This document shows, piece by piece, positions 1 to 64,000 of a DNA stretch of 64,000 nucleotides. A program made the position numbers and the translations under genes. The DNA is from Balneola sp. EhC07 (GTDB taxonomy: Bacteria; Bacteroidota; Rhodothermia; Balneolales; Balneolaceae), in the NCBI RefSeq assembly GCF_001650905.1, contig NZ_LXYG01000020.1:248001-312000 (forward strand), in the 5' to 3' direction. Positions within the stretch are counted from its first letter, which is position 1, and each line of letters starts with the position of its first letter. Under the pieces are notes generated by a model. The model was not told the origin of the DNA. It did no database searches and saw only the letters and a program-made list of their open reading frames with translations.

Positions 1-675
1 TTGCAGTGCCTTAGGAAATAAAATATTGTTCTCAAGGTGAACGTGCTTATGCAAGTCTTTTTGGAAGCCCTCTAGATTCTGAAATAGTACACGGTACGAA
101 GCGCAGGCTCCTTCAGGAGGTGTAAAATTATCGGTAAGCGATTCAATTTCAGCCATCAGCTCACCAGCTTGTTCGTGCTCAGACTCTAGAATATCCAATA
201 GAGATTCTTTAACTGAACCAATTTTTTGCAGTTGAACCAAGTCCTTGATCTGCGGAAATAAATCTTCTTCTTCTTTTTCCAGGTGATCGATCAACTCATA
301 ACTTAGCCGCTTAACCTTATCAAAAATTTCAATCAATTCAGGATGATTACTTCCATGTACCCGAGCTACTTTCTCTGCGTAAAAGTTTAATTCGGGTAAC
401 ATTTTACGAACAAAATTATGATGGTTTTGGACAATATAATCTACCAAAAAGTCTAAATTCCAATCATTAAAGTTATGTTGCTCCGTTTCCAGATCTTGAA
501 GTAGATTCAGCTCTCCTAATACTTCATCAAGTTCAATGTTTTTCGCTTCACAAACCGATGACAAAGTTTTCTTGCCTCCACAACAGAAATCCATCCCTCT
601 GGATCTGAATATTTGAGAAGCTCTGTAATCTTCTGCTACTATTTCACCGACTGTTCTTTGAGCTAATTCTTTCAT
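1..675 (-). CDS. ric: Iron-sulfur cluster repair di-iron protein (RIC/ScdA/YtfE family), C-terminus cut by window edge
   Basis: Repairs Fe-S clusters damaged by nitric oxide or oxidants; a cytoplasmic di-iron protein. Reading from the ATG at 675, 225 codons are open to the window edge. Residues 1-60 form the DUF542 domain with the conserved Cys pair DFCCGGKKTL (C31, C32). Residues 75-225 form a hemerythrin-like four-helix bundle with candidate iron ligands H85/H86, H131 (HLEKEEEDLFP), H167 (SEHEQ) and HVHLENNILFP near the end. Family members are about 220-245 residues, so only a short tail is missing. It follows the Rrf2 regulator gene on the same strand with a 75-bp gap holding a putative operator, so the two probably form a nitrosative-stress unit. 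Family call is firm; the name scdA or ytfE would also fit. Confidence 0.93.
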   Translation of the reverse strand, partial: MKELAQRTVGEIVAEDYRASQIFRSRGMDFCCGGKKTLSSVCEAKNIELDEVLGELNLLQDLETEQHNFNDWNLDFLVDYIVQNHHNFVRKMLPELNFYAEKVARVHGSNHPELIEIFDKVKRLSYELIDHLEKEEEDLFPQIKDLVQLQKIGSVKESLLDILESEHEQAGELMAEIESLTDNFTPPEGACASYRVLFQNLEGFQKDLHKHVHLENNILFPKALQ

Positions 676-694
676 GTTTATTTTATTTAAAGTT

Positions 695-714
695 ATAAGA
701 CTATTTTATCTTAT
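695..714. promoter_or_regulatory. Putative Rrf2-regulator operator upstream of ric
   Basis: Inverted repeat ATAAGA-N8-TCTTAT about 20 bp upstream of the ric start. It shares the core TAAGA-N8-TCTTA and the same spacer length with the repeat upstream of the neighbouring Rrf2 gene (1210-1235). The shared architecture suggests one regulator binds both; assignment to this Rrf2 protein is inferred. Confidence 0.5.
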
Positions 715-750
715 TTATATGAATTTTATATTAAGTGTGTTTATTTAATT

Positions 751-1203
751 TTAATCCCAGTTAAAACTTCCGTCAGCCATTAACCTAAATTTATTCTGCT
801 TTCCCTCTCTTGCAAGCTCACTTAACGTAGTTCGTTCTAACATCCCCTGAATAGATGCTCTTGTTTCAATCCAACTTTCATGCAGTGGACAAGGAGTAGC
901 TGACCCACATCCGGGTAAACCCAAAGCACATTGAGTAAATAATTCAGGTCCATCAATTGCAATCACCATGTCCAACAATGTGGCTTCTCTACCCTTCTTT
1001 GTTAAACGAATACCACCCTTCGGACCTTTATAAGATTCCATGAGTGATTCAGCTGTAAGCTGTTGAAGAATCTTGGTTAAAAAGTGAAATGAAATCTCAA
1101 GTTTATCGCTCATTTCTTTAATAGAATTAAATTCTTCATCACTTTTTGATGCCAGATATATAGAAGCTCTCAGCCCATAAACACAAGATTTCGATAACAA
1201 CAT
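751..1203 (-). CDS. Rrf2 family transcriptional regulator, NsrR-like
   Basis: A 150-residue Rrf2 winged-helix regulator. Residues 1-70 carry the HTH (YGLRASIYLASKS, then SFHFLTKILQQL and GPKGGIRL). C92, C99 and C105 (QCALGLPGCGSATPCPLH) match the three-Cys [Fe-S] binding loop of NsrR/IscR-type members. Placement directly upstream of the NO-damage repair gene ric argues for a nitric-oxide or Fe-S sensor. The ATG at 1203 is preceded within 32 bp by a perfect 9-bp inverted repeat, suggesting autoregulation. IscR itself is less likely because no isc or suf genes are adjacent. Confidence 0.88.
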   Translation of the reverse strand: MLLSKSCVYGLRASIYLASKSDEEFNSIKEMSDKLEISFHFLTKILQQLTAESLMESYKGPKGGIRLTKKGREATLLDMVIAIDGPELFTQCALGLPGCGSATPCPLHESWIETRASIQGMLERTTLSELAREGKQNKFRLMADGSFNWD

Positions 1204-1209
1204 ACTTTC

Positions 1210-1235
1210 TATTTAAGAGTTTATTGTCTTAAATA
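1210..1235. promoter_or_regulatory. Putative Rrf2 operator, perfect 9-bp inverted repeat
   Basis: TATTTAAGA (1210-1218), 8-bp spacer, TCTTAAATA (1227-1235), 7 bp upstream of the Rrf2 start codon. The half-site and spacer match the site at 695-714. Likely an autoregulatory operator; it may also affect the divergent cytochrome gene. No footprint evidence can be read from sequence. Confidence 0.55.
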
Positions 1236-1394
1236 TAAGAAATTGAACAGCGAATACAATAACGTTTTACAAAAGTAAGAAGTCCAGTCTGCGATGAACC
1301 CCAATTGAAAACTAATTAACCGATTAAAAGGCAAAAACAGGGCATTTTCTAAACTTTAAAGATTACAAACGAAAAGCGCTGTAAAACAATATTT

Positions 1395-1406
1395 TATACC
1401 GGTATA
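1395..1406. promoter_or_regulatory. 12-bp palindrome upstream of the diheme cytochrome gene
   Basis: TATACCGGTATA is a perfect palindrome about 97 bp upstream of the cytochrome start, in the AT-rich divergent intergenic region 1204-1502. It may be a regulator site. The rest of this region shows no gene. Confidence 0.3.
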
Positions 1407-1502
1407 GATTTTTTCATTTTTATTAAACAAATTAACGTCAGTCATTTCTGAGGTATTAGAGATTGCAGAGGGGAAAATACCTCTTAACTAAAATTGGGGA
1501 TT

Positions 1503-2489
1503 ATGAAAAAGCTACTGAAAGTACTCGGGGGATTACTGGGTGTTGTTGTAATTGGAATATGTGGTTTACTAATTTACGTAAGAACTGCACTACCAAATGT
1601 TGATCCGGCTCCTGATCTAAAAATAGAACTCAAAGACGATCGTATACAGCGTGGGGAATATCTTGCTAACACAGTATTTGCATGTGTAGATTGCCATTCT
1701 GATAAAGATTACACCAAATTCGGATTAACTATTAAAGAAGGAACAAAGGGTAAAGGCGGTGCTTTGTTTGGTTCAAAAATGGGTCTGCCGGGCGATTATT
1801 ATGCAAAGAACCTGACTCCATATTATTTAGGTGATTGGACCGATGGCGAAATTTTCAGAGCGATTACCACCGGAGTAGACAAGGAAGGCAATGCGTTATT
1901 TCCCATCATGCCGTATACCAATTACAGAAGAGTTGATAAAGAAGATATTTACGATATAATTGCATACCTGCGTACGCTGGAACCCATCGAATATGATGTT
2001 CCCGAATCTTCATCTAATTTCCCAATGAATTTTATCATAAACACCATTCCCGGTGAACCGGATTTTACGGAACGACCTGATCCTTCCGACAAAATAGCTT
2101 ATGGAAAATATCTGGTTACCGCTGCAAGCTGTGCCGATTGTCATACGCCAATGGAACAGGGAAATCCTATTGAAGGAATGCAATTTGCCGGAGGAATGGA
2201 ATTTGAACTCAAATCAGGGGGAGTGGTAACATCAGCTAATATTACCCCTGATATTAATACCGGAATTGGCAGCTGGACGGAAGAAGCCTTTATAACTCGG
2301 TTTAAAAGCTTTCAGGATACAAGCAATGTGATCAACAAAAATGTAGTTAAACCCGGCGAATTTAATACCGAAATGCCCTGGCGATTTTACAGCAATATGA
2401 GCGAAGAAGAGCTGAGTGCTATTTATGCATTTCTGAAAACACAATCGCCGGTTAATAATATGATTACAAAGTTTAGGAAGGAGGAATAA
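1503..2489 (+). CDS. Membrane-anchored diheme cytochrome c
   Basis: A 328-residue periplasmic electron-transfer protein. An N-terminal hydrophobic anchor (about residues 4-28) is followed by two cytochrome c domains with heme motifs CVDCH (C61-H65) and CADCH (C210-H214). Downstream Met-Pro contexts (MPYTNY, MPWRFY) could supply axial Met ligands. The ATG at 1503 is preferred over a TTG three codons upstream because GGGGA sits just before it. Transcribed divergently from the Rrf2/ric unit, so it could serve NO or respiratory stress metabolism. The electron partner cannot be read from the sequence; similar diheme proteins accompany dehydrogenases or oxidases. Confidence 0.88.
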   Translation: MKKLLKVLGGLLGVVVIGICGLLIYVRTALPNVDPAPDLKIELKDDRIQRGEYLANTVFACVDCHSDKDYTKFGLTIKEGTKGKGGALFGSKMGLPGDYYAKNLTPYYLGDWTDGEIFRAITTGVDKEGNALFPIMPYTNYRRVDKEDIYDIIAYLRTLEPIEYDVPESSSNFPMNFIINTIPGEPDFTERPDPSDKIAYGKYLVTAASCADCHTPMEQGNPIEGMQFAGGMEFELKSGGVVTSANITPDINTGIGSWTEEAFITRFKSFQDTSNVINKNVVKPGEFNTEMPWRFYSNMSEEELSAIYAFLKTQSPVNNMITKFRKEE

Positions 2490-2504
2490 ATTTTCTAATA
2501 GAAA

Positions 2505-3179
2505 CTAAAATGTTATAGAAATACCTATACCATTGTATTGGAATGCGTACCCATAAGTTGCAGACTGAAAACTTATGGGTTGATAGAATACTCCAAAATC
2601 AGTTTCTTCATCAGAAAAGAGGTAGCTTATAATTACTCCTGATTCAGCAAACACTCCTTTAAGTGATATTTCTTTTTGTGCTCTGAGAGTAAAGCTTTTC
2701 TCGACTTGAATTCCATCAAAACGTACATACTGAAGTGAGAACACGTTAGTAACTCTTAAAGGGTACATTTTTTCTTTAGCACCAAATTTAAATAATTGAA
2801 TGCTCCCGGATACTCCTATTCCAAGGTAACTATCGTAATCACGATCATTATCATTCAGTTCATTTCTTCTTCTGGAGCTGCTTCTATAGAAATTATTTCC
2901 ATATTTCAAGCCAATACCCAGGTTATACTTTTCTGTCAATTTATAGTTTAGATGTAAAGTATGTGTCTTGAAAAAATTTTCTTCCGCATCCCCGGCTCCA
3001 TAAAATATTTTTATAAAACCGGCTTCGCGGGGGGAAATAAATGAAGTTTCAACAGCATAAAAGTAGGTGAACGTAGTGTTTCTCTTTTGATCGGATATTG
3101 CGCTGTCTGAATTCTGACTCAGAACAACCCCGGTCATTAAAACAGTTAATCCCGCCCCTATTAATATTGTTTTTATCAT
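2505..3179 (-). CDS. Putative outer-membrane beta-barrel protein
   Basis: 224 residues with a Sec signal peptide (hydrophobic residues 5-20, cleavage near LSQ). The remainder is alternating hydrophobic/aromatic strands, for example KYNLGIGLKYGNNFY and YGYAFQYNGIGISITF, ending in Phe as many BamA-assembled barrels do. No family was recognised. Its neighbour 3211-3867 is similar in size and style and lies upstream on the same strand with a 31-bp gap, so they are probably cotranscribed. Predicted small outer-membrane or surface protein of unknown function. Confidence 0.6.
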   Translation of the reverse strand: MIKTILIGAGLTVLMTGVVLSQNSDSAISDQKRNTTFTYFYAVETSFISPREAGFIKIFYGAGDAEENFFKTHTLHLNYKLTEKYNLGIGLKYGNNFYRSSSRRRNELNDNDRDYDSYLGIGVSGSIQLFKFGAKEKMYPLRVTNVFSLQYVRFDGIQVEKSFTLRAQKEISLKGVFAESGVIISYLFSDEETDFGVFYQPISFQSATYGYAFQYNGIGISITF

Positions 3180-3210
3180 CCGGATGAATTTTAAATCCTC
3201 AAACTACAGT

Positions 3211-3867
3211 CTATATTTTTATTTCAAGACCAATTCTTTGAGCTCCAAATCCAAACCCTTTATTTTGAAGCCTTAAATAAATTGGTTCCCACAAAAAAAC
3301 AACTCTGTTCTCTCTCCCTGCTTTCCTGGAACCTAATCTTAAATTTAAGGCTCCTTCCATGCCAAAAATACTTTCAGAAAATTCTTCAATTCTGTCATTA
3401 TTGGAGTTAGGATTGTCAAAAGCTCTGTCTCCCTTAAAATAAAGAAATGCACCTGCAGCCCTGTATCCCAATTCCAATTTTAGATTCTTAGTTTTTTTAT
3501 TTTGCCACAAAATCCGATGAAAATTTAATCCCACATTCCAATAACTATCAAACTCTACTTCCCCATTAAGTCCACCGTTTCTTTCTTCAAGATCATCGGG
3601 CCCAACACTTATCCCATATCTGAAATATCCACCTAATTGTCCAAAATCAAAATACTTTCCTATTTCTGCTCCGACCGTTATATAACTATTTACGTTGAAC
3701 TCAAATGGATCTTCAAAATAAGTTTCCTCTATATAACTCGGAAGTAATACGAAATCCAAAGAGGCATCAGGAACTATATATATACCCGTTGAATCCTGAC
3801 TAACAGCATGTTGTGTACATAAAAAACTTATTAATACGGTAGTAGTTAAAACTGCATATATTTTCAT
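3211..3867 (-). CDS. Putative secreted beta-barrel protein
   Basis: 218 residues; signal peptide (residues 1-23, cleavage near AVSQ), then beta-rich sequence such as YFRYGISVGPDDL, YWNVGLNFHRI and LKLELGYRAAGAFLYF, typical of outer-membrane strands. No characterised family was recognised. It precedes the 2505-3179 barrel gene on the same strand and follows the two PQQ-propeller lipoprotein genes after 62 bp, so the four may form one envelope operon. Function unknown. Confidence 0.6.
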   Translation of the reverse strand: MKIYAVLTTTVLISFLCTQHAVSQDSTGIYIVPDASLDFVLLPSYIEETYFEDPFEFNVNSYITVGAEIGKYFDFGQLGGYFRYGISVGPDDLEERNGGLNGEVEFDSYWNVGLNFHRILWQNKKTKNLKLELGYRAAGAFLYFKGDRAFDNPNSNNDRIEEFSESIFGMEGALNLRLGSRKAGRENRVVFLWEPIYLRLQNKGFGFGAQRIGLEIKI

Positions 3868-3929
3868 TGTTCACTTCTCTTTTTGTCTTTTATAGTTTGA
3901 TACTTGAAATCTATTAGCACGGCTAATTG

Positions 3930-5036
3930 CTAATCCCTAAGGTGCCACGGTTGGTAAGCAATAAGCTGATTACTGGTTTGGACAAATACTTTGTCTGATG
4001 AAGCGGCTACGTGCCATAAGAAACCTCCGGGTGATGGTTCTTCATGAACTAATTCACCTGTTTCTGCATCTATCACGAACAAACTATTATGGTCGGAATG
4101 ATATATATAGCCTTCTAAATAGACAGGCTTTACAATGGTTGAACTTGTCCAAGTAAAGGTCCAAGCTAAATCACCATTTGTTTTTTCTAAAGCAAAGAGA
4201 GACACGCCCGTATTTATATATAAGTAGTTTGGACCAATTATAAAATCCTGCGTTAATATTTCCGTGTTTGTATGCTCCCAAATTAGCACTCCGGTTTCTG
4301 CATTTAATGCTATAAATGTATTTTCAGGAGAGTTTCCAGTTGTTCCGGCATATAAAACTTCATTACTAATTTGAGTCGATGCACTTACACCACTTCTTTC
4401 TGTGTTGTAAACCCATAAACTATCACCAGTTTGAGCATCAATCACTGTGATCCGTCCCAATGTTAAAAGACCATGTACATTACTCCCCTGACCCACATAA
4501 ATTTTATCAGCATTGTAGGACAAGCCTTGTACTCCATATTCTTTATCAAGCTGGTTTATGTTTTCAACACTACCTGATTTATTCAAAATAAATAGCTTAC
4601 TATTTTCGGATGTAAACGCATATTTATTTTGAAAAGAAACATGCTTTCCGGTGAGCCTTGGTTTTAATTCATTAGCTTCATAATCAAATTCCCATTCTAG
4701 ACTTCCATTAGAAATATCCCACGCTCTTATCTTATCAGTATGGGCAGCTGCTATCTGGTTTCCGTTTATTAAAAATAATCGTCCTTGCAGTATGTTGTCA
4801 TCCTCAAACTGATATTTCCATACTTCTTCACCTGTTTCTTCCTTTAAGGCGTATATAAACAAGCCACCTGACATGACGATTTTATCTTCATGAACGACTG
4901 GAGAAGCCCCCCCGGCAGTTCCATGCGGAACTTCCCAAAGCTTGAGTAATTCTTTTGCTTCCTCAGGAGGTGAATAACTTGGTTGGATGCATGAAATCCA
5001 TACCAAAAGACTTAGAAAAAAGCACCTGAATTTCAT
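3930..5036 (-). CDS. PQQ-like beta-propeller lipoprotein
   Basis: A 368-residue exported lipoprotein. Lipobox near residue 16 (VWISC), then repeated propeller blades with the PQQ/BamB pattern (ALKEETGEEVWKY, VIDAQTGDSLWVY, ALNAETGVLIWEH, VIDAETGELVHEE). The ATG at 5036 fits better than the upstream TTG. It starts 2 bp after the stop of its tandem paralogue at 5039-6190 and the two share a near-identical C-terminus. BamB-like folds scaffold other proteins; true quinoprotein activity is unlikely because the large dehydrogenase domain is absent. Substrate or partner unknown. Confidence 0.8.
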   Translation of the reverse strand: MKFRCFFLSLLVWISCIQPSYSPPEEAKELLKLWEVPHGTAGGASPVVHEDKIVMSGGLFIYALKEETGEEVWKYQFEDDNILQGRLFLINGNQIAAAHTDKIRAWDISNGSLEWEFDYEANELKPRLTGKHVSFQNKYAFTSENSKLFILNKSGSVENINQLDKEYGVQGLSYNADKIYVGQGSNVHGLLTLGRITVIDAQTGDSLWVYNTERSGVSASTQISNEVLYAGTTGNSPENTFIALNAETGVLIWEHTNTEILTQDFIIGPNYLYINTGVSLFALEKTNGDLAWTFTWTSSTIVKPVYLEGYIYHSDHNSLFVIDAETGELVHEEPSPGGFLWHVAASSDKVFVQTSNQLIAYQPWHLRD

Positions 5037-5038
5037 TT

Positions 5039-6190
5039 TCAATTATCTCTTAAGTGCCACGGTTGGTAAGCAATAAGCTGATTACTGGTTTGGGCGAATA
5101 TTTTGTCTGAAGAGGCGGCTACGTGCCAGAAAAAACCTCCTCCCTCCGGTAACGGCTCTTCATGTACTAATTCTCCCGTTTCTGCATCTATCACAAATAA
5201 GCGATTGTGATCTGAGTGGTAAATGTAACCATTTAAGTAAACAGGCTTAATCAATCCAGCTGAACTATTCCATTCAAAAACCCATACCTTTTGACCATTA
5301 GTTTTATTTAATGCAATTAATTTGCCTCCGGTATTTACGAAAACATATTTTGGACCTAAAACAAAAGATCGGGTAAGAATCTCAGAATTAGAAAATTCCC
5401 AAATTAATTCTCCTGTTTCTGAATTTAAAGCTACAAATGTATTTTCTGGAGAATTGCCAACTGTTCCTGCGTATAATATACTATTAGAAATTACCGGCTC
5501 TACTCTTGTAAACCCACTATTATCAGTAATATAACTCCATAAACTATCTCCAGTCTGTACATCAAAAGCTATTATTTTTCCTTTAGTAAGTGCTCCGGTT
5601 ATAGTTTTACCCATAGTCATAAATAGCTTATTATTTAAATATGCCAAACCAGCACTTGCAAATTCAAACTGAACTGAAAAACGAATAGAGCCATCTGGAT
5701 TGATCACATATGTGTCTAAAGTATCGCCTATTATGGCATACCCGTCTTCTAATACGGCGTGCCTACCCAAATTAAATGATTGAACTCCATCCTCTTTTGT
5801 TAAAGTAACTATAGACTCGCCTGTTTCTGAATCCCAAATCTTTATATCTTTTTTGTGATTGGTAATTATTCTTCTTCTTTTTTCATCAAAAACTAGTTTT
5901 TCGCAAACTAATGCTCTTTCATTGTCAATTATACCTCTCCAAATCTCATCTCCGTTTTTGGAGTCAATGGCAACTAATTCTAATTCTCCGGTATAAATTA
6001 ACTTTGACTCTTCGATAACTAATGGTTGCGCATCAGGCGCATCGATAAGATTTGTTTCTTTGTGCCAAAAAATCTTCAACTCCTCAACCTCTTCAGGTGG
6101 AGAATAAGTTGGCTGGATGCATGAAATGAATAGGGCCATTGGGAAAATTGACCAAACAAAACACCTTGTAAGATTGCTCACCGAAACCAT
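5039..6190 (-). CDS. PQQ-like beta-propeller lipoprotein, paralogue of the 3930-5036 gene
   Basis: 383 residues from the ATG at 6190 (a GTG two codons upstream is possible). Signal peptide with lipobox ALFISC, then the segment QPTYSPPEE shared with the paralogue as QPSYSPPEE, and propeller blades (AFDVQTGDSLWSY, ALNSETGELIWEF, ALNKTNGQKVWVF, VIDAETGELVHEE). The last 50 residues (FWHVAASSDKIFAQTSNQL onward) are almost the same as in the next gene at DNA and protein level, while the N-terminal halves diverge. This suggests tandem duplication with later gene conversion at the 3' end. Role unknown. Confidence 0.8.
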   Translation of the reverse strand: MVSVSNLTRCFVWSIFPMALFISCIQPTYSPPEEVEELKIFWHKETNLIDAPDAQPLVIEESKLIYTGELELVAIDSKNGDEIWRGIIDNERALVCEKLVFDEKRRRIITNHKKDIKIWDSETGESIVTLTKEDGVQSFNLGRHAVLEDGYAIIGDTLDTYVINPDGSIRFSVQFEFASAGLAYLNNKLFMTMGKTITGALTKGKIIAFDVQTGDSLWSYITDNSGFTRVEPVISNSILYAGTVGNSPENTFVALNSETGELIWEFSNSEILTRSFVLGPKYVFVNTGGKLIALNKTNGQKVWVFEWNSSAGLIKPVYLNGYIYHSDHNRLFVIDAETGELVHEEPLPEGGGFFWHVAASSDKIFAQTSNQLIAYQPWHLRDN

Positions 6191-6323
6191 AAGCACCCCA
6201 TTCTATTTAAGACCCCTGAATAAGAAGTCTCTGCGTAAATCTAAATTATTATAAACTTAGAGATACATTAATTACATGAGGAAGAAAGAGCGTATTTGTT
6301 ACACTTTGATTAGAATATTTTTT

Positions 6324-6500
6324 CTACCCAATAAACTTCAGCATAAAAAAGATCACTACACCGGTAATGGATACGTACAGCCAGATGGGAAATGTCCACT
6401 TGGAAACTTTGCGGTGTTTTTGAAATTTTCCCGAGAGGTTAAGTAAAACTGATTAGAGCTAACTGTGCTCAGGAAACTAAAAACTAACACTCCAATCTTT
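6324..6500 (-). pseudogene. Broken 3' remnant of a DUF420 (CtaM/YozB-like) gene
   Basis: The reverse strand encodes the last 36 codons of a DUF420 protein identical in residues to the intact gene at 12938-13507 (GKFQKHRKVSKW through MLKFIG, stop TAG at 6324). The seven nucleotide differences over this stretch are all synonymous. Upstream of about 6440 the reading frame is lost by a 2-bp deletion and stop codons, and similarity fades by about 6500. It lies in the 677-bp gap between the PQQ lipoprotein and susC genes. The rest of that gap holds only the inverted repeat at 6637-6660 and presumably the susC promoter. Confidence 0.85.
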
Positions 6501-6636
6501 AGAGAATAAGACCCATAAAGAACTGAAGCCAACTTTTTCAAGCTCACTAACAGCATACAAACTAATACTTAAATGCTGCTTATTCACACTGGTAAAATAA
6601 CTTTGATTTTAACTATAAAAGACAAGAATATATTTT

Positions 6637-6660
6637 CTTAGGGTTGCATTATCCTAAGAT
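6637..6660. promoter_or_regulatory. Inverted repeat upstream of susC-like gene
   Basis: TCTTAGG (6637-6643), 10-bp spacer, CCTAAGA (6654-6660), about 210 bp upstream of the TonB receptor start. Could be an operator or a transcript hairpin; no regulator is encoded nearby. Confidence 0.3.
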
Positions 6661-6867
6661 TAACATTTAGCAAAAATCTCAGTTTTACATCCCTTCTGTT
6701 TAATTCTAATTGCATCTATTTTAATTAGATATAATCAATCTTTTAAAGATTATTTCTGCGCATTTCTTTCGAGATAAATAAGCATAATGCAATCGTAATA
6801 CGGGCTTAATAAAGCCTCTTTAGTTTGCGGACTAACACAAAATCCAACAACTAAGATTAGTATTACA

Positions 6868-9771
6868 ATGACAATAATTTTACTTCTGATAATGCTGGTA
6901 TTGCCGCATTCAGAACTTCCTATTCCGCAAACCGCTAGCACCCTACAAGGTGTGGTAATAGATGCTGCAAATGAAGACCCCATTGCCGGGGTAACACTTT
7001 CAATTAGTGGAACCACCATTGGAGTCGCTTCTAATGCAGATGGCTCTTTCCTTCTTAATATTCCGGAAATTGATCTCACAAATAAATCGCTTGAAGTTAG
7101 ATTTGTAGGTTACAAAACCCTTTATATCCCCTTTTCTGACATTGACTTAGAAGAGCAATTGTCATTAGAACTGGAGCAAGATCTTTTAAAGGTAGATGAG
7201 ATCGTAGTTACCGGTCAAGGTATTAACATGGAGAAAAGAAGGCTTTCTACCAATATTACCTCAGTAACGGAAGAAGAAATTGAGCTTTCCTCTTCTAACC
7301 GAGTAGATCAACTTTTACAGTCTAAGATCCCTAATGCTCAATTTAGATTAACAAACGGTCAGCCGGGAAGCTCTTCTATAGTAAGAGCAAGAGGAGTTGT
7401 TTCTGCCTTTATTAATTCAACACCCATCATATATGTGGATGGAGCCAGAGTTGATAATTTAAATACTGCTGCACAGCTTGGGGGTGGATCAACTAGTGGA
7501 GCCGCAAGTAGTTCTTTAGCAGATATTCCTATAGAAAATATTGAGAGAATTGAGTACATAAATGGTGGAGCTGCAACTACCATGTATGGTTCTGATGCTG
7601 CCAATGGCGTGATACAGATTTTCACTAAAAAAGGTGGTGATGGAGACCTTCAGGTTAGTTACAACGCTCAACTAGGATCAACAGCTCCCACAAATGATTA
7701 TCTCTATTTTGATCGTACTGCTGAGCTACTCTTTCAAACAGGCTTATATCAAAAACATGATGTTCAGGTAAATGGTGGAACTCAAAAACTTGGATATAGT
7801 TTTTCAGCCGGGATAACTGATGATGAAGGTTTTAGAATTGCCAATCAGAATGAAAATACAAAAGTTGATTTCCGATCTGGTTTTTCTTCAAAAATAAATG
7901 AGAAAACAGATTATAAAAACTCTTTTGGTTACACAACCAACACTTTCAGAAGAGCTAGAAATGGAAATGCCGGTGGATATACAGGTTTATGGTATACTGA
8001 GTCAGGCTCTTCTTCTTTTACAGGACCTGGTTTTAATCCTAATTTAAACCAGTTATCTGATGCTGACTTTGAACTCATGAAAAGCTACGTTCAAAAAGCA
8101 GAGGAAACTCAGGATAATAAAACGAATATCAATCGATTCCAGACTTCACAAGTTATAGAGTTTAAGCCGCTTAATACGTTGCTCATAAAAGCTACTGCCG
8201 GTGTCGACTACAGGTCTCAAGATGAAGAAACATATACAACTAACGAGTATCTGAATCATGTGGATAACCGAACTCCTGCTAACAGCCTGTTTAACCGAGG
8301 ATCCATCAGCAAGTTTAACCGAACCTATCTGGGATTAACCGGAGAACTTAATGCGCAGCATAAATATGATGTAAGCAATTTCTCTTTTATAAGTACGGTA
8401 GGAACTCAGTTTTTCAGAAATGAAGATCACCAGGTTGCTTATCGCGGAATTGATGTAAGAGATGGTGCCCGCTCTGTTTCACAAGCCGCAAATACTGAAA
8501 GTAGCGAATACCTTTCTGAGGTTGCAAACTATGGAATCTATTTTCAGGAAAATATGGGATATAAGAATCGTTACTTCTTAGAATTTGGAATAAGAGGTGA
8601 CGGAAACTCAGCTTTTGGTGACAATGTGGGCACACAATATTATCCTAAAGCAGGAATAGCATACTTAGTAAGTGCTGAACCATTCTTTATCAATACATTT
8701 GGTAATTCTGCATTTTCGTATTTCAAAATTAAGGCCAACTATGGACTTGCAGGTAATTTCCCAACTCCTTTTGCGGGAGAAAGAACAGTCGACTTTGATG
8801 GATTCTTAGGTGGACAAGCGGCTACTTTTGGTCAAGAGGGAAATCCAAACTTAAAGCCTGAAAAGGTTTCCAGTTTTGAGATTGGTGCTGATTTCGGATT
8901 TGTTGATGACAGGATCTTTCTAAACGCTAACTATTACTTTACCGAAACGAATGACGCTTTATTCTACGTCCCTCTGGAACCAAGTGTTGGTACAGGCACT
9001 CAGTTACAAAATGTAGGTGTAATTGAGAACAAAGGATTTGAGTTTGCAGTTACAGCCATTCCCGTTTTAACTCAGGACTGGAATGTTCGTGTTAAAGCCG
9101 CTGTAAATACGCTCGATAACAAGGTTATTGACGCCGGTGGAGCAAGCCCTTTCAATATTAATGGATTTAGTGCCAGAACCATCCAAACAGTTGTTGAAGA
9201 AGGATACCCTGTTGGTTATTTGAGAGGTAACAAAGGCACCTTTGTGAATGGTGTTTTAGACTCTACTACTCCGCAAGCTTTTTTAGGAAGTACAATTCCT
9301 GATTTTTTTGGAAGTCTATCTTTAAACGCTAACTATAAGAGACTTACTTTCTTTAGTAATGCCGACTTCCAAACCGGAGCATATGCTCATTCTTTTGAAC
9401 GACAGTTCCGCTTCAATTATGGTGCTTCTGACAACAACGAAGGAATCCCTCAAACTGAGGTAGATGCCAACGGCACTTCTAACTGGCTTAATTTCACAGA
9501 TCATTTCGTTGAGAAGACTGATTTCTTCAAAATTAGAACCATCGGTCTTAACTATACATTTAGCAAAGGCTCTTTTGCAGGTGTTGCTGAAAGCGTATCC
9601 ATAGGCTTTAGCGTAATTAACCCTATCAATTTTGCCAGCTCTTCTTTTGATCCTGAAGCAACTCAAAGTGGTGGCGATCAAGGCCAAAACGGGGCTACAA
9701 CCGGTGGTATCGCTTATGCGGCCGAATCTGCACCTCGCCAGTTCTTAGGATCATTAAAAATCACATTTTAA
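6868..9771 (+). CDS. SusC/RagA-like TonB-dependent outer-membrane receptor
   Basis: A 967-residue outer-membrane importer. Order: short signal peptide (1-25), carboxypeptidase-regulatory-like domain (about 26-105, LQGVVIDAANEDPIAGVTLS), DEIVVTGQG segment (about 113), TonB plug (about 115-255, with GSSSIVRARG and ERIEYINGGAATTMYG), then a 22-strand barrel ending FLGSLKITF. Size is typical of SusC. Paired with the SusD-like lipoprotein 19 bp downstream, which would cap the barrel. A secreted calcineurin-like phosphoesterase follows, so a phosphorylated organic substrate is plausible, though this is inference from position only. No ECF sigma/anti-sigma pair is adjacent. Confidence 0.95.
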   Translation: MTIILLLIMLVLPHSELPIPQTASTLQGVVIDAANEDPIAGVTLSISGTTIGVASNADGSFLLNIPEIDLTNKSLEVRFVGYKTLYIPFSDIDLEEQLSLELEQDLLKVDEIVVTGQGINMEKRRLSTNITSVTEEEIELSSSNRVDQLLQSKIPNAQFRLTNGQPGSSSIVRARGVVSAFINSTPIIYVDGARVDNLNTAAQLGGGSTSGAASSSLADIPIENIERIEYINGGAATTMYGSDAANGVIQIFTKKGGDGDLQVSYNAQLGSTAPTNDYLYFDRTAELLFQTGLYQKHDVQVNGGTQKLGYSFSAGITDDEGFRIANQNENTKVDFRSGFSSKINEKTDYKNSFGYTTNTFRRARNGNAGGYTGLWYTESGSSSFTGPGFNPNLNQLSDADFELMKSYVQKAEETQDNKTNINRFQTSQVIEFKPLNTLLIKATAGVDYRSQDEETYTTNEYLNHVDNRTPANSLFNRGSISKFNRTYLGLTGELNAQHKYDVSNFSFISTVGTQFFRNEDHQVAYRGIDVRDGARSVSQAANTESSEYLSEVANYGIYFQENMGYKNRYFLEFGIRGDGNSAFGDNVGTQYYPKAGIAYLVSAEPFFINTFGNSAFSYFKIKANYGLAGNFPTPFAGERTVDFDGFLGGQAATFGQEGNPNLKPEKVSSFEIGADFGFVDDRIFLNANYYFTETNDALFYVPLEPSVGTGTQLQNVGVIENKGFEFAVTAIPVLTQDWNVRVKAAVNTLDNKVIDAGGASPFNINGFSARTIQTVVEEGYPVGYLRGNKGTFVNGVLDSTTPQAFLGSTIPDFFGSLSLNANYKRLTFFSNADFQTGAYAHSFERQFRFNYGASDNNEGIPQTEVDANGTSNWLNFTDHFVEKTDFFKIRTIGLNYTFSKGSFAGVAESVSIGFSVINPINFASSSFDPEATQSGGDQGQNGATTGGIAYAAESAPRQFLGSLKITF

Positions 9772-9790
9772 ATATCATATATAACACACT

Positions 9791-11227
9791 ATGAAGAATT
9801 CAATAATCGCTCTATCAATTTTTGTGGCTCTGTTTTTACAGGGATGCGGGCTTGATGCCGTAGAGAACCCAAATGTTACTACAGATAAGTTTTTAGACTC
9901 CCCCCAATCAGCAACAAATTGGGTAAATGGTTCCAGATCACAAATGGCTAGCACTATCAATGTGATCATAGAACTTACAGAACTAACTTCTGACAATTAC
10001 TATAACAACCGAACAATAAGCAGTAAAGTATTCGATATCCCTCAGATCGATTATACAGATTTGGATGTAGGACGAATTCAGTCAGCAATACATTCATTGC
10101 GCAGAACTGCAGATTTTGGACTCAATACAGTACTCCCGAAGGACCCGGACAGTACTCCGGAGCAAGAAGCAGAACTCAAATTCTATTTAGCAGTTTCTCA
10201 ACTTTTCTCAGGAGAATATTTTGAAGCACTTCCTAACGAAGCTTTAGGAGCACCTCTTTCTTCAGAAACACTACTGGGGTTAGCAAATACAACCTTTGAT
10301 GAAGTAATTTCACTAGCGCCAAATAGTGACTTTGCCAAAGCTGCTTTAATAGGTAAAGCTCGAATTGCCTTTCATCTTAATAGCACGGTTGACTTACGCA
10401 CTTTAGCTACATCTGTAGTTAATACCACCCCTCAATTCACTTACCAAGTTCAGTTTGATGGGATAAACGGACCGTCTAATTCTTTCCAGAATTTATTATT
10501 CGACTCCTCTCAAGATGAATTTGCTCCATTACCTCGTCTGGATTTTTTAGATCCTAAATACTTCAGTATTGATGGAGCAGGAATCAGTCAGATTCCGGTA
10601 AACCTGTTCAAATCAGAAGAGGCTTACCTGATGCTTGCTGAACTTGAGTTAAAAGAAAACGGACTAGCAAGTGCGCAACCTGTTTTAGTTGACTTATTAA
10701 ACGATGTTATCGCAAATCGTGATGTAACCTCGATCGATGATTCAAGAGAAACAAGATCAGGTGGTAACAGAACGGATTACCCGTTAAGTGATACTGTAAA
10801 AGTTAGATTCTCACAAGGTGAACCTCCTTTAGACGATTTCATTTTAGACAGACAAGACGGAAATGTGAGCATTCCAACTGTTTCCGGTACTTCCGTTACT
10901 GTTGCTCAAATCAACAATGCAGCTACAGTAGATGAACTGCTTGAGATCATCTATTTGATGAGACAAGAGATTTTTATCGCCGAAGGACGCAGAGTGGTAG
11001 ATCTTGGGATCAAATATCCAATATCTCAGCAAGAGCAAGCCGGCAATACCAATATTTCTGATAACAGTCCTTATCTGGATGCGATCATTCCAAATTTCAT
11101 CCCGCTTAGCAGAACAATGGATGACTTCACAGTAGACGAAGCTCAGGGAATAGTAACTATCGCTGTAAATATGAACAACGTGCTGGTACAAAACAAAAAC
11201 TCTGATTTTGTTTTACCGCTTTGGTAA
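9791..11227 (+). CDS. SusD/RagB-like outer-membrane lipoprotein
   Basis: A 478-residue surface substrate-binding lipoprotein; signal peptide with lipobox LFLQGC (Cys about residue 19), then the SusD alpha-helical TPR-like fold (for example LFSGEYFEALPNEALG, AKAALIGKARIAFHL, EAYLMLAELELKENG) and the late motif MRQEIFIAEGRRVVDLG typical of the family. It immediately follows the SusC-like gene and is closed by an intrinsic terminator at 11249-11276. It would bind the ligand and form the lid of the SusC channel. Substrate unknown. Confidence 0.93.
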   Translation: MKNSIIALSIFVALFLQGCGLDAVENPNVTTDKFLDSPQSATNWVNGSRSQMASTINVIIELTELTSDNYYNNRTISSKVFDIPQIDYTDLDVGRIQSAIHSLRRTADFGLNTVLPKDPDSTPEQEAELKFYLAVSQLFSGEYFEALPNEALGAPLSSETLLGLANTTFDEVISLAPNSDFAKAALIGKARIAFHLNSTVDLRTLATSVVNTTPQFTYQVQFDGINGPSNSFQNLLFDSSQDEFAPLPRLDFLDPKYFSIDGAGISQIPVNLFKSEEAYLMLAELELKENGLASAQPVLVDLLNDVIANRDVTSIDDSRETRSGGNRTDYPLSDTVKVRFSQGEPPLDDFILDRQDGNVSIPTVSGTSVTVAQINNAATVDELLEIIYLMRQEIFIAEGRRVVDLGIKYPISQQEQAGNTNISDNSPYLDAIIPNFIPLSRTMDDFTVDEAQGIVTIAVNMNNVLVQNKNSDFVLPLW

Positions 11228-11248
11228 TAAAAATAAACCGATTTCCAG

Positions 11249-11276
11249 AGGGAGTACTAGCTACTCCCTTTTTTTT
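11249..11276 (+). terminator. Rho-independent terminator after susD-like gene
   Basis: AGGGAGTA / TACTCCCT stem (11249-11256 with 11262-11269), 5-bp loop, then an eight-T tract. It lies between the SusD gene and the phosphoesterase gene, so it would end or attenuate susCD transcription before the phosphoesterase. Confidence 0.85.
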
Positions 11277-11297
11277 AAAATTAAAAATAGAGTACTA

Positions 11298-12875
11298 ATG
11301 AACTTCTACAAATTTCTAACACTCATACTTGTTTTCGCTTTTTGCAGCTCAAATGCTATTGCGAAAAAACAGTCGAAAGAAGTAAATGGCACCGTCTTTT
11401 TAGATAACAATGAAAACGGAATCCTAGACAGCAATGAAAAGGGTCTCGAAAATATTCTAATATCTAATCAGAAGGAAGTAGTTAAAACTGATGGAAATGG
11501 AAAATACACCATTACATTAACTCCTGGTCAGGCATTGATGATCGTTAAACCATCCGGCTACGACATACCTATCAATGAATTTCAAATCCCACAGAACAGT
11601 ATTGCATACGAGCCAAATGGCTCTCCTGAATTAAAGTATGGAGGTTTAAAACCTACCAAAAATTTCCCATCGGAAGTTAACTTTCCACTAACGGTATCTG
11701 ATAATGAGGAGACATTCAATGCCGTAATTTTTGGAGATCCTCAGCCAAGAAATGATAAAGAGCTTACTTATGTAAGAGATGAATTCCTTAATCAGGCTAC
11801 AACAGAAGACGCTCGTTTTATGATGATCTTGGGAGACATCATGTATAATGACCTCTCTTTATTTGACAGACATATAGAATTGTTTTCGAAACCTGAAATT
11901 CCGGTGTGGCATGTAATAGGTAATCATGACATCGATTTCGATACCAAAGATAACCGCCATGCCAGAGACACTTTTAAAAGACATTTCGGAGCTAATTACT
12001 ATGCCTACCAATATGGGAAGGTTACATACCTCGCCCTTGATAATGTAAACTATCTTGGCAGAAATGATGAAGGGCGGTCAAGATATGAAGGAGGAATTTG
12101 GGGCGACCAATTAATGTGGCTCGAAAACTTACTTCCAAATATTCCCGAAGATCATCTAATCGTTATCGCTACTCATATTCCTTTATATGCTTGGGGTGGT
12201 GAAACTCCGAATGTAAACACAAAGAACAGAGAAGATCTTTTTAAACTGTTAGAACAACGTGGTAAAGTGATAGCCGTTTCCGGTCACTTACATATGACCT
12301 ACCATCACTATTTAAATGAAGAACAAGGCTGGAATGGAAAGAACCCAATGCATCACCTAACAACCACGGCTGTATCCGGAACCTGGTGGGGCGGTCCTGT
12401 TGATGAAAACGGAATTCCTACTACTACCCAAAGAGATGGCGTTCCCAATGGATATCATCGATTCACATTTAATGGTTCAAATTATTCAGAACAACTTGTG
12501 GGTTTGGGTGAAAGAGCTGACCTGCAAATTCGAATTGAATCTCCTGCTTTAAACTTTTCTGCTGATGAAATGCCAGAACGATTAGTGGTGAATGTTTTGA
12601 ACGGAAATGAGAAAAATAAAACCTGGTACAGAATTAACAACGGAGAATGGGTTGAGATGGAACAAATCTCTGAATCCTCTCCTTACTTCAAGACACTGTT
12701 GGATAGCCATTCTGAAAACTGGTCTAATTCTACAAGAGCTATTCCAACGAATCATTTGTGGACAGCTCCCTTCCCTGAACTAGATCGTACTGAAAAGACT
12801 TTCACCATCGAAATACGCACGATCGACGCTTACTCGAAAGAATGGAGAAACACCAAAATTTTTGAGATAGATTAA
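11298..12875 (+). CDS. Secreted calcineurin-like metallophosphoesterase
   Basis: 525 residues from the ATG at 11298 (a longer in-frame reading from 11208 overlaps susD and would bury the signal peptide). Signal peptide (residues 1-22), SdrD/prealbumin-like N-domain (about 28-90, LDNNENGILDSNEKG), then a metallophosphatase core: GDPQ (about 145), GDIMYND (about 179), GNHDID (about 207), ATHIPLY (about 291), GHLHMTYHH (about 328), the classic dinuclear metal ligands. A C-terminal beta domain follows. It hydrolyses phosphomono- or diesters in the periplasm or outside; position after SusCD suggests release of phosphate or an organic moiety for uptake. Exact substrate unknown. Confidence 0.9.
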   Translation: MNFYKFLTLILVFAFCSSNAIAKKQSKEVNGTVFLDNNENGILDSNEKGLENILISNQKEVVKTDGNGKYTITLTPGQALMIVKPSGYDIPINEFQIPQNSIAYEPNGSPELKYGGLKPTKNFPSEVNFPLTVSDNEETFNAVIFGDPQPRNDKELTYVRDEFLNQATTEDARFMMILGDIMYNDLSLFDRHIELFSKPEIPVWHVIGNHDIDFDTKDNRHARDTFKRHFGANYYAYQYGKVTYLALDNVNYLGRNDEGRSRYEGGIWGDQLMWLENLLPNIPEDHLIVIATHIPLYAWGGETPNVNTKNREDLFKLLEQRGKVIAVSGHLHMTYHHYLNEEQGWNGKNPMHHLTTTAVSGTWWGGPVDENGIPTTTQRDGVPNGYHRFTFNGSNYSEQLVGLGERADLQIRIESPALNFSADEMPERLVVNVLNGNEKNKTWYRINNGEWVEMEQISESSPYFKTLLDSHSENWSNSTRAIPTNHLWTAPFPELDRTEKTFTIEIRTIDAYSKEWRNTKIFEID

Positions 12876-12900
12876 CCAAGAGAGAGATAGTAGAACTTTT

Positions 12901-12934
12901 AAAAGACATTCACGGAATTGGATGTCTTTTTTTT
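12901..12934. terminator. Bidirectional intrinsic terminator between convergent genes
   Basis: AAAAGACAT (12901-12909) pairs with ATGTCTTTT (12922-12930), 12-nt loop, followed by further Ts. It has A-rich and T-rich flanks on both sides, serving the phosphoesterase gene (+) and the DUF420 gene (-). Confidence 0.85.
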
Positions 12935-12937
12935 ATT

Positions 12938-13507
12938 TTAGCCAATAAACTTCAGCATAAAAAAGATCACTACACCGGTAATGGACACATACAGCCAGAT
13001 GGGGAATGTCCACTTGGAAACTTTGCGGTGTTTCTGGAATTTTCCGGTGAGGGCTAAATAAAAACTGGAGAGAACTAACGGAACTACAAAAACGGAAAGT
13101 GCTATGTGAGTGATCAGAATAAAGAAATACACATAGCGGATAATACCTTCCGTCATGAACTTCGTGTCTCCCTGAAAGTGATGGTAGATCACATAACTGG
13201 TTAAGAAAAGTGCAGAAGCGATAAAAGCAGAAGTCATGAATTTCATGTGTCTGCTGAAATTTCGCTTTCGGATCTCATTCAAACCCAATAAAAGAAAAAC
13301 AGTACTCAATGAATTGAATGCTGCATTCAGCGCCGGTAAATAAGGAACCCAGGAATAGGAAGTTTCTGCGCCCTCTTTCCAATAGATCAGCCATACTAAG
13401 AATAACAGTGCAGCCAAACTCACTCCCACGATGATTCGAAATGCCGATTTAGCACTTACCTGTTGCAGAATTTTGGATTGTTCCGGAAGAGAGAAATTTT
13501 CAGACAT
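12938..13507 (-). CDS. DUF420 (CtaM/YozB-like) membrane protein
   Basis: A 189-residue inner-membrane protein with five predicted helices and conserved His in hydrophobic segments (ARNFSRHMKFMTSAF region, YVIYHHFQGD, LITHIALSVFVVP, KHRKVSKWTFPIWLYVSITG). DUF420/COG2322 proteins are linked to heme-copper oxidase assembly (CtaM in Staphylococcus is needed for oxidase heme maturation). It starts 15 bp after the stop of the E1 gene, so read-through is likely, although the functions differ. A damaged copy of its 3' end lies at 6324-6500. Family firm, role inferred. Confidence 0.88.
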   Translation of the reverse strand: MSENFSLPEQSKILQQVSAKSAFRIIVGVSLAALLFLVWLIYWKEGAETSYSWVPYLPALNAAFNSLSTVFLLLGLNEIRKRNFSRHMKFMTSAFIASALFLTSYVIYHHFQGDTKFMTEGIIRYVYFFILITHIALSVFVVPLVLSSFYLALTGKFQKHRKVSKWTFPIWLYVSITGVVIFFMLKFIG

Positions 13508-13522
13508 TTGTGTTCTTATACT

Positions 13523-15943
13523 TTAATAGATTTCCGGAAAACGATCTTTTTCACATTCCTGCATAATTCCGTACACCGCTTCAAAGATGTCTTCAGCATT
13601 TGGCTTACTGAAGTAATCTCCATCCGTGGCATAAGCCGGACGATGTGGCTGAGCCGTTAAACATCGAGGTCTGGAATCCAAATAGCGATATCCGCCCTGC
13701 TCTTCAACAATATGTGCCATAATATAAGCTGCTGCTCCACCGGGAACATCTTCATCCACAACTAATAATCGGTTCGTCTTTTTCAGCGACTCCACGATCA
13801 TATGGTTTCTATCGAACGGAAGCAGCGTTCTTACGTCAATCAACTCAACAGAAATTCCGGCTTCATCGAACTGAGAAGTCATTCCTTCAATGATATTGAA
13901 AGTAGAACCGTAAGAAACGATGGTAATATCATCGCCTTCTTTTACGATCTCAGGAATTCCGAGCGGCGTAGTGAATTCTCCCAGGTTCTCAGGAAGTTTT
14001 TCTTTTAATCGGTATCCGTTCAACGGCTCGATCACCATCGCGGGATCATCCCCCTGAATCAGTGTGTTATAGAATCCGGCAGCTGCGGTTAAATTCCTTG
14101 GCACACAAATATGAACACCTCGTAATCCATTGATCAAAACGCCCATCGGAGAACCTGAGTGCCAGATTCCTTCCAATCGATGTCCACGGGTTCTTACAAT
14201 TAACGGAGCAGCCTGACCGCCTTTGGTTCTGTATCTCAGAGAAGCAAGATCATCACTCATTCCCTGAAAACAGTACAGCACATAATCCAAATATTGGATA
14301 TCTGCAATCGGACGAAGTCCACGTAGCGACATCCCGATTCCTTGTCCAAGAATAGTGGCTTCACGAATTCCGGTATCAGAAACACGAATTTCACCGTACT
14401 TATCCTGCATACCTTCCAGACCTTTGTTTACATCACCTAGCTTTCCGGCATCCTCACCGAATACCAATGTATTCGGATATTTGTCAAAGATCTTATCGAA
14501 ATTATCTCTGATCACAACCCTACCATCAACTTTTTTCGAATCATCTGAATACTTCGGCTTGATCTCCTCGATCTTAAGCGGAGAAAATTCTGTCTCACTG
14601 AGTAAGTGAGAATTAAATCGCTCTTTATTTGCTTCGGCACTTTCGTTTACCCAGCTCTTGATCGAATCTCTGGTAGAGCTCGATTTTCCGGCTGTTGCAT
14701 ATAATGCTTTACGACCTGCAGAAAGCACATCTTTTCTGAATGGATTCTGAACCATTTTCAATCTCTTAATGAGATCATCGATTGCTTCCGCACCGGATTC
14801 ATCTTTCAGAGCTGCCAGCCATTCCAACATCTGCTTTTTGTCTTCCTTGATTGGAGAGATGTAATTATCCCACGCTTCTTTTTTGGCTTCTGTAGCTTCT
14901 TTGGAAGCTTCTTCTTCCAGCTCTTCTAATTTCTTTTTAGTGGCGATCTTATTATCTAAGATCCAGTCTTTTGTTTTCTGAAGACAGCAAAATTCTTCCT
15001 CAAACTTCAAACGCTCTTCATCTTTGTAGCGCTCATGCGAACCCGAAGTGGAATGTCCCTGTGGCTGTGTAACTTCATGAACATGAACCAGAACAGGAAC
15101 ATGCTCTTCACGTGCGATCTTCTCTGCCTTTTCATAGGTTTCCATCAGTCCCGGATAATCCCATGCTTTTGCAGTAAGGATTTCGTAGCCCGCCTGATCT
15201 TTTGTCCTTTGGAAACCACTTAACACTTCAGAAATACTTTCTTTTGTAGTCTGATATTTCTTGGAAACTGAAATTCCCCAGCCATCATCCCAAACCGACA
15301 TTATCATCGGTACCTGTAAAACTCCAGCTGCATTGATGGTTTCCCAGAATACACCTTCAGATGTACTTGCGTCACCGATAGTACCGAATGCAATTTCATT
15401 TCCTTTGTTTGAAAATTTCTTCCACTCTTTTCCTTTCAGCGCTTTTTCGTTTCTGTACACTTTGGAAGCCTGAGCCAATCCCAGCAATCTGGACATTTGA
15501 CCCGCAGTCGGAGACATATCCGCGGAAGTATTCTTCATTTTAGTCTGATCTTTCCACGTCCCGTCTTCATTCAGCAATCGTGTTGCAAAGTGAGCGTTCA
15601 TTTGGCGACCACCTGAACTTGGCTCCAAATCTGTATCCGGAGTAGCATACAGCTGAGCGAAAAACTGAACCGGAGTAACTCCTTCTATGGCAAGCATAAA
15701 AGTTTGATCACGATAATAGCCGGATCTGAAATCACCATTTTTGAACACTTTTGACATGGCTATCTGCGGCATTTCTTTACCATCACCGAAAATACCAAAC
15801 TTCGCTTTTCCGGTAAGTACTTCTTTCCTGCCGATCAAAGACATATGTCGGCTCAACCAGCCCAGCTTATAATCAGAAAGAATTTCCTTCTTTTTAGCCG
15901 CGCTAAAAGTTGACTTCTTTTTCTTCGTCTTTGTTTCTGCCAT
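13523..15943 (-). CDS. Thiamine-dependent 2-oxoacid dehydrogenase E1, fused alpha and beta subunits
   Basis: 806 residues. The N-terminal half is E1-alpha (residues 30-400), with SGYYRDQTFMLA and the TPP/Mg motif GDASTSEG..N at about 190-205. A Lys/Glu-rich helical linker follows, then E1-beta (about 470-806; VFGEDAG, FQGMSDDLASLRYRT, RTRGHRLEG, VEQGGYRYLDSRP). Decarboxylates a branched-chain or other 2-oxoacid and passes the acyl group to E2 lipoate in the cytoplasm. The ATG at 15943 is preferred to a TTG two codons earlier. No E2 or E3 gene is adjacent, so substrate (branched-chain, pyruvate or 2-oxoglutarate) is not settled; branched-chain type is the best guess. Confidence 0.9.
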   Translation of the reverse strand: MAETKTKKKKSTFSAAKKKEILSDYKLGWLSRHMSLIGRKEVLTGKAKFGIFGDGKEMPQIAMSKVFKNGDFRSGYYRDQTFMLAIEGVTPVQFFAQLYATPDTDLEPSSGGRQMNAHFATRLLNEDGTWKDQTKMKNTSADMSPTAGQMSRLLGLAQASKVYRNEKALKGKEWKKFSNKGNEIAFGTIGDASTSEGVFWETINAAGVLQVPMIMSVWDDGWGISVSKKYQTTKESISEVLSGFQRTKDQAGYEILTAKAWDYPGLMETYEKAEKIAREEHVPVLVHVHEVTQPQGHSTSGSHERYKDEERLKFEEEFCCLQKTKDWILDNKIATKKKLEELEEEASKEATEAKKEAWDNYISPIKEDKKQMLEWLAALKDESGAEAIDDLIKRLKMVQNPFRKDVLSAGRKALYATAGKSSSTRDSIKSWVNESAEANKERFNSHLLSETEFSPLKIEEIKPKYSDDSKKVDGRVVIRDNFDKIFDKYPNTLVFGEDAGKLGDVNKGLEGMQDKYGEIRVSDTGIREATILGQGIGMSLRGLRPIADIQYLDYVLYCFQGMSDDLASLRYRTKGGQAAPLIVRTRGHRLEGIWHSGSPMGVLINGLRGVHICVPRNLTAAAGFYNTLIQGDDPAMVIEPLNGYRLKEKLPENLGEFTTPLGIPEIVKEGDDITIVSYGSTFNIIEGMTSQFDEAGISVELIDVRTLLPFDRNHMIVESLKKTNRLLVVDEDVPGGAAAYIMAHIVEEQGGYRYLDSRPRCLTAQPHRPAYATDGDYFSKPNAEDIFEAVYGIMQECEKDRFPEIY

Positions 15944-16089
15944 CTTCAAAAATTATATCGTTCAAAATAAATAGAATAGAGCCCGAATCGGGGGCATCAA
16001 TAATACGGGAAAAGCGCTTTTCTTACAAAAACAGAACATTATTTAATGCCTGATTAACACTAATCCAATAAACACTGTTTTGGTGTGAT

Positions 16090-17475
16090 TTACTCTGTAA
16101 ATCCACCTTTCGTCATCTTGATGGGGTCCAGAGCGTTATCCAGTTCCTCATCAGACAGATCTGTCATTTCTTTTGCTACATCTTTCAAAGGTCTGCTTTC
16201 GGCAAACGCTTTTTTAGCGATCTTAGCTGCAAGGTCATAACCAATGATCGGGTTTAACGCCGTCACTAAGATCGGATTCCTTCCAACCATATCAGCAATA
16301 ACATCTTTGCGCACTTCCAGTCTTGAAACAGAACGGTCAGCCAGATTTCTTGCGGCATTTCCAAGTATTTCAACAGACTGAAGTAAATTATGCGCTACCA
16401 CAGGAAGCATAACATTCAGCTCAAAGTTCCCTGCTTGTCCTGCAACTGTAATAGTACTGTCGTTTCCGATAACCTGAGCACATACCATTGTCAAAGATTC
16501 TTCGATCACCGGATTTACTTTACCCGGCATTATGGAAGATCCCGGCTGAAGAGCCGCTAATTGAACTTCTCCTAATCCACCGTTTGGTCCTGAATTCATC
16601 CAACGCAGATCATTGCCGATCTTCATCAATCCAACAGCAATTGTTTTTAACTGTCCTGAAAGTTCTACCGGTGCGTCAACTGTCGCCTGAGCTTCAAAAT
16701 GGTTTTCAGCTTCTTTGAAATCGATTCCTGTAAGTTCTGAAACTTTTGCTGCAAAATTCTTACCGAAATCAGCATGTGTGTTAATTCCGGTTCCTACAGC
16801 AGTTCCGCCTTGTGGCAACTCCGTCATTCTGACGAGTGCTGATTTAACGCGATCTATTCCCAGATCGACCTGACGTGCATATCCACCAAATTCCTGTTCA
16901 ATAGTTACAGGCATAGCATCCATCAAGTGTGTTCGCCCTGTTTTTACTACATCAGCATATTCTTTTCCTTTGCTGATGAACGTATCACGCAGATGCTCAA
17001 GTGCAGGAATCAGATTATTTTTAACTGCAAGAACAGCGGATATTCTGATAGCAGTAGGAATCACATCATTAGAACTTTGACCAAAATTCACATGGTCGTT
17101 CGGATGAATTCCAAGGTCTTCACTCAACTCGTTTGCGCGGCGAGAGATCATCTCATTGGCATTCATATTTGATGATGTTCCGGAACCGGTCTGAAAAATA
17201 TCGATCACAAACTCTTTATCGTGTTTTCCGTCAATTACTTCCTGAGCTGCTTCAGAAATTGCATTTGCAATATCCTTATCTAAAAGATCCAATCCTGAAT
17301 TAGCAAGTGCTGCCGATTTCTTTACATATCCCAATGCCTGAATAAATTCACGGCTGAAACGAATACCGCTTATTGGAAAATTATCGTGTGCACGTTGGGT
17401 TTGGGCTCCGTAAAGCGCGTCTTTTGGCACTTTAACTTCTCCCATAGAATCTTTTTCAATTCTGAAATCGCTCAT
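16090..17475 (-). CDS. fumC: Class II fumarate hydratase
   Basis: 461 residues, the usual length of FumC. Converts fumarate and malate in the TCA cycle as an iron-independent homotetramer. Signature GSSIMPGKVNPV near residue 315 includes the mobile catalytic serine loop; TGRTHLMDAMPVT near 185 holds the catalytic His; GTGINTHADF and FQTGSGTSSNMNANE are also family-specific, the latter separating fumarase from aspartase and argininosuccinate lyase. It lies alone between the E1 gene and a repeat-bearing gap (17476-17780). Confidence 0.96.
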   Translation of the reverse strand: MSDFRIEKDSMGEVKVPKDALYGAQTQRAHDNFPISGIRFSREFIQALGYVKKSAALANSGLDLLDKDIANAISEAAQEVIDGKHDKEFVIDIFQTGSGTSSNMNANEMISRRANELSEDLGIHPNDHVNFGQSSNDVIPTAIRISAVLAVKNNLIPALEHLRDTFISKGKEYADVVKTGRTHLMDAMPVTIEQEFGGYARQVDLGIDRVKSALVRMTELPQGGTAVGTGINTHADFGKNFAAKVSELTGIDFKEAENHFEAQATVDAPVELSGQLKTIAVGLMKIGNDLRWMNSGPNGGLGEVQLAALQPGSSIMPGKVNPVIEESLTMVCAQVIGNDSTITVAGQAGNFELNVMLPVVAHNLLQSVEILGNAARNLADRSVSRLEVRKDVIADMVGRNPILVTALNPIIGYDLAAKIAKKAFAESRPLKDVAKEMTDLSDEELDNALDPIKMTKGGFTE

Positions 17476-17544
17476 AGTCTCATCTAGTTTTAAACGTTCT
17501 TATAAACTGAGTTCTATTAAAATATCGTATAACCTTACCGATTA

Positions 17545-17639
17545 GTCATTCCTGCGGAGGCAGGAATCTAAATCTTGGTTTGAAACTCATTAGAAATATA
17601 TCAAAGAATCCAGATTCCAGGCCTACGCCGTGGAATGAC
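17545..17639. repeat. GTCAT-class palindromic interspersed repeat
   Basis: Terminal arms GTCATTCC (17545-17552) and GGAATGAC (17632-17639) are perfect inverses; inside the left end is CCTGCGGAGGCAGG. It resembles intergenic REP-like elements and shares GTCAT/ATGAC ends with the elements at 34370 and around 53.4-53.9 kb. The rest of the gap 17476-17780 shows nothing further. Confidence 0.7.
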
Positions 17640-17780
17640 CTTGCATATACTCTAAAGATTTTTTTAAAGCAAAACTCAGATTTAAAGATAACACTTTTAT
17701 TAATGATGAGCAGGCAAAATCGGTTGAATTCTATTCCTTAGAATTTGGTTACATTTAGCAGAATTAAAACAATTACGCCT

Positions 17781-18353
17781 GTGAGTGCTATTTCTGAGAT
17801 CCGAATAAAGAACATGGTGTGCGACCGCTGTATAAAAGTGGTTCGGCAAAAACTGGAAGAACAAAACTTGCCTGTTCAGCATATTGAACTGGGTAAAGTT
17901 CTGTTTGATTGTCCGGTAGAAATCGATAATACAACGCTTGCAAAAGTATTGGAAGAAGAAGGTTTTGAGTTGATCGATGACGCCACTTCTCAACTTATTT
18001 CCAGAATTAAAATTTCCGTGATCAATCATATACATCATCACACAACCGGAGAATCATTCCATAATCTCACTGATTATCTGGAAAAAGAGATCGGTAAAAG
18101 TTATTCCAGTTTAAGTTCACTCTTCTCAAAAAATGAAGGCAGAACCATTGAGAAATATTCCATTCAACAACGTATAGAGCGAGTGAAGGAATTACTTATT
18201 TATGGTGAGAAAACAGTGAGTGAAATTGCTCATGAATTGGGATACAGCAGTACTCAATATTTGTCCAATCAGTTTAAAAGCGAAACAGGTCTCACTCCCA
18301 CCGAATTCAGGAAACTTATTTCCTCAAAGAGAAAGCCTTTGGATGAGGTTTGA
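17781..18353 (+). CDS. AraC-family regulator with an N-terminal HMA-like metal-binding domain
   Basis: 190 residues from the GTG at 17781, chosen because it aligns the N-terminus with the paralogue at 42276. Residues 5-70 look like a heavy-metal-associated ferredoxin fold with KNMVCDRC (C14, C17), analogous to GMTCxxC of CopZ/MerP. Residues 100-180 are an AraC/XylS double HTH (TVSEIAHELGYSSTQYLSNQFKSETGLTPTEFRKL). No cupin-like sensor domain is present. It lies directly upstream of copA, so it is inferred to sense copper and control the ATPase. The two paralogues both sit next to metal P-type ATPases. Domain reading is by eye; the HTH half is certain. Confidence 0.82.
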   Translation: MSAISEIRIKNMVCDRCIKVVRQKLEEQNLPVQHIELGKVLFDCPVEIDNTTLAKVLEEEGFELIDDATSQLISRIKISVINHIHHHTTGESFHNLTDYLEKEIGKSYSSLSSLFSKNEGRTIEKYSIQQRIERVKELLIYGEKTVSEIAHELGYSSTQYLSNQFKSETGLTPTEFRKLISSKRKPLDEV

Positions 18354-18475
18354 ATTATTAATATCTCCTGCCTTCACAAGCCGTGAACGGCGTTGTATGT
18401 TAAAAATCTCTTTTTATTCCTGAAAGCATTTACGATTGAAGCGAATTAATTCCCTGCTTTTTACTTTGATATAAA

Positions 18476-18544
18476 GGGTTAAAACCCATTCTTGCTTATG
18501 TACGAGATTATTCCTCGAGCATAAGCAAGAAAGGACTTCAGTCC
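18476..18544. repeat. Cluster of three palindromes (REP-like hairpin element)
   Basis: GGGTTAAAACCC (18476-18487), then TTCTTGCTTATG (18489-18500) perfectly inverse to CATAAGCAAGAA (18520-18531), then GGACTTCAGTCC (18533-18544). Three adjacent palindromes in a non-coding gap are typical of an interspersed REP-type repeat. A terminator role is unlikely as no T tract follows. Confidence 0.65.
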
Positions 18545-18586
18545 TGAGATAACAGATTACCCACCTATGAGCGAACAAATCAATGA

Positions 18587-18621
18587 AATCAGTGATCAAA
18601 TCAGCGCAATCAGTGATCAAA
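18587..18621. repeat. 14-bp direct repeats with 21-bp period upstream of copA
   Basis: AATCAGTGATCAAA occurs at 18587-18600 and 18608-18621, with related degenerate units (ATCAATGA, ATCAGCGC) around them. The two-helical-turn spacing about 90 bp upstream of copA would suit an AraC-type protein, but it could equally be a low-complexity interspersed repeat. Confidence 0.5.
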
Positions 18622-18702
18622 ATCCTACACATTAATTCATAAATTCTGTAAGTAGATTCTGATTGATTTGTCTCATATTAGCAACGAACAAATCACCAGA
18701 TC

Positions 18703-21207
18703 ATGAAACACACTTATCAAATTAACGGAATGAGTTGCAATGGTTGTAAAAGCCATGTAACCGAAGCACTTTCTAAAATTAAGAATGTTCAAAACGTCTC
18801 AGTATCACTTGAAGAAGGAACTGCAGAAATTCAGATGTCTGAACATGTAGAATTGGAAACACTTCAGGAAGCATTAAACGATCTTTCAGGAAATTATTCG
18901 GTCCAACTACCCGGCGATCATTCTCATCATGAGCATCCTAAGAAAGAAAAGAAAAAGAAGCAGAACGGAAACGGTGTGTTTTACTGCCCCATGCATTGCG
19001 AAGGTGACAAAACCTACGATGAACCCGGAGATTGTCCTGTTTGTGGTATGGATCTGGTTGAAGAGCAAAATATGAGTTCGGGCTCTTCTTCTGATATTTA
19101 TACTTGCCCTATGCATCCTGAAGTTGAACAAAAAGGTCCCGGTTCTTGTCCAAAATGTGGCATGGATCTGGTTCCAAAAGAAGCCGATGAATCAGCGGAA
19201 CAAAAAAAGTACAAAGAATTACTTAAGAAATTCTGGGTCGCAGTAGCTTTTACCCTTCCTATTTTTATCATTGCGATGTCAGAAATGATCTCTGAAAATC
19301 CATTGTATGAAATGATGGATGTACAGATCTGGAACTGGATTCAATTCGGGCTTTCTTTACCTGTAGTTTTCTATGCCACATGGATGTTCTTTGAGCGGGC
19401 TTGGCGCTCCATCAAAACATGGAATTTAAATATGTTTACACTGATCGGAATCGGTGCAGGAATCGCATGGCTGTTCAGTGTGTTTGCTTTGATATTTCCA
19501 GATTTCTTTCCGGAGCAGTTTAAGACCGATGCAGGAACTGTTCATCTGTATTTCGAATCCGCTACTGTAATCTTAACGCTGGTTTTACTTGGACAAGTAT
19601 TAGAAGCTCGGGCTCATTCTCAAACTAATAATGCCGTAAAAGAGTTGATGAAACTCGCTCCAAACACGGCTATCAGGGTCAAAGATGGGAAAGAAGAAGA
19701 GATTCATATTGATGAAATTGAAGTTGGTGATCATCTGAAAGTAAAACCGGGAGAAAAAATTCCGGTGGATGGGAGCATCATTGAAGGACAAACTTCTATC
19801 GATGAATCTATGATCACCGGCGAGCCTGTTCCTGTAGAAAAATCGACAGACGATTCAGTGAGTTCAGGTACCATTAACGGAAACAGCTCTTTCATCATGA
19901 AAGCAGAGAAAGTAGGTGACGAAACACTCCTTTCTCAGATCGTGGATATGGTAAATAAAGCCAGCCGAAGTAAAGCGCCGATCCAAAATCTTGCGGATAA
20001 GATCTCAGGATACTTTGTACCTGCTGTCGTTTTAATAGCCATAATCACGTATGGAGTTTGGGCATTATTCGGTCCTGAACCTGCACATGTGTACGCCCTG
20101 ATCAATGCTATTGCTGTGCTGATCATTGCTTGTCCGTGCGCCCTTGGATTGGCTACACCGATGTCTGTAATGGTTGGTGTTGGAAAAGGCGCTCAAAACG
20201 GAGTGCTCATCAAAAATGCAGAGGCGCTTGAGCGAATGAACGAAATGGACGTGCTTATTATCGACAAAACCGGAACCATCACTGAAGGTAAACCATCCGT
20301 GGAGAAAATGGTTTCTGTGGATGATGATTATTCCGAGGAGCAGATCATCCAATTTGTAAGCTCATTAAACAACGAAAGTGAACATCCGCTAGCTGAAGCC
20401 ACCGTTAAATACGGAAAGTCTAAAGAGATCGAGTTTCTAAAAGTATCTGATTTCGAATCCATAACCGGACAAGGAGTAGAGGGAACCATCGATGGAAAAA
20501 CCATCAAACTCGGTAACAGAAAAATGTTCAGTGATTCTGATACATCGGAACAAGACAAAATTGAGAAATCCCTCAGCGAGATCAGTGATCCCAAGACAAT
20601 TTCCTGGTTAGCTGTAGATGGATCAATAGTTGGATATGTAGTTATCGCTGATGCAATCAAGAAAAGCAGCAAAAAAGCCATTCAAGCTCTTCAGGAAAAA
20701 GGAATAGAAGTAATAATGCTTACGGGTGACAATCCGCAAACAGCAAAAGCCGTAGCTGAGGAAATGAACTTATCTTCATATAAAGCGGAATGCCTGCCTC
20801 AGGATAAACTGGAAGAGATCGAGCGCCTTCAGGAAGAAGGAAAGAAAGTAGCCATGGCGGGCGACGGAACCAATGATGCTCCGGCTTTAGCTCAGTCTGA
20901 TATAGGAATTGCAATGGGAACCGGAACAGATGTGGCTATGGAAAGTGCTATGATCACATTAGTAAAAGGAGATCTGAACGGTATTGTTAAAGCCAAAAAT
21001 CTGAGCACGGAAGTTGTCAAAAACATCAAACAAAACCTGTTCTTTGCGATGATCTATAATTCAGTAGGCGTGCCAATCGCTGCCGGTGTTTTATTCCCGG
21101 TTTTCGGAATTTTACTGTCACCTATGATCGCGGCATTGGCAATGAGTTTCAGTTCTGTTTCCGTGATTGGAAATGCTTTGAGATTAAGAAGTGTAAAAAT
21201 CACTTGA
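18703..21207 (+). CDS. copA: Copper-type heavy-metal P1B ATPase with HMA and two heavy-metal-binding motifs
   Basis: 834-residue inner-membrane exporter. N-terminal HMA domain with GMSCNGC (C12, C15), then two zinc-ribbon-like heavy-metal-binding segments ([17 protein letters not shown] about 91-117; [17 protein letters not shown] about 131-157), eight TM helices, ion-binding CPC (about 475), phosphorylation DKTGT (about 520), SEHPLAEA and [10 protein letters not shown] (about 719). CPC plus an MxxSS in the last helix (MSFSSVSV) marks the Cu(I)/Ag(I) class. Upstream is the HMA-AraC regulator; its stop codon lies inside the -35 box of the next promoter. Confidence 0.95.
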
Positions 21208-21234
21208 CTCCGTACTAAGGTACAGGGCTTATAT
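21204..21234 (+). promoter_or_regulatory. MerR-type operator-promoter with 19-bp spacer
   Basis: -35 TTGACT (21204-21209) and -10 TTATAT (21229-21234) are separated by 19 bp, the overlong spacing activated by MerR-family DNA distortion. The spacer holds the dyad CCGTAC..GTACaGG; TTGACTCCGTAC is the same start as the Tn501/Tn21 mer promoter. The -35 overlaps the copA stop codon. It should drive the Cys-rich small gene at 21275 and probably merR. Confidence 0.88.
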
Positions 21235-21274
21235 TACCTCCGGAATAGAAATACGAATAAACCGGAGAACAATT

Positions 21275-21421
21275 ATGCCGTTTAAGAATGGAGAAGTTTA
21301 TCAATGTCCCGACTCAGGTTGTGGATGCGAAGTAACCGTAACTAAAAGTGCACCGCCAAGTTGTGGTGGAACTCAAAATCCAACCTGCTGTTGCGGAAAA
21401 ACAATGATCAAGATAGATTAA
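21275..21421 (+). CDS. Small Cys-rich (metallothionein-like) protein
   Basis: A 48-residue protein with a good ribosome-binding site (GGAGA, 8 nt before ATG). Seven cysteines: C11, C16, C18, C30, C38, C39, C40 (YQCPDSGCGCEV, SCGG, TCCCGK). It has no signal or TM segment, so a cytoplasmic metal-binding role is likely, such as Hg(II) or Cu buffering. It is the first gene after the MerR-type promoter at 21204-21234 and 45 bp before merR. It resembles short bacterial Cys-rich metallothionein-like proteins; no functional claim beyond metal binding is warranted. Confidence 0.82.
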   Translation: MPFKNGEVYQCPDSGCGCEVTVTKSAPPSCGGTQNPTCCCGKTMIKID

Positions 21422-21466
21422 ATTATATAGGTGGGATTAATTTCCCGTCTTTTGTTTTATTACACT

Positions 21467-21907
21467 ATGGATACAAAAGAAAAGATCACATACAAAGTCG
21501 GAGAAGTAGCTCGCAAAGCCGGGGTGAATAAAGAAACACTTCGTTACTACGAAAAACGAAAACTCATCACTAAACCGGATCGCCGTAGATCAGGGTACCG
21601 CATATTTACTCAACACCATATTGATCAAGTCAAATTTATAAAAAGAGCTCAGGAACTTGGATTTACTCTCAGTGAGGTCAAAGAATTACTGGAGCTCAGA
21701 ACTGATGAAAATACTACCTGCTCGGAAGTTAAAACCGAAGCTGAAGAAAAGTATAAAGATGTTGTTGAGAAAATCGAAGATTTGCAAAGAATTAAAACTA
21801 CTCTCGTTGAATTGATTGATTCCTGTTCCGGTAGCGGTCCTAAAGGAGATTGTCCAATTCTGGAAGCATTAGAAGGCGAGAACGAAATGGGAGAAAACTT
21901 ACGATAA
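21467..21907 (+). CDS. merR: Mercury(II)-responsive MerR regulator
   Basis: 146 residues from the ATG at 21467. N-terminal MerR HTH (YKVGEVARKAGVNKETLRYYEKRKLI), dimerisation coiled coil (about 88-118) and three cysteines C85, C120, C129. Their spacing (35 and 9) equals that of the Hg-binding C82, C117, C126 of Tn501 MerR, which separates it from CueR and CadR/PbrR. It is encoded in the same direction downstream of the canonical mer-type promoter at 21204, implying autoregulation as well as control of the Cys-rich gene. The merTP operon has its own ArsR-type operator. Confidence 0.92.
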   Translation: MDTKEKITYKVGEVARKAGVNKETLRYYEKRKLITKPDRRRSGYRIFTQHHIDQVKFIKRAQELGFTLSEVKELLELRTDENTTCSEVKTEAEEKYKDVVEKIEDLQRIKTTLVELIDSCSGSGPKGDCPILEALEGENEMGENLR

Positions 21908-21924
21908 CAAGATCAAGTTGTAAG

Positions 21925-21950
21925 CAATATTTAAGTATTTGCTTAAATAA
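21925..21950. promoter_or_regulatory. ArsR/SmtB-type 12-2-12 operator
   Basis: AATATTTAAGTA-TT-TGCTTAAATAAT is an imperfect 12-2-12 inverted repeat (10 of 12 positions symmetric) containing the perfect arms TATTTAAG and CTTAAATA, 39 bp upstream of the ArsR start. A second palindrome, ATAATAAATTTATTAT, follows at 21946-21961. Arrangement matches ArsR/SmtB autoregulatory operators. Confidence 0.75.
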
Positions 21951-21988
21951 TAAATTTATTATACTATTGAATAAACTAATCCCATATT

Positions 21989-22369
21989 ATGAGTAAACAA
22001 GATTGTATAAGAGAGGTAGCTGACCTCAATCAAATAAACCGATGTATAAATTCCTTAGAACAGGTAGATACATCTATTTATAAATTAACTGATATTCTAA
22101 AATTAGCAGCGAATGACGTTAGGCTTAAAATTCTTTTTCTGTTAAATACTGAGGAAAAATTATGCCCTTGTGATCTCGGGGATATCCTGAATATGAGTAT
22201 ACCTGCTATATCTCAACATCTTAGAAAATTAAAAGATGGTGGTTTAGTCAATACAACCCGAGATGGGCAGGTTATTTTTTATTCTCTCAATCCTGTCTTT
22301 AAGAAAATTCTGTCTCCAATTTTCGGACACATAAATAACAACCAACTATTAAAGGTTTTAGCAGCATGA
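21989..22369 (+). CDS. ArsR/SmtB family metalloregulator (CadC-like cysteine set)
   Basis: 126 residues; winged HTH with the alpha-3 metal motif KLCPCDLGDIL (C59, C61) and recognition helix MSIPAISQHLRKLKDGGLV. N-terminal C6 and C19 could complete a thiolate site like that of CadC (C7, C11, C58, C60), suiting Hg, Cd or Pb. It is the first gene of the merTP-GDCCVxC-merF-merA-like operon and overlaps merTP by 4 bp (ATGA). The operator at 21925-21950 implies repression released by metal. Confidence 0.9.
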   Translation: MSKQDCIREVADLNQINRCINSLEQVDTSIYKLTDILKLAANDVRLKILFLLNTEEKLCPCDLGDILNMSIPAISQHLRKLKDGGLVNTTRDGQVIFYSLNPVFKKILSPIFGHINNNQLLKVLAA

Positions 22370-22980
22370 GTAAGCAAAAAGATAATCAAACAGAGACCAA
22401 GTGGATCGGAGCGGGAATCTTTGCCGCATTTTTAGCTTCTCTATGCTGCATCACTCCTGTTGTAGCTTTAGTAGCCGGTGTAAGCGGAGCAGCAGCCACT
22501 TTTTCCTGGATCGAACCATTCAGACCTTATATAATCGGGCTTACCGTATTATTGCTTGGTTATGCATGGTATCGAAAATTAAAACCCAATTGGGATCCGG
22601 ATTGTGCTTGCGAAGAAAATCCATCTTTTCTGAATTCTAAAAGCTTTTTAGGAATAGTAACTGTAGTTGCCGCATTGTTAATAAGCTTCCCTTACTATTC
22701 GACTATTTTTACTTCGAAACCGGATCAGAAAGTTATCTACGTGCAGAAAGATCAGGTTGAAACTGTTTCATTCAATATTGAAGGTATGACCTGTGCGGGG
22801 TGTGAATCTGCAGTCTTAAGTGCTGTTCATGGAGTTAAAGGTGTACTCGAAGCTTCTGCTTCTTATGAAAATCAAAATGCTGTTGTCAAATTTGATAAAG
22901 AGAAAACAACAGTCCCAACTATTATTGAAGCTATAAACAAAACAGGTTTTATAGCTTCAGAAAGTGCCAAAATCAATTAA
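22366..22980 (+). CDS. merT: MerT-MerP fusion mercuric transporter (MerTP)
   Basis: 204 residues. MerT part: TM1 with the vicinal pair C27-C28 (ASLCCITP), cytoplasmic loop pair C80/C82 (DPDCACEENP), three TM helices to about residue 118. C-terminal MerP/HMA domain (about 133-200) with GMTCAGC (C143, C146). It carries Hg(II) across the inner membrane by Cys-to-Cys transfer, with the periplasmic HMA as collector. Overlaps the arsR stop (ATGA). Fusion of MerP onto MerT is known as MerTP in Bacteroidota-type operons. Confidence 0.92.
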   Translation: MSKQKDNQTETKWIGAGIFAAFLASLCCITPVVALVAGVSGAAATFSWIEPFRPYIIGLTVLLLGYAWYRKLKPNWDPDCACEENPSFLNSKSFLGIVTVVAALLISFPYYSTIFTSKPDQKVIYVQKDQVETVSFNIEGMTCAGCESAVLSAVHGVKGVLEASASYENQNAVVKFDKEKTTVPTIIEAINKTGFIASESAKIN

Positions 22981-22986
22981 GTTTAT

Positions 22987-23196
22987 ATGACAACCACCAT
23001 TGCTGAATCAACCATAACTTGCCCTAAGTGTGGGAATGAATCCCAAGAAACCATGCCAACAGATTCCTGCCAGTTCTTTTGGGAATGCCCTGAATGTAAA
23101 GAGGTTCTGAAACCTAAACAGGGTGACTGCTGTGTATTTTGTTCTTATGGAGATGTTCCCTGTCCTCCGATACAGCAAGATAAAAGCTGTTGTTAG
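22987..23196 (+). CDS. GDCCVxC-motif metal-binding protein
   Basis: 69 residues with eleven cysteines: CPKC (C12, C15), C28, CPEC (C34, C37), the diagnostic GDCCVFC (C48, C49, C52), C59 and the C-terminal pair C68-C69. No signal peptide. The family sits in mercury and other metal operons, and some members carry selenocysteine; its biochemical role is not established. It lies 6 bp after merTP and 2 bp before merF. A relic of a second copy is at 24819-24878. Confidence 0.85.
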   Translation: MTTTIAESTITCPKCGNESQETMPTDSCQFFWECPECKEVLKPKQGDCCVFCSYGDVPCPPIQQDKSCC

Positions 23197-23198
23197 TT

Positions 23199-23438
23199 AT
23201 GAATTATAAAGACATTAAAAAAGATAAAACTACACTCATCGGACTTTGGGGAGCACTAATAGCCGCTTTATGTTGCTTTACTCCTTTATTGGTATGGGCA
23301 TTCGCTTTTTTTGGGTTAGCTGCTTTAACAACTTATTTGGACTATGTTTTGATTCCGATTTTACTCCTTTGCATTGGAATTTTCCTGTTTGGTCTAAGAA
23401 GAATTAAAAATCAAAATCTTGATACGGAAGACACATGA
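23199..23438 (+). CDS. merF: MerF-like mercury transport protein
   Basis: 79 residues from the ATG at 23199, two TM helices (about 12-35 and 45-66). The first contains the vicinal pair C25-C26 (IAALCCFTPLLVW), the Hg(II)-carrying signature of MerF and MerT. A second pair seen in classical MerF is replaced by a single Cys (LLLCIG) in TM2. The gene overlaps the next ORF by 4 bp (ATGA). Its presence beside MerTP gives the operon two different mercury importers. Confidence 0.8.
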   Translation: MNYKDIKKDKTTLIGLWGALIAALCCFTPLLVWAFAFFGLAALTTYLDYVLIPILLLCIGIFLFGLRRIKNQNLDTEDT

Positions 23439-24775
23439 AATTTGATCTAATTGTTATAGGTTCCGGGATGTCAGGAATGACAATCGCTAATAAATGTGCT
23501 GCAAAAGGTTTAAACACTGCCGTCACAGATTCAAGGCCATATGGCGGAACCTGTGCATTAAGAGGTTGTGACCCTAAAAAGATTTTGATTGGGGCTGCTG
23601 AAATCATCGATCGAGCCAACAAAATGTCAAACATTGGTATTTCCGGAAAAGTGGAAATTAATTGGAATGAATTAATGGCATATAAAAACGATTTCGTTTC
23701 CAACATGCCACCAAGAGTTGAGAAAGGGTATCAAAAAAATGATGTCACTATGTTTCATGGTGCTGCAAGCTTTGAATCTCCCAACTCCATCAAAATTGGT
23801 GATGATATTTTAGAAAGCGATAAAATTGTTATTAGTACCGGAGCAAAAGCACGGACATTAAACATACCGGGTAACGATCTTTGTATAGATAGTTCTGATT
23901 TTCTTAATTTAGATAGCCTACCAAATCATGTTACTTTTATTGGTGGCGGTTATATTTCATTCGAATTTGCACATCTTGTGGCAAGAGCCGGTAGCAAAGC
24001 AACCATCCTGCACAAAGGTGAAAGACCTTTAGAAAATTTTGATGAGGACATGGTAGATCATCTGGTAAAAGCCACAGAAGGACTCAATATTGACCTTAAG
24101 CTAAAATCTGAAGTAGTAGCCATTGAAAAAACGAATAACCATTTAATCGTTACAACGAAATCAGAGAATTCAACCCAAACGATTCAAACTGATATAGTAG
24201 TAAATGCTGCCGGAAGAGTTCCAGAATTAGATGGTCTTAATCTTGAAAAAGCGAATGTTGAGTACGGTAAAAAAGGAATTATAGTAAATGAGTTTCTACA
24301 GAGTAAAAGTAACTCATCTGTTTATGCTGCAGGGGATTGTGCAGCAACTCAAGGATTGAATCTTACGCCCGTTGCGGTAATGGAAGGACATGCTGTTGCA
24401 TCAAATATTATACGAGGTAATTCAAAAAAACCTGACTATACTGAAATGCCCTCCTCTTTATTTACATTACCTCCACTATCGGCAGTTGGTTTTACAGAAA
24501 AGGAACTACAGGATAAAGAGATATCTTATCATGTAAATTCCGGTTCTGCAAAAGACTGGTATAACGCTAAGAGAATCAATGAATCAACTTATGCATATAA
24601 AGTGTTACTAAATGACGAAGGCTACATTTTAGGAGCTCATTTAATTGGCCCCCATTCAGAGGAAACCATTAACCTTTTTGCACTTGCGATAAAAAATAAG
24701 ATAAAAGCCAATTCGCTTAAAAGTTTTGTTTATTCGTACCCTTCTATGGCATCAGATGTTGGCTCAATGGTTTGA
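23435..24775 (+). CDS. MerA-like FAD-dependent disulfide oxidoreductase without the C-terminal Cys pair
   Basis: 446-residue flavoenzyme of the glutathione reductase/MerA class: FAD motif IGSGMSGMTIA (8-18), redox disulfide GGTCALRGCDPKK (C40, C45), NAD(P) motif GGGYISFEFA (about 171), second FAD motif VYAAGDCAA (about 292) and a dimerisation domain. Cytoplasmic, last gene of the mercury operon. It lacks both the N-terminal HMA domain and the C-terminal vicinal cysteines that deliver Hg(II) in MerA (here the end is YSYPSMASDVGSMV). It could be a reductase for another thiol or a divergent mercuric reductase; the operon context supports the latter but the residues do not. Confidence 0.85.
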   Translation: MKFDLIVIGSGMSGMTIANKCAAKGLNTAVTDSRPYGGTCALRGCDPKKILIGAAEIIDRANKMSNIGISGKVEINWNELMAYKNDFVSNMPPRVEKGYQKNDVTMFHGAASFESPNSIKIGDDILESDKIVISTGAKARTLNIPGNDLCIDSSDFLNLDSLPNHVTFIGGGYISFEFAHLVARAGSKATILHKGERPLENFDEDMVDHLVKATEGLNIDLKLKSEVVAIEKTNNHLIVTTKSENSTQTIQTDIVVNAAGRVPELDGLNLEKANVEYGKKGIIVNEFLQSKSNSSVYAAGDCAATQGLNLTPVAVMEGHAVASNIIRGNSKKPDYTEMPSSLFTLPPLSAVGFTEKELQDKEISYHVNSGSAKDWYNAKRINESTYAYKVLLNDEGYILGAHLIGPHSEETINLFALAIKNKIKANSLKSFVYSYPSMASDVGSMV

Positions 24776-24818
24776 TAACCTAAATCTTATTCACCAACCT
24801 TAGATAACGAGATTTTAT

Positions 24819-24878
24819 TTTTGTTCATATGGAGATATTCCCTGCCCTCCAATTCAAGAGGACAAAAACTGTTGTTAA
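24819..24878 (+). pseudogene. Relic 3' end of a second GDCCVxC gene
   Basis: Reads FCSYGDIPCPPIQEDKNCC then stop, matching the last 19 residues of the gene at 22987-23196 (FCSYGDVPCPPIQQDKSCC) with four substitutions. Nothing upstream preserves the rest of the gene. It follows the MerA-like gene by 43 bp and points to a past duplication or recombination around merF-merA. Confidence 0.8.
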
Positions 24879-24894
24879 GGCAGTTGATTTGAGC

Positions 24895-25998
24895 TTACAG
24901 TTTAGTCAAGCTCATTTTTTCCAATACAACCGTTCCGCTCCCGGAAACCTTTAAACCAACTCCTCCTGCTTTTGGCGCATCTCCATGACCATGAACGATC
25001 ATTTCTTTGTCCACATATCCCCGAAAATGTGTACCATTTCCAACAACACGTACAAACATAGATTTTGAGACATCTGTAGTACCTTCTTCGAATATCTCTT
25101 CCTCTCCATTTGCTATACGACCTTGTTGAACAGTTCCATCCGACGCAATGGACACAAAATCAAAATTTGATTCATCAATCACGTTATTTGTCAGCATCAC
25201 ATTCCCATCAAAAGCGGAGATGTCTATATAGTAATCTACCTGTACTTTATTATATGACTCATGACTTGTAAAAAAACCATTCAGATCATTTCCACTGAAA
25301 GAAAGAGCATAACTTCCGCTGGTAGTTTTCACTGCTTCGGCGTTTAACCCTTCTAAACTTCCCTCCAACCAATGAAAATTATTCTTTAAATCAGAAACTG
25401 CATTCTCTTCAATTTCCCATTCCCAATTTCCATTTTCTGTTTCTATAAAAGTACCGGCACTCTCAGCACTGCTTCCACCTGATACTTCACCCGTCTCATT
25501 ATGATCTGAAACAGGTGTATCCTTTGTGGCATTTTCTATTTCAGCCTTCTGAACGCCAACTCCGTATTGATAAACCATTTGTGCTCCTCTGTCACTTGTC
25601 TGAAACAGCAACACCGCTCCAGCAAATGATAGTAAAGTCATTCCTACGCGAACGGGTTTTATATCAGATTTATCCCATACAAATATTCCTATTCTCAGCA
25701 GTGCATACAGTCCAATAAACCATACAGTATATTCTGCAAAATCTGCATGTTCAGTTAACAGATTTTGAGCTTCAGCTTCGATAAACACACTATCTGCGGC
25801 TTCTTTTCCAGAGAAGTAAGTACCTATTCCTGCGATTCCGGAAATTCCGTATAGGATCAAGTTCTTCTTTTCATCCCACCAGCTATCCGGAAGAAAATAT
25901 CCGGCGACATCCATAATTATTGCCAACATGAATAGCGCGATCGGGAAGTGTACGATCATCGGGTGTATATTCGGTGCCCATTCTGGTATAAGTTCCAT
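24895..25998 (-). CDS. DUF2231 membrane protein with C-terminal beta domain
   Basis: 367 residues. Residues 1-150 are a DUF2231 membrane domain of four helices beginning with HPMIVHFPIALFML, whose two His may bind heme or copper. The periplasmic C-terminal part (about 185-367) is beta-rich, resembling concanavalin/LamG-like domains (for example NVMLTNNVIDESNFDFVSI, RVVGNGTHFRGYVDKEM). It is the most downstream gene of a minus-strand series with DUF305, DUF3347 and Cus genes, suggesting a copper-related role. Function unproven. Confidence 0.75.
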   Translation of the reverse strand: MELIPEWAPNIHPMIVHFPIALFMLAIIMDVAGYFLPDSWWDEKKNLILYGISGIAGIGTYFSGKEAADSVFIEAEAQNLLTEHADFAEYTVWFIGLYALLRIGIFVWDKSDIKPVRVGMTLLSFAGAVLLFQTSDRGAQMVYQYGVGVQKAEIENATKDTPVSDHNETGEVSGGSSAESAGTFIETENGNWEWEIEENAVSDLKNNFHWLEGSLEGLNAEAVKTTSGSYALSFSGNDLNGFFTSHESYNKVQVDYYIDISAFDGNVMLTNNVIDESNFDFVSIASDGTVQQGRIANGEEEIFEEGTTDVSKSMFVRVVGNGTHFRGYVDKEMIVHGHGDAPKAGGVGLKVSGSGTVVLEKMSLTKL

Positions 25999-26109
25999 AG
26001 TAGTTTAGTATTATGTTTCAATGTTAGATAATGTATTGTGATCAAAGAATAAGTTGTATATCCTGAATTCTAATATATCATCCGTTATTGTTGGGTAATC
26101 ATTTAAAGT

Positions 26110-26649
26110 TTATTCCGAAGAACTCCCAAAATCAGGTACTGCCCTTGAATTAGCTTCTTCTTCGGTTTCAGCAATACCATTGTTTTTAATGTCTTCTATC
26201 AGCCATTCCATTTCTTTGATCTCGCGCTTCTGAGCTTTAATAATCTCATCGGCTAGTTTACGAACTCTTGTGTCCTGAATATTAGCTCTCTCGCTGGTTA
26301 GTATAGCTATTGAATGATGTGGAATCATGCCTTCCATATAGTCAGTTCCGCTAACAGTACTTTGACTACGTACCAGCCAAATAGAAAGGATGATCAGCAA
26401 AAAACCACTGGTCATAATGCTGACGTTTGCTGTTTTACTTCTATACATATTCAGCATAAATGCAAGCATGATGATGATCATAGCGCCACCCATAATCATA
26501 GTCATAAAAAGACGAGTCTCACTAAACCAGGCATGATCTATAAGCTCATATGAGTGTAAATACATCAAGAAAAACATAGCAATCATTGATGTACCAATCA
26601 TGATAAAGAACTTAAGGTAACTTCCGTTTTCGTGCTCTGAGGTTTCCAT
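26110..26649 (-). CDS. DUF305 family membrane protein
   Basis: 179 residues; three N-terminal TM helices (about 12-30, 44-63, 75-95) and a periplasmic helical DUF305 hairpin (about 105-165) with DYMEGMIPHHSIAILTSE, the paired-His/Met motif typical of the family, which resembles ferritin-like or copper-binding proteins. Located between the DUF2231 and DUF3347 genes in the copper module; likely copper-binding at the membrane. Confidence 0.85.
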   Translation of the reverse strand: METSEHENGSYLKFFIMIGTSMIAMFFLMYLHSYELIDHAWFSETRLFMTMIMGGAMIIIMLAFMLNMYRSKTANVSIMTSGFLLIILSIWLVRSQSTVSGTDYMEGMIPHHSIAILTSERANIQDTRVRKLADEIIKAQKREIKEMEWLIEDIKNNGIAETEEEANSRAVPDFGSSSE

Positions 26650-26687
26650 AATAATGGTGTTTTAGATGTTATTTCACTTACAATTAA

Positions 26688-27209
26688 TTATTCATTTATT
26701 TCTCTTACCGTTGCTCCACATTTATGCATTTTTTGTCCGAAATAAGGATTCTGAATTTTTTCTTTATCGCTCATCCACTTCCCTCCCTTTCCATCATTTG
26801 CCATAGGGCAGAATTGTACATAAAGCGCACTTTTATCATAGCCTTGATTTTCGACTGCCTTCACTAGCTCAAGAGTAATTCCTTCTAATGAATTTCTAAG
26901 TTCCTCTATGTTTTTTGAAGCAGTTGCAACTTCTACAGCAGCAAGCATTTTAGCATGGTGCATTTCATGCTTTTTTTGATGCTCTTTGTGCTCATTCATT
27001 TCATTATTGGATTTTACTTCCTCAGAAAAATTTGAAATGTGTTTTTGAGCTTTTTCAAAGTCATCTGTTACAAGAGCGTTTTTAAAATCCATGTATTCAC
27101 TTATTAATATTGATAAATGATCGTCGTGTCCATGTTCTTTTTCTTTCTGTGCCTGAATATTTACTGTACTCAGAAATAGTGCCAGTAGTGTAATCAAATA
27201 AGTTTTCAT
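26688..27209 (-). CDS. Secreted DUF3347 protein
   Basis: 173 residues, signal peptide (1-20, cleavage after IQAQ). His/Met-rich helical region with many His (KEKEHGHDDHLS, HKEHQKKHEMHHAKML), then the family signature YVQFCPMANDGKGGKWMS...NPYFGQKMHKCG, two Cys in a CusF-like copper-binding context. A second DUF3347 domain is fused to the C-terminus of CusB just upstream, so this is a stand-alone version and probably a periplasmic copper chaperone for the efflux pump. Confidence 0.85.
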   Translation of the reverse strand: MKTYLITLLALFLSTVNIQAQKEKEHGHDDHLSILISEYMDFKNALVTDDFEKAQKHISNFSEEVKSNNEMNEHKEHQKKHEMHHAKMLAAVEVATASKNIEELRNSLEGITLELVKAVENQGYDKSALYVQFCPMANDGKGGKWMSDKEKIQNPYFGQKMHKCGATVREINE

Positions 27210-27226
27210 TGAGTTTTATTTTAAGT

Positions 27227-29080
27227 TTATGATTCGATTTTTAAAATGGTTTCGCCGCAATTGTGCATTTGGTCTCCGAAATAAGGATTAGCTATCTCTT
27301 CAGATTCACTTAGCCAGAATCCTCCTTTACCGTCATCTGTCATTGGACAAAATTGCTGGTAAATAATTCCCGGTAACCCAAAGGTTTTAACACTTTCTAT
27401 CATGGTTGATGAAAGCGTTAGAAAGGCAGCCCTTTGAGCTTCGATGTTTTGAGATTTTTTCAGGTCTTTAATAGATGAATCAATTTTTCCAAGATGATCC
27501 ATCCATTTGGAATGCAGTTCTCCTTTCACCAGCGTCATGTCTACATTTTTGAGTTCATTCTCGAGTTTGTTCACAGAAGCTAAAACCTTTGACTTATCTG
27601 ACATGACCAACCCGTCTTTCAATTTCAAGTATTCCTGAACTACATTATTTAACTGAGATCTAAATTCTGCAGGAACCGGTTTCGTTTCCGTTTTCATGGA
27701 TTCCTCATTCATTAATTGTGAACCCATCTCCATTTTCATCGCGCCGGAATCTTCTGCTCCCATGTTATGACCTTCATGACCTGTTCGATTAGCTCCAGTT
27801 CCGGGATTTCTGTTCATCATACTTAATTTATCTGCAAGCTGTGCAGCTCCATCCAACTTGAAATTACCATGCGTTACTACTTCTTCTCCGGCTTCCAGTC
27901 CTTCCAGAATGATGTACTGATCCCCCACTCTTTTACCCAACGTAACTTCACGAGCTATAAATGTAGGTTCTTCTTTATTTGGTATCTGTACAAAAACGAT
28001 AGAACGAGGTCCTGTCCAAAGCACAGCTGATTTAGGAATCAATAAAGATCTCTGACTTGAGATATTGGCTGTCAATATTCCTTCGGCTAACATGTTCGGC
28101 TTTAATTTCTTATCAGGATTATTAGCCTTTACTCTCACATCCGCTGTTCGGCTCATATTGTTTACTGATGGATCTACAAAACTCACCGTTCCTTCAAATT
28201 TTTCTCCTGGATACGTTGCCGTAGTGAACACAATCTTTTGTCCTTCTTCTATTAAGGATAGATCAGATTCATATGCATCAAACATCACCCAAACACTGGA
28301 AAGATCTGCTACTTCAAATAAAACTGAACCACGATTTACATGCTCTTGTCTAGATATATTCAATTTGGTAACATAACCCGTTGCCTGAGAAACGATATTA
28401 ATCTCGGTCATGATATCTCCGCTATTCTCAATATTTTCAATTGTTTCAGCCGGCAATTCGAGTAGCTCTAATTTTCTCTTTGCAGATTTATAGAGAACAG
28501 TGTTTTGGTCTTTGAATTCAACAGTTTGCAAAAATTCCTGCTGTGCTGAAATAAGTTCGGGTGAATATAGCGAAGCAATTTTCTGTCCTTCCTTTACATA
28601 AGCGCCTACATAATCCACATAAAGTTTTATAACTCTACCTGCTGAATGAGATGTAACACTGGATACCTTATTCTGATCAGCCATTATTTTTCCCGGTAAA
28701 TAGATCGTTGATACCGGATTTCCTGAGCGTACTACAGAAGTTTCAATTTCAGCCAACTTCATAGCTGCAAGCGACATGGTTAATTCATTCGGATTTCCAC
28801 TTGCTGTAGAATTGTCTTGTACTTCAATAAGCTCCATTCCACAGATAGGGCAATCACCGGGTTCATTTTGTCGAACACTGGGGTGCATACTGCAAGAATA
28901 AATTACATTGCCTTCGTCATCCGTGTGGCTGTCAGCTACATGCTGATCCGTTTCACCCATCTGACTTGATTGCTCTATCGTGTGAGTTTCTGTTCCATGC
29001 CCGCCAAAAAGAAGCCCGCCGAGTATGATCCCAACAACTCCGATTGCTATATAAAGACCGTATTTTTTTAGATTATTCAT
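27227..29080 (-). CDS. cusB: CusB-like RND periplasmic adaptor with HMBD and DUF3347 domains
   Basis: 617-residue membrane-fusion protein. TM anchor (about 8-27), heavy-metal-binding segment YSCSMHPSV..CPICGMEL (61-87), CusB barrel-sandwich, hairpin and beta-barrel domains (about 95-420), a His/Met-rich linker (GHEGHNMGAEDSGAMKMEM, about 432-450), then a C-terminal DUF3347 domain (about 465-617) ending in NPYFGDQMHNCG. Links CusA to the TolC-like channel and receives Cu(I)/Ag(I). Order cusA, cusC, cusB, DUF3347 on the minus strand is a compact operon. Confidence 0.93.
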   Translation of the reverse strand: MNNLKKYGLYIAIGVVGIILGGLLFGGHGTETHTIEQSSQMGETDQHVADSHTDDEGNVIYSCSMHPSVRQNEPGDCPICGMELIEVQDNSTASGNPNELTMSLAAMKLAEIETSVVRSGNPVSTIYLPGKIMADQNKVSSVTSHSAGRVIKLYVDYVGAYVKEGQKIASLYSPELISAQQEFLQTVEFKDQNTVLYKSAKRKLELLELPAETIENIENSGDIMTEINIVSQATGYVTKLNISRQEHVNRGSVLFEVADLSSVWVMFDAYESDLSLIEEGQKIVFTTATYPGEKFEGTVSFVDPSVNNMSRTADVRVKANNPDKKLKPNMLAEGILTANISSQRSLLIPKSAVLWTGPRSIVFVQIPNKEEPTFIAREVTLGKRVGDQYIILEGLEAGEEVVTHGNFKLDGAAQLADKLSMMNRNPGTGANRTGHEGHNMGAEDSGAMKMEMGSQLMNEESMKTETKPVPAEFRSQLNNVVQEYLKLKDGLVMSDKSKVLASVNKLENELKNVDMTLVKGELHSKWMDHLGKIDSSIKDLKKSQNIEAQRAAFLTLSSTMIESVKTFGLPGIIYQQFCPMTDDGKGGFWLSESEEIANPYFGDQMHNCGETILKIES

Positions 29081-29091
29081 GATAATTCGTT

Positions 29092-30339
29092 TTAATAATT
29101 AATTTCATTTTCAGAGATGTTATTCACACCTGATAGATAATTGATGTAGCTGTTCGCCACGTAGAGATCAGCAGAAGCCTGAATGCGTTTTAGCTGATAC
29201 TCAAGTAATTTTCTTTGCAATCTCAGTATTTCTTCGAAATCAGATGCGTCTGAAGAATAGGATTCCATCATTATGTTAATGGCTTGTTCAACTCTTTGAA
29301 TTTGCTTGGTATCATATAAATTGAATCTTCTTTGCGCGTCATTCCGGTCTCTTAATGCAGTTAAAAGATCTGTCTCTAACTTATTTTCTAATGTGATTAT
29401 ATCCTGCTGAACCGAATTCAGATTTAATTCTGCCTGTTGTACTTTGGCGTTATATTTATTTCTGAAAAGTGGAATCTTAAAACTGACTCGGGCTACAAAA
29501 GCATCTTTTCCATTATCCGGAAGGTTTGCAACATCACTTCTCTCTCCGGTAGCTATATAGTCGAAACCAATTCCGAAAGAAGGCTTTCCATCTCTATCAG
29601 CTAAAGACACCATTTCCTTTGATGCTTCTTCTCTGTATCTGAGTTTATTCAAGTTTGGATTTTGCTCACGGATGGTTGATCTAAGTTCATCCCTATCTTT
29701 TGTTGTCATTGATGTCGTTAGGTTATCCGGAATAACAACTTCTGAGCTTTCTTCCACATTTCTGAGTTCATTAAACCGTTCGATCATCAAATCACGATTA
29801 TCCTTTAACAGCTCAATTTGAGTTTTAAGATCTTCTTGTTCGATCTGTGCCCGAAGTACATCAACCTGTGATGTCAATCCATTTTCATACCTGCTTAAAC
29901 TCACTTCGAGTAATGTTTTTATAATGCTGAGATTCTCCTCTGCAATTCGAATCTGTTGCTTCAATTCAAATAAATCACTCCAGATCATTTCCATTTGATA
30001 GAAAATGCGATTCCTTTGCTCCTGAAATTGTTCAAATTGTGCTTTCGCATTCGCTTCAGACACCGACCTCTTTTCAGACAAACTTCCAAACCACGGAAAC
30101 ATTTGAGTTACGGAAATCCGTGCTCTTTGCGGTCCAACTCTGGTTTCAATAGGACTGATGAAATACGCAAATGCCACTTCAGAATCAGGTAATGACCCAA
30201 CCTGAGGTCTGCTTTCCAATTCTGATAAATACCTGTTGAAAGAAGCTTTGAGCTCCGGATTATTCTCTGCAGCCTCCTGCTGGTAGATTTGCAGGTTTTG
30301 GGCTTTGAGGGTTGAAGAAAGTAACAGGAGTATGAACAT
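29092..30339 (-). CDS. cusC: CusC/TolC-like outer-membrane efflux channel
   Basis: About 415 residues from the ATG at 30339, chosen because the signal peptide (MFILLLLSSTLKAQ) then lies at the N-terminus. The frame is open further to an ATG at 30576 that overlaps the cusA stop by 4 bp (ATGA), but those extra 79 codons are mostly derived from palindromic repeats (30359-30530). Two outer-membrane efflux domains give the long alpha-helices of a TolC trimer (LRAQIEQEDLKTQIELLKDN, ELNLNSVQQDIITLENKLE). It exports copper or silver with CusA and CusB. If 30576 is really used, the signal would be internal. Confidence 0.85.
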   Translation of the reverse strand: MFILLLLSSTLKAQNLQIYQQEAAENNPELKASFNRYLSELESRPQVGSLPDSEVAFAYFISPIETRVGPQRARISVTQMFPWFGSLSEKRSVSEANAKAQFEQFQEQRNRIFYQMEMIWSDLFELKQQIRIAEENLSIIKTLLEVSLSRYENGLTSQVDVLRAQIEQEDLKTQIELLKDNRDLMIERFNELRNVEESSEVVIPDNLTTSMTTKDRDELRSTIREQNPNLNKLRYREEASKEMVSLADRDGKPSFGIGFDYIATGERSDVANLPDNGKDAFVARVSFKIPLFRNKYNAKVQQAELNLNSVQQDIITLENKLETDLLTALRDRNDAQRRFNLYDTKQIQRVEQAINIMMESYSSDASDFEEILRLQRKLLEYQLKRIQASADLYVANSYINYLSGVNNISENEINY

Positions 30340-30358
30340 ATAAAACACACCCCTGAAT

Positions 30359-30530
30359 CCCCTCTCAAGAGGGGACTTTATCTTTTTTCCCTTCGAAGGG
30401 AGATTTGCTTTCTTAACCTGTTCGTAATTCTCGCCTTGAGGGGAGCTGATCGAATCGGCGGTTCCCGATTTGATCTGTGGGATGTCAGAACTGTATTCTT
30501 TAGCTCGTTCCGATGCTCTGCGTCGGAATG
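30359..30530. repeat. Palindromic repeats inside the 5' extension of cusC
   Basis: Three hairpins: CCCCTCT-ca-AGAGGGG (30359-30374), CCCTTCGAAGGG (30389-30400) and TTCCGA-N9-TCGGAA (30508-30528). These resemble common intergenic REP-like sequences. They are open in the cusC frame, giving an unusual basic N-terminal extension between the cusA stop and the signal peptide. Confidence 0.65.
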
Positions 30531-30572
30531 ATACATTACTTAAAGCTGAATAATTGTTTTGAAATAATCGTC

Positions 30573-33500
30573 TCATTTCAAACCCCTTTTTAATTGAAAT
30601 TCTTTCCAGATCGCGTACAACACAGGAACTACAAATAGTGTAATTACCTGAAGTAACATCCCTCCAACACTTGGAATCGCCATAGGGACCATAATATCGG
30701 CTCCGCGACCAGTTGAGGTAAGAATGGGAATCAGTGCCAGAATAGTTGTTGCCGTAGTCATCAGTGTCGGTCGAATTCTTCGTGAACTTGCTTCAATTAC
30801 AGCTGATCTTATTTCTTCTTTATTGGCTGGTTTTCGCTTTTCAAAAAGCTGATCCAGATAAGTTGCCATCACCACTCCACCATCTGATGCAATCCCAAAC
30901 AGGGCAATAAATCCTACCCAAACGGCCACACTTAAATTTACCGTACCCATCTGAAATAGATCTCTTAGATTTTGACCAAACAAGTCGAAATTCAGGAACC
31001 AGCCTTGTCCGTACAGCCAGATCATCAAAAACCCTCCTGCCCAGGCTACAAAAATACTTGTGAAGATCATTCCGGTAGTAGCTGCAGATTTAAATTGGAA
31101 ATACATGATCAGAAAGATTGCAAAGAGAGCAATCGGTAAAATGATACCTAATCGTTTCTCGGCCCTAACCTGATTTTCATAATTTCCGGCGAACTCAAAA
31201 CTTATTCCTGCAGGAACTTTAAGTGAACCGGTTTCGATGCGTTCAGATATCAATTTCTGAGCATTTCGAACTACATCCACTTCTGCAATACCGTCCAGCT
31301 TATCGAAGATCACATAGCCGATTAAAAAAGTGTCTTCGCTCTTTATAGCTTGTGGCCCTTGTCGATATTCAATTGTTGCCAGTTGCTCTAATGGAATCTG
31401 TGCTCCGGACTTGGTTGGAACCAACATATTTGATATCGCCTGTGGATCATTTCGTAATTCTCTGGCGTATCGCACTCTGATCGGATAACGCTCTCTGCCT
31501 TCCACCGAAGTAGAGACCTGCATTCCTCCGATTCCTACTTTGACAAAATTCTGTACATCCTGAATAGTAAGACCGTATCGCGCTAATTGTTTTCGATTCC
31601 AATCAATTTCCAGATATGGTTTACCTACGATTCGGTCTGCAAATACAGACTGCGGTTTTACTCCCGGCACAGTTCGAAGAACTTCTTCCAGTTGTAATCC
31701 AAAATCCTCAATAGTTTCGAGATCAGAGCCTTTTACTTTAACTCCCATGGGCGCCCTCATACCTGATTGTAGCATTATCAATCTAGTTTGAATAGGCTGG
31801 AGTTTTGGAGCTGAGGTCGTTCCCGGAATTCTGGTTACTGCTACGATTTCATCCCAAATATCGTCAGGAGATTCAATATGATCTCTCCACTGACGAAAGT
31901 ACTTACCGTCTTCATCAGGAATTAATTCTCCGCTTTCATTTCGCTCGAAAATACCAGCTTCATTTATCTTAAATCTAATTCTGCGTCCATTTTCATCTGT
32001 TTTATATTCTGATTTGTACTGGATCACATTTTCGTACATAGAAATGGGTGCAGGATCTAATGCCGAGTTTGTACGTCCAAGTTTTCCCACCACTTTTTCA
32101 ATTTCCGGAATAGATGATACCGCCATATCAATTTTTCGAACCACATCTTTTGACTCTTCAATTCCCGCGTGAGGTAATGTTGTTGGCATTAACAAAAATG
32201 CACCTTCATCCAGCGCCGGCATAAATTCTTTGCCTAAACCCGGAAATGTACGTGAAGCTGCTGTCCAAACTTTCGTGCTCTTGACATCTACACCAATTGA
32301 ATCGAATCCTTTGTCAACAAAACCGAATACACTCGAAAATCCAAGCCAGATGATCATACTCAGAACAATGAAGAAGGTCGGTATAGACAGAAATGCGAGC
32401 TTGTGATCCAAACACCAGGCAATAAGCTTGTCATAATATTTGATCACTAACCAAAATGAAAACAGGATAACCCCAATTAACAACACAACAAATAACAGAT
32501 TCCAGATCAATGCTACTGAAGGGCCGAATGGCAACCAGTACTTTGCTAACAGCCAGGTCACAATAACCACACTCAAAATATTATTGAGCAATGGAATTTT
32601 GGATTCATACTCAGAATCAAGAACAGTTGATGCTCCATTTATAAGCCCAAAGCCTATCAATGCTAGGGCAGCCCAAACCGGACCTGTAAATAGAATCACT
32701 AATCCAGAAATGACCAATAGGCTATTCCAAACTAACTTTATTTTCTTGTTGCTGATCTTGACGGAAAACACCCAGTGTGCAAAAGGTGGAATCAAAGTAA
32801 TGGCAACAATGATAGAAGCGATCAGCGCGAATGTTTTGGTGTATGCCAACGGTTTGAACAATTTACCTTCGGCCGCAATCATGGTAAATACCGGCAGAAA
32901 ACTTACAATAGTTGTTGAAACCGCCGTTATTACTGCAGAAGCTACTTCTACCGTGGCTGTGTAAATTACCTCGAGAAGTGAATCCCCTTCCTTCATGTTC
33001 TCCATATGCCGGAGCATATTTTCCGAAAGAATTACCCCCATATCCACAATGGTACCTATGGCAATGGCTATTCCTGAAAGCGCCACTATGTTTGCATCAA
33101 CATTTGCATACTTCATGGCAATGAATGTCATCAGTACTGCAATAGGTAACATGGCTGAGATCAAAAATGAAGTTCTTAAGTTCATTACCATCACCACAAT
33201 TACAATAATGGTGATTAGAATTTCGAGAGATAAAGCTTCTTCCAAAGTCCCTAAAGTTTCCCCGATCAATTCTGAACGATCATAAAACGGTACAATCGTG
33301 ACTTTAGAAACCGTGCCATCATCCAGTGTTTTGGAAGGTAAACCTGTTGATAGTTCGTTGATCTTCTCTTTGATATTGTCGATCACTTGTTGAGGATTTG
33401 CTCCCTGTCGCGCCACTACCACGGCACCAACTGCATCCGCACCCGCTTTGTCTAACGCTCCGCGACGTTGAGCCGGTCCTGTGGTTACAAAAGCAACATC

Positions 33501-34331
33501 TTTGATCCGGACGGGAACGTTATCAGCCACCTTTAATACCGTTTCTTCGATGTCTTCAATATTTTCGATATATCCTAGTCCACGAACCAGATACTCGGCA
33601 TTATTGATCTCAATAGTCTGAGCCCCTACATCCACATTTGTTTTGCGAACCGCATCAAAAACCTGAGAAAGAGAAATATCATAATTCAAAAGGGCATTTG
33701 GATTCACATCGATCTGATATTCTTTTACGAAACCTCCGATCGGTGAAACTTCTGCCACTCCTTGAGCTCCTGAAAGTGCATATCCGATATAAAAATCCTG
33801 AATACTTCTCAGTTCTTGTGGATCCCATCCCCCGGCAGGATTTCCTTCCTTATCCCTTCCTTCCAATGTGTACCAAAAAACCTGTCCAAGTGCGGTAGCA
33901 TCCGGTCCTAAAGCCGGTTGTACATTTTGTGGAAGTGTCCCAGCAGCCAATGAATTCAGTTTTTCAAGAATTCGGGAGCGACTCCAGTAAAATTCCACTC
34001 CTTCCTCAAAGATCACATAAATGCTGGAGATCCCGATCATTGAGGTACTTCGAATTGTTTTTACTCCGGGAACTGTAAGTAATTGTGTAGTTAATGGATA
34101 GGTGATCTGGTCTTCCACATCTTGTGGTGATTGTCCTGCCCACTCGGTATAAACAATTTGCTGGTTTTCCCCCAGATCAGGAATAGCATCAACAGGAACA
34201 GGATCTTTTGGAAGAAAATCCAGATTCCATGAAAATGGGGTGGTAACCAGTCCCCATCCTACCAGAATCAGAAGCAGTAACACTGCAACTAATTTGTTTT
34301 CGAGAAAAAAGCGTATGGTTTTATTTAACAT
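30573..34331 (-). CDS. cusA: CusA-like copper/silver RND efflux permease
   Basis: 1252 residues, inner-membrane proton-driven pump. First TM (about 10-30), porter loop with GENQQIVYTEWAGQSPQDVEDQITYPL, TM2-6 around 365-530, a central insertion region of extra TM segments (about 540-690) longer than E. coli CusA (about 1047), second porter loop with FPGLGKEFMPALDEGAFLLMPTTLPH, Met-bearing contexts for Cu transfer, and TM8-12. Sequences GIAIAIGTIVDMGVILSENMLRHME fit heavy-metal RND permeases. First gene of the cusACB-DUF3347 operon. Confidence 0.94.
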   Translation of the reverse strand: MLNKTIRFFLENKLVAVLLLLILVGWGLVTTPFSWNLDFLPKDPVPVDAIPDLGENQQIVYTEWAGQSPQDVEDQITYPLTTQLLTVPGVKTIRSTSMIGISSIYVIFEEGVEFYWSRSRILEKLNSLAAGTLPQNVQPALGPDATALGQVFWYTLEGRDKEGNPAGGWDPQELRSIQDFYIGYALSGAQGVAEVSPIGGFVKEYQIDVNPNALLNYDISLSQVFDAVRKTNVDVGAQTIEINNAEYLVRGLGYIENIEDIEETVLKVADNVPVRIKDVAFVTTGPAQRRGALDKAGADAVGAVVVARQGANPQQVIDNIKEKINELSTGLPSKTLDDGTVSKVTIVPFYDRSELIGETLGTLEEALSLEILITIIVIVVMVMNLRTSFLISAMLPIAVLMTFIAMKYANVDANIVALSGIAIAIGTIVDMGVILSENMLRHMENMKEGDSLLEVIYTATVEVASAVITAVSTTIVSFLPVFTMIAAEGKLFKPLAYTKTFALIASIIVAITLIPPFAHWVFSVKISNKKIKLVWNSLLVISGLVILFTGPVWAALALIGFGLINGASTVLDSEYESKIPLLNNILSVVIVTWLLAKYWLPFGPSVALIWNLLFVVLLIGVILFSFWLVIKYYDKLIAWCLDHKLAFLSIPTFFIVLSMIIWLGFSSVFGFVDKGFDSIGVDVKSTKVWTAASRTFPGLGKEFMPALDEGAFLLMPTTLPHAGIEESKDVVRKIDMAVSSIPEIEKVVGKLGRTNSALDPAPISMYENVIQYKSEYKTDENGRRIRFKINEAGIFERNESGELIPDEDGKYFRQWRDHIESPDDIWDEIVAVTRIPGTTSAPKLQPIQTRLIMLQSGMRAPMGVKVKGSDLETIEDFGLQLEEVLRTVPGVKPQSVFADRIVGKPYLEIDWNRKQLARYGLTIQDVQNFVKVGIGGMQVSTSVEGRERYPIRVRYARELRNDPQAISNMLVPTKSGAQIPLEQLATIEYRQGPQAIKSEDTFLIGYVIFDKLDGIAEVDVVRNAQKLISERIETGSLKVPAGISFEFAGNYENQVRAEKRLGIILPIALFAIFLIMYFQFKSAATTGMIFTSIFVAWAGGFLMIWLYGQGWFLNFDLFGQNLRDLFQMGTVNLSVAVWVGFIALFGIASDGGVVMATYLDQLFEKRKPANKEEIRSAVIEASSRRIRPTLMTTATTILALIPILTSTGRGADIMVPMAIPSVGGMLLQVITLFVVPVLYAIWKEFQLKRGLK

Positions 34332-34369
34332 TGGTATGATTTAAGAATAACTATGAATGAATTTTATAA

Positions 34370-34415
34370 GTCATCTCGCGTGGAATGCCCGAGATTTAGA
34401 TCTGTCTAAAATGAC
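34370..34415. repeat. GTCAT-class palindromic repeat
   Basis: Ends GTCAT (34370-34374) and ATGAC (34411-34415). Inside are hairpins ATCTCG..CGAGAT (34373-34395) and TTTAGA-tctg-TCTAAA (34395-34410). Same end structure as the elements at 17545 and 53.4-53.9 kb. Confidence 0.65.
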
Positions 34416-34498
34416 ATATTTATTTATACACTCTGGTTTCTGAACTGAATTTCAACAGTGAGCAATACAGAAATGATAAATATTGGACGTAGTTATCC

Positions 34499-34939
34499 CT
34501 AAATCAGGAAAGATTCATTCGCCAAAAAGAGAGGTGGCGGCGAATAAGAATTTGTTAAGGTGAGGTCAGAATTTCTTGGTATTTGATCACTATTAACTGA
34601 AGAAAACTCCTCAAAAGTAAATTGAAAAGATGGTGTACTGATCTTTAAAACTACTGTAGGTGCGATGGTAGCAATCAGGTTTTTGTCTGTCATGCAATCA
34701 CAATCAACAGTCATTTTACAATCTGAAGAAGTTGATGTCTCCTTTTCATGCATCATATTCATATCCTGATGCCCGGTATCGTGCCCCATTTCAACCATTC
34801 CCGTAGAACTGTGTTCCGTCATCATCCGCTCACAGACTTCTTCCATAGTGCTCATTGAACAAAGAGAAACCGTAAAGCTTAAGACCATGCTTAGGCTCAA
34901 AAGAGTTGAAATAAATTTATATGATGTTGAAATTTTCAC
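34499..34939 (-). CDS. Small exported Met/His/Cys-rich protein
   Basis: 146 residues from a GTG at 34939. Signal peptide (about 1-27), then a segment dense in Met, His and Cys (residues 27-84: CERMMTEHSS, MGHDTGHQDMNMMHEK, DCKMTVDCDCM) that looks like a Cu(I)/Ag(I)-binding periplasmic region, and a C-terminus with PPPLFLANESF. No family recognised. Located just upstream of the cus operon on the same strand, so it is probably part of copper handling. Confidence 0.65.
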   Translation of the reverse strand: MKISTSYKFISTLLSLSMVLSFTVSLCSMSTMEEVCERMMTEHSSTGMVEMGHDTGHQDMNMMHEKETSTSSDCKMTVDCDCMTDKNLIATIAPTVVLKISTPSFQFTFEEFSSVNSDQIPRNSDLTLTNSYSPPPLFLANESFLI

Positions 34940-35072
34940 ACTTCAATTATACTAAAAAGAATTTTATTTAAGAAGTGCTTCAAAAATTCTATACGGGAAA
35001 TAAGAAATTTTATACATCAAAATACATCAAGTTTAAAACAAGAAAATATAAGGTATGTGAATTTTTTTATCT

Positions 35073-35080
35073 TATCTTTG
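35073..35080 (+). promoter_or_regulatory. Bacteroidota-type -7 promoter element TATCTTTG
   Basis: Exact match to TAnnTTTG 16 bp before the ATG at 35097. No convincing -33 TTTG is seen at the usual spacing. Confidence 0.5.
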
Positions 35081-35096
35081 GTTTCACTTAAAAATC

Positions 35097-35561
35097 ATGA
35101 TCAAGAACTCACATACTATTATAAAAGTTACTTCAGTAGCATTATTGCTATTCTTTAGCATACACAGCCTGAGTGTACATGGTTTTGCCGATTCATTGAT
35201 CTACTGTTTTGAATCGAATGGGGATATCAACATAGAATCAACATCCCCTCTTTCTTTTGGAATTGCTTCAGACTGTGATTTGCATGCAGATATTATTTTT
35301 TCTGACACTGAAGCTGAATTCCATTCTGACTCTGATTATTGTATAGACTGCAACGATCTGGAACTCGATGAAACTTGTGCCAAAGACAATAGAGTAAATC
35401 GTTTTAATCAGGATAAAACCATCGAGAAGATCAACAATGATCTTTATCAGTTGGTTTTAATTTTACCAAATTCAGCAAAAAAACAATTAACTGAGTTTAT
35501 CCCACCTATAATAGAACATAAAGAATTAGCATCTCTGCGAACGGTAGTTCTGCTGAATTAG
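35097..35561 (+). CDS. Exported Asp/Cys-rich hypothetical protein
   Basis: 154 residues; hydrophobic N-terminal signal (about 10-28), mature part acidic with Cys in CFESNGD, SDCDLHAD and YCIDCNDLELDETC, suggestive of divalent metal binding, then a helical C-terminus. No family recognised. It precedes the czcA-tolC fusion gene by 173 bp in the same direction and lies back-to-back with the Met/His-rich protein gene. A periplasmic metal-binding accessory for the Czc pump is a reasonable guess. Confidence 0.6.
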   Translation: MIKNSHTIIKVTSVALLLFFSIHSLSVHGFADSLIYCFESNGDINIESTSPLSFGIASDCDLHADIIFSDTEAEFHSDSDYCIDCNDLELDETCAKDNRVNRFNQDKTIEKINNDLYQLVLILPNSAKKQLTEFIPPIIEHKELASLRTVVLLN

Positions 35562-35734
35562 ACTCACCCTATTTACTTAAACTCTTTTTGAACTTGATTG
35601 ATTCGTATCAGTCATAATGCAAGCGTCTTTCCAAGAGTTTTGAGTCTTCATATTCATACAGATTTATACAATCAAGTCTTTAAATCTGATTTCTATTCAA
35701 CACTCCCTGAGATAAGGGACAGTTTTAATTTTTT

Positions 35735-38700
35735 ATGATTAATAAAATAATATCGTTCTCAATAAATAATAAGTTCATTATTGGCTTATTCATTTTAACC
35801 TTAATAGGAGTTGGAACATACTCCATGATGACCATTAATTTGGGTTCTGTACCTGATATCACGAATAATCAGGTTCAGGTAATTACCGTATCAGAAAATC
35901 TGGGTACGGAAGATATCGAGCAATTTGTGACTTATCCGGTAGAACTGGCAATGGGAAATCTTCCGGGAGTAACCGAAATTCGGTCTATTTCAAGATTCGG
36001 TCTGTCAGTGGTTACCATCGTCTTTGAAGATGATATGGGTACTTACCTGCCCCGACAGCTTGTACAAGAAAAACTAAACGAACTGGGTGAAACCATACCT
36101 GATAAGTTTGGAAGCCCGGCAATGGGTCCTATTTCAAGTGGATTGGGTCAGATCTATGAGTATTCTATAAAAGTTAGTCCGGAGTATGAATCAGAATACA
36201 CCCCAAACGATCTTCGCACAATACAGGATTGGATCATAAAACGTCAAATGGTTCTGTTGGATGGCGTGGTAGAGGTTAATTCGTTTGGTGGCGGTATCAA
36301 ACAATACGAAGTGGCTATTGATCCAGACAAATTAAATGCTATGGGAGTTACCATTTCTGAAGTGTATGACGCCCTTGCTATGAACAATGTAAATACCGGT
36401 GGAGCTTACATCGAGAAAAATAAAATGGCGAATTTTATCCGCGGAGAGGGATTGATTCGATCTTTAGAAGACATTAGAAACATTGTCATTAAAAATGAAA
36501 ACGGAATCCCTGTTCTTATCAATGACGTTGCGGAAAAAGTACAATTTGGTACACAAACCCGATATGGTGCTTTTACTCAAGATGGTGAAGAAGCGGTAGG
36601 TGGTATTATTATGATGTTGAAAGGGTCAAATCCAAATGCAACCATTCAAAGAGTTCAGGATAGAATTGCTGAAGTTCAGGAATCTCTACCTGATGGATTA
36701 AAAATTGAACCCTTTCTCGATCGAAGCGCCCTGATCGAACGTACCACAAGCACCGTTTCCAAAAATTTAATTGAGGGAGCATTAATTGTAGTATTTGTTT
36801 TAGTGATCTTACTCGGAAGTTTACGGGGTGGTTTAGTTACTGCATCACTTATCCCTTTATCGTTACTTTTTGCTTTTATTATGATGAAGGCAACCGGAGT
36901 TTGGGCAAACCTGATGAGTCTTGGAGCCATAGATTTCGGAATTATCGTTGACGGGGCTGTCATCATTGTGGAAGGCACGGTACACGAGATAGAAAAAAGA
37001 GTAAAATCCGGCAAGAGTAAGTTTGGTAAAAAACAAATGGATGAGCTTACCTACAAAGCCGGCAGCACGATGATGAATTCCGCCTTTTTCGGCCAATTAA
37101 TTATACTCATCGTATTTGCCCCAATTCTCTTTCTTGAAGGTGTAGAAGGTAAAATGTTCCGCCCAATGGCCTTTACTTTTGGCTATGCAGTGATAGGAGC
37201 TATTATTCTTTGCCTTACGTACGTTCCTATGATTTCATCAATAGCGATGAAGCCTTCTACCAATAAAAATGGATGGTTTGCACGATTTGAACAGGCACTC
37301 GAAAAATTGAGTAATAAGCTCATTGGAGCACTTCAACGTATTTACAATCCTCTTTTAGAATTAGCATTAAAGAGAAAGCTAATTGTAATTAGTGCCGCTG
37401 TGATTCTGTTTTTAGCATCACTATTTACATTTTCCCGCATGGGTGGTGAATTTATTCCTCAATTGGATGAAGGTGATATTGCCATGCAGGCTCTATTACG
37501 TTCTGGCAGTGGGTTATCTGAATCCATTGAACAATCCAAAAAAATTGAGACTATACTATTACAAAAGTTTCCGGAGATAGAAACGGTAACAGCGCGTATT
37601 GGTGTAGCTGATATTCCCACAGATCCTATGCCTATGGATATCGCGGATATGTACATCATACTAAATAAAGATAAAGACAGTTGGGTATCAGCCTCTTCCA
37701 AAGACGAACTTATCGAAAAGATACAAACAACTCTTAACGAATCCCTTGTAGGTGTGAATCTGGTGTTTACTCAACCTGTTGAACTTCGATTTAATGAGTT
37801 ACTGGAAGGTGTGAGAGAAGACATTGCAGTGAAACTATATGGTGAAAACTTAGAAATACTTTCTCAAAAAGTGGATGAAATGGCATCTATCATACAAACG
37901 GTTTCTGGTGTTGGGGATGTAAGTCCTGAAAGAATATCCGGACTCCCTCAAATGACGGTGAGATATAATCGTCAAAAAGTAGCTCAATATGGTCTTAACA
38001 TCGCCAAACTAAATGATTATGTAAGCACTGCATTTGCAGGAGGAACGGCTGGGGTTGTATTCGAAGGAGAGCGAAGATTTGACTTAGTTGTTCGTTTTGA
38101 CGAAGCGAACCGGCAAAGCATCGAAGATTTACGTTCAATGTATATTGACCTGCCAAGTGGTTCACAAGTGCCTGTAGAAGAAATTGCAGATATCAGCTAC
38201 CAACCCGGCCCCATGCAGATTTCCCGTGATAACACATTCCGAAGAACCTACGTCGGTGTAAATGCCCGAGGTCGCGATGTGGAATCTGTGGTTAATGATA
38301 TTCAGCAAAAACTGGATGCAGAACTCGAGCTTCCCGCAGGATATTATATCGCCTACGGGGGTGAATTTGAAAATCTGCAAAGTGCAAAAAGCAGATTATC
38401 AATTGTTGTGCCTATTGCACTGTTTCTGATCTTTATCCTGCTCTATTTTGCACTGAATTCACTCTCTCAATCGGTCATGATTTATCTGGCTATACCATTA
38501 GCAGCAATTGGAGGAATATTCTTCCTGGCACTCAGGGATATGTCGTTTAGTATTTCTGCGGGAGTGGGATTTATTGTGCTATTTGGAGTAGCGGTACTCA
38601 ATGGACTCGTGCTAATAAGCCGATTTAATTCATTAAAAGAAGAAGGAGTAACTGATTTGAAAGAACGAATTTTAATAGGAACCAAAGAAAGACTTCGCCC

Positions 38701-40135
38701 TATTTTATTAACAGCTACAGCAGCTATTATGGGATTTACTCCGATGGCTTTTTCAGCCTCCGCCGGTGCCGAGGTTCAGCGACCTTTAGCAACGGTTGTA
38801 ATTGGTGGTTTAATTAGTGCAACTTTACTTACTCTGATTATTCTTCCAGTATTATATTCTTTTGTTGAAAAAAGAAATCTGAAAAAGTTAAAGAGAAAAT
38901 CAATTACAGCTTCTGTGTTTCTTTTAATGGCGACCGGAAGTTTATTTATGTCAGGTGTGGTACAAGCACAGCCGGTACAAACAACTAATCTTCAGGAGCT
39001 TTCTTTAGAGCAAGCTGTAAAAAAAGCAATGGATAACTATCCGGCTATAAAAGCAGCACAACTTGAAATACTAAGTCAACAGGCATTACGGAAAACCGCT
39101 TGGGAAATCGGTGATACTAAAGTATTCATCGGCAAGGAAGAAGTGGGAAACGGTGCGGATGGAATTACAACTAAATTTGGCGTGTCTCAGGAGTTTGATC
39201 TTTTGGGAATTCCCTCTCGGTTAAAGCTTCAAAAAGAAAACGAACAGCTTGCAGAGCAAAGTGCCGAACTCACATACGTTCAGGTAGAATTGATGGTAAA
39301 GCAAAACTGGGCGGATGTTTTCAGTGCAAAGCGAAAATATAATGTACTGGATAAGTTATTTGCACAGTTTACTGATATTTCCAGAGCCGCAGAACTACGC
39401 CTTGAAACGGAAGCCACTTCCAGATTGGAGTATCTTTCAACACTAAATCAGGCTAATAAAATTAAGATTCAAAAAGAACAAGCCTTCAGAGACTATCTGA
39501 GTGCTGTTCGGAAACTTAATAAATGGTTTGAAGGCGATTCTCTTTATACGGTAAAAAATGTATCGGTTGAAGAGTTAGATGAACCAATCAATTTTAATAA
39601 AGATGCTCTTAATAATCATCCTTATTTAACTATGATGGAGCAAAAAGTTGAGGTGGCTGAAGCAGTGGTTAAGAAAGATCAAAGCCAGTTTCTGCCAAAA
39701 TTTAGTGCGAGTTATGGATTTCAGGAAATCGCAAATCAATCCGGTTTCTACAAATATGAGTTGGGTGTTCGTTTCCCTTTACTTTTTTGGGGAAATCTTG
39801 GAAAAACGCAATCCTCTAAAATCCAAACTAATATTGCCCGCCAAAACCTTAATCAGGCTCAAAAAGAATTGAACAGTCGGTACAACAGTATGCAGGAAAA
39901 CTACTTAAAGTGGCTTAATTCCTGGGAATATTATAAAGAAGAAGCACTGCCTCTGGCAGAAGAACAAAGAAAAGGTGCACTTACCGCATATAAAGAAGGA
40001 GCTATTGATTACGTGATGTTTCTTCAAAATATCAGGGATGCCATACAGATTGAGGTAGATTCATGGGACGCTTTCAGTAATTATCTGAATAGTAGATATG
40101 AATTAGAATACTACCTGAATACTCCTAACAAGTAA
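35735..40135 (+). CDS. czcA: CzcA-type RND permease fused to a TolC-like domain
   Basis: 1466 residues. Residues 1-1045 are a heavy-metal RND permease (VTVSENLGTEDIEQFVTYPVE region, GAIDFGIIVDGAVIIVEG in TM4, GGEFIPQLDEGDIAMQALLRSGSGLSES, RISGLPQMTVRYNR). Residues 1080-1466 are outer-membrane efflux coiled coils (QEFDLLGIPSRLKLQKENEQ, LRLETEATSRLEYLSTLNQ). Between them (about 1048-1075) is a complete signal-peptide-like stretch ending VVQAQ. The TM4 DFGxxxDG motif fits CzcA divalent-cation pumps. Followed by the adaptor and CDF genes. Confidence 0.9.
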   Translation: MINKIISFSINNKFIIGLFILTLIGVGTYSMMTINLGSVPDITNNQVQVITVSENLGTEDIEQFVTYPVELAMGNLPGVTEIRSISRFGLSVVTIVFEDDMGTYLPRQLVQEKLNELGETIPDKFGSPAMGPISSGLGQIYEYSIKVSPEYESEYTPNDLRTIQDWIIKRQMVLLDGVVEVNSFGGGIKQYEVAIDPDKLNAMGVTISEVYDALAMNNVNTGGAYIEKNKMANFIRGEGLIRSLEDIRNIVIKNENGIPVLINDVAEKVQFGTQTRYGAFTQDGEEAVGGIIMMLKGSNPNATIQRVQDRIAEVQESLPDGLKIEPFLDRSALIERTTSTVSKNLIEGALIVVFVLVILLGSLRGGLVTASLIPLSLLFAFIMMKATGVWANLMSLGAIDFGIIVDGAVIIVEGTVHEIEKRVKSGKSKFGKKQMDELTYKAGSTMMNSAFFGQLIILIVFAPILFLEGVEGKMFRPMAFTFGYAVIGAIILCLTYVPMISSIAMKPSTNKNGWFARFEQALEKLSNKLIGALQRIYNPLLELALKRKLIVISAAVILFLASLFTFSRMGGEFIPQLDEGDIAMQALLRSGSGLSESIEQSKKIETILLQKFPEIETVTARIGVADIPTDPMPMDIADMYIILNKDKDSWVSASSKDELIEKIQTTLNESLVGVNLVFTQPVELRFNELLEGVREDIAVKLYGENLEILSQKVDEMASIIQTVSGVGDVSPERISGLPQMTVRYNRQKVAQYGLNIAKLNDYVSTAFAGGTAGVVFEGERRFDLVVRFDEANRQSIEDLRSMYIDLPSGSQVPVEEIADISYQPGPMQISRDNTFRRTYVGVNARGRDVESVVNDIQQKLDAELELPAGYYIAYGGEFENLQSAKSRLSIVVPIALFLIFILLYFALNSLSQSVMIYLAIPLAAIGGIFFLALRDMSFSISAGVGFIVLFGVAVLNGLVLISRFNSLKEEGVTDLKERILIGTKERLRPILLTATAAIMGFTPMAFSASAGAEVQRPLATVVIGGLISATLLTLIILPVLYSFVEKRNLKKLKRKSITASVFLLMATGSLFMSGVVQAQPVQTTNLQELSLEQAVKKAMDNYPAIKAAQLEILSQQALRKTAWEIGDTKVFIGKEEVGNGADGITTKFGVSQEFDLLGIPSRLKLQKENEQLAEQSAELTYVQVELMVKQNWADVFSAKRKYNVLDKLFAQFTDISRAAELRLETEATSRLEYLSTLNQANKIKIQKEQAFRDYLSAVRKLNKWFEGDSLYTVKNVSVEELDEPINFNKDALNNHPYLTMMEQKVEVAEAVVKKDQSQFLPKFSASYGFQEIANQSGFYKYELGVRFPLLFWGNLGKTQSSKIQTNIARQNLNQAQKELNSRYNSMQENYLKWLNSWEYYKEEALPLAEEQRKGALTAYKEGAIDYVMFLQNIRDAIQIEVDSWDAFSNYLNSRYELEYYLNTPNK

Positions 40136-40158
40136 TTAATTTTATAAAAAACAATATC

Positions 40159-41370
40159 ATGAATATCCAACAAATAAATATAATCGTACTAATCCTTCTT
40201 CTTTCTTTTTTTGCAGCTTGCAACACATCGAAAGTTGAAGATAACGAAGCCATAGAAACCGTAAATGCATCACTAATGCAGAGTGAAGAAAATGAAGAAG
40301 CAAATGCTGCATACCTTACGCAACTAAAATTTAACAGTCTTGAAATGAATGTTGATACGCTTCCAACCCGTAATCTTTCAGGCATCATAAAGGCAAACGG
40401 GCAGCTGGAAGTTCCTCCACAACACGAGGCTACCGTAACTGCAATTTTAGGAGCTAATGTCACTTCCATTGAAGTTATTGAAGGAGACAAAGTTACTAAA
40501 AATCAGGTGCTCGCTTACGCCGCACATCCTAATCTTACTAATACCCAAACACAATACGTTCGTGCGTACGAGCAAATGCTGTATCTGGAAAAAGAACTTG
40601 CACGGCAACAAAGATTATATGAAGGAGAGGTTGGTTCCGGTCAGGTACTCCAAAAAACACAAGCAGATCACAAAGCTACGGTTGCAGAAGTTAAGGGATA
40701 TGAGGCGCAGTTAAAGCAATTGAGTTTGAGCGTTGAAAAAATCAGAAATGGAAATATTTACGAAGTGGTGCCCATTGTTAGTCCTATTGAAGGATACATT
40801 GAAGACGTTACTATTCAAATCGGACAATACGTTGAACCACAAACAGAATTATTTATGATTGTTAATAACGAACATATACATGCTGATTTGATGGTTTTTG
40901 AAAAAGATGTGTATCAGGTTAAAAAGGGACAGAAAATTTCTTTTACCGTCCAATCTGTCCCTCATGGAAGATTAACCGGGAAAATATATTCTGTAGGAAA
41001 ACAGTTCGAACAAAACCCGAAAGCAGTTCATGTACATGCCGAAATTGATCAGAAAGATGGGTATTTAATACCGGGAATGTATATCAAAGGAAACATCTAT
41101 ACCACAGACAAAGAAGTGTTTGCATTACCTGAGAGTGCCATCATTGAAGACGAAGGTAAAACGTATATGTTTAGTGCTGAAGAGGGTCAGGAAAATGAAG
41201 AAAAAGAATGGAAGTTTACGCCGATTGAAATAAAAACAGGTCTGGAGAAAGATGGATGGGTTGAAGTTAAGTTATTAGAAACTTTACCATCAGACACAAA
41301 AATTGCCTGGAACAACGCTTACTCTCTTATTGCTGAGATGAAGAAAAGCCAGACTTCTCACGGTCATTAA
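40159..41370 (+). CDS. czcB: CzcB/CusB-like RND periplasmic adaptor lipoprotein
   Basis: 403 residues; lipobox near residue 21 (FFAACN), barrel-sandwich and alpha-hairpin (about 80-230; LEKELARQQRLYEGEVGSGQVLQKTQ), beta-barrel and membrane-proximal domains (PGMYIKGNIYTTDKEVFALPESAI). Anchored by lipid instead of a TM helix. It follows the CzcA-TolC fusion by 23 bp and completes a tripartite exporter with only two genes. Confidence 0.92.
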   Translation: MNIQQINIIVLILLLSFFAACNTSKVEDNEAIETVNASLMQSEENEEANAAYLTQLKFNSLEMNVDTLPTRNLSGIIKANGQLEVPPQHEATVTAILGANVTSIEVIEGDKVTKNQVLAYAAHPNLTNTQTQYVRAYEQMLYLEKELARQQRLYEGEVGSGQVLQKTQADHKATVAEVKGYEAQLKQLSLSVEKIRNGNIYEVVPIVSPIEGYIEDVTIQIGQYVEPQTELFMIVNNEHIHADLMVFEKDVYQVKKGQKISFTVQSVPHGRLTGKIYSVGKQFEQNPKAVHVHAEIDQKDGYLIPGMYIKGNIYTTDKEVFALPESAIIEDEGKTYMFSAEEGQENEEKEWKFTPIEIKTGLEKDGWVEVKLLETLPSDTKIAWNNAYSLIAEMKKSQTSHGH

Positions 41371-41388
41371 ACCTTAGATTGAAAAATT

Positions 41389-42279
41389 ATGAGTCACGAT
41401 CATTCCCACAATAGCGGTAATATAAAAATTGCCTTTTTCCTTAATATAGGATTTACCATCCTTGAATTTTTTGGAGGATTATACGTAAATAGTGTTGCCA
41501 TTATTTCGGATGCATTACACGATCTTGGTGATAGTATCTCACTTGGATTGTCATGGTATTTGGATCACAAATCTAAGCAAGGAGCAAATCGATCGTTCAC
41601 TTTCGGTTATACACGGTTTTCCCTTCTCGGAGCGTTAATCAACAGCCTTGTTTTAATAGCGGGCTCCATCTTTGTTATTAATGAAGCGGTCGCTCGTATT
41701 ATCACTCCGGAACATACAGACGCTCAAGGAATGCTTATTTTTGCCATTATTGGGGTAAGTGTAAATGGCTACGCTGCGTGGAAGGTTAGCGACGGAAAAA
41801 CTCTCAATGAAAAAGTTATTTCCTGGCATTTGTTGGAGGATGTTTTAGGTTGGGCTGCCGTTCTGATTGTCTCCATTGTTTTGCTATTTAAAGATATTCA
41901 TTACTTGGACCCCGCGCTTTCTATTCTAATTACAGCTTATGTTCTTTGGAATGTTATCAAGAGACTAAAAGAAACCCTATATGTATTTCTTCAAGGGAGT
42001 CCTGATGACGTTAGCATAGAAGAGTTAGAATCTAAATTTCTAGAAAAAGATTTTGTAGATGAAACCAAGCATCTTCACTTGTGGTCACTTGATGGTGAAA
42101 GCCATGTCTTTACTGCTCATTTGATTTTAGAAGGAGTCTCAGAATATTCTGAAATCATTAGAGTAAAAAAAGAGATTCGAGAAATTTTAAAACCCTACAA
42201 TTTTAGTCACTCTACCATTGAGGTAGAACTAGATACAAAGACATCCTCATTAATAGAAATAGAAAATCACTCTAAATGA
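41389..42279 (+). CDS. czcD: Cation diffusion facilitator (Zn/Cd/Co exporter)
   Basis: 296 residues, six TM helices and a C-terminal cytoplasmic ferredoxin-like domain. Metal site motifs are SDALHDLGDS in TM2 and HLLEDVLGW in TM5, giving the H/D ligands of zinc-type CDF proteins. N-terminal MSHDHSHNSG is a His-rich tip. Exports Zn, Cd or Co against protons from the cytoplasm. Third gene of the czc run; overlaps the next gene by 4 bp (ATGA), so the regulator is translationally coupled. Confidence 0.93.
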   Translation: MSHDHSHNSGNIKIAFFLNIGFTILEFFGGLYVNSVAIISDALHDLGDSISLGLSWYLDHKSKQGANRSFTFGYTRFSLLGALINSLVLIAGSIFVINEAVARIITPEHTDAQGMLIFAIIGVSVNGYAAWKVSDGKTLNEKVISWHLLEDVLGWAAVLIVSIVLLFKDIHYLDPALSILITAYVLWNVIKRLKETLYVFLQGSPDDVSIEELESKFLEKDFVDETKHLHLWSLDGESHVFTAHLILEGVSEYSEIIRVKKEIREILKPYNFSHSTIEVELDTKTSSLIEIENHSK

Positions 42280-42839
42280 AACAGCATTTTCACATAAAAA
42301 ACATGGTCTGCAGCCATTGTGCAGAGGTTTTGGAAGAAAAACTTCAATCTTCAAATTTTCAGGTTAAAAAGATCGAGCTTGGAGAATTAACGCTGGATCA
42401 ACCCATTACCGATGCAGAATATCAGCGTTTAATAAATGTAGTTCAAAAGAACGGATTCGAAATTATTAACGACCAGGGTAGTAAAACCGTTGAACAGATC
42501 AAACAGCTTATAATTCAGTTGGTTCGTACAAATAAGGAGCTGAAGGGTAAGCTTTCAGAATATCTGGCTAAAAATTTAAATAAAGACTATCAACATCTGA
42601 GCCGGTTATTTTCGAATGTGGAGGGTAAATCTATAGAGCGCTATTTCATTCTGCAAAAAATAGAACGTGCAAAAGAACTGATCGTTTACGGGGAACTAAA
42701 TCTGACAGAAATAGCCTACGAATTAGGATACAGCAGTCAACAACATTTTTCCAGACAATTTAAAACCGAAACCGGACTCTCGCCTTCTCACTTTAAAGAA
42801 ATAAAAGAGAATAAGCGCATTTCGATTGACCAGATTTGA
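42276..42839 (+). CDS. AraC-family regulator with N-terminal HMA-like domain, second copy
   Basis: 187 residues. N-terminal HMA-like fold (1-65) with KNMVCSHC (C12, C15), C-terminal AraC double HTH (NLTEIAYELGYSSQQHFSRQFKTETGLSPSHFKEI). It is a clear paralogue of the 17781-18353 product along its whole length, with conserved LxxELGYSSxQ core. Starts within the CDF gene (ATGA) and is 45 bp upstream of a P-type ATPase gene, so likely senses Zn/Cd and controls the czc/znt genes. Residues between the two domains differ more than the domains themselves. Confidence 0.82.
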   Translation: MKQHFHIKNMVCSHCAEVLEEKLQSSNFQVKKIELGELTLDQPITDAEYQRLINVVQKNGFEIINDQGSKTVEQIKQLIIQLVRTNKELKGKLSEYLAKNLNKDYQHLSRLFSNVEGKSIERYFILQKIERAKELIVYGELNLTEIAYELGYSSQQHFSRQFKTETGLSPSHFKEIKENKRISIDQI

Positions 42840-42884
42840 CGTAATAATGCACAAGAATTACAAAAACCTGCAATCGGATTAAGA

Positions 42885-44864
42885 ATGAAATGGGTACTAT
42901 TTAAAAAAAATATGTACCCAATGATATCATTCATAAAAAAATACAAAGAGGCCGTTATAAGCACATTATTGCTGACCGGAGCCTTGATTTTTGAACACTC
43001 TGTTTCGTTTGAAGGAAATCAATACCTGTATCTTACCTTGTATGGATTATCCTATTTAGCGGTTGGTGGGTCTGTTTGGATCAAAGCATATAACTCTCTT
43101 AAAAAAGGAACACTGTTCAGTGAGTTCTTTTTAATGGGAATTGCCACGATAGGTGCTTTCGCTTTGGGTGAATATGCTGAAGGGGTTGCAGTGATGTTGT
43201 TTTATACCATTGGTGAATATGCGCAGCACGGAGCTGTTCACCGAGCCAGAAATTCCATCAAAAAATTAATCGATCAACAACCGGATATTGCTTTTGTAGA
43301 ACGGAATGGAGAAACCGTTGAAGTTCACCCTTCAAAAGTCAGTTTAGGGGAAGTCGTATTGGTAAAACCTGGCGCAAAAGTTCCACTTGACGGTAAATTA
43401 ATAACGGAACGGGCGTCATTTAATACAGCAGCACTTACCGGTGAATCCAAACCTATGACTATTAATGCCGGTGAAGAAGTTTGGGCCGGATCTATCAATC
43501 AGGATTCTGTTGTTCGCATTAAAGTTACCAGTACTTTTAAAGATACAAAGCTTTCCGGTATTCTTAATATGGTTCAGGAAGCATCGAAACGCAAAGCGCC
43601 AACACAGCGATTTATTACAAAATTTGCTAAAGTATACACCCCGATCGTGGTCTGGCTGGCTGTAGCAATAACCTTTCTTCCATATTTATTTGTTGAATCA
43701 TATGTTTTTCAGGACTGGTTTTACCGGGCACTTATCTTTCTGGTAGTTTCATGTCCTTGTGGATTGGTTATTTCTGTTCCCCTGGGATATTTTGGAGGAA
43801 TTGGAGCAGCTTCAGGAAACGGAATTTTATTCAAAGGATCAGATTATCTGGACCAACTTCGAAAGATGAACATCCTCTTTATGGATAAAACCGGAACTTT
43901 GACCAAAGGTTCATTCGAAGTACAATCTGTTCAAACTTACAATGGTTTTAGTGAAAGTGAGTTGATCAAATATGCCGCTTCTTTGGAACAACAATCTACC
44001 CATCCAATCGGAAAAGCAATTCTCAGTTATAAAAACGGACAAGAGCTACTCCCGGTTACTGAACAGCAGGAAGTTTCAGGGAAAGGTTTGAAGGGCGTCA
44101 TTAATGGTAAGAATTTACTTGTAGGAAACATGGATCTTTTGAAAGATCATCAGGTTAAATTTTCCGAAGGTCTGTTTTCAGAACCGTACACCTACATTCA
44201 TATTGCTGTCGATGGAGAACATGCCGGTACTTTAAGCATAGCTGATGAAATCAAAGAGGACAGTAAACAAGCGATTGAAGCATTAAAAGAAAGAGGCCTT
44301 CAAAAGTTAGTAATGCTTTCAGGAGATAATCAGGAAGTAGTTACTTATGTCGCCAACCATCTTGGTATAGATGAAGCACATGGAAACCTCCTCCCGGATG
44401 AAAAATTTAAACTTGTTGAAGAAGCCATCGGTAAAGGAAATGTAGTAGGCTTTATGGGAGATGGCGTTAATGACGCTCCTGTTATTACATTATCGGATGT
44501 TGGCATTGCCATGGGAGGTATAGGCTCTGATGCAACCGTAGAAACTGCAGATGTTGTCATACAAACCGACCAGCCTTCAAGGGTTCCATTGGCAATCGAT
44601 ATTTCAAAGTTTACTCATCGTATTGTCTGGCAGAATATCTTCTTTGCTTTAGGAATAAAGGTCTTAGTTATGGCTCTGGCCAGCTTTGGGATTGCCACTA
44701 TGTGGGAGGCTATTTTTGCGGATGTAGGTGTAGCACTTATTGCAATCGGAAATGCGATTCGCATTCAGAGCAGGTTTTCAGAAACGAATTCTCTGTTTTC
44801 TTTCTTTGCATCAAGCTCTCAAGATGGCCAACATGATCATGAAGAAGCTCATTGTTGTTGCTAA
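42885..44864 (+). CDS. Zn/Cd-type heavy-metal P1B ATPase
   Basis: 659 residues (an ATG at 42912 is an alternative start). No N-terminal HMA domain. Core motifs: TGES (about 188), CPCG in TM6 (about 289; CPCGLVISVPLG), phosphorylation DKTGT (about 334), STHPIG (HP loop), GDGVNDAPV (about 525) and a Asp-rich C-terminal TM region, ending in the metal-binding tail HDHEEAHCCC. Fits the ZntA/CadA class; it exports Zn, Cd or Pb from the cytoplasm. Downstream of its HMA-AraC regulator in the czc operon. Confidence 0.92.
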   Translation: MKWVLFKKNMYPMISFIKKYKEAVISTLLLTGALIFEHSVSFEGNQYLYLTLYGLSYLAVGGSVWIKAYNSLKKGTLFSEFFLMGIATIGAFALGEYAEGVAVMLFYTIGEYAQHGAVHRARNSIKKLIDQQPDIAFVERNGETVEVHPSKVSLGEVVLVKPGAKVPLDGKLITERASFNTAALTGESKPMTINAGEEVWAGSINQDSVVRIKVTSTFKDTKLSGILNMVQEASKRKAPTQRFITKFAKVYTPIVVWLAVAITFLPYLFVESYVFQDWFYRALIFLVVSCPCGLVISVPLGYFGGIGAASGNGILFKGSDYLDQLRKMNILFMDKTGTLTKGSFEVQSVQTYNGFSESELIKYAASLEQQSTHPIGKAILSYKNGQELLPVTEQQEVSGKGLKGVINGKNLLVGNMDLLKDHQVKFSEGLFSEPYTYIHIAVDGEHAGTLSIADEIKEDSKQAIEALKERGLQKLVMLSGDNQEVVTYVANHLGIDEAHGNLLPDEKFKLVEEAIGKGNVVGFMGDGVNDAPVITLSDVGIAMGGIGSDATVETADVVIQTDQPSRVPLAIDISKFTHRIVWQNIFFALGIKVLVMALASFGIATMWEAIFADVGVALIAIGNAIRIQSRFSETNSLFSFFASSSQDGQHDHEEAHCCC

Positions 44865-44888
44865 GATCTTTTGCTTAAGAAAAAGTTA

Positions 44889-46010
44889 TTAAAGCTGTTT
44901 CCTATACATTTTATAGGTTTTATCCAACGAACCACCAATGCGCTCAGCCAAGCGGATCATTTCGGTATTAGTGCCTAAAACCCAGCTTATCTCTGATTGT
45001 GTTAATCCTCTCGGGAGCCCTTTTTCAATTGCTTTTTGGGTTAACAAAGCATCGATTCCTTTTCCCCTATGTTCAGGAATTACTCCCAGTAAAGCAGTTC
45101 TTAAACGGTCAATTTTCTTTTTGCCGAACAAGAATTTAAAGATCCCAAAAGGAAATAGATTCCCATTCATCTTTTTGAATAACTGATTGTAGTCTAATAA
45201 CGCAATGGAAAAAGCAACAGGCTTACCATCTATTTCTGCAATATGAGCAAAATCAGTATCCAGGATCATTTTAAAGTCCTTAGCGGTATGCTGCAATTCT
45301 TCAAAAGTAAGGGGAAGAAATCCCCAATTATCCTTCCAGGCTTGATTATAAATATTTCGAACGATCTCAACTTCTTCGTTCAGTTTTTTCATATTCACTT
45401 CACGAATTTTAAGCCCCGGATTTCTCTTGTATACAATTTCTAAAGCTCTTTCAAACCGAGATAAGTCAATGTCTTCCCTGTTTACATAAAACGCCAGAAG
45501 ATCCATTTCTTCTTCAAAGCCTGCATTATTTATAAGCTTCTCATAATAAGGCTTGTTATAAGGCATTAACAGGTAAGGCTGTTTATCAAAATTATCAACT
45601 AAAAGGCCAATGGTATCCATCATTCCCGGACTAGCAGGACCAAGCACATCCTTCATTCCTTTTTCTCTCAACCAATCTGATGCTACACGGAATAATAGGT
45701 TTGCCGTTTGCTGATTATCAATACATTCAAAAAAACCAAAGTGTCCGGTTTTCGTCCCATGATGTTCATTATACCTGTGATCTACAACCGCTGAAATTCT
45801 GCCGGCTATTTCCCCATTGTGCTCGGCAATGAATAATGCCATTTCAGCATTCTGGAAATAGGGATTTTTTTCTTTACTGAGAAGTTTCTTTTGATCCATT
45901 CGGAGAGGCGGAACCCAAACATCATTGTCAGCATAATGTTGGTAAGGGAATTCAATAAATTGTTTCCGTTCATCGTCTGTAGTTACGATGGTAACCCCAT
46001 TCGTATTCAT
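44889..46010 (-). CDS. GNAT-fold acyltransferase, candidate ceramide synthase-type enzyme
   Basis: 373 residues of the long GNAT type with the pattern of cytosolic N-acyltransferases (YFQNAEMALFIAEHNGEIAGRISAV, FGFFECIDNQQTANLLFRVA, VIPEHRGKGIDALLTQKAI). The acyl-CoA loop GKGID matches GNAT motif A loosely. It starts 12 bp after the stop of the alpha-oxoamine synthase gene, same strand. In Caulobacter the bacterial ceramide synthase is a GNAT-family protein, so N-acylation of a sphingoid or capnine base is plausible. Family call is good; the substrate is inferred from context. Confidence 0.8.
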   Translation of the reverse strand: MNTNGVTIVTTDDERKQFIEFPYQHYADNDVWVPPLRMDQKKLLSKEKNPYFQNAEMALFIAEHNGEIAGRISAVVDHRYNEHHGTKTGHFGFFECIDNQQTANLLFRVASDWLREKGMKDVLGPASPGMMDTIGLLVDNFDKQPYLLMPYNKPYYEKLINNAGFEEEMDLLAFYVNREDIDLSRFERALEIVYKRNPGLKIREVNMKKLNEEVEIVRNIYNQAWKDNWGFLPLTFEELQHTAKDFKMILDTDFAHIAEIDGKPVAFSIALLDYNQLFKKMNGNLFPFGIFKFLFGKKKIDRLRTALLGVIPEHRGKGIDALLTQKAIEKGLPRGLTQSEISWVLGTNTEMIRLAERIGGSLDKTYKMYRKQL

Positions 46011-46022
46011 ACATCAAAAGAT

Positions 46023-47258
46023 TTAGGTGCCGGAATTTCCGTTCTGATCTATAATTCCGTGTTTTAGTCCGACTTTGCGGAACGCTTCAAGAATTCTGTC
46101 TAAATGCTCATTAGTGTGGCTGGCCATATAACTGGTTCTCAACAAAGACTGACCTTTAGGTACCGCAGGAGGTACTACAGCATTTGCATAAACACCTTCT
46201 TCAAAAAGATCTTTCCAGAATTTGAAACAATCCATCATATCACCAATAACAACCGGAACAATTGGAGATTCACTGGACCAAACGTTAAACCCAAGATTCT
46301 TTAATTCGGTGCGCATATAAATTGAGATCTCTTCCAATCTCTTGATTCTCCATGGCTCTTCCTGAAGAATTTCAAGTGCTTTTAATACCGTAGCCACATT
46401 TGCAGGAGGCATAGATGCGCTAAAAATATGCGCCGGAGATGAATGTCGGATATATTCTATTACCTTATCATCCCCTACTATAAACCCACCTAAAGAAGCA
46501 AAAGATTTTGAGAATGTACCACTGATCAAGTCTACTTCGTCAGTTAGTCCAAACACAGATGCTGAACCACGACCACCATCTCCAATCACTCCTACTGCGT
46601 GTGCATCATCCAAGTAAAGTCTTGCACCAAATTCTTTAGCCAGCTTTACTAATTCAGGTACTTTAGCAAGTGTACCTGACATCGAAAAAACTCCATCAGT
46701 AATGATAACTTTACCGGCATTCGGATCTGCCTTTTCAAGCAATTTTCTCAGCTGACCCATATCGTTATGCTGATAACGCATCGTTTTTGCGTTTGAACAA
46801 AGAGTTCCTACAACAATACAAGCGTGATTATCACGATCAGAAAAAATGATATCATTACGTTGAGCAATAGTCTGTATAGTGCCTTCATTGGTTTGATAAC
46901 CTGTGCTGAAAAGAACACAGTTTTCTTTACCCATAAAAGCTGCGAGTTTTTCTTCAAGCTCTAAATGAATATCCAAAGTTCCGTTCAAATATCGAGAACC
47001 TGTGCATCCTGTTCCGTATTTAGTAAGAGCTTGTTGAGCCGCTTCAATAGTTCGTTTATCATTGGTTAAGCCAAGATAATTATTGGAGCCCGCCATGATA
47101 ACTTCATGTCCTTCGATTTCTACAATTGTACCGTCTGTAGCTTCCAAAGGCTTGAAATACGGATATAGCCCTAATTCTTTAACTTCATCAGCTTTTGTGA
47201 AGTTATATGCTTTTGCAAAAATGTCGTTCTTGGCTACTTCAGTTTTCGTATCTGCCAT
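46023..47258 (-). CDS. spt: Serine palmitoyltransferase-like alpha-oxoamine synthase
   Basis: 411-residue PLP enzyme. Conserved GTGCTGSRYLNGTLDIHLELE, DDAHAVGVIG and PLP lysine K251 in GTFSKSFASLGGFI, the version usual in bacterial SPT. Condenses an amino acid with acyl-CoA to a 3-keto base: serine in sphingolipid synthesis, or cysteate in sulfonolipid (capnine) synthesis. KBL/ALAS/BioF are related but have different motif context. Promoter at 47295-47325. Adjacent acyltransferase, glycosyltransferases and SDR reductase support a sphingolipid or sulfonolipid role. Confidence 0.85.
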   Translation of the reverse strand: MADTKTEVAKNDIFAKAYNFTKADEVKELGLYPYFKPLEATDGTIVEIEGHEVIMAGSNNYLGLTNDKRTIEAAQQALTKYGTGCTGSRYLNGTLDIHLELEEKLAAFMGKENCVLFSTGYQTNEGTIQTIAQRNDIIFSDRDNHACIVVGTLCSNAKTMRYQHNDMGQLRKLLEKADPNAGKVIITDGVFSMSGTLAKVPELVKLAKEFGARLYLDDAHAVGVIGDGGRGSASVFGLTDEVDLISGTFSKSFASLGGFIVGDDKVIEYIRHSSPAHIFSASMPPANVATVLKALEILQEEPWRIKRLEEISIYMRTELKNLGFNVWSSESPIVPVVIGDMMDCFKFWKDLFEEGVYANAVVPPAVPKGQSLLRTSYMASHTNEHLDRILEAFRKVGLKHGIIDQNGNSGT

Positions 47259-47294
47259 GCAGGTTATCCTTAAAAAAAATTCTTTTGTAACGGC

Positions 47295-47325
47295 GAAATA
47301 TACCCAGTATTAATATTCTATCAAA
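47295..47325 (-). promoter_or_regulatory. Bacteroidota-type promoter for the spt-like gene
   Basis: On the minus strand TTTG (47322-47325) and TATATTTC (47295-47302) are separated by 19 bp, close to the TTTG-N19-TAnnTTTG consensus. The ATG follows after 37 bp with AAGGA as ribosome-binding site. It indicates transcription independent of the upstream glycosyltransferase genes. Confidence 0.65.
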
Positions 47326-47346
47326 TTTTGATTAAATATGTACCGG

Positions 47347-48477
47347 TTAGTCTAACGTTTTCTTGTTTTCAACAATTTCCTTAAGATAAGAAATATATTG
47401 CTGTGCTACTTTATTCCATGTAAAGTTTTCGAGTACATACTTTCTGGAAGATGTGCTCATTTCCTCTAAATCATTCTCTATCAAAGAGTCTATCTGTCCG
47501 GAAAAATTCTCAGCATCTCTGACTGCAATTTTAAATCCATTCTTTCCATTTTCAATTACATCTTTTATTCCCTCGAGGTCAGCTGCTACAGCCGGGGTTC
47601 CTGCCAAATTTGCTTCCAATAAAACAATACCAAAACCTTCCATATCTCCCGGAATTGGGATGTTCGGCATAATGAAAATATCAGCTCCTGCGTAAGCATT
47701 TTTTAAAACTTCGTCCGGCTGTTTGCCTACCATTAATACTTTATCCTGCAGGTTGGATGTATTCACAATTTCTTTAAGTCGATCGTGCTCTGGTCCGGCA
47801 CCGATCACTAAATAAACTACCTCAGATTTTATCTTTGGAAGTACTTCTGTAATAAACCAGTCATGACCTTTCCGCTTTACCTGCCTGCCAACAGTAAGCA
47901 ACAAAGATTTTCCACTCAAATCAACGGAAAATGCTTCCTCAATTTCTTTTCTTCCTTCGGCTTTATCCGGCACATCTTTAAAATCTGACATATCAAAACC
48001 ATTCGGTAAAGCCACTCCTTTTTCCGGAGACATCCCTCTTTTGATACATTCCTGGCGAGTTGCTTCTGAAACAGATATCACACCATCTAATGCTTCAAAT
48101 ACCTTAGGTACAAAATTCTGATAAATACCGATTGATAGTTTTACATCATGACCATGATTGATAGTCACCATAGGTACATCAATTTTATTTCTGCAAAATT
48201 TAGCTAAGGAAGCCGTTACCATTGATGAAAAAAGAATTACATCCGGCTTAAACTCTTTTACAATTTTCGGGAGTTTAAAAACGAGTTTAGTCAGAAAGAA
48301 AGCAGTTTTAACTTCTATTCCTTTCCATGGAGAATGCTGTATTATTGTCTTTATCTCAATGTCTTCTCTGGTGCTCAGTTCGTCAATAAGTTGCATACTG
48401 ACTCGTTGCATCCCTCCCATATTATCCAGAGGCGCATTTTCGGGCGGGTGAAGATGTGAAACGTAAAGAATTCGCAA
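47347..48477 (-). CDS. Glycosyltransferase, GT4 family
   Basis: 376 residues starting with TTG at 48477 (MRILYVSHLHPPENAPLDNMGG is a normal GT4 N-terminus and no earlier ATG exists). GT-B fold; C-terminal nucleotide-sugar domain with GRQVKRKGHDWF and the EX7E motif in EGFGIVLLEANLAGTPAVA (about 288-305). Starts 5 bp after the stop of the other GT4 gene. Cytoplasmic or peripheral membrane. May glycosylate the lipid made by the spt cluster, but donor and acceptor are unknown. Confidence 0.87.
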   Translation of the reverse strand: MRILYVSHLHPPENAPLDNMGGMQRVSMQLIDELSTREDIEIKTIIQHSPWKGIEVKTAFFLTKLVFKLPKIVKEFKPDVILFSSMVTASLAKFCRNKIDVPMVTINHGHDVKLSIGIYQNFVPKVFEALDGVISVSEATRQECIKRGMSPEKGVALPNGFDMSDFKDVPDKAEGRKEIEEAFSVDLSGKSLLLTVGRQVKRKGHDWFITEVLPKIKSEVVYLVIGAGPEHDRLKEIVNTSNLQDKVLMVGKQPDEVLKNAYAGADIFIMPNIPIPGDMEGFGIVLLEANLAGTPAVAADLEGIKDVIENGKNGFKIAVRDAENFSGQIDSLIENDLEEMSTSSRKYVLENFTWNKVAQQYISYLKEIVENKKTLD

Positions 48478-48482
48478 ATCTA

Positions 48483-49643
48483 TCAGAATTTAAGTTGAGG
48501 TTTGGGAAGTTCCATTGCTTCTCTGTAATTCTCAACCAAGCCTGCATTTATTTTATCCCACTCGTATTCAACAGCCATTTCTCTTGATTTGTCACCCATT
48601 TTTTTCAATCTGTTTTCGTCACTAATAAGCCATTCCAGTTTTTCAGTAAAATCCTTCACATCTTGTTTTTTAGCCCATTTACCATTCACCCCGTCATTAA
48701 CCAATGATTTACTCCCGATTGCATCGGCTACTAAACAAGGCAATCCACTTGCCATTGCTTCTAAAGTAACATTCCCGAACGTTTCCGTATGGGAAGGAAA
48801 TAAAAATAGATCACTGCTTGCATAAGCACGGGCCAACTCTTCTCCCGTTACAAATCCTGTAAAATGTGCATTGGGCAGCATTTCTTCAACTTCTTTCTGC
48901 GCTTGACCCGCTCCTACGATCAATGCCCGAATTTTTGGGTTTTTAGCCTGAACACGTTTTAAGCTTTCAACATAAGTACGAAGTTCTTTTTCCCACACCA
49001 GACGAGAAACAAAAGTCACCACAATTTCATCATCCTCAATTCCGATTGATCTTCGAAATTCCATATCTCTTTTAGCAGGACTAAATAACTCTGTATTCAC
49101 TCCTCTTGCCCAAACTTTTAAACCCTTAGTTATACCCTGTTCTTCCAGCTCTTCGATCATTGATCTGGAAGGAACATAAACATGTGTGCATTGTCCGTAA
49201 AACCATTTTATAAATTGCCAAATCAAGAACTCAATCGGATTCAGTCCATAGTAGTTAAAGTAGGATGTAAAATGCGTATGATAAGATCCTACCAGTTGAA
49301 CCCGATTCTCTTGCGCCCATTTAATAGCACCACTGTTCAGTATGTCAGGAGTTGCAACATGAATTAAATTAGGATTAAATTCTTCGAGCTTTTCTTTAGC
49401 AAAATTCGGAAACGAGGTAGAGATTCTGTATTCATCCCTTCCAGGGATCAACATGGGAATAGATGGCGTTCCAATCAATTTTCCGTTATGCTTAAAAGCA
49501 GGTTTTTTACCCTCAGGAGCAAAAATTAACACTTCAATATTCTGCCTTTCAAGATAGTCAACTAACCTATTCAAAGTTAGCGAAGCACCATCACGCATAT
49601 AATTATAATTGCCCGCAAACAGAGCAACTCGAAGATCTTCCAT
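48483..49643 (-). CDS. Glycosyltransferase, GT4 family (SqdX/PimB-like)
   Basis: 386 residues; GT-B with N-terminal GNYNYMRDGASLTLNRLV, GSYHTHFTSYFNYY, then SRLVWEKELRTY and HTETFGNVTLEAMASGLPCLVAD holding the EX7E pair. Resembles SqdX/PimB-type transferases that act on lipid acceptors. First gene of a two-gene minus-strand run with the 47347 transferase, upstream of spt. A role in glycosylating a sphingolipid-like lipid is inferred from position only. Confidence 0.87.
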   Translation of the reverse strand: MEDLRVALFAGNYNYMRDGASLTLNRLVDYLERQNIEVLIFAPEGKKPAFKHNGKLIGTPSIPMLIPGRDEYRISTSFPNFAKEKLEEFNPNLIHVATPDILNSGAIKWAQENRVQLVGSYHTHFTSYFNYYGLNPIEFLIWQFIKWFYGQCTHVYVPSRSMIEELEEQGITKGLKVWARGVNTELFSPAKRDMEFRRSIGIEDDEIVVTFVSRLVWEKELRTYVESLKRVQAKNPKIRALIVGAGQAQKEVEEMLPNAHFTGFVTGEELARAYASSDLFLFPSHTETFGNVTLEAMASGLPCLVADAIGSKSLVNDGVNGKWAKKQDVKDFTEKLEWLISDENRLKKMGDKSREMAVEYEWDKINAGLVENYREAMELPKPQLKF

Positions 49644-49732
49644 AAAAGTTTAAAAGGAAATAGCAGATGTGTATCTTTAGCACACCTAATTAAAAATTTC
49701 TGCAAAAAATAACCGATGAATATAAGCAATAT

Positions 49733-50707
49733 ATGAAAGCCTTTATAACCGGATCTACAGGTTTTATTGGAAGTCACTTAGCAGATCGTCTGATCGCGGA
49801 TGAAAAATTTACTGAAGTACGCTGTTTAGTTCGCTCAACAGATAAATGGCTTGAAGGAAAAGATTTCGTACGAGTTAAAGGAGACCTGAACGACTTTAAT
49901 GCTCTTTCTAAAGGAATTAAAGGTGTAGATGTTGTATTTCATTTAGCTGCAATTGTAAAAGCATCGAGTCAAAAAGAATTTACCAGAGCTAATGTGGAGC
50001 CTACTGAAGATATCATCAGAATTGCCCAAAAAAATGGTGTTAAAAATCTGGTTATACTTTCTTCGCTCGCGGCTGCCGGACCGAGTCAAGGAACTCCTGT
50101 GGATGAAAATAAAATATTAACTCCGATTAGTATGTATGGGCGATCTAAAAGAGACATGGAAACAACAATCCATCAGTTAGCAGAAAAGAATGATTCCATA
50201 AAGGTCATTCGCCCTCCTGCAGTGTATGGTCCAAGAGAAGATCAGATATTCACATATTTTAGTACTTTCAAAAAAGGTTTGAGTACAATTGTTGGAGATG
50301 GGAACCATCCCCGCCTTTCTATGGTGTATGTAGATGACTTGATAAACGGAATATTACAAGCATCACAAAAAATGGATCCCGGAGTTCATACCTATTTTAT
50401 TACAGCAGCCGAGACTTACAATTGGAATCAAATTCATTCCGTTACTCAAACTGTAATGGGGAAAAAAGCTTTTAAACTAAAATTAGAGCCTGCTTTGGTA
50501 AAAAAGATTGGTAGTGTTATTGAAAATGCTGCATCATTAATCGGAAAATATCCCGTTGTAAACAAAGAAAAAACCAATGAGCTGGTTTTGGAATGGACGT
50601 GTTCATCAAAAAAAGCAGAAAAAGAATTAGGCTACAAACCACAAGTTTCCTTGGAAGAAGGTATTTCCAGAACTATTCATTGGTACAAAAAACATAATTG
50701 GCTATAA
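49733..50707 (+). CDS. Extended SDR (NAD-dependent epimerase/dehydratase family), candidate ketosphinganine-type reductase
   Basis: 324 residues. Rossmann motif TGSTGFIGSHLADRL (residues 7-21), the active-site YGRSK, LVKPPAVYGPREDQ-like RPPAVYGPRED and a C-terminal substrate domain (ETYNWNQIHSVTQTV). It is divergent from the GT/spt unit by 89 bp. In Caulobacter and Bacteroides the 3-ketosphinganine/ceramide reductase is annotated as an epimerase-like SDR, so this is a candidate for that step. Nucleotide-sugar epimerisation for the neighbouring glycosyltransferases is the main alternative. Confidence 0.82.
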   Translation: MKAFITGSTGFIGSHLADRLIADEKFTEVRCLVRSTDKWLEGKDFVRVKGDLNDFNALSKGIKGVDVVFHLAAIVKASSQKEFTRANVEPTEDIIRIAQKNGVKNLVILSSLAAAGPSQGTPVDENKILTPISMYGRSKRDMETTIHQLAEKNDSIKVIRPPAVYGPREDQIFTYFSTFKKGLSTIVGDGNHPRLSMVYVDDLINGILQASQKMDPGVHTYFITAAETYNWNQIHSVTQTVMGKKAFKLKLEPALVKKIGSVIENAASLIGKYPVVNKEKTNELVLEWTCSSKKAEKELGYKPQVSLEEGISRTIHWYKKHNWL

Positions 50708-50711
50708 GTTT

Positions 50712-52247
50712 ATGAAGAGATTTAAATTTGTTAAAAGTTTTCTATTTGTTTTAATAACAACTTTATCCGTACAAGCCCAGAATCAAACTCTCGTTCAGGA
50801 TTATTCACAATTGATGAATATGCCCTCTGTGAAAGCTATTGAAGCTTCGGAAACACATCTTTATATACTTTCTGATACTGATGGAATGGCAGTCTTCAGA
50901 ATCAAACCAGACGAACTTCAGTGGCTATATACTTCTTCCGGTATGCAGCGTCGTGGATATAACCTTTCTGCTGATGTCCGCTTTGCTTACATGTTTGGAA
51001 AAAATAAAAGATTGACCATCTTAGAACCTACATCTATACTGGGAGTATACTCGGCAACTCTTCTTAGGGAAAAACCTTTAGCAGCTGCCCGTTTACAGAA
51101 CAAACTTTACGTCGCTTTAGGAGAAGCTGGTTTGGGTTCACTTTCTCTGGATACTCCCGAAAGTGTTGATTCTGAAATTACAATAATTCCTGATGTTGGT
51201 GATAATGTGTCAGTTATTGATCTCGTTTCCTCTCCGACAACGAATCAATTGTTTGTACTTACCGGAAACTCCAAACTGGATGTCTTTAAGTCTGAAGACA
51301 ATCAACTTTCTTTCAGTGAAAGTAAAAATATTTCTCAGCGTTTAGCTGATCTTTTTATTGATGGAGACAGACTTTGGGGAGCCACCGCTCGCGGAGATGT
51401 TTTTGAAATTACCGGAAATGGATTGGGAAGAAAAGTCGGCTCCATAAACGAAAAAGTCGAAACAATTAAATTCTGGAATGGATTTACATTTATCCGATCA
51501 GTATCCGGCAAGTTGTGGTATTCAGAAAACCGTGAAGCACTGATCGCTTGGAAAACAGATACTCAGGCAGGTAATTACATCGCAAAAAGTGGAGATAAAT
51601 TTTGGCTTGTAGAAAACAACAAAATAACTCGTCTTGCAGTCTCAACTGTTGATCAGAATATTGAGTCTGCACCTGTTGGTCCATTTTCTTTGAAAGACAT
51701 TCCCGATCAGGTTCTTACTTATCCTAACTCATTATTGCTTGGGTTAGAAGTAGAAAACGGACATTCAGCAAACGATGTGGAATTTTCTATACGTTCCAGG
51801 TCATCATCAGCTGTAATTAAAAAGCAAGGATTTTACTGGCAACCCAGACCCGATCAAATCGGAATGAATTGGTTTACAATCGTAGGTACAAATTCCAAAG
51901 GCTTGTCAGACAGCACTAGTTTTACTGTTGATGTGCGCTCATTCAATACTCCGCCTCGATTTAGTCCTGTAAGAGTTTCAAATATTGCGGTGAATGAGTC
52001 ATTTTCTTTACAAATTCAGGCCATTGATCCTGAAGAACCTTCAAGCTCTCTGATCCGCTATATAGGAGTTGACCTCCCCGAAGGAGCTTCTATAAATGAG
52101 GAAACTGGAATGTTTACATGGACCCCGAATGCAAGACAAGTCGGAGATTTCACATTCCGTGTTATTGCTTCTGATCAACTTGGGGCAGCTTCCTCACAGG
52201 ATGTCACCTTAACTGTTCTGGATATCACCAGAGGAGACGGGAATTAA
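50712..52247 (+). CDS. Exported beta-propeller protein with C-terminal Ig-like domain
   Basis: 511 residues; Sec signal (1-22), a WD/PQQ-like propeller region (about 30-315, repeats such as ETHLYILSDTDGMAVFR and TTNQLFVLTGNSKLDVFK) and two Ig-like/cadherin-like domains (about 325-510; PPRFSPVRVSNIAVNESFSL, GMFTWTPNARQVGDFTFRV). Extracellular or periplasmic. Starts 4 bp after the SDR stop and ends 2 bp before mutY, so the three are likely cotranscribed. Function unknown. Confidence 0.75.
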   Translation: MKRFKFVKSFLFVLITTLSVQAQNQTLVQDYSQLMNMPSVKAIEASETHLYILSDTDGMAVFRIKPDELQWLYTSSGMQRRGYNLSADVRFAYMFGKNKRLTILEPTSILGVYSATLLREKPLAAARLQNKLYVALGEAGLGSLSLDTPESVDSEITIIPDVGDNVSVIDLVSSPTTNQLFVLTGNSKLDVFKSEDNQLSFSESKNISQRLADLFIDGDRLWGATARGDVFEITGNGLGRKVGSINEKVETIKFWNGFTFIRSVSGKLWYSENREALIAWKTDTQAGNYIAKSGDKFWLVENNKITRLAVSTVDQNIESAPVGPFSLKDIPDQVLTYPNSLLLGLEVENGHSANDVEFSIRSRSSSAVIKKQGFYWQPRPDQIGMNWFTIVGTNSKGLSDSTSFTVDVRSFNTPPRFSPVRVSNIAVNESFSLQIQAIDPEEPSSSLIRYIGVDLPEGASINEETGMFTWTPNARQVGDFTFRVIASDQLGAASSQDVTLTVLDITRGDGN

Positions 52248-52249
52248 GT

Positions 52250-53344
52250 TTGGCCGAACTTTCAAATTCAGAATTTACTGAGAATCTTTTAGACTGGTAC
52301 AAAGAACATAAGCGGGAAATGCCCTGGCGGGAAGAGAAAGATCCCTATAAGATCTGGATCTCTGAGATCATGCTTCAGCAAACCAGAGTTGATCAGGCCT
52401 GGCCTTATTTTGAAAACTTCATGAAGGTATTTCCGACGGTTTTTGATCTGGCAAAAGCAGATCAGCAACAAGTCCTGAAGGCATGGGAAGGTTTGGGTTA
52501 TTACAGCAGAGCCCGGAATCTACATTCGGCTTCAAAAATGATCGTAGAGGATTATAATGGAAAACTTCCTGAGACTTATGATGAGATCATTAAGCTTAAA
52601 GGGATCGGGCCTTACACGGCCGCAGCTATCACAAGTATAGCCTTTGGTTTACCTAATGCCGTTGTTGATGGAAATGTAATTCGGGTTATCACCAGATACT
52701 TTGGGATTGAAGATGATGTTCGAAAAACCGGAACAGTAAAAGAGGTCCAGTCTCTCGTAAACGAGCTCATAAGTCAGAAACAGCCCGCCGAATTCAATCA
52801 AGGGATGATGGAACTGGGAGCGACGGTCTGTTCTCCACATAATCCGGATTGTTTGAACTGCCCCATTCAGTCGGGATGTATAGCTACTAAAATTGCTAAG
52901 ACAGATATTATTCCCTACAAATCTAAAGCAAAGAAAAAGCCTCACAAAGTAATTGGTGTTGGGATTATTGAAGCTGAAGATGGTAAACTTTTAATTGCAC
53001 TAAGACCTGAAGATGCTATGCTTGGCGGATTATGGGAATTTCCCGGCGGCAAACAGGAAAAAGGAGAAACTATTCAGCAAACGGTAGAACGCGAGCTTCT
53101 TGAAGAGCTTGACGTTGAAGTTCATGCGTTTAAAGAATTCATGACTTTGAAACATACCTATTCCCATTTTTCAATAACAATGCATGCCTGGTTTTGTACG
53201 CTGATATCAGGAACGCCTAAAGCAAAAAGTAGTCAGGAAATTCGTTGGGTTAAAAGATCTGAACTGGAAGAATATCCATTTCCAAAAGCGAATAAGGTGT
53301 TGACGGAGAGGTTGATAGGTGATGAATTGAAAGGTGAGAAGTGA
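52250..53344 (+). CDS. mutY: Adenine DNA glycosylase MutY
   Basis: 364 residues from a TTG at 52250, the only start upstream of the essential EIMLQQTRVDQAWP motif. HhH-GPD domain LKGIGPYTAAAI and catalytic Asp in VDGNVIRVI, then [4Fe-4S] cysteines CSPHNPDCLNCPIQSGC (C-X6-C-X2-C-X5-C). C-terminal Nudix/MutT-like domain with GGKQEKGE...RELLEELDV, which in MutY reads 8-oxoG. Removes A opposite 8-oxoG. The complete Nudix box is more conserved than in many MutY proteins. Confidence 0.95.
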   Translation: MAELSNSEFTENLLDWYKEHKREMPWREEKDPYKIWISEIMLQQTRVDQAWPYFENFMKVFPTVFDLAKADQQQVLKAWEGLGYYSRARNLHSASKMIVEDYNGKLPETYDEIIKLKGIGPYTAAAITSIAFGLPNAVVDGNVIRVITRYFGIEDDVRKTGTVKEVQSLVNELISQKQPAEFNQGMMELGATVCSPHNPDCLNCPIQSGCIATKIAKTDIIPYKSKAKKKPHKVIGVGIIEAEDGKLLIALRPEDAMLGGLWEFPGGKQEKGETIQQTVERELLEELDVEVHAFKEFMTLKHTYSHFSITMHAWFCTLISGTPKAKSSQEIRWVKRSELEEYPFPKANKVLTERLIGDELKGEK

Positions 53345-53386
53345 GAATGTGAATTGTCTACTTTTTTTGGAGCTTATTTGAAATTT

Positions 53387-53440
53387 GTCATTTCGAGATG
53401 AGCAATGATAGAGTCAAAGCGACCGAGAAATCTAAAGAAC
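53387..53440. repeat. GTCAT-class repeat downstream of mutY
   Basis: Begins GTCATTTCGAG (53387-53397) and contains CGAGAAAT near 53431, a partial inverse of the left end. Part of the 676-bp gene-poor gap 53345-54020, which also holds the GIY-YIG pseudogene and its 28-bp inverted repeats. Confidence 0.55.
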
Positions 53441-53488
53441 CTCCAAACTGCATCAAATATCTTAAGATTTAAAGAATTCTAAAGATAG

Positions 53489-53516
53489 GGTCATCCCGAA
53501 CTTGTTTCGGGATCTT
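53489..53516. repeat. Left arm of a 28-bp inverted repeat around a GIY-YIG pseudogene
   Basis: GTCATCCCGAACTTGTTTCG followed by GGATCTT; the same 28 bases occur in reverse complement at 53873-53900 without mismatch. The arm itself contains the dyad ATCCCGAAC..GTTTCGGGAT, so it can also fold alone. Confidence 0.9.
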
Positions 53517-53543
53517 ACGTAAAGGCTTTTAGTCTGTTCTTGT

Positions 53544-53837
53544 TTACCATCCTTTTAAGGTAAAATACCAATCCTCTAATTTTGGATTGTTTTGCTTTAC
53601 CAGATTCCATTTCCACTGTTTATGCCAATTCTTTAGTTGCTTCTCCATTGCTATAGCATCACCTATATTATCGTATTCTTCGGCATATATAAGAATGGTT
53701 AGTTTATACTTTGAAGTAAATAAAGAGCCTTCTCCCAGTTTATGTTTCCACACTCTTGAATGAATGTTATTGGTAACTCCGATTTAAATCGTAGTTCTTC
53801 GATAGTTAGTAAGAAAGTACACATAGCCTTTGTTCAT
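53544..53837 (-). pseudogene. GIY-YIG nuclease domain protein broken by a nonsense codon
   Basis: A 98-codon frame from the ATG at 53837 reads MNKGYVYFLTNYRRTTI, then TAA at 53784-53786, then IGVTNNIHSRVWKHK to the natural stop at 53544. The stop replaces the second Tyr of the Y-V-Y...Y-I-G signature, so the codon was probably TAT or TAC. Family members are about 80-100 residues, often multicopy. The gene is enclosed by the 28-bp inverted repeats. Confidence 0.88.
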
Positions 53838-53872
53838 AGTAAGTAAGACTATTTCAAGAGCAATTCCTTACA

Positions 53873-53900
53873 AAGATCCCGAAACAAGTTCGGGATGACC
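53873..53900. repeat. Right arm of the 28-bp inverted repeat
   Basis: Exact reverse complement of 53489-53516. Together with the left arm it encloses 356 bp containing the GIY-YIG pseudogene. Nothing else was found in the remaining gap up to 54020. Confidence 0.9.
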
Positions 53901-54020
53901 TATATTTTGCTATAGGTATAATTTACAATAAGATAAGCGTGATTCTTAGTATATTTTTTATATCTTACTTATGATGAAATGTTCATTAATAATATGTTAT
54001 AAGCATAATCTTTTCTAAAT

Positions 54021-54935
54021 ATGAAATTCGATATAAACTATATAAATGACCTTATTGATAAGAAAGCTGAAGAATCGTTAAAACTCGAATTCAAACGAGG
54101 TGATTCAATTGCTGACCGAAAGGAAATGTCAAAGGATATTTCCTCTATGGCAAATTCTGCTGGTGGAGTAATCATTTATGGAATAGAGGAAGCAGATCAT
54201 ATTGCTTCAAAACCCAGTTATATAAATGGTAATGAATACACTAAGGAGTGGCTTGAAAATGTAATTGACTCAAATATCCACCGTAAAATAGATGACTTAA
54301 TTATCTATCCAATTAGAGAAGACGACGACATTAATAAGACTATATATATTATTGAAGTTCCAGAAAGTCAAAATTCTCCTCATATATCAAAAGATGGGAA
54401 ATATTATAAAAGACATAACTTTAAGAATTTACCTATGGAGGAATATGAGATTAGATCTTTGTACTTCAAATCATTGAACCCTGAATTAGTCTTTGATAAT
54501 TTACTTTTAACCAAGAATTACTATACAGAAGAAAAAAAAGGTGTGGAACAATTATATTGTAGTCCAATATTTCAAATTCTCAACAAAGGAAAAGGAGTAT
54601 CTATACATCATAAAGTGATTTTGCATATCAATAGAAAATATAATGCTAGTTTTTCTTTAGATGTTTTAAGAAGCAAAAATGTGATAAGTGAAGGTTTGAT
54701 AGATAAAGACACAATATCAATTACAATTTATGACAAAACACCAATTCTACCTGATGAAATTTTCTCAATTAGTAGATTCAATCTCTGTTTTCCTAAAAAT
54801 TTTATAATCCAAAATAAAGCCGAAGAAGAAGGTGCCGAAATAAAGGTTGAAATTGCATACCAAGGAGGTCGAGATATAGTAAGTCTTTATATAAATGATT
54901 TTTATCCTACCGAATTTATTGACGAATTCTTATAA
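54021..54935 (+). CDS. AlbA_2/Schlafen-like domain protein
   Basis: 304 residues. Residues 10-140 match the AlbA_2 (Schlafen-type) domain: LKLEFKRGDSIADRKEMSKDISSMANSAGGVIIYGI and SPHISKDGKYYKRHNF. The C-terminal 160 residues (LNPELVFDNLLLTKNYY onward) are beta-rich and unrecognised. AT-rich and ATA/TTA-heavy relative to flanking genes, and next to the repeat-bounded pseudogene, which suggests acquired DNA. AlbA_2 proteins include transcription regulators and anti-phage proteins; a specific role cannot be assigned. Confidence 0.75.
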   Translation: MKFDINYINDLIDKKAEESLKLEFKRGDSIADRKEMSKDISSMANSAGGVIIYGIEEADHIASKPSYINGNEYTKEWLENVIDSNIHRKIDDLIIYPIREDDDINKTIYIIEVPESQNSPHISKDGKYYKRHNFKNLPMEEYEIRSLYFKSLNPELVFDNLLLTKNYYTEEKKGVEQLYCSPIFQILNKGKGVSIHHKVILHINRKYNASFSLDVLRSKNVISEGLIDKDTISITIYDKTPILPDEIFSISRFNLCFPKNFIIQNKAEEEGAEIKVEIAYQGGRDIVSLYINDFYPTEFIDEFL

Positions 54936-55035
54936 ACTAACTCATTCAAGAAGGCTTTCAATGGATCCAAAACAAACCCATTTTTATGATCAAAAAAGCT
55001 GTATAAGTTGTCAACTAAAACCTGTTGTCTGATTA

Positions 55036-55833
55036 ATGCCCGATCCTCTATCAAAAAACAAACTTCTTCAGCTTAAACCCAAGCTGGACGCCCTGGTAAA
55101 TCGAATCCAGCAACCCGATTTCATCGATAACGACCCCATCCAGTTCATGTATGCTTTTGAGGATAAGAACGACAAAGAACTTGCCGGATTTTTTGCAGCC
55201 ATCATGGCTTGGGGGCGCCGTGACATTGTGATTAACAAAGTGGATGATCTGCTTAAACGAATGGATTATAAACCTTCTGATTTCATTTTAAACTTCAATG
55301 AATCAGACGCGGAAAAGCTGGACGGTTTTAAACACCGAACTTTTAAACCTATAGATATCTACTGGTTCATCAAAACACTGCAAAGTATTTTAAAAGAGTA
55401 TAAGACTTTTGAAGGATTTTGGGAGATGTGTTATAAAACATCCAAAACTCAGGACAGAGAATTGATAGCTGTTTTTCACGAACAGTTCTTTGCTATACAT
55501 CCTGAAATACCACAAAGAACCAGAAAGCATATTTCCAATTCTGAAAAGAACAGCTCCTGCAAGCGATTATATATGTATTTGCGATGGTGCATCCGAAGTG
55601 GTTCTGTTGATCTGAGTACTATGAGCTTTATGCTAGCCTCTGAACTAATGATTCCTCTTGATGTGCATGTAGCCAGACAAGCACGAGCTTTAGGTCTATT
55701 GGAACGCAAGCAAAACGATTGGAAAGCAGTTCAGGAGCTTACTCAAAAACTTCGTGTACTGGACCCTAAAGATCCTGCTAAATACGACTTTGCATTATTT
55801 GGACTAGGTGTAAGCGGCCTGGAAATTACTTAG
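55036..55833 (+). CDS. TIGR02757 family protein (DUF2400)
   Basis: 265 residues, whole length matches this conserved uncharacterised family common in Bacteroidota and related phyla, with LAGFFAAIMAWGRRDIVINKVDDLL near the start and RLYMYLRWCIRSG...LDVHVARQARALGLL in the C-terminal half, which resembles helix-hairpin-helix DNA glycosylase folds. No catalytic role has been shown. Its stop codon overlaps the convergent DUF3667-like gene by 4 bp. Confidence 0.85.
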   Translation: MPDPLSKNKLLQLKPKLDALVNRIQQPDFIDNDPIQFMYAFEDKNDKELAGFFAAIMAWGRRDIVINKVDDLLKRMDYKPSDFILNFNESDAEKLDGFKHRTFKPIDIYWFIKTLQSILKEYKTFEGFWEMCYKTSKTQDRELIAVFHEQFFAIHPEIPQRTRKHISNSEKNSSCKRLYMYLRWCIRSGSVDLSTMSFMLASELMIPLDVHVARQARALGLLERKQNDWKAVQELTQKLRVLDPKDPAKYDFALFGLGVSGLEIT

Positions 55834-56597
55834 AGAACAACCATCAAATAAGCTCCTAAATAGATCAAAATAGTTTGAACGATCGAATATAAAATATAGC
55901 CAAGCACTAAAGCTATAACTGCCTGCAGATACTCTGAAAATCCCTTTAGACCTAAATACTTTATCATAGCCCATAAAAGAAAGCCTAGCATAACCGGAAT
56001 TCCTAAAAAGAAAATTAGCGGAGTGTCCGTGTTCTCCATCATCTTCATTGCAGGTAACATCAATAATGAGAAAATTGAGAAAGTTGTTAATGAATAAACC
56101 ATTAACACATAATGCTCAACAAAACGACTTTTGTTTTTCTTGAAAAACATTTTGGAAAATAACGCGAACATCGGAGCAAGCAGTACTAAATATAAAGCCT
56201 GATTGAACTTCTGAACTAAGCTGATCGAAATTTCATTGATACTTTCAAAATAGGCTGACCAATCAAACGAAGGAATTATTTCATATAACTGAGCAACCAA
56301 ATTATCAATACTCTCTCCTGCACCAAGTTCCATCGCGTTTTTCATCATCGCTTCATAATCCACAAAACGAACAGAAATAAAAGTGGTTACCGCAAGAATA
56401 AAAATACAATAGCGAAGAGGTGTCACATATTTACCCCGTTCTGTGAAATAAGCATCTATCACCACTCCCGGGGTTTTGATCATTCCCCAAATTGTCCCGG
56501 GCAATCCCCGATCTAAATTAAATACATCACCCATAAGCTCTTCCAGAAAGCCTTTATGCTGTGTTTGCTGAGGTGGCGTTGACTTTTCTTCGTCCAT
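55830..56597 (-). CDS. DUF3667-like inner-membrane protein
   Basis: 255 residues; N-terminal segment with LPGTIWGMIKTPGVVIDAYFTERGKYVTPLRYCIFIL typical of the DUF3667/related family, then about five TM helices (87-105, 140-165, 180-202, 205-225, 235-255). The N-terminal Cys-rich ribbon found in many members is absent. Convergent with TIGR02757 and divergent from rpsU. Function unknown. Confidence 0.7.
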   Translation of the reverse strand: MDEEKSTPPQQTQHKGFLEELMGDVFNLDRGLPGTIWGMIKTPGVVIDAYFTERGKYVTPLRYCIFILAVTTFISVRFVDYEAMMKNAMELGAGESIDNLVAQLYEIIPSFDWSAYFESINEISISLVQKFNQALYLVLLAPMFALFSKMFFKKNKSRFVEHYVLMVYSLTTFSIFSLLMLPAMKMMENTDTPLIFFLGIPVMLGFLLWAMIKYLGLKGFSEYLQAVIALVLGYILYSIVQTILIYLGAYLMVVL

Positions 56598-56653
56598 TAA
56601 ATCGGCAGTTGGTTAAAGTAAATTTAGAATTCCAGATTTTGCCACATTTTTTG

Positions 56654-56661
56654 TATATTTG
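56654..56661 (+). promoter_or_regulatory. -7 element TATATTTG upstream of rpsU
   Basis: Exact TAnnTTTG match 49 bp before the rpsU start; a short leader with AAGGAAG follows. A -33 box is not clear. Confidence 0.5.
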
Positions 56662-56709
56662 CAACCCCAATTATGGGATAAAAAAACAAACGAAAGGAAG
56701 TGAGACTCA

Positions 56710-56904
56710 ATGCTAGGTGTTGAAGTTAAAGACAACGAAAGTGTTGAACGCGCGATTAACAGGTTTAAGAAGCTTATTACTCGTTCTCGTATTCTTAATG
56801 AATATAAGGACAGACAACAGTTTACTAAGCCTTCTATGGAGCGTCGCGAAGCTATGAAAAAAGCTGTGCGCGAGCAACGTCGCCGTCAACGAGAGAATTA
56901 TTAG
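56710..56904 (+). CDS. rpsU: 30S ribosomal protein S21
   Basis: 64 residues, the normal length. Sequence matches S21: VKDNESVERAINRFKKL, then the basic C-terminal helix (RREAMKKAVREQRRRQREN). Binds 16S rRNA near the anti-Shine-Dalgarno end. Own promoter element at 56654 and an intrinsic terminator at 56928, so a monocistronic transcript is likely. Confidence 0.96.
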   Translation: MLGVEVKDNESVERAINRFKKLITRSRILNEYKDRQQFTKPSMERREAMKKAVREQRRRQRENY

Positions 56905-56927
56905 ATTCCCGTTGTCATCACAAATTT

Positions 56928-56959
56928 AAGCCCTTGGATTTTATCTAAGGGCTTTTTTT
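56928..56959 (+). terminator. Intrinsic terminator after rpsU
   Basis: AAGCCCTT (56928-56935) pairs with AAGGGCTT (56947-56954), 11-nt loop, followed by a T tract to 56959. It overlaps the 3' end of the convergent radA gene. Confidence 0.85.
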
Positions 56960-58275
56960 ATAGCTTCTTTTACGTACCTGATTCCTTCTGACCCTTTTCC
57001 CTGAGGAACTACTGAGTTTTTAAAACCCAATTTTGCTGCTTCTTTCTTCCTTTGTTCAATATGAGGCACGATTCGAACTTCTCCTCCCAAGCCAACTTCA
57101 CCAATAAATGCTGTTCTCTGATTAATGGCTTTATCTGTTAAACTGGAAACCAACGCACAACACACACCCAGATCTCCGGCAGGATCATTTAATCTGAACC
57201 CACCTGCTATATTCAAATACACATCATGATTTGAAAAACTATAACCTGCTCTTTTTTCCAGAACAGCTAATAAAAGTGCTAATCTGTTTCGGTCAAAACC
57301 GTTAGAAGTTCTCTGGGGTGTTCCATAAGCAGAAGCTGTCACTAAAGCCTGTACCTCGATCAAAAGAGGTCTGGAACCTTCCATCGTGCATACTATGGCA
57401 TTTCCACTTACTCCTTCAGTTTTATCAGAAATGAACAACTCTGACGGATTTGAAACTTCTATCAAACCATCTTCTTTCATTTCAAAAACGCCAACTTCCT
57501 GCGCCGGACCAAAACGGTTTTTTAAACTCCGAAGTAATCGATAGGTATAATTTTTATCTCCTTCAAACTGAAGAACTGTATCTACCATATGCTCCAGTAC
57601 TCTTGGGCCGGCGATATCTCCTTCTTTGGTAACATGACCGATCACAATAGTGGTGATATTCTTCTTCTTTGCTAACTGCTGAAACAAAGCCGCGCATTCC
57701 TTTACCTGCTGAATACTGCCGGGCATACTTTGGAGCTCAGTTCTGTATACAGTCTGTATAGAGTCTACTATCAAAAGATCAGGTTGTATTTTTTGGACTT
57801 CGTCGATGATCTTATTGATTTGAGTTTCATTATAAACCAGAAGCTTGTCTGATTTAACTCCCAATCTTTTCGCTCTTTGTTTTATTTGTCCCGCTGACTC
57901 CTCCCCCGCACAGTATAATATCTTTAAGTCGGGATTAGATTTGGCAATTTGAAGGGTTAAAGTACTTTTGCCGACTCCCGGTTCTCCTCCGATTAAGATA
58001 TATGCCCCGTTTAGAAACCCACCTCCGAGCACACGATCAAACTCCTTTATATTACTAAGGAATCTGGATTTCTCAGACGTTTCTACTTCATTCAGGTTCT
58101 GAGGTTTAGCCGAACTGTCCAAACCCTCAACTTTTGCTTTATGGTTTACAGCCTTCCCTTCTACTTTAGATTCTTCAAAGGTATTCCACTTTCCGCAAGA
58201 GGGACAACTGCCCAGCCATTTTGCTGATGTATGCCCGCAATTACTGCAATCAAATTGGGTTCTCAGTTTTGCCAA
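56941..58275 (-). CDS. radA: DNA repair protein RadA/Sms
   Basis: 444 residues starting from TTG at 58275, 1 bp after the upstream stop. Zinc finger C10-C13-C24-C27 (CSNCGHTSAKWLGSCPSCG), RecA-like core with Walker A GGEPGVGKST (about 92-101), Walker B LLIVDSIQ, RadA-specific KNRFG (about 252) and a C-terminal Lon-like domain lacking the catalytic serine motif. ATP-driven branch-migration helicase in recombination. Confidence 0.95.
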   Translation of the reverse strand: MAKLRTQFDCSNCGHTSAKWLGSCPSCGKWNTFEESKVEGKAVNHKAKVEGLDSSAKPQNLNEVETSEKSRFLSNIKEFDRVLGGGFLNGAYILIGGEPGVGKSTLTLQIAKSNPDLKILYCAGEESAGQIKQRAKRLGVKSDKLLVYNETQINKIIDEVQKIQPDLLIVDSIQTVYRTELQSMPGSIQQVKECAALFQQLAKKKNITTIVIGHVTKEGDIAGPRVLEHMVDTVLQFEGDKNYTYRLLRSLKNRFGPAQEVGVFEMKEDGLIEVSNPSELFISDKTEGVSGNAIVCTMEGSRPLLIEVQALVTASAYGTPQRTSNGFDRNRLALLLAVLEKRAGYSFSNHDVYLNIAGGFRLNDPAGDLGVCCALVSSLTDKAINQRTAFIGEVGLGGEVRIVPHIEQRKKEAAKLGFKNSVVPQGKGSEGIRYVKEAIKKALR

Positions 58276-58276
58276 A

Positions 58277-59323
58277 TCAATCTTTTATTATTTGATTTTC
58301 AACAACAGAGCGATTTATATACCAGGTAGTTGCCATCATTCCAAATGCAATGCTTATATAGTAACTGATGATCCTCCAAAGAAATACTGCTAATCCTATA
58401 AACGATGGTCTTGAAATTAATGGTCCCTGAAAAAGAACGAATAAACCTTCAACACCACCACTACCGCCCGGAGTAGGCACAACCAGAAATGCAAGATTCA
58501 TGGCCAGACTTCTTAAAGCTGAAAGAATTTCAGGCGCCGGAAGCAAGCTAAGAATAACTACCGTTGCCAATGCAACCCTACAGATCCAGGACATTGTAGA
58601 AAGCACGAATGCTTTTATCAGAAAACTAAATGGCTTCTTTCTTAGCTGGTGAGCATACTCCTCTAAATTCTCAGCTTCGATTGCGATATTATCTCTGTAT
58701 TTTCTCAATAAGGGAAGCCTGAATACAAAAAGCACTACTTTTTTTATCGCAGCAGGATTGATCAAAACTCCGTAAGCAAGTAAACCTGCATACGCCAATA
58801 ATAAAGAGTACAATAGTACCATCGAGGCTTCCCCAACCAAGCCTATTTCAGGAGGAACAACTTCATAGAAAACTCCAAAAATGAGCAAAATCGGTATCGC
58901 CATTGCAAACCAAATTTGATCAAGTAAAACTCCATATAGCACTATTGCTGAAGCAGAGCCAAGCTTCATTCCTTCTTTATTCATAGCATAAGTAGCCATT
59001 GGTGCTCCGCCAATAGTAGATGGAGAAACAGCTGAAGTAAAGTCCCAGGCCAGTACTACCCTGAAAGAAGCCATCCAACCAATTTGCTTCTCCGCAAGAA
59101 AACGAATCTTTGCAGCCGAAAGCCACACTCTTAAAAAGGAAATCAGTAAAGCAATAAATAAACCGGGCAACCTTTTTGGTGCTAGGTGGGTGAGAACTCC
59201 GGGAGTATAAGTGTACCAGATAACACCCGCCATCGTCGCAACGCTCAAAGCAATTGATATAACCAGATATTTCTTTGAAATGAAATTTTGTGGCTTTGTG
59301 CTATTTATAGCTTCTGAACTCAA
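58277..59323 (-). CDS. UPF0104/LPG-synthase-type membrane protein (flippase-like)
   Basis: 348 residues from a TTG at 59323; about eight TM helices; DUF/UPF0104 signature LAWDFTSAVSPSTIGGAPMATYAM and PTPGGSGGVEGLFVLF, the motif of the lysylphosphatidylglycerol synthetase TM family. It has no soluble synthetase domain. Many such proteins are assigned to lipid or glycolipid translocation. Stop is 1 bp from the radA start, so they are coupled. Substrate unknown. Confidence 0.85.
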   Translation of the reverse strand: MSSEAINSTKPQNFISKKYLVISIALSVATMAGVIWYTYTPGVLTHLAPKRLPGLFIALLISFLRVWLSAAKIRFLAEKQIGWMASFRVVLAWDFTSAVSPSTIGGAPMATYAMNKEGMKLGSASAIVLYGVLLDQIWFAMAIPILLIFGVFYEVVPPEIGLVGEASMVLLYSLLLAYAGLLAYGVLINPAAIKKVVLFVFRLPLLRKYRDNIAIEAENLEEYAHQLRKKPFSFLIKAFVLSTMSWICRVALATVVILSLLPAPEILSALRSLAMNLAFLVVPTPGGSGGVEGLFVLFQGPLISRPSFIGLAVFLWRIISYYISIAFGMMATTWYINRSVVENQIIKD

Positions 59324-59351
59324 ATATTCTTGTATTCTTTTTATAAATGAT

Positions 59352-59382
59352 AAAAAAAGCCCTGCCGATTAACGACAAGGCC
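59352..59382 (-). terminator. Intrinsic terminator after the class I aldolase gene
   Basis: On the minus strand GCCTTGTCG and CGGCAGGGC pair with two G-U wobbles around TTAAT, followed by seven Ts (59352-59358 region). It is directly downstream of the aldolase stop. Confidence 0.75.
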
Positions 59383-59400
59383 TAACTTGTTACGCACCGA

Positions 59401-60477
59401 TTAAGCTAAAGTTATATCCTCATCAAGATATACATCCTGAATCATATTCAGTAGCTTAACACCTTCTTTGATCGGTCGTTGAAATGCTTTACGACCACTA
59501 ATCAATCCCATTCCACCGGCTCTTTTGTTAATAACCGCAGTTTTTACTGCATCTGCAAAGTCATTATCACCTGATGCTCCGCCTGAGTTTATCAAGCCGG
59601 CACGACCTGCAAAACAGTTTATCACCTGATATCTTGCTAAATCGATTGGGTGATCTGAAGTCAGTTCAGAATAAATTCGTTCGTCCAGCTTTCCATAGCT
59701 TGAATCACCTGAATTCAAGGCTTTATAACCACCATTATTGGTAGGAAGCTTTTGTTTGATAATATCAGCACCTAAAGTTGTACCAATATGGTTTGCCTGA
59801 CCTGTAAGATCTGCAGAAGCATGATAATCCTTACCATCTACTTTGAATGCATTATTTCTTGTGTAGCACCAAAGGATTGTAGCCATACCTAATTCATGAG
59901 CGTAAGCAAAAGCTTCTGAAACTTCCTGAATTTGTCGACCTGATTCTTCAGAACCAAAATAGATAGTAGCTCCTACTGCCGCAGCTCCCATATTGTACGC
60001 CTGCTCAATATTACCGAACATGATCTGATCAAAAGTATTCGGATATGTCAACAATTCATTATGGTTGATCTTAACAATAAATGGAATCTTATGGGCATAT
60101 TTTCTTGACATGGAAGCAAGTACTCCAAAAGTAGAAGCTACGCCGTTACATCCGGCTTCAATTGCAAGTTTGATAATATTTTCCGGATCGAAATAGTCAG
60201 GGTTTTTTGCAAATGATGCGCCACCTGAATGCTCAATTCCCTGATCTACAGGAAGAATAGAAACATATCCTGTTCCACCAAGTCTTCCATGATCGAGCAA
60301 CCACTGAAGATTACCTAACACTCTGTTATTTCTGTCAGAATGATACCAAACTTCATCAACATAATTCCCTGATGGTTTGATCAAACGTTCTCTTTTAATT
60401 GTTTGACTGGTATGATTTAGTAAGAAAGATGCTTCATCCCCTAAAAGTTCTTCAATACTCTTTGTTCCAAGTGACAT
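59401..60477 (-). CDS. fbaB: Class I fructose-bisphosphate aldolase (DhnA/FbaB type)
   Basis: 358 residues of the DhnA family; [15 protein letters not shown] holds the Schiff-base-type lysine context, with [12 protein letters not shown] near the N-terminus, VGATIYFGS, and [21 protein letters not shown] and [12 protein letters not shown] as later phosphate-binding/active-site segments. It cleaves fructose-1,6-bisphosphate reversibly in glycolysis/gluconeogenesis, metal-independently. Single gene with its own terminator at 59352-59382. Confidence 0.93.
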
Positions 60478-60588
60478 AGTTACAATAAATTTGATATTAA
60501 TTTTAAAGGCTAAAATATAGCAGTTAATCTACGAAATGACTAACACGGACTGTCAAAATCGATACTGAAAATATTGTCGTACATTTCT

Positions 60589-60596
60589 TAACTTTG
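60589..60596 (+). promoter_or_regulatory. -7 element TAACTTTG immediately before dusB
   Basis: Exact TAnnTTTG match ending 4 bp before the dusB ATG, implying an almost leaderless transcript if it is the true promoter. Confidence 0.4.
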
Positions 60597-60600
60597 AGTT

Positions 60601-61590
60601 ATGAATATTGATGACATCACTTTACCGAAAAAACCGCTTTTCTTAGCACCGATGGAAGACGTTACGGATTCGCCTTTCAGACAAATTTGCAGAGAAAAAG
60701 GTGCCGATATAGTATTTACTGAATTTATCAGCTCAGAAGCACTTATACGCGACTCTGAAATTGCGCTTCATAAAATGAGCTTTGATGAGAGTGAGCGACC
60801 ATTTGGTGTTCAGATATTTGGCGGACGTGAAGAAGCTATGCATGGTGCTGCTAAGGTAGCTTTGAATAACAATCCTGATGTAGTTGATATAAACTTCGGT
60901 TGCCCCGTTTATAAAGTTGTTAATAAAGGCGCCGGAGCCGCTTGTCTCAAAGATCTGGATATGATGGAGCGGATGGCGGGAACGGTTGTAGATGCTGTTA
61001 CAGACAGACCTGTTACTGTAAAAACCAGACTTGGTTGGGATGATGATACCATCAAAATTCAGGAAGTTGCTTTGATGCTCCAAAAACTGGGAGTGAAAGC
61101 ATTAACAATTCATGCCCGAACACGTTGCCAAAAATATAAAGGGGACGCGCGCTGGGAATGGTTGAAAAAACTTAAAAACACACCCGGACTTGAAATCCCC
61201 ATTATTGGAAATGGAGATGTAACTTCTCCTGAACTCGCAAAAAAGATGTTCGACGAAACCGGTGTTGATGGAGTTATGATCGGCAGGGGCGCCATCGGAA
61301 ATCCTTGGATCTTTGAACAATCAAGACATTATCTGGAAACAGGAGAGTTATTACCGGAGCCGACATTAGAAGAAAAACTCAATGTTTGCGCAGAACAACT
61401 ACGTAAATCAGTAGTTCATCAGGGAGAAAAGTACGGCGTTGTGATCATGAAAAAACATTACGGTCAATATCTGAAAGGGATCTACAATGGGAAAAAACTT
61501 AGAATGGAGTTGATGAAACATGATACAATGGATCCCATTCTGGAGATCCTGCTCAACTTCAAAGAAGAAGACACATTTGCTTTGGCTTGA
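60601..61590 (+). CDS. dusB: tRNA-dihydrouridine synthase
   Basis: 329 residues; TIM barrel with LAPMEDVTDSPFRQIC, TEFISSEALIR, DINFGCPVYKVVNKGAGAACLKD (catalytic Cys in the GAACL loop), TIHARTRCQKYKGDARWEW and GNGDVTSPELAKKM followed by GVMIGRGAIGNPWIF, all DusB/NifR3 signatures. Reduces uridine to dihydrouridine in the tRNA D-loop using FMN and NADPH. A single gene in its neighbourhood. Confidence 0.94.
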   Translation: MNIDDITLPKKPLFLAPMEDVTDSPFRQICREKGADIVFTEFISSEALIRDSEIALHKMSFDESERPFGVQIFGGREEAMHGAAKVALNNNPDVVDINFGCPVYKVVNKGAGAACLKDLDMMERMAGTVVDAVTDRPVTVKTRLGWDDDTIKIQEVALMLQKLGVKALTIHARTRCQKYKGDARWEWLKKLKNTPGLEIPIIGNGDVTSPELAKKMFDETGVDGVMIGRGAIGNPWIFEQSRHYLETGELLPEPTLEEKLNVCAEQLRKSVVHQGEKYGVVIMKKHYGQYLKGIYNGKKLRMELMKHDTMDPILEILLNFKEEDTFALA

Positions 61591-61748
61591 TGGGTTTATG
61601 TGCCACAAAAGCATGGAAACACTAAATTTTAATTCATTTTAAAGCTTTAAACTTTTAGTGGTAAAATTATTCAAAACCTTTTCGTAACCTTTTTATTTTC
61701 AGCAAGTGTATTAACTGACAACTCTAATTAAATCAATTTCTTTCTTTA

Positions 61749-63140
61749 ATGTTCAGAGCTATATTTTGTGCATTTCTTCTGCTTTCCTGCACATCTTCAT
61801 CACAAATTGATCTACTTGAAAAACTAAGAGAGTACGAAGGACTTTATGAGTATCAAGGTGAAACAACCCTTACTCTTCAGGCTTCCAAGATGGATACGAC
61901 TTTATATGCCGTTATTGACTATGCAAAATATCCGCTTTATTACGATTCTGTGGATTCTTTTAAAAATACTCAGGGAGATATAGTCACCTTTCAGAGGAAT
62001 TCTGAGAAAGATGTGGTTAGCTACACAGTTGATGGGAGATCATTCCAGTTACTTTCAAAAGATTTTGATAGTCTTGATATGGAGCCTAGATCTGATTTGA
62101 ATAATGATGGAGATAGATATTTATATGAAACTCCTAAAGAACTGAACGATGGATTGAGAACAGGAAATATCACCGAACTTGAAAATCCTGATTTGATTCT
62201 GGAAATGGTTCGAAAAACTATTGAGGGAAAATTCCCTGATGTTCACAGCACTTTGGTATACAAAAATGATAAACTTGTGCTGGAAGAATATTTCTATGGA
62301 TATGATAGCACTACTCCTCATCAGTTAAGATCTGCTACAAAAGTGTTGTATGGTACATTGCTTGGTATAGTAATTGACAAAGGATTTATCAAAAGTGAAG
62401 ACGAGCTTTTATTACCTTTTTTCGATGATGAATATGAATCAATAGAAAATGTGGATAGCCGAAAAAGAAAAATAACTATCAAAGATTTTCTAACCTATCA
62501 GCATGGAATGGATTGTGAAAATAATAATCCAAGCAGCAAAGGTAATGAAATGGCCATGATGAGTAGTGATGATTGGGTTAAGTACACTCTTGATTTACCA
62601 ATGGTTAGTGAGCCCGGTAAAACTTCTTCATATTGTACAGGTATTGCGTTAACAATTGGCAAACTCATTGAGATAGTTTCCGGTGAGAATCTAGAATCAT
62701 TTGCGAAAGAAAGCCTTTTCGATAAACTTGGTATTAAGAACTATCACTGGCGATTTGCACCCGACTATTCAAGTCGGACAACATTTAGTCAAAAGTCCCT
62801 TACTCCAAGAGAAATGTTAAAATGGGCCCTTTTATATAAGAATAAAGGCATGTGGAACGGAGAACAAATTATTTCATCTGATTGGGTAGACAAATCGTTC
62901 GCAACTTATGGAATCGGGGAATTCGGCTATCTATGGGAACACAAATATATAATGGTGGATGGAAAGAGATTTGATTCTTATATGGCATCAGGTAATGGTG
63001 GGCAGAAGATCAATATCTGGCCTGAGTTAGATATGATCACAGTATTTACAGGCGGGAATTATAACTCTTATATGTTATATGGAGTAAGCACGCCTCCAAA
63101 CAGAATGATACCCAATTATATTTTAAAAGCTACATTTTAA
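61749..63140 (+). CDS. Beta-lactamase-like serine hydrolase lipoprotein (class C/DD-peptidase fold)
   Basis: 463 residues, lipobox LLLSC (Cys about 14). Active-site SATK at about 195 (QLRSATKVLYG, the SxxK motif), tyrosine motif YCTG (SSYCTGIALTIGKLIE) in place of the usual YSN, and a late GxxxGG-type turn (ASGNGGQKINIWPELD) in the KTG position. Most such proteins are esterases or D-amino peptidases. N-terminal 120 residues form a separate beta-rich domain. Resistance function is not implied. Confidence 0.82.
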   Translation: MFRAIFCAFLLLSCTSSSQIDLLEKLREYEGLYEYQGETTLTLQASKMDTTLYAVIDYAKYPLYYDSVDSFKNTQGDIVTFQRNSEKDVVSYTVDGRSFQLLSKDFDSLDMEPRSDLNNDGDRYLYETPKELNDGLRTGNITELENPDLILEMVRKTIEGKFPDVHSTLVYKNDKLVLEEYFYGYDSTTPHQLRSATKVLYGTLLGIVIDKGFIKSEDELLLPFFDDEYESIENVDSRKRKITIKDFLTYQHGMDCENNNPSSKGNEMAMMSSDDWVKYTLDLPMVSEPGKTSSYCTGIALTIGKLIEIVSGENLESFAKESLFDKLGIKNYHWRFAPDYSSRTTFSQKSLTPREMLKWALLYKNKGMWNGEQIISSDWVDKSFATYGIGEFGYLWEHKYIMVDGKRFDSYMASGNGGQKINIWPELDMITVFTGGNYNSYMLYGVSTPPNRMIPNYILKATF

Positions 63141-63156
63141 AATAGTATAGCTTTCT

Positions 63157-63186
63157 TGTAAGGGCGAATGGCCATTCGCCCTTACA
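63157..63186. repeat. 30-bp perfect palindrome
   Basis: Fifteen bases (TGTAAGGGCGAATGG, 63157-63171) followed directly by their exact inverse to 63186; the central part reads GGGCGAATGGCCATTCGCCC. It lies 17 bp after the hydrolase gene. Similar GGGCGAA..TTCGCCC palindromes are widespread intergenic repeats; it could also act as a terminator-like hairpin, but no T tract follows. Confidence 0.85.
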
Positions 63187-63281
63187 GAACTTTTAGGACG
63201 AGTTAGACAGTGGCCAGTCTAAAACGAATCTTTTTATACCTCACTTCGTAGTCTCTCAAAGTTTATAAACAAGGAGACATC

Positions 63282-63485
63282 ATGTTGGCAAGATTAGCAC
63301 GTGTATTAAAATCATTTCTTGGAGCAGCCGGTGTTGCTGCTTCGCCCATAAAAGCAATTACCGGTATCGTAGTTAGCATTATCATCCCCTATCTGTTATA
63401 TGCTTTCTTCGGTGGCTTTGGTATTGCTTTAGCTATTTTCGGAATTGGTTGGGGAATTTGGTATTTCGTAAAGAAGAGTGATTAG
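63282..63485 (+). CDS. Small hydrophobic membrane protein
   Basis: 67 residues with a strong ribosome-binding site (AAGGAG, 7 nt before ATG). Two predicted TM stretches (about 25-42 and 44-60), Gly/Ile-rich, ending in a basic KKSD tail. No family recognised. Reminiscent of small inner-membrane stress or toxin-like peptides but nothing specific supports that. The gap after it, 63486-63730, shows no gene. Confidence 0.65.
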   Translation: MLARLARVLKSFLGAAGVAASPIKAITGIVVSIIIPYLLYAFFGGFGIALAIFGIGWGIWYFVKKSD

Positions 63486-63730
63486 ATTTATTAATTCCTT
63501 TTTCGTCTTCGTAGAATAGAGATCTAACAAATTATGGGGCTAAGTAATTGACTTTTTAATCCAATTAAGTCAAACTAAAACCTTCTTCTAAAAATTATCT
63601 AACATCTTTTTGTATAAATAACTATTAGCTTGCGCTTACACTCTGGTTGTCTTAGCGACAATATTAAATTAAAGTGGGTATAAAAAAGTACTGGTTTGAA
63701 AATTATCGGGTTAAGATTAGGATCATAGTT

Positions 63731-64000
63731 ATGACTCAGACTTTGAAACTAATAACAGTTATTTCTGTTATAATTTTATTTTGGTTTGGTTCCGCAATTG
63801 CTCAGAATAAGTCTGTTCGATTTGAACAACTTACTACTGCTGATGGATTGTCTCAAAGTACTGTGAACGACATCCTGCAGGATAGTCGCGGATTTCTTTG
63901 GTTTGCTACCGAAGATGGATTAAACAGGTACGACGGATATGAATTCAAGGTATACAGAAATAATCCTAACGATTCATTTTCGATCTCGGGCAATCAGATT
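63731..64000 (+). CDS. Two-component-regulator propeller sensor, N-terminal part (cut by window edge)
   Basis: 90 residues from ATG at 63731 to the window end. Signal peptide (about 1-25, cleavage after AIAQ), then VRFEQLTTADGLSQSTVNDILQ and SRGFLWFATEDGLNRYDGYEF, the recurring blade of the two-component-regulator propeller in hybrid sensor kinases. The rest (more blades, TM and likely kinase or HTH) lies outside the window. Confidence 0.88.
   Translation, partial: MTQTLKLITVISVIILFWFGSAIAQNKSVRFEQLTTADGLSQSTVNDILQDSRGFLWFATEDGLNRYDGYEFKVYRNNPNDSFSISGNQI

What the first reader, a model, noticed from the sequence alone, without database searches (positions are those of the whole stretch)
53489..53900. 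GIY-YIG pseudogene enclosed by a perfect 28-bp inverted repeat: possible small mobile element
The 28-bp arms match exactly in reverse complement and each arm is itself a hairpin. They enclose a 98-codon GIY-YIG ORF whose catalytic Tyr codon has become TAA. Sequence GTCATCCCGAAC..GTTTCGGGAT is of the REP-type seen elsewhere in this window. If the GIY-YIG nucleases of this lineage act on the palindromes, this would be a nuclease-driven repeat family, similar in spirit to RAYT/REP pairs but with a different enzyme. The arms remained identical although the gene decayed.
Basis: partly seen in the sequence, partly recalled or inferred. Interest (0 to 1): 0.62.

Follow-up and report, generated by a model that had tools for sequence, protein, structure and literature searches.

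The report
Palindrome-flanked nuclease genes across bacteria
A broken gene for a small DNA-cutting enzyme sits between two mirror-image DNA hairpins, and the same arrangement turns up in bacteria of some twenty phyla, which suggests that this enzyme family spreads one of the commonest kinds of short bacterial DNA repeat, a kind whose mover was unknown.

Summary
The unit is 53489-53900: two identical 28-nt arms, each a hairpin, around a 97-codon GIY-YIG gene whose second catalytic Tyr codon is TAA. It belongs to a family with at least ten copies in this genome, four of them intact. The arms resemble CGTC-tagged REPs (Di Nocera 2013), said to 'apparently lack a dedicated transposase'. In 80 named loci (at least 21 phyla), found by protein match alone, tagged palindromes lie within 250 nt of the GIY-YIG gene in 76 of 80, on both sides in 58 (reversed-string control 7 and 1). 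Acetyltransferase genes give 1 of 26; other GIY-YIG families 4 of 19, none on both sides. Repeat type follows the protein clade between genera and across phyla. All 13 genomes with the clade gene (own included) carry its palindrome, against 4 of 45 without. Units are absent from matching sites in relatives (window copy, L005, Azospirillum, Chryseobacterium). Best reading: a REP-GIY-REP mobile unit whose nuclease is the missing partner of CGTC REPs. Cutting and movement are not shown. Ten searches of an open-access library listed no paper making the link; five lists were capped, and subscription papers and preprints were not held.

The parts
53489..53516 (+). left arm: CGTC-type REP, tag GGTC + 8-bp stem ATCCCGAA/TTCGGGAT, loop CTTGT, tail CTT
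   Evidence: same core 23 times in the genome, control 0
53873..53900 (-). right arm, the same REP in inverted orientation (tags point outward)
53544..53837 (-). GIY-YIG nuclease pseudogene, 97 codons plus stop, one TAA at the invariant second catalytic Tyr; intact close copies elsewhere in the genome (L003, L004, L006)
53843..53871 (-). short inverted repeat GTAAG...CTTAC just upstream of the start codon; the same motif precedes 39 of 72 family genes in relatives
   Evidence: sequence
53489..53900 (.). whole REP-GIY-REP unit, 412 bp (median of 53 named units elsewhere 405 bp)
53387..53431 (+). left half of another GTCA-tagged repeat (GTCATTTCGAG...GAGAAAT), the type found beside a different GIY-YIG clade; all or part of such a repeat stands at the site in G001, G002 and G004
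54021..54935 (+). SLFN/AlbA_2-domain gene (PF04326), absent with the element from the same interval in four close relatives

Best explanation
The thing is a decayed copy of a small mobile unit: CGTC-type REP, GIY-YIG nuclease gene, CGTC-type REP. The nuclease is the dedicated partner of these palindromes, doing for the CGTC superfamily of REPs what RAYT transposases do for GTAG REPs. Shown: the architecture and its specificity to this GIY-YIG subfamily, in about twenty phyla; the match between repeat type and protein clade; presence or absence of the unit at orthologous sites; purifying selection on the protein. Inferred: (1) the enzyme recognises the tagged hairpin, probably when it is single-stranded at a replication fork; (2) it nicks at the tag (GTC^AT side) of both flanking REPs; (3) the released or copied segment is joined to a new site by host repair or ligase, without target duplication; (4) REP dimers without the gene, internally deleted copies and single REPs are non-autonomous products moved in trans. 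Confidence by level: association 0.98, mobile unit 0.88, nuclease is the mover 0.7, single-strand hairpin nicking as the chemistry 0.45.
For: 80 named loci: tagged palindrome within 250 nt in 76 of 80, both sides 58 of 80, tags outward on both sides 53 of 80; reversed-string control 7, 1, 0 of 80. Phylum names could be read for 68 loci: 21 phyla. Relatives: 67, 54, 41 of 72; control 7, 0, 0. Acetyltransferase genes 1 of 26, 0 on both sides (their reversed control 2 of 26). Other GIY-YIG families 4 of 19, 0 on both sides. Clade palindrome in 13 of 13 genomes with the clade gene (own included), 4 of 45 without, backwards control 0 in all 58. Cognate pairing: 229 of 488 inter-genus comparisons, permuted mean 95.6, sd 13.8, maximum 147 in 300 permutations. 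Repeat-type changes on the protein tree: 20, shuffled 28.8 (sd 1.1, 0 of 500 as low); shuffled within phylum 16 against 20.1 (0 of 500). Empty sites: L005 unit in G004, Azospirillum sufB-sufC in 5 of 5 other plasmids fetched, Chryseobacterium barnase-barstar in G061, window unit in 4 of 4 relatives. Median dN/dS 0.10 (30 of 190 pairs usable). Catalytic columns conserved. Plasmid-collection records of taxa named for CGTC REPs carry such genes; palindromes on both sides in 10 of 12 loci fetched of 32 records.
Against: No biochemistry, no observed transposition, no target duplication or clear target rule. 5 of 72 and 4 of 80 family genes have no detected palindrome; 18 of 72 and 22 of 80 lack it on at least one side. 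Orientation is not uniform: in L074-L077 and L119, for example, the tags point inward. Four relatives have the palindrome without a close clade gene (G004 18, G005 5, G009 22, G025 1). The clade cut-off (E below 1e-30) was set after seeing the scores (9e-31 against 8e-26 for the next). Four of the six complete own copies sit in an outer MITE with a 5-bp target duplication at the one site tested, so part of their spread may be that MITE's; the window copy's own upstream flank (AGCAAAATATAGG) resembles the MITE's (AGTAAAATATATAGG), so it may descend from a MITE-borne copy. Two other-family GIY-YIG orthologues (L002, L246) also have a palindrome on one side. GIY-YIG enzymes hydrolyse DNA and are not known to rejoin it (recalled), so another activity is needed. 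The relatives set holds near-identical copies, so its counts are not independent. Close kinship confounds the genome-level association, though G028 (clade gene, 11 palindromes) against G010 of the same genus (no clade-a gene, 0) goes the same way.
Confidence: 0.72

Rival explanations
1. Passenger model: the REPs are ends used by some other transposase of the host, and the GIY-YIG gene is cargo that happens to travel between them.
For: GIY-YIG chemistry does not rejoin strands (recalled). Four of six complete own copies do ride in another MITE.
Against: The units are about 405 bp long (median of 53), which leaves room for this one gene only, and they occur in about twenty phyla. Repeat type tracks the protein, also within phyla. 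PMC3733652 reports only a few fortuitous transposase genes beside CGTC repeats.
Confidence: 0.12
2. Homing model: the nuclease makes a double-strand break in a resident REP (or GTCAT site) and the REP-GIY-REP unit is copied in by recombination through the REP arms.
For: The empty site for the L005 unit holds a GTCAT exactly at the junction. Single-palindrome forms of the outer repeat exist (L054, L055). I-TevI, a homing enzyme, is among the listed folds (Z 6.3).
Against: The empty sites in five Azospirillum plasmids and in G061 hold no GTCAT; B510 has an untagged inverted repeat there. Non-coding REP dimers would not spread by homing of the gene.
Confidence: 0.12
3. Housekeeping model: REP hairpins are merely processed (for example for fork rescue, Slx1-like), and the gene sits among REPs because both collect in the same intergenic space.
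For: Slx1, a structure-specific GIY-YIG nuclease, is among the nearest folds (Z 7.1, a weak value).
Against: Intergenic crowding would also affect control genes (1 of 26) and other GIY-YIG genes (4 of 19, 0 on both sides). It does not explain inverted, evenly sized, clade-matched units or their presence/absence between species.
Confidence: 0.04

Closest known systems
GTAG REPs / REPINs with RAYT (TnpA-REP, HuH Y1 transposase)
   Same: short tagged extragenic palindromes, inverted dimers, enzyme gene flanked by the same palindromes, family-specific pairing, non-autonomous copies
   Different: enzyme is a GIY-YIG hydrolase of about 95 residues, not an HuH tyrosine transposase; tag is GTC + AT, not GTAG
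CGTC-tagged REPs (Di Nocera 2013, PMC3733652), incl. Neisseria dRS3 and Rickettsia RPE-4/RPE-6
   Same: GTC tag, 8-bp stem opening with AT, 5-nt loop, inverted dimers; named taxa overlap (Azospirillum lipoferum, Sinorhizobium meliloti, Novosphingobium aromaticivorans, Neisseria)
   Different: that paper reports no dedicated transposase; here a GIY-YIG gene is found between the repeats; the window's tag is GGTC and its tail CTT, not CCA
GIY-YIG homing endonucleases (I-TevI type, free-standing)
   Same: catalytic domain and fold; a self-spreading gene is the shared idea
   Different: no intron and no separate DNA-binding tail; bounded by palindromes; empty sites need not hold the repeat
UPF0213 / YhbQ-like GIY-YIG proteins (1zg2, 1ywl)
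   Same: nearest solved relatives by sequence (E 3.8e-10) and by Foldseek (TM 0.59)
   Different: genes of other GIY-YIG families, these among them, are not flanked by paired palindromes (0 of 19 loci on both sides)

Membership tests
CGTC-tagged REP superfamily (PMC3733652) | unpaired terminal tag CGTC (often TGTC, CCTC) | tested here: inconclusive
   window arms read GGTC, one base off; CGTC in other copies (L005, L018) and in named loci such as L164
CGTC-tagged REP superfamily (PMC3733652) | stem 8-9 bp, first two pairs A-T, T-A; loop 4-5 nt | tested here: met
   8-bp stem ATCCCGAA, 5-nt loop. Many repeats beside relatives' genes have a 5-bp outer stem and a longer inner part: at stem 6 only 25 of 80 named loci score
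CGTC-tagged REP superfamily (PMC3733652) | short tail, mostly CCA | tested here: not met
   tail here is CTT; CCA-like tails in some proteobacterial loci, e.g. L164. The paper says 'most', so this is not a required feature
CGTC-tagged REP superfamily (PMC3733652) | inverted dimers predominate | tested here: inconclusive
   inverted dimers exist at L017, L023, L029, L063; their share of all copies was not counted
GIY-YIG nuclease superfamily | PF01541 domain with Tyr, Tyr, Arg, Glu, Asn | tested here: met
   E 1.3e-13 for an intact copy; Y6, Y17, E64, N83 invariant and R27 at least 90% in 51 proteins; the window copy itself lacks the second Tyr
REP-RAYT (REPtron) | HuH Y1 (IS200/IS605-like) transposase between the REPs | tested here: not met
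   the only Pfam match of the two proteins scanned is GIY-YIG
REP-RAYT (REPtron) | enzyme gene flanked by cognate REPs with dispersed copies in the same genome | tested here: met
Homing endonuclease gene | inserts into its own recognition site, which the empty allele carries | tested here: inconclusive
   GTCAT at the junction in one empty site, not seen in two other places
Mobile element | unit present/absent at orthologous sites | tested here: met
Mobile element | transposition activity | not testable with these tools
   needs the bench

The most novel reading that the evidence does not exclude
GIY-YIG + CGTC-REP units are an unrecognised class of autonomous mobile DNA, about 400 bp, spread over about twenty bacterial phyla. 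The GTCAT-tagged palindromes that litter so many bacterial genomes are their non-autonomous progeny, moved by a stand-alone GIY-YIG nuclease through a route unlike DDE, HuH, serine or tyrosine transposition.
Probability: 0.6. Interest if true: 0.93.

Novelty: new variant of a known kind. Interest (0 to 1): 0.85.

Why it matters
CGTC REPs occur in many phyla, and their 2013 description left open what mobilises them ('apparently lack a dedicated transposase'). A clade-matched nuclease gene lying between them gives a concrete candidate that can be tested with a purified 95-residue protein and short oligonucleotides. If it works, a domain known from repair, restriction and homing would gain a role as the engine of a very widespread repeat family, in a mobile unit of only about 400 bp, and dRS3-, RPE- and GTCAT-type repeats would have one common explanation.

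Tried and rejected
Chance or assembly artefact: rejected. The core occurs 23 times against 0, and eight contig ends break inside copies, as expected of true repeats.

Two GIY-YIG subfamilies, one with and one without palindromes: my first strict detector (8-bp stem) suggested this. Reading the flanks showed that the second group has its own GTCA-tagged repeats with shorter outer stems. I dropped the idea and used a looser detector, chosen after that reading, with reversed-string controls; at stems of 6 and 7 it finds 25 and 22 of 80 named loci (control 3 and 0).

The outer shared sequence (TGTAGATGTTAG...CTAACATCTACA) as the true ends: rejected as general. It looks like a separate MITE with 5-bp duplication ATTTC at the L003 site; L005 has no such ends and the window copy at most a remnant on one side. 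I did not search the named loci for it.

Phage origin: no match for L164's protein in 50,697 phage records at E 1e-8. Upstream GTAAG..CTTAC hairpin as a general part: 39 of 72 relatives but 0 of 80 named loci, so lineage-specific. Target duplication: none seen in five junction pairs, three of them at one Chryseobacterium locus. Strain-level polymorphism in S. meliloti: the near search found only one record with the whole locus, uninformative; likewise Rhizobium. Left out: 5 of 72 loci (broken genes); 4 of 30 control loci; L007 gave no hit and L266's start was misplaced, 160 of 190 pairs (dS outside 0.05-1.5 or not computed), 1 of 80 proteins (L144, short frame) and 4 without a repeat type. My notebook gives 11 of 12 plasmid loci with palindromes on both sides; recounted it is 10 of 12.

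Full report
WHAT IS THERE. The window is G000:C20:248001-312000 of an unnamed 3.62-Mb genome in 20 contigs. At 53489-53516 and 53873-53900 lie two 28-nt arms that are exact reverse complements. Each forms an 8-bp hairpin with a 5-nt loop. Between them, on the minus strand, is a GIY-YIG gene of 97 codons with one stop, at the Tyr of the YIG motif. The unit lies between a mutY-like gene (HhH-GPD and NUDIX domains, 52250-53344) and an SLFN/AlbA_2 gene (54021-54935), followed by a DUF2400 gene.

COPIES IN THE SAME GENOME. PF01541 finds 11 places; six are this subfamily (L003, L004, L005, L006, the window copy L009, L011), all enclosed by inverted palindromes, some of variant sequence. L003, L004, L005 and L006 are intact; the window copy and L011 are broken. 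A DNA search with L004 adds eight half copies that end at contig ends (four of each side), so at least four more copies were split by the assembly. It also shows internally deleted copies (L013, L046/L047, L063), short inverted dimers and single palindromes. The exact core occurs 23 times (backwards control 0), and a looser form with up to 2 mismatches 81 times (control 0). Clade genes from this and related genomes evolve under purifying selection (median dN/dS 0.10, range 0.02-0.39, over the 30 of 190 pairs with dS between 0.05 and 1.5).

SPECIFICITY AND BREADTH. Flanks of 250 nt were scanned for a GTCA[TC] tag opening a stem of 5 with loop up to 60, against the same strings reversed. Relatives: 67 of 72 genes on at least one side, 54 both (control 7 and 0). 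Misses: L177, L178, L194, L207. For 68 loci a phylum name could be read, 21 phyla; the one Verrucomicrobiota locus (L178) is a miss of the detector, though its printed flanks show an inverted pair, so 20 of 21 phyla have a scored locus. Acetyltransferase genes of the same relatives: 1 of 26, 0 both (reversed control 2 and 0). Other GIY-YIG families: 4 of 19, 0 both; this family in the same search: 13 of 14, 10 both (most of these 14 are also in the relatives set). The 53 outward units have a median length of 405 bp (10-90%: 370-562); the window unit is 412 bp.

COGNATE PAIRING. Among relatives, several GIY-YIG clades coexist in one genome, each with its own repeat type (read by eye). Over 67 loci, the protein's best match in a genome of another genus also had the best-matching flank in 229 of 488 comparisons; shuffling flanks within genomes gave a mean of 95.6, sd 13.8, maximum 147 in 300 permutations. 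On a quick tree of 79 named proteins, repeat type (75 rows) changes 20 times (shuffled 28.8, sd 1.1; 0 of 500 as low). Shuffled only within phyla (64 rows): 16 against 20.1 (0 of 500). The clade's palindrome was in all 13 genomes with a clade gene (2-81 copies, own genome included; cut-off E below 1e-30, set after the search) and in 4 of 45 others.

MOBILITY. (a) The window unit, with the AlbA_2 gene, is missing from the mutY-DUF2400 interval in 4 of 4 close relatives; G001, G002 and G004 have all or part of another GTCA repeat there, G007 none. (b) The L005 unit is absent in G004, where the sequence runs through a GTCAT at the junction; a unit stands at the same site in G002 (L071) and G007 (L097). 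(c) In Azospirillum lipoferum 4B a REP dimer-gene-REP dimer block separates sufB from sufC (617 nt); in 5 of 5 other Azospirillum plasmids fetched the genes are 32 to 129 nt apart, without it (for A. argentinense read from the sequence, as its record has no annotation). (d) In Chryseobacterium a unit lies between barnase- and barstar-like genes (names recalled) in three genomes and not in a fourth. Ends are GTCAT...ATGAC; no target duplication was seen in five junction pairs. Intergenic divergence leaves exact targets open in (a), (c) and (d). L017 and L023 sites hold different GTCA dimers in different species. Presence and absence alone do not tell gain from loss, but the single-species pattern in (a) and (c) favours gain.

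THE OUTER MITE. Four of the six complete own copies (L003, L004, L006, L011) lie inside a second repeat with ends TGTAGATGTTAG/CTAACATCTACA. At the L003 site, the copy with this outer repeat interrupts a sequence that is continuous in G001, G002 and G007, with ATTTC on both sides. That looks like an ordinary MITE with 5-bp duplication, carrying the unit as a passenger; it explains part of the local copy number. The window copy lacks complete outer ends, but its upstream flank resembles the MITE's inner flank, so a MITE-borne ancestor is possible.

THE ENZYME. The family profile finds UPF0213 proteins and, weakly, UvrC in the PDB by sequence. The model of L164's protein (pLDDT 95.4, pTM 0.86) is nearest to UPF0213, Slx1, UvrC-N and I-TevI; Z of 6-7 is weak on its own, and the family claim rests on PF01541. 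Catalytic columns are conserved. Pfam gives GIY-YIG only, NCBIfam nothing, for two proteins scanned. No phage record matches; 32 records of the plasmid collection do, some of them of chromosome size, among them four taxa that PMC3733652 names for CGTC REPs. Of 12 loci fetched, 10 have palindromes on both sides (9 by the detector, one by eye with tag GTCGC) and 2 on one side.

LITERATURE. PMC3733652 (abstract, section 6 and passages read) describes CGTC REPs in five phyla and says they are not associated with transposase genes, a few fortuitous cases aside, and apparently lack a dedicated transposase; GIY-YIG counts 0 there in the search listings. Ten searches listed no paper whose listing links GIY-YIG to REPs; five of the lists were cut (searches listed 20 of 31, 20 of 123, 20 of 1,415, 15 of 3,388 and 12 of 33), the others were whole. 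PMC12306157 (RepRanger 2025, passages) has no word beginning with 'GIY' or 'nuclease'; PMC10969869 (MITE review, passages) no 'CGTC' or 'endonuclease'; PMC9465073 and PMC10928387 (passages) are incidental. Subscription papers and preprints were not searched.

JUDGEMENT. The association, its specificity and the cognate pairing are shown. That the unit moves is well supported. That the nuclease is the mover, and how, is inferred. I rate it a new variant of a known kind: REPs with a dedicated enzyme, but a different enzyme and the other REP superfamily. Should movement by a lone GIY-YIG nuclease be shown, 'categorically new' would be fair.

Noticed in passing
window 53843-53871 and upstream of 39 of 72 family genes in relatives: A short inverted repeat GTAAG...CTTAC directly before the start codon, shared by several GIY-YIG clades of this lineage but in 0 of 80 named loci elsewhere; possibly an autoregulatory site.
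   Followed up: partly
L003, L004, L006, L011, L054, L055 (G000): A MITE with ends TGTAGATGTTAG/CTAACATCTACA and a 5-bp duplication at L003, carrying the REP-GIY-REP unit inside, or (L054, L055) a single fused palindrome.
   Followed up: partly
window 17545-17639 and 34370-34395: GTCA-tagged palindromes of the type that goes with another GIY-YIG clade, of which none was seen among the 11 PF01541 hits of this genome: orphan repeats.
   Followed up: no
L023 and L017 sites (G000:C18:190393-190499, C12:125613-125754): The same intergenic site holds GTCA-tagged dimers of different types in different species, as if repeats replace one another.
   Followed up: partly
L102, L107, L042: At what looks like one locus (shared flanking gene), G002 and G000 carry decayed clade-a GIY-YIG units and G007 an open clade-b one.
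   Followed up: no
window 54021-54935: SLFN/AlbA_2 gene beside the element, absent with it from four relatives; may have arrived together with it.
   Followed up: no
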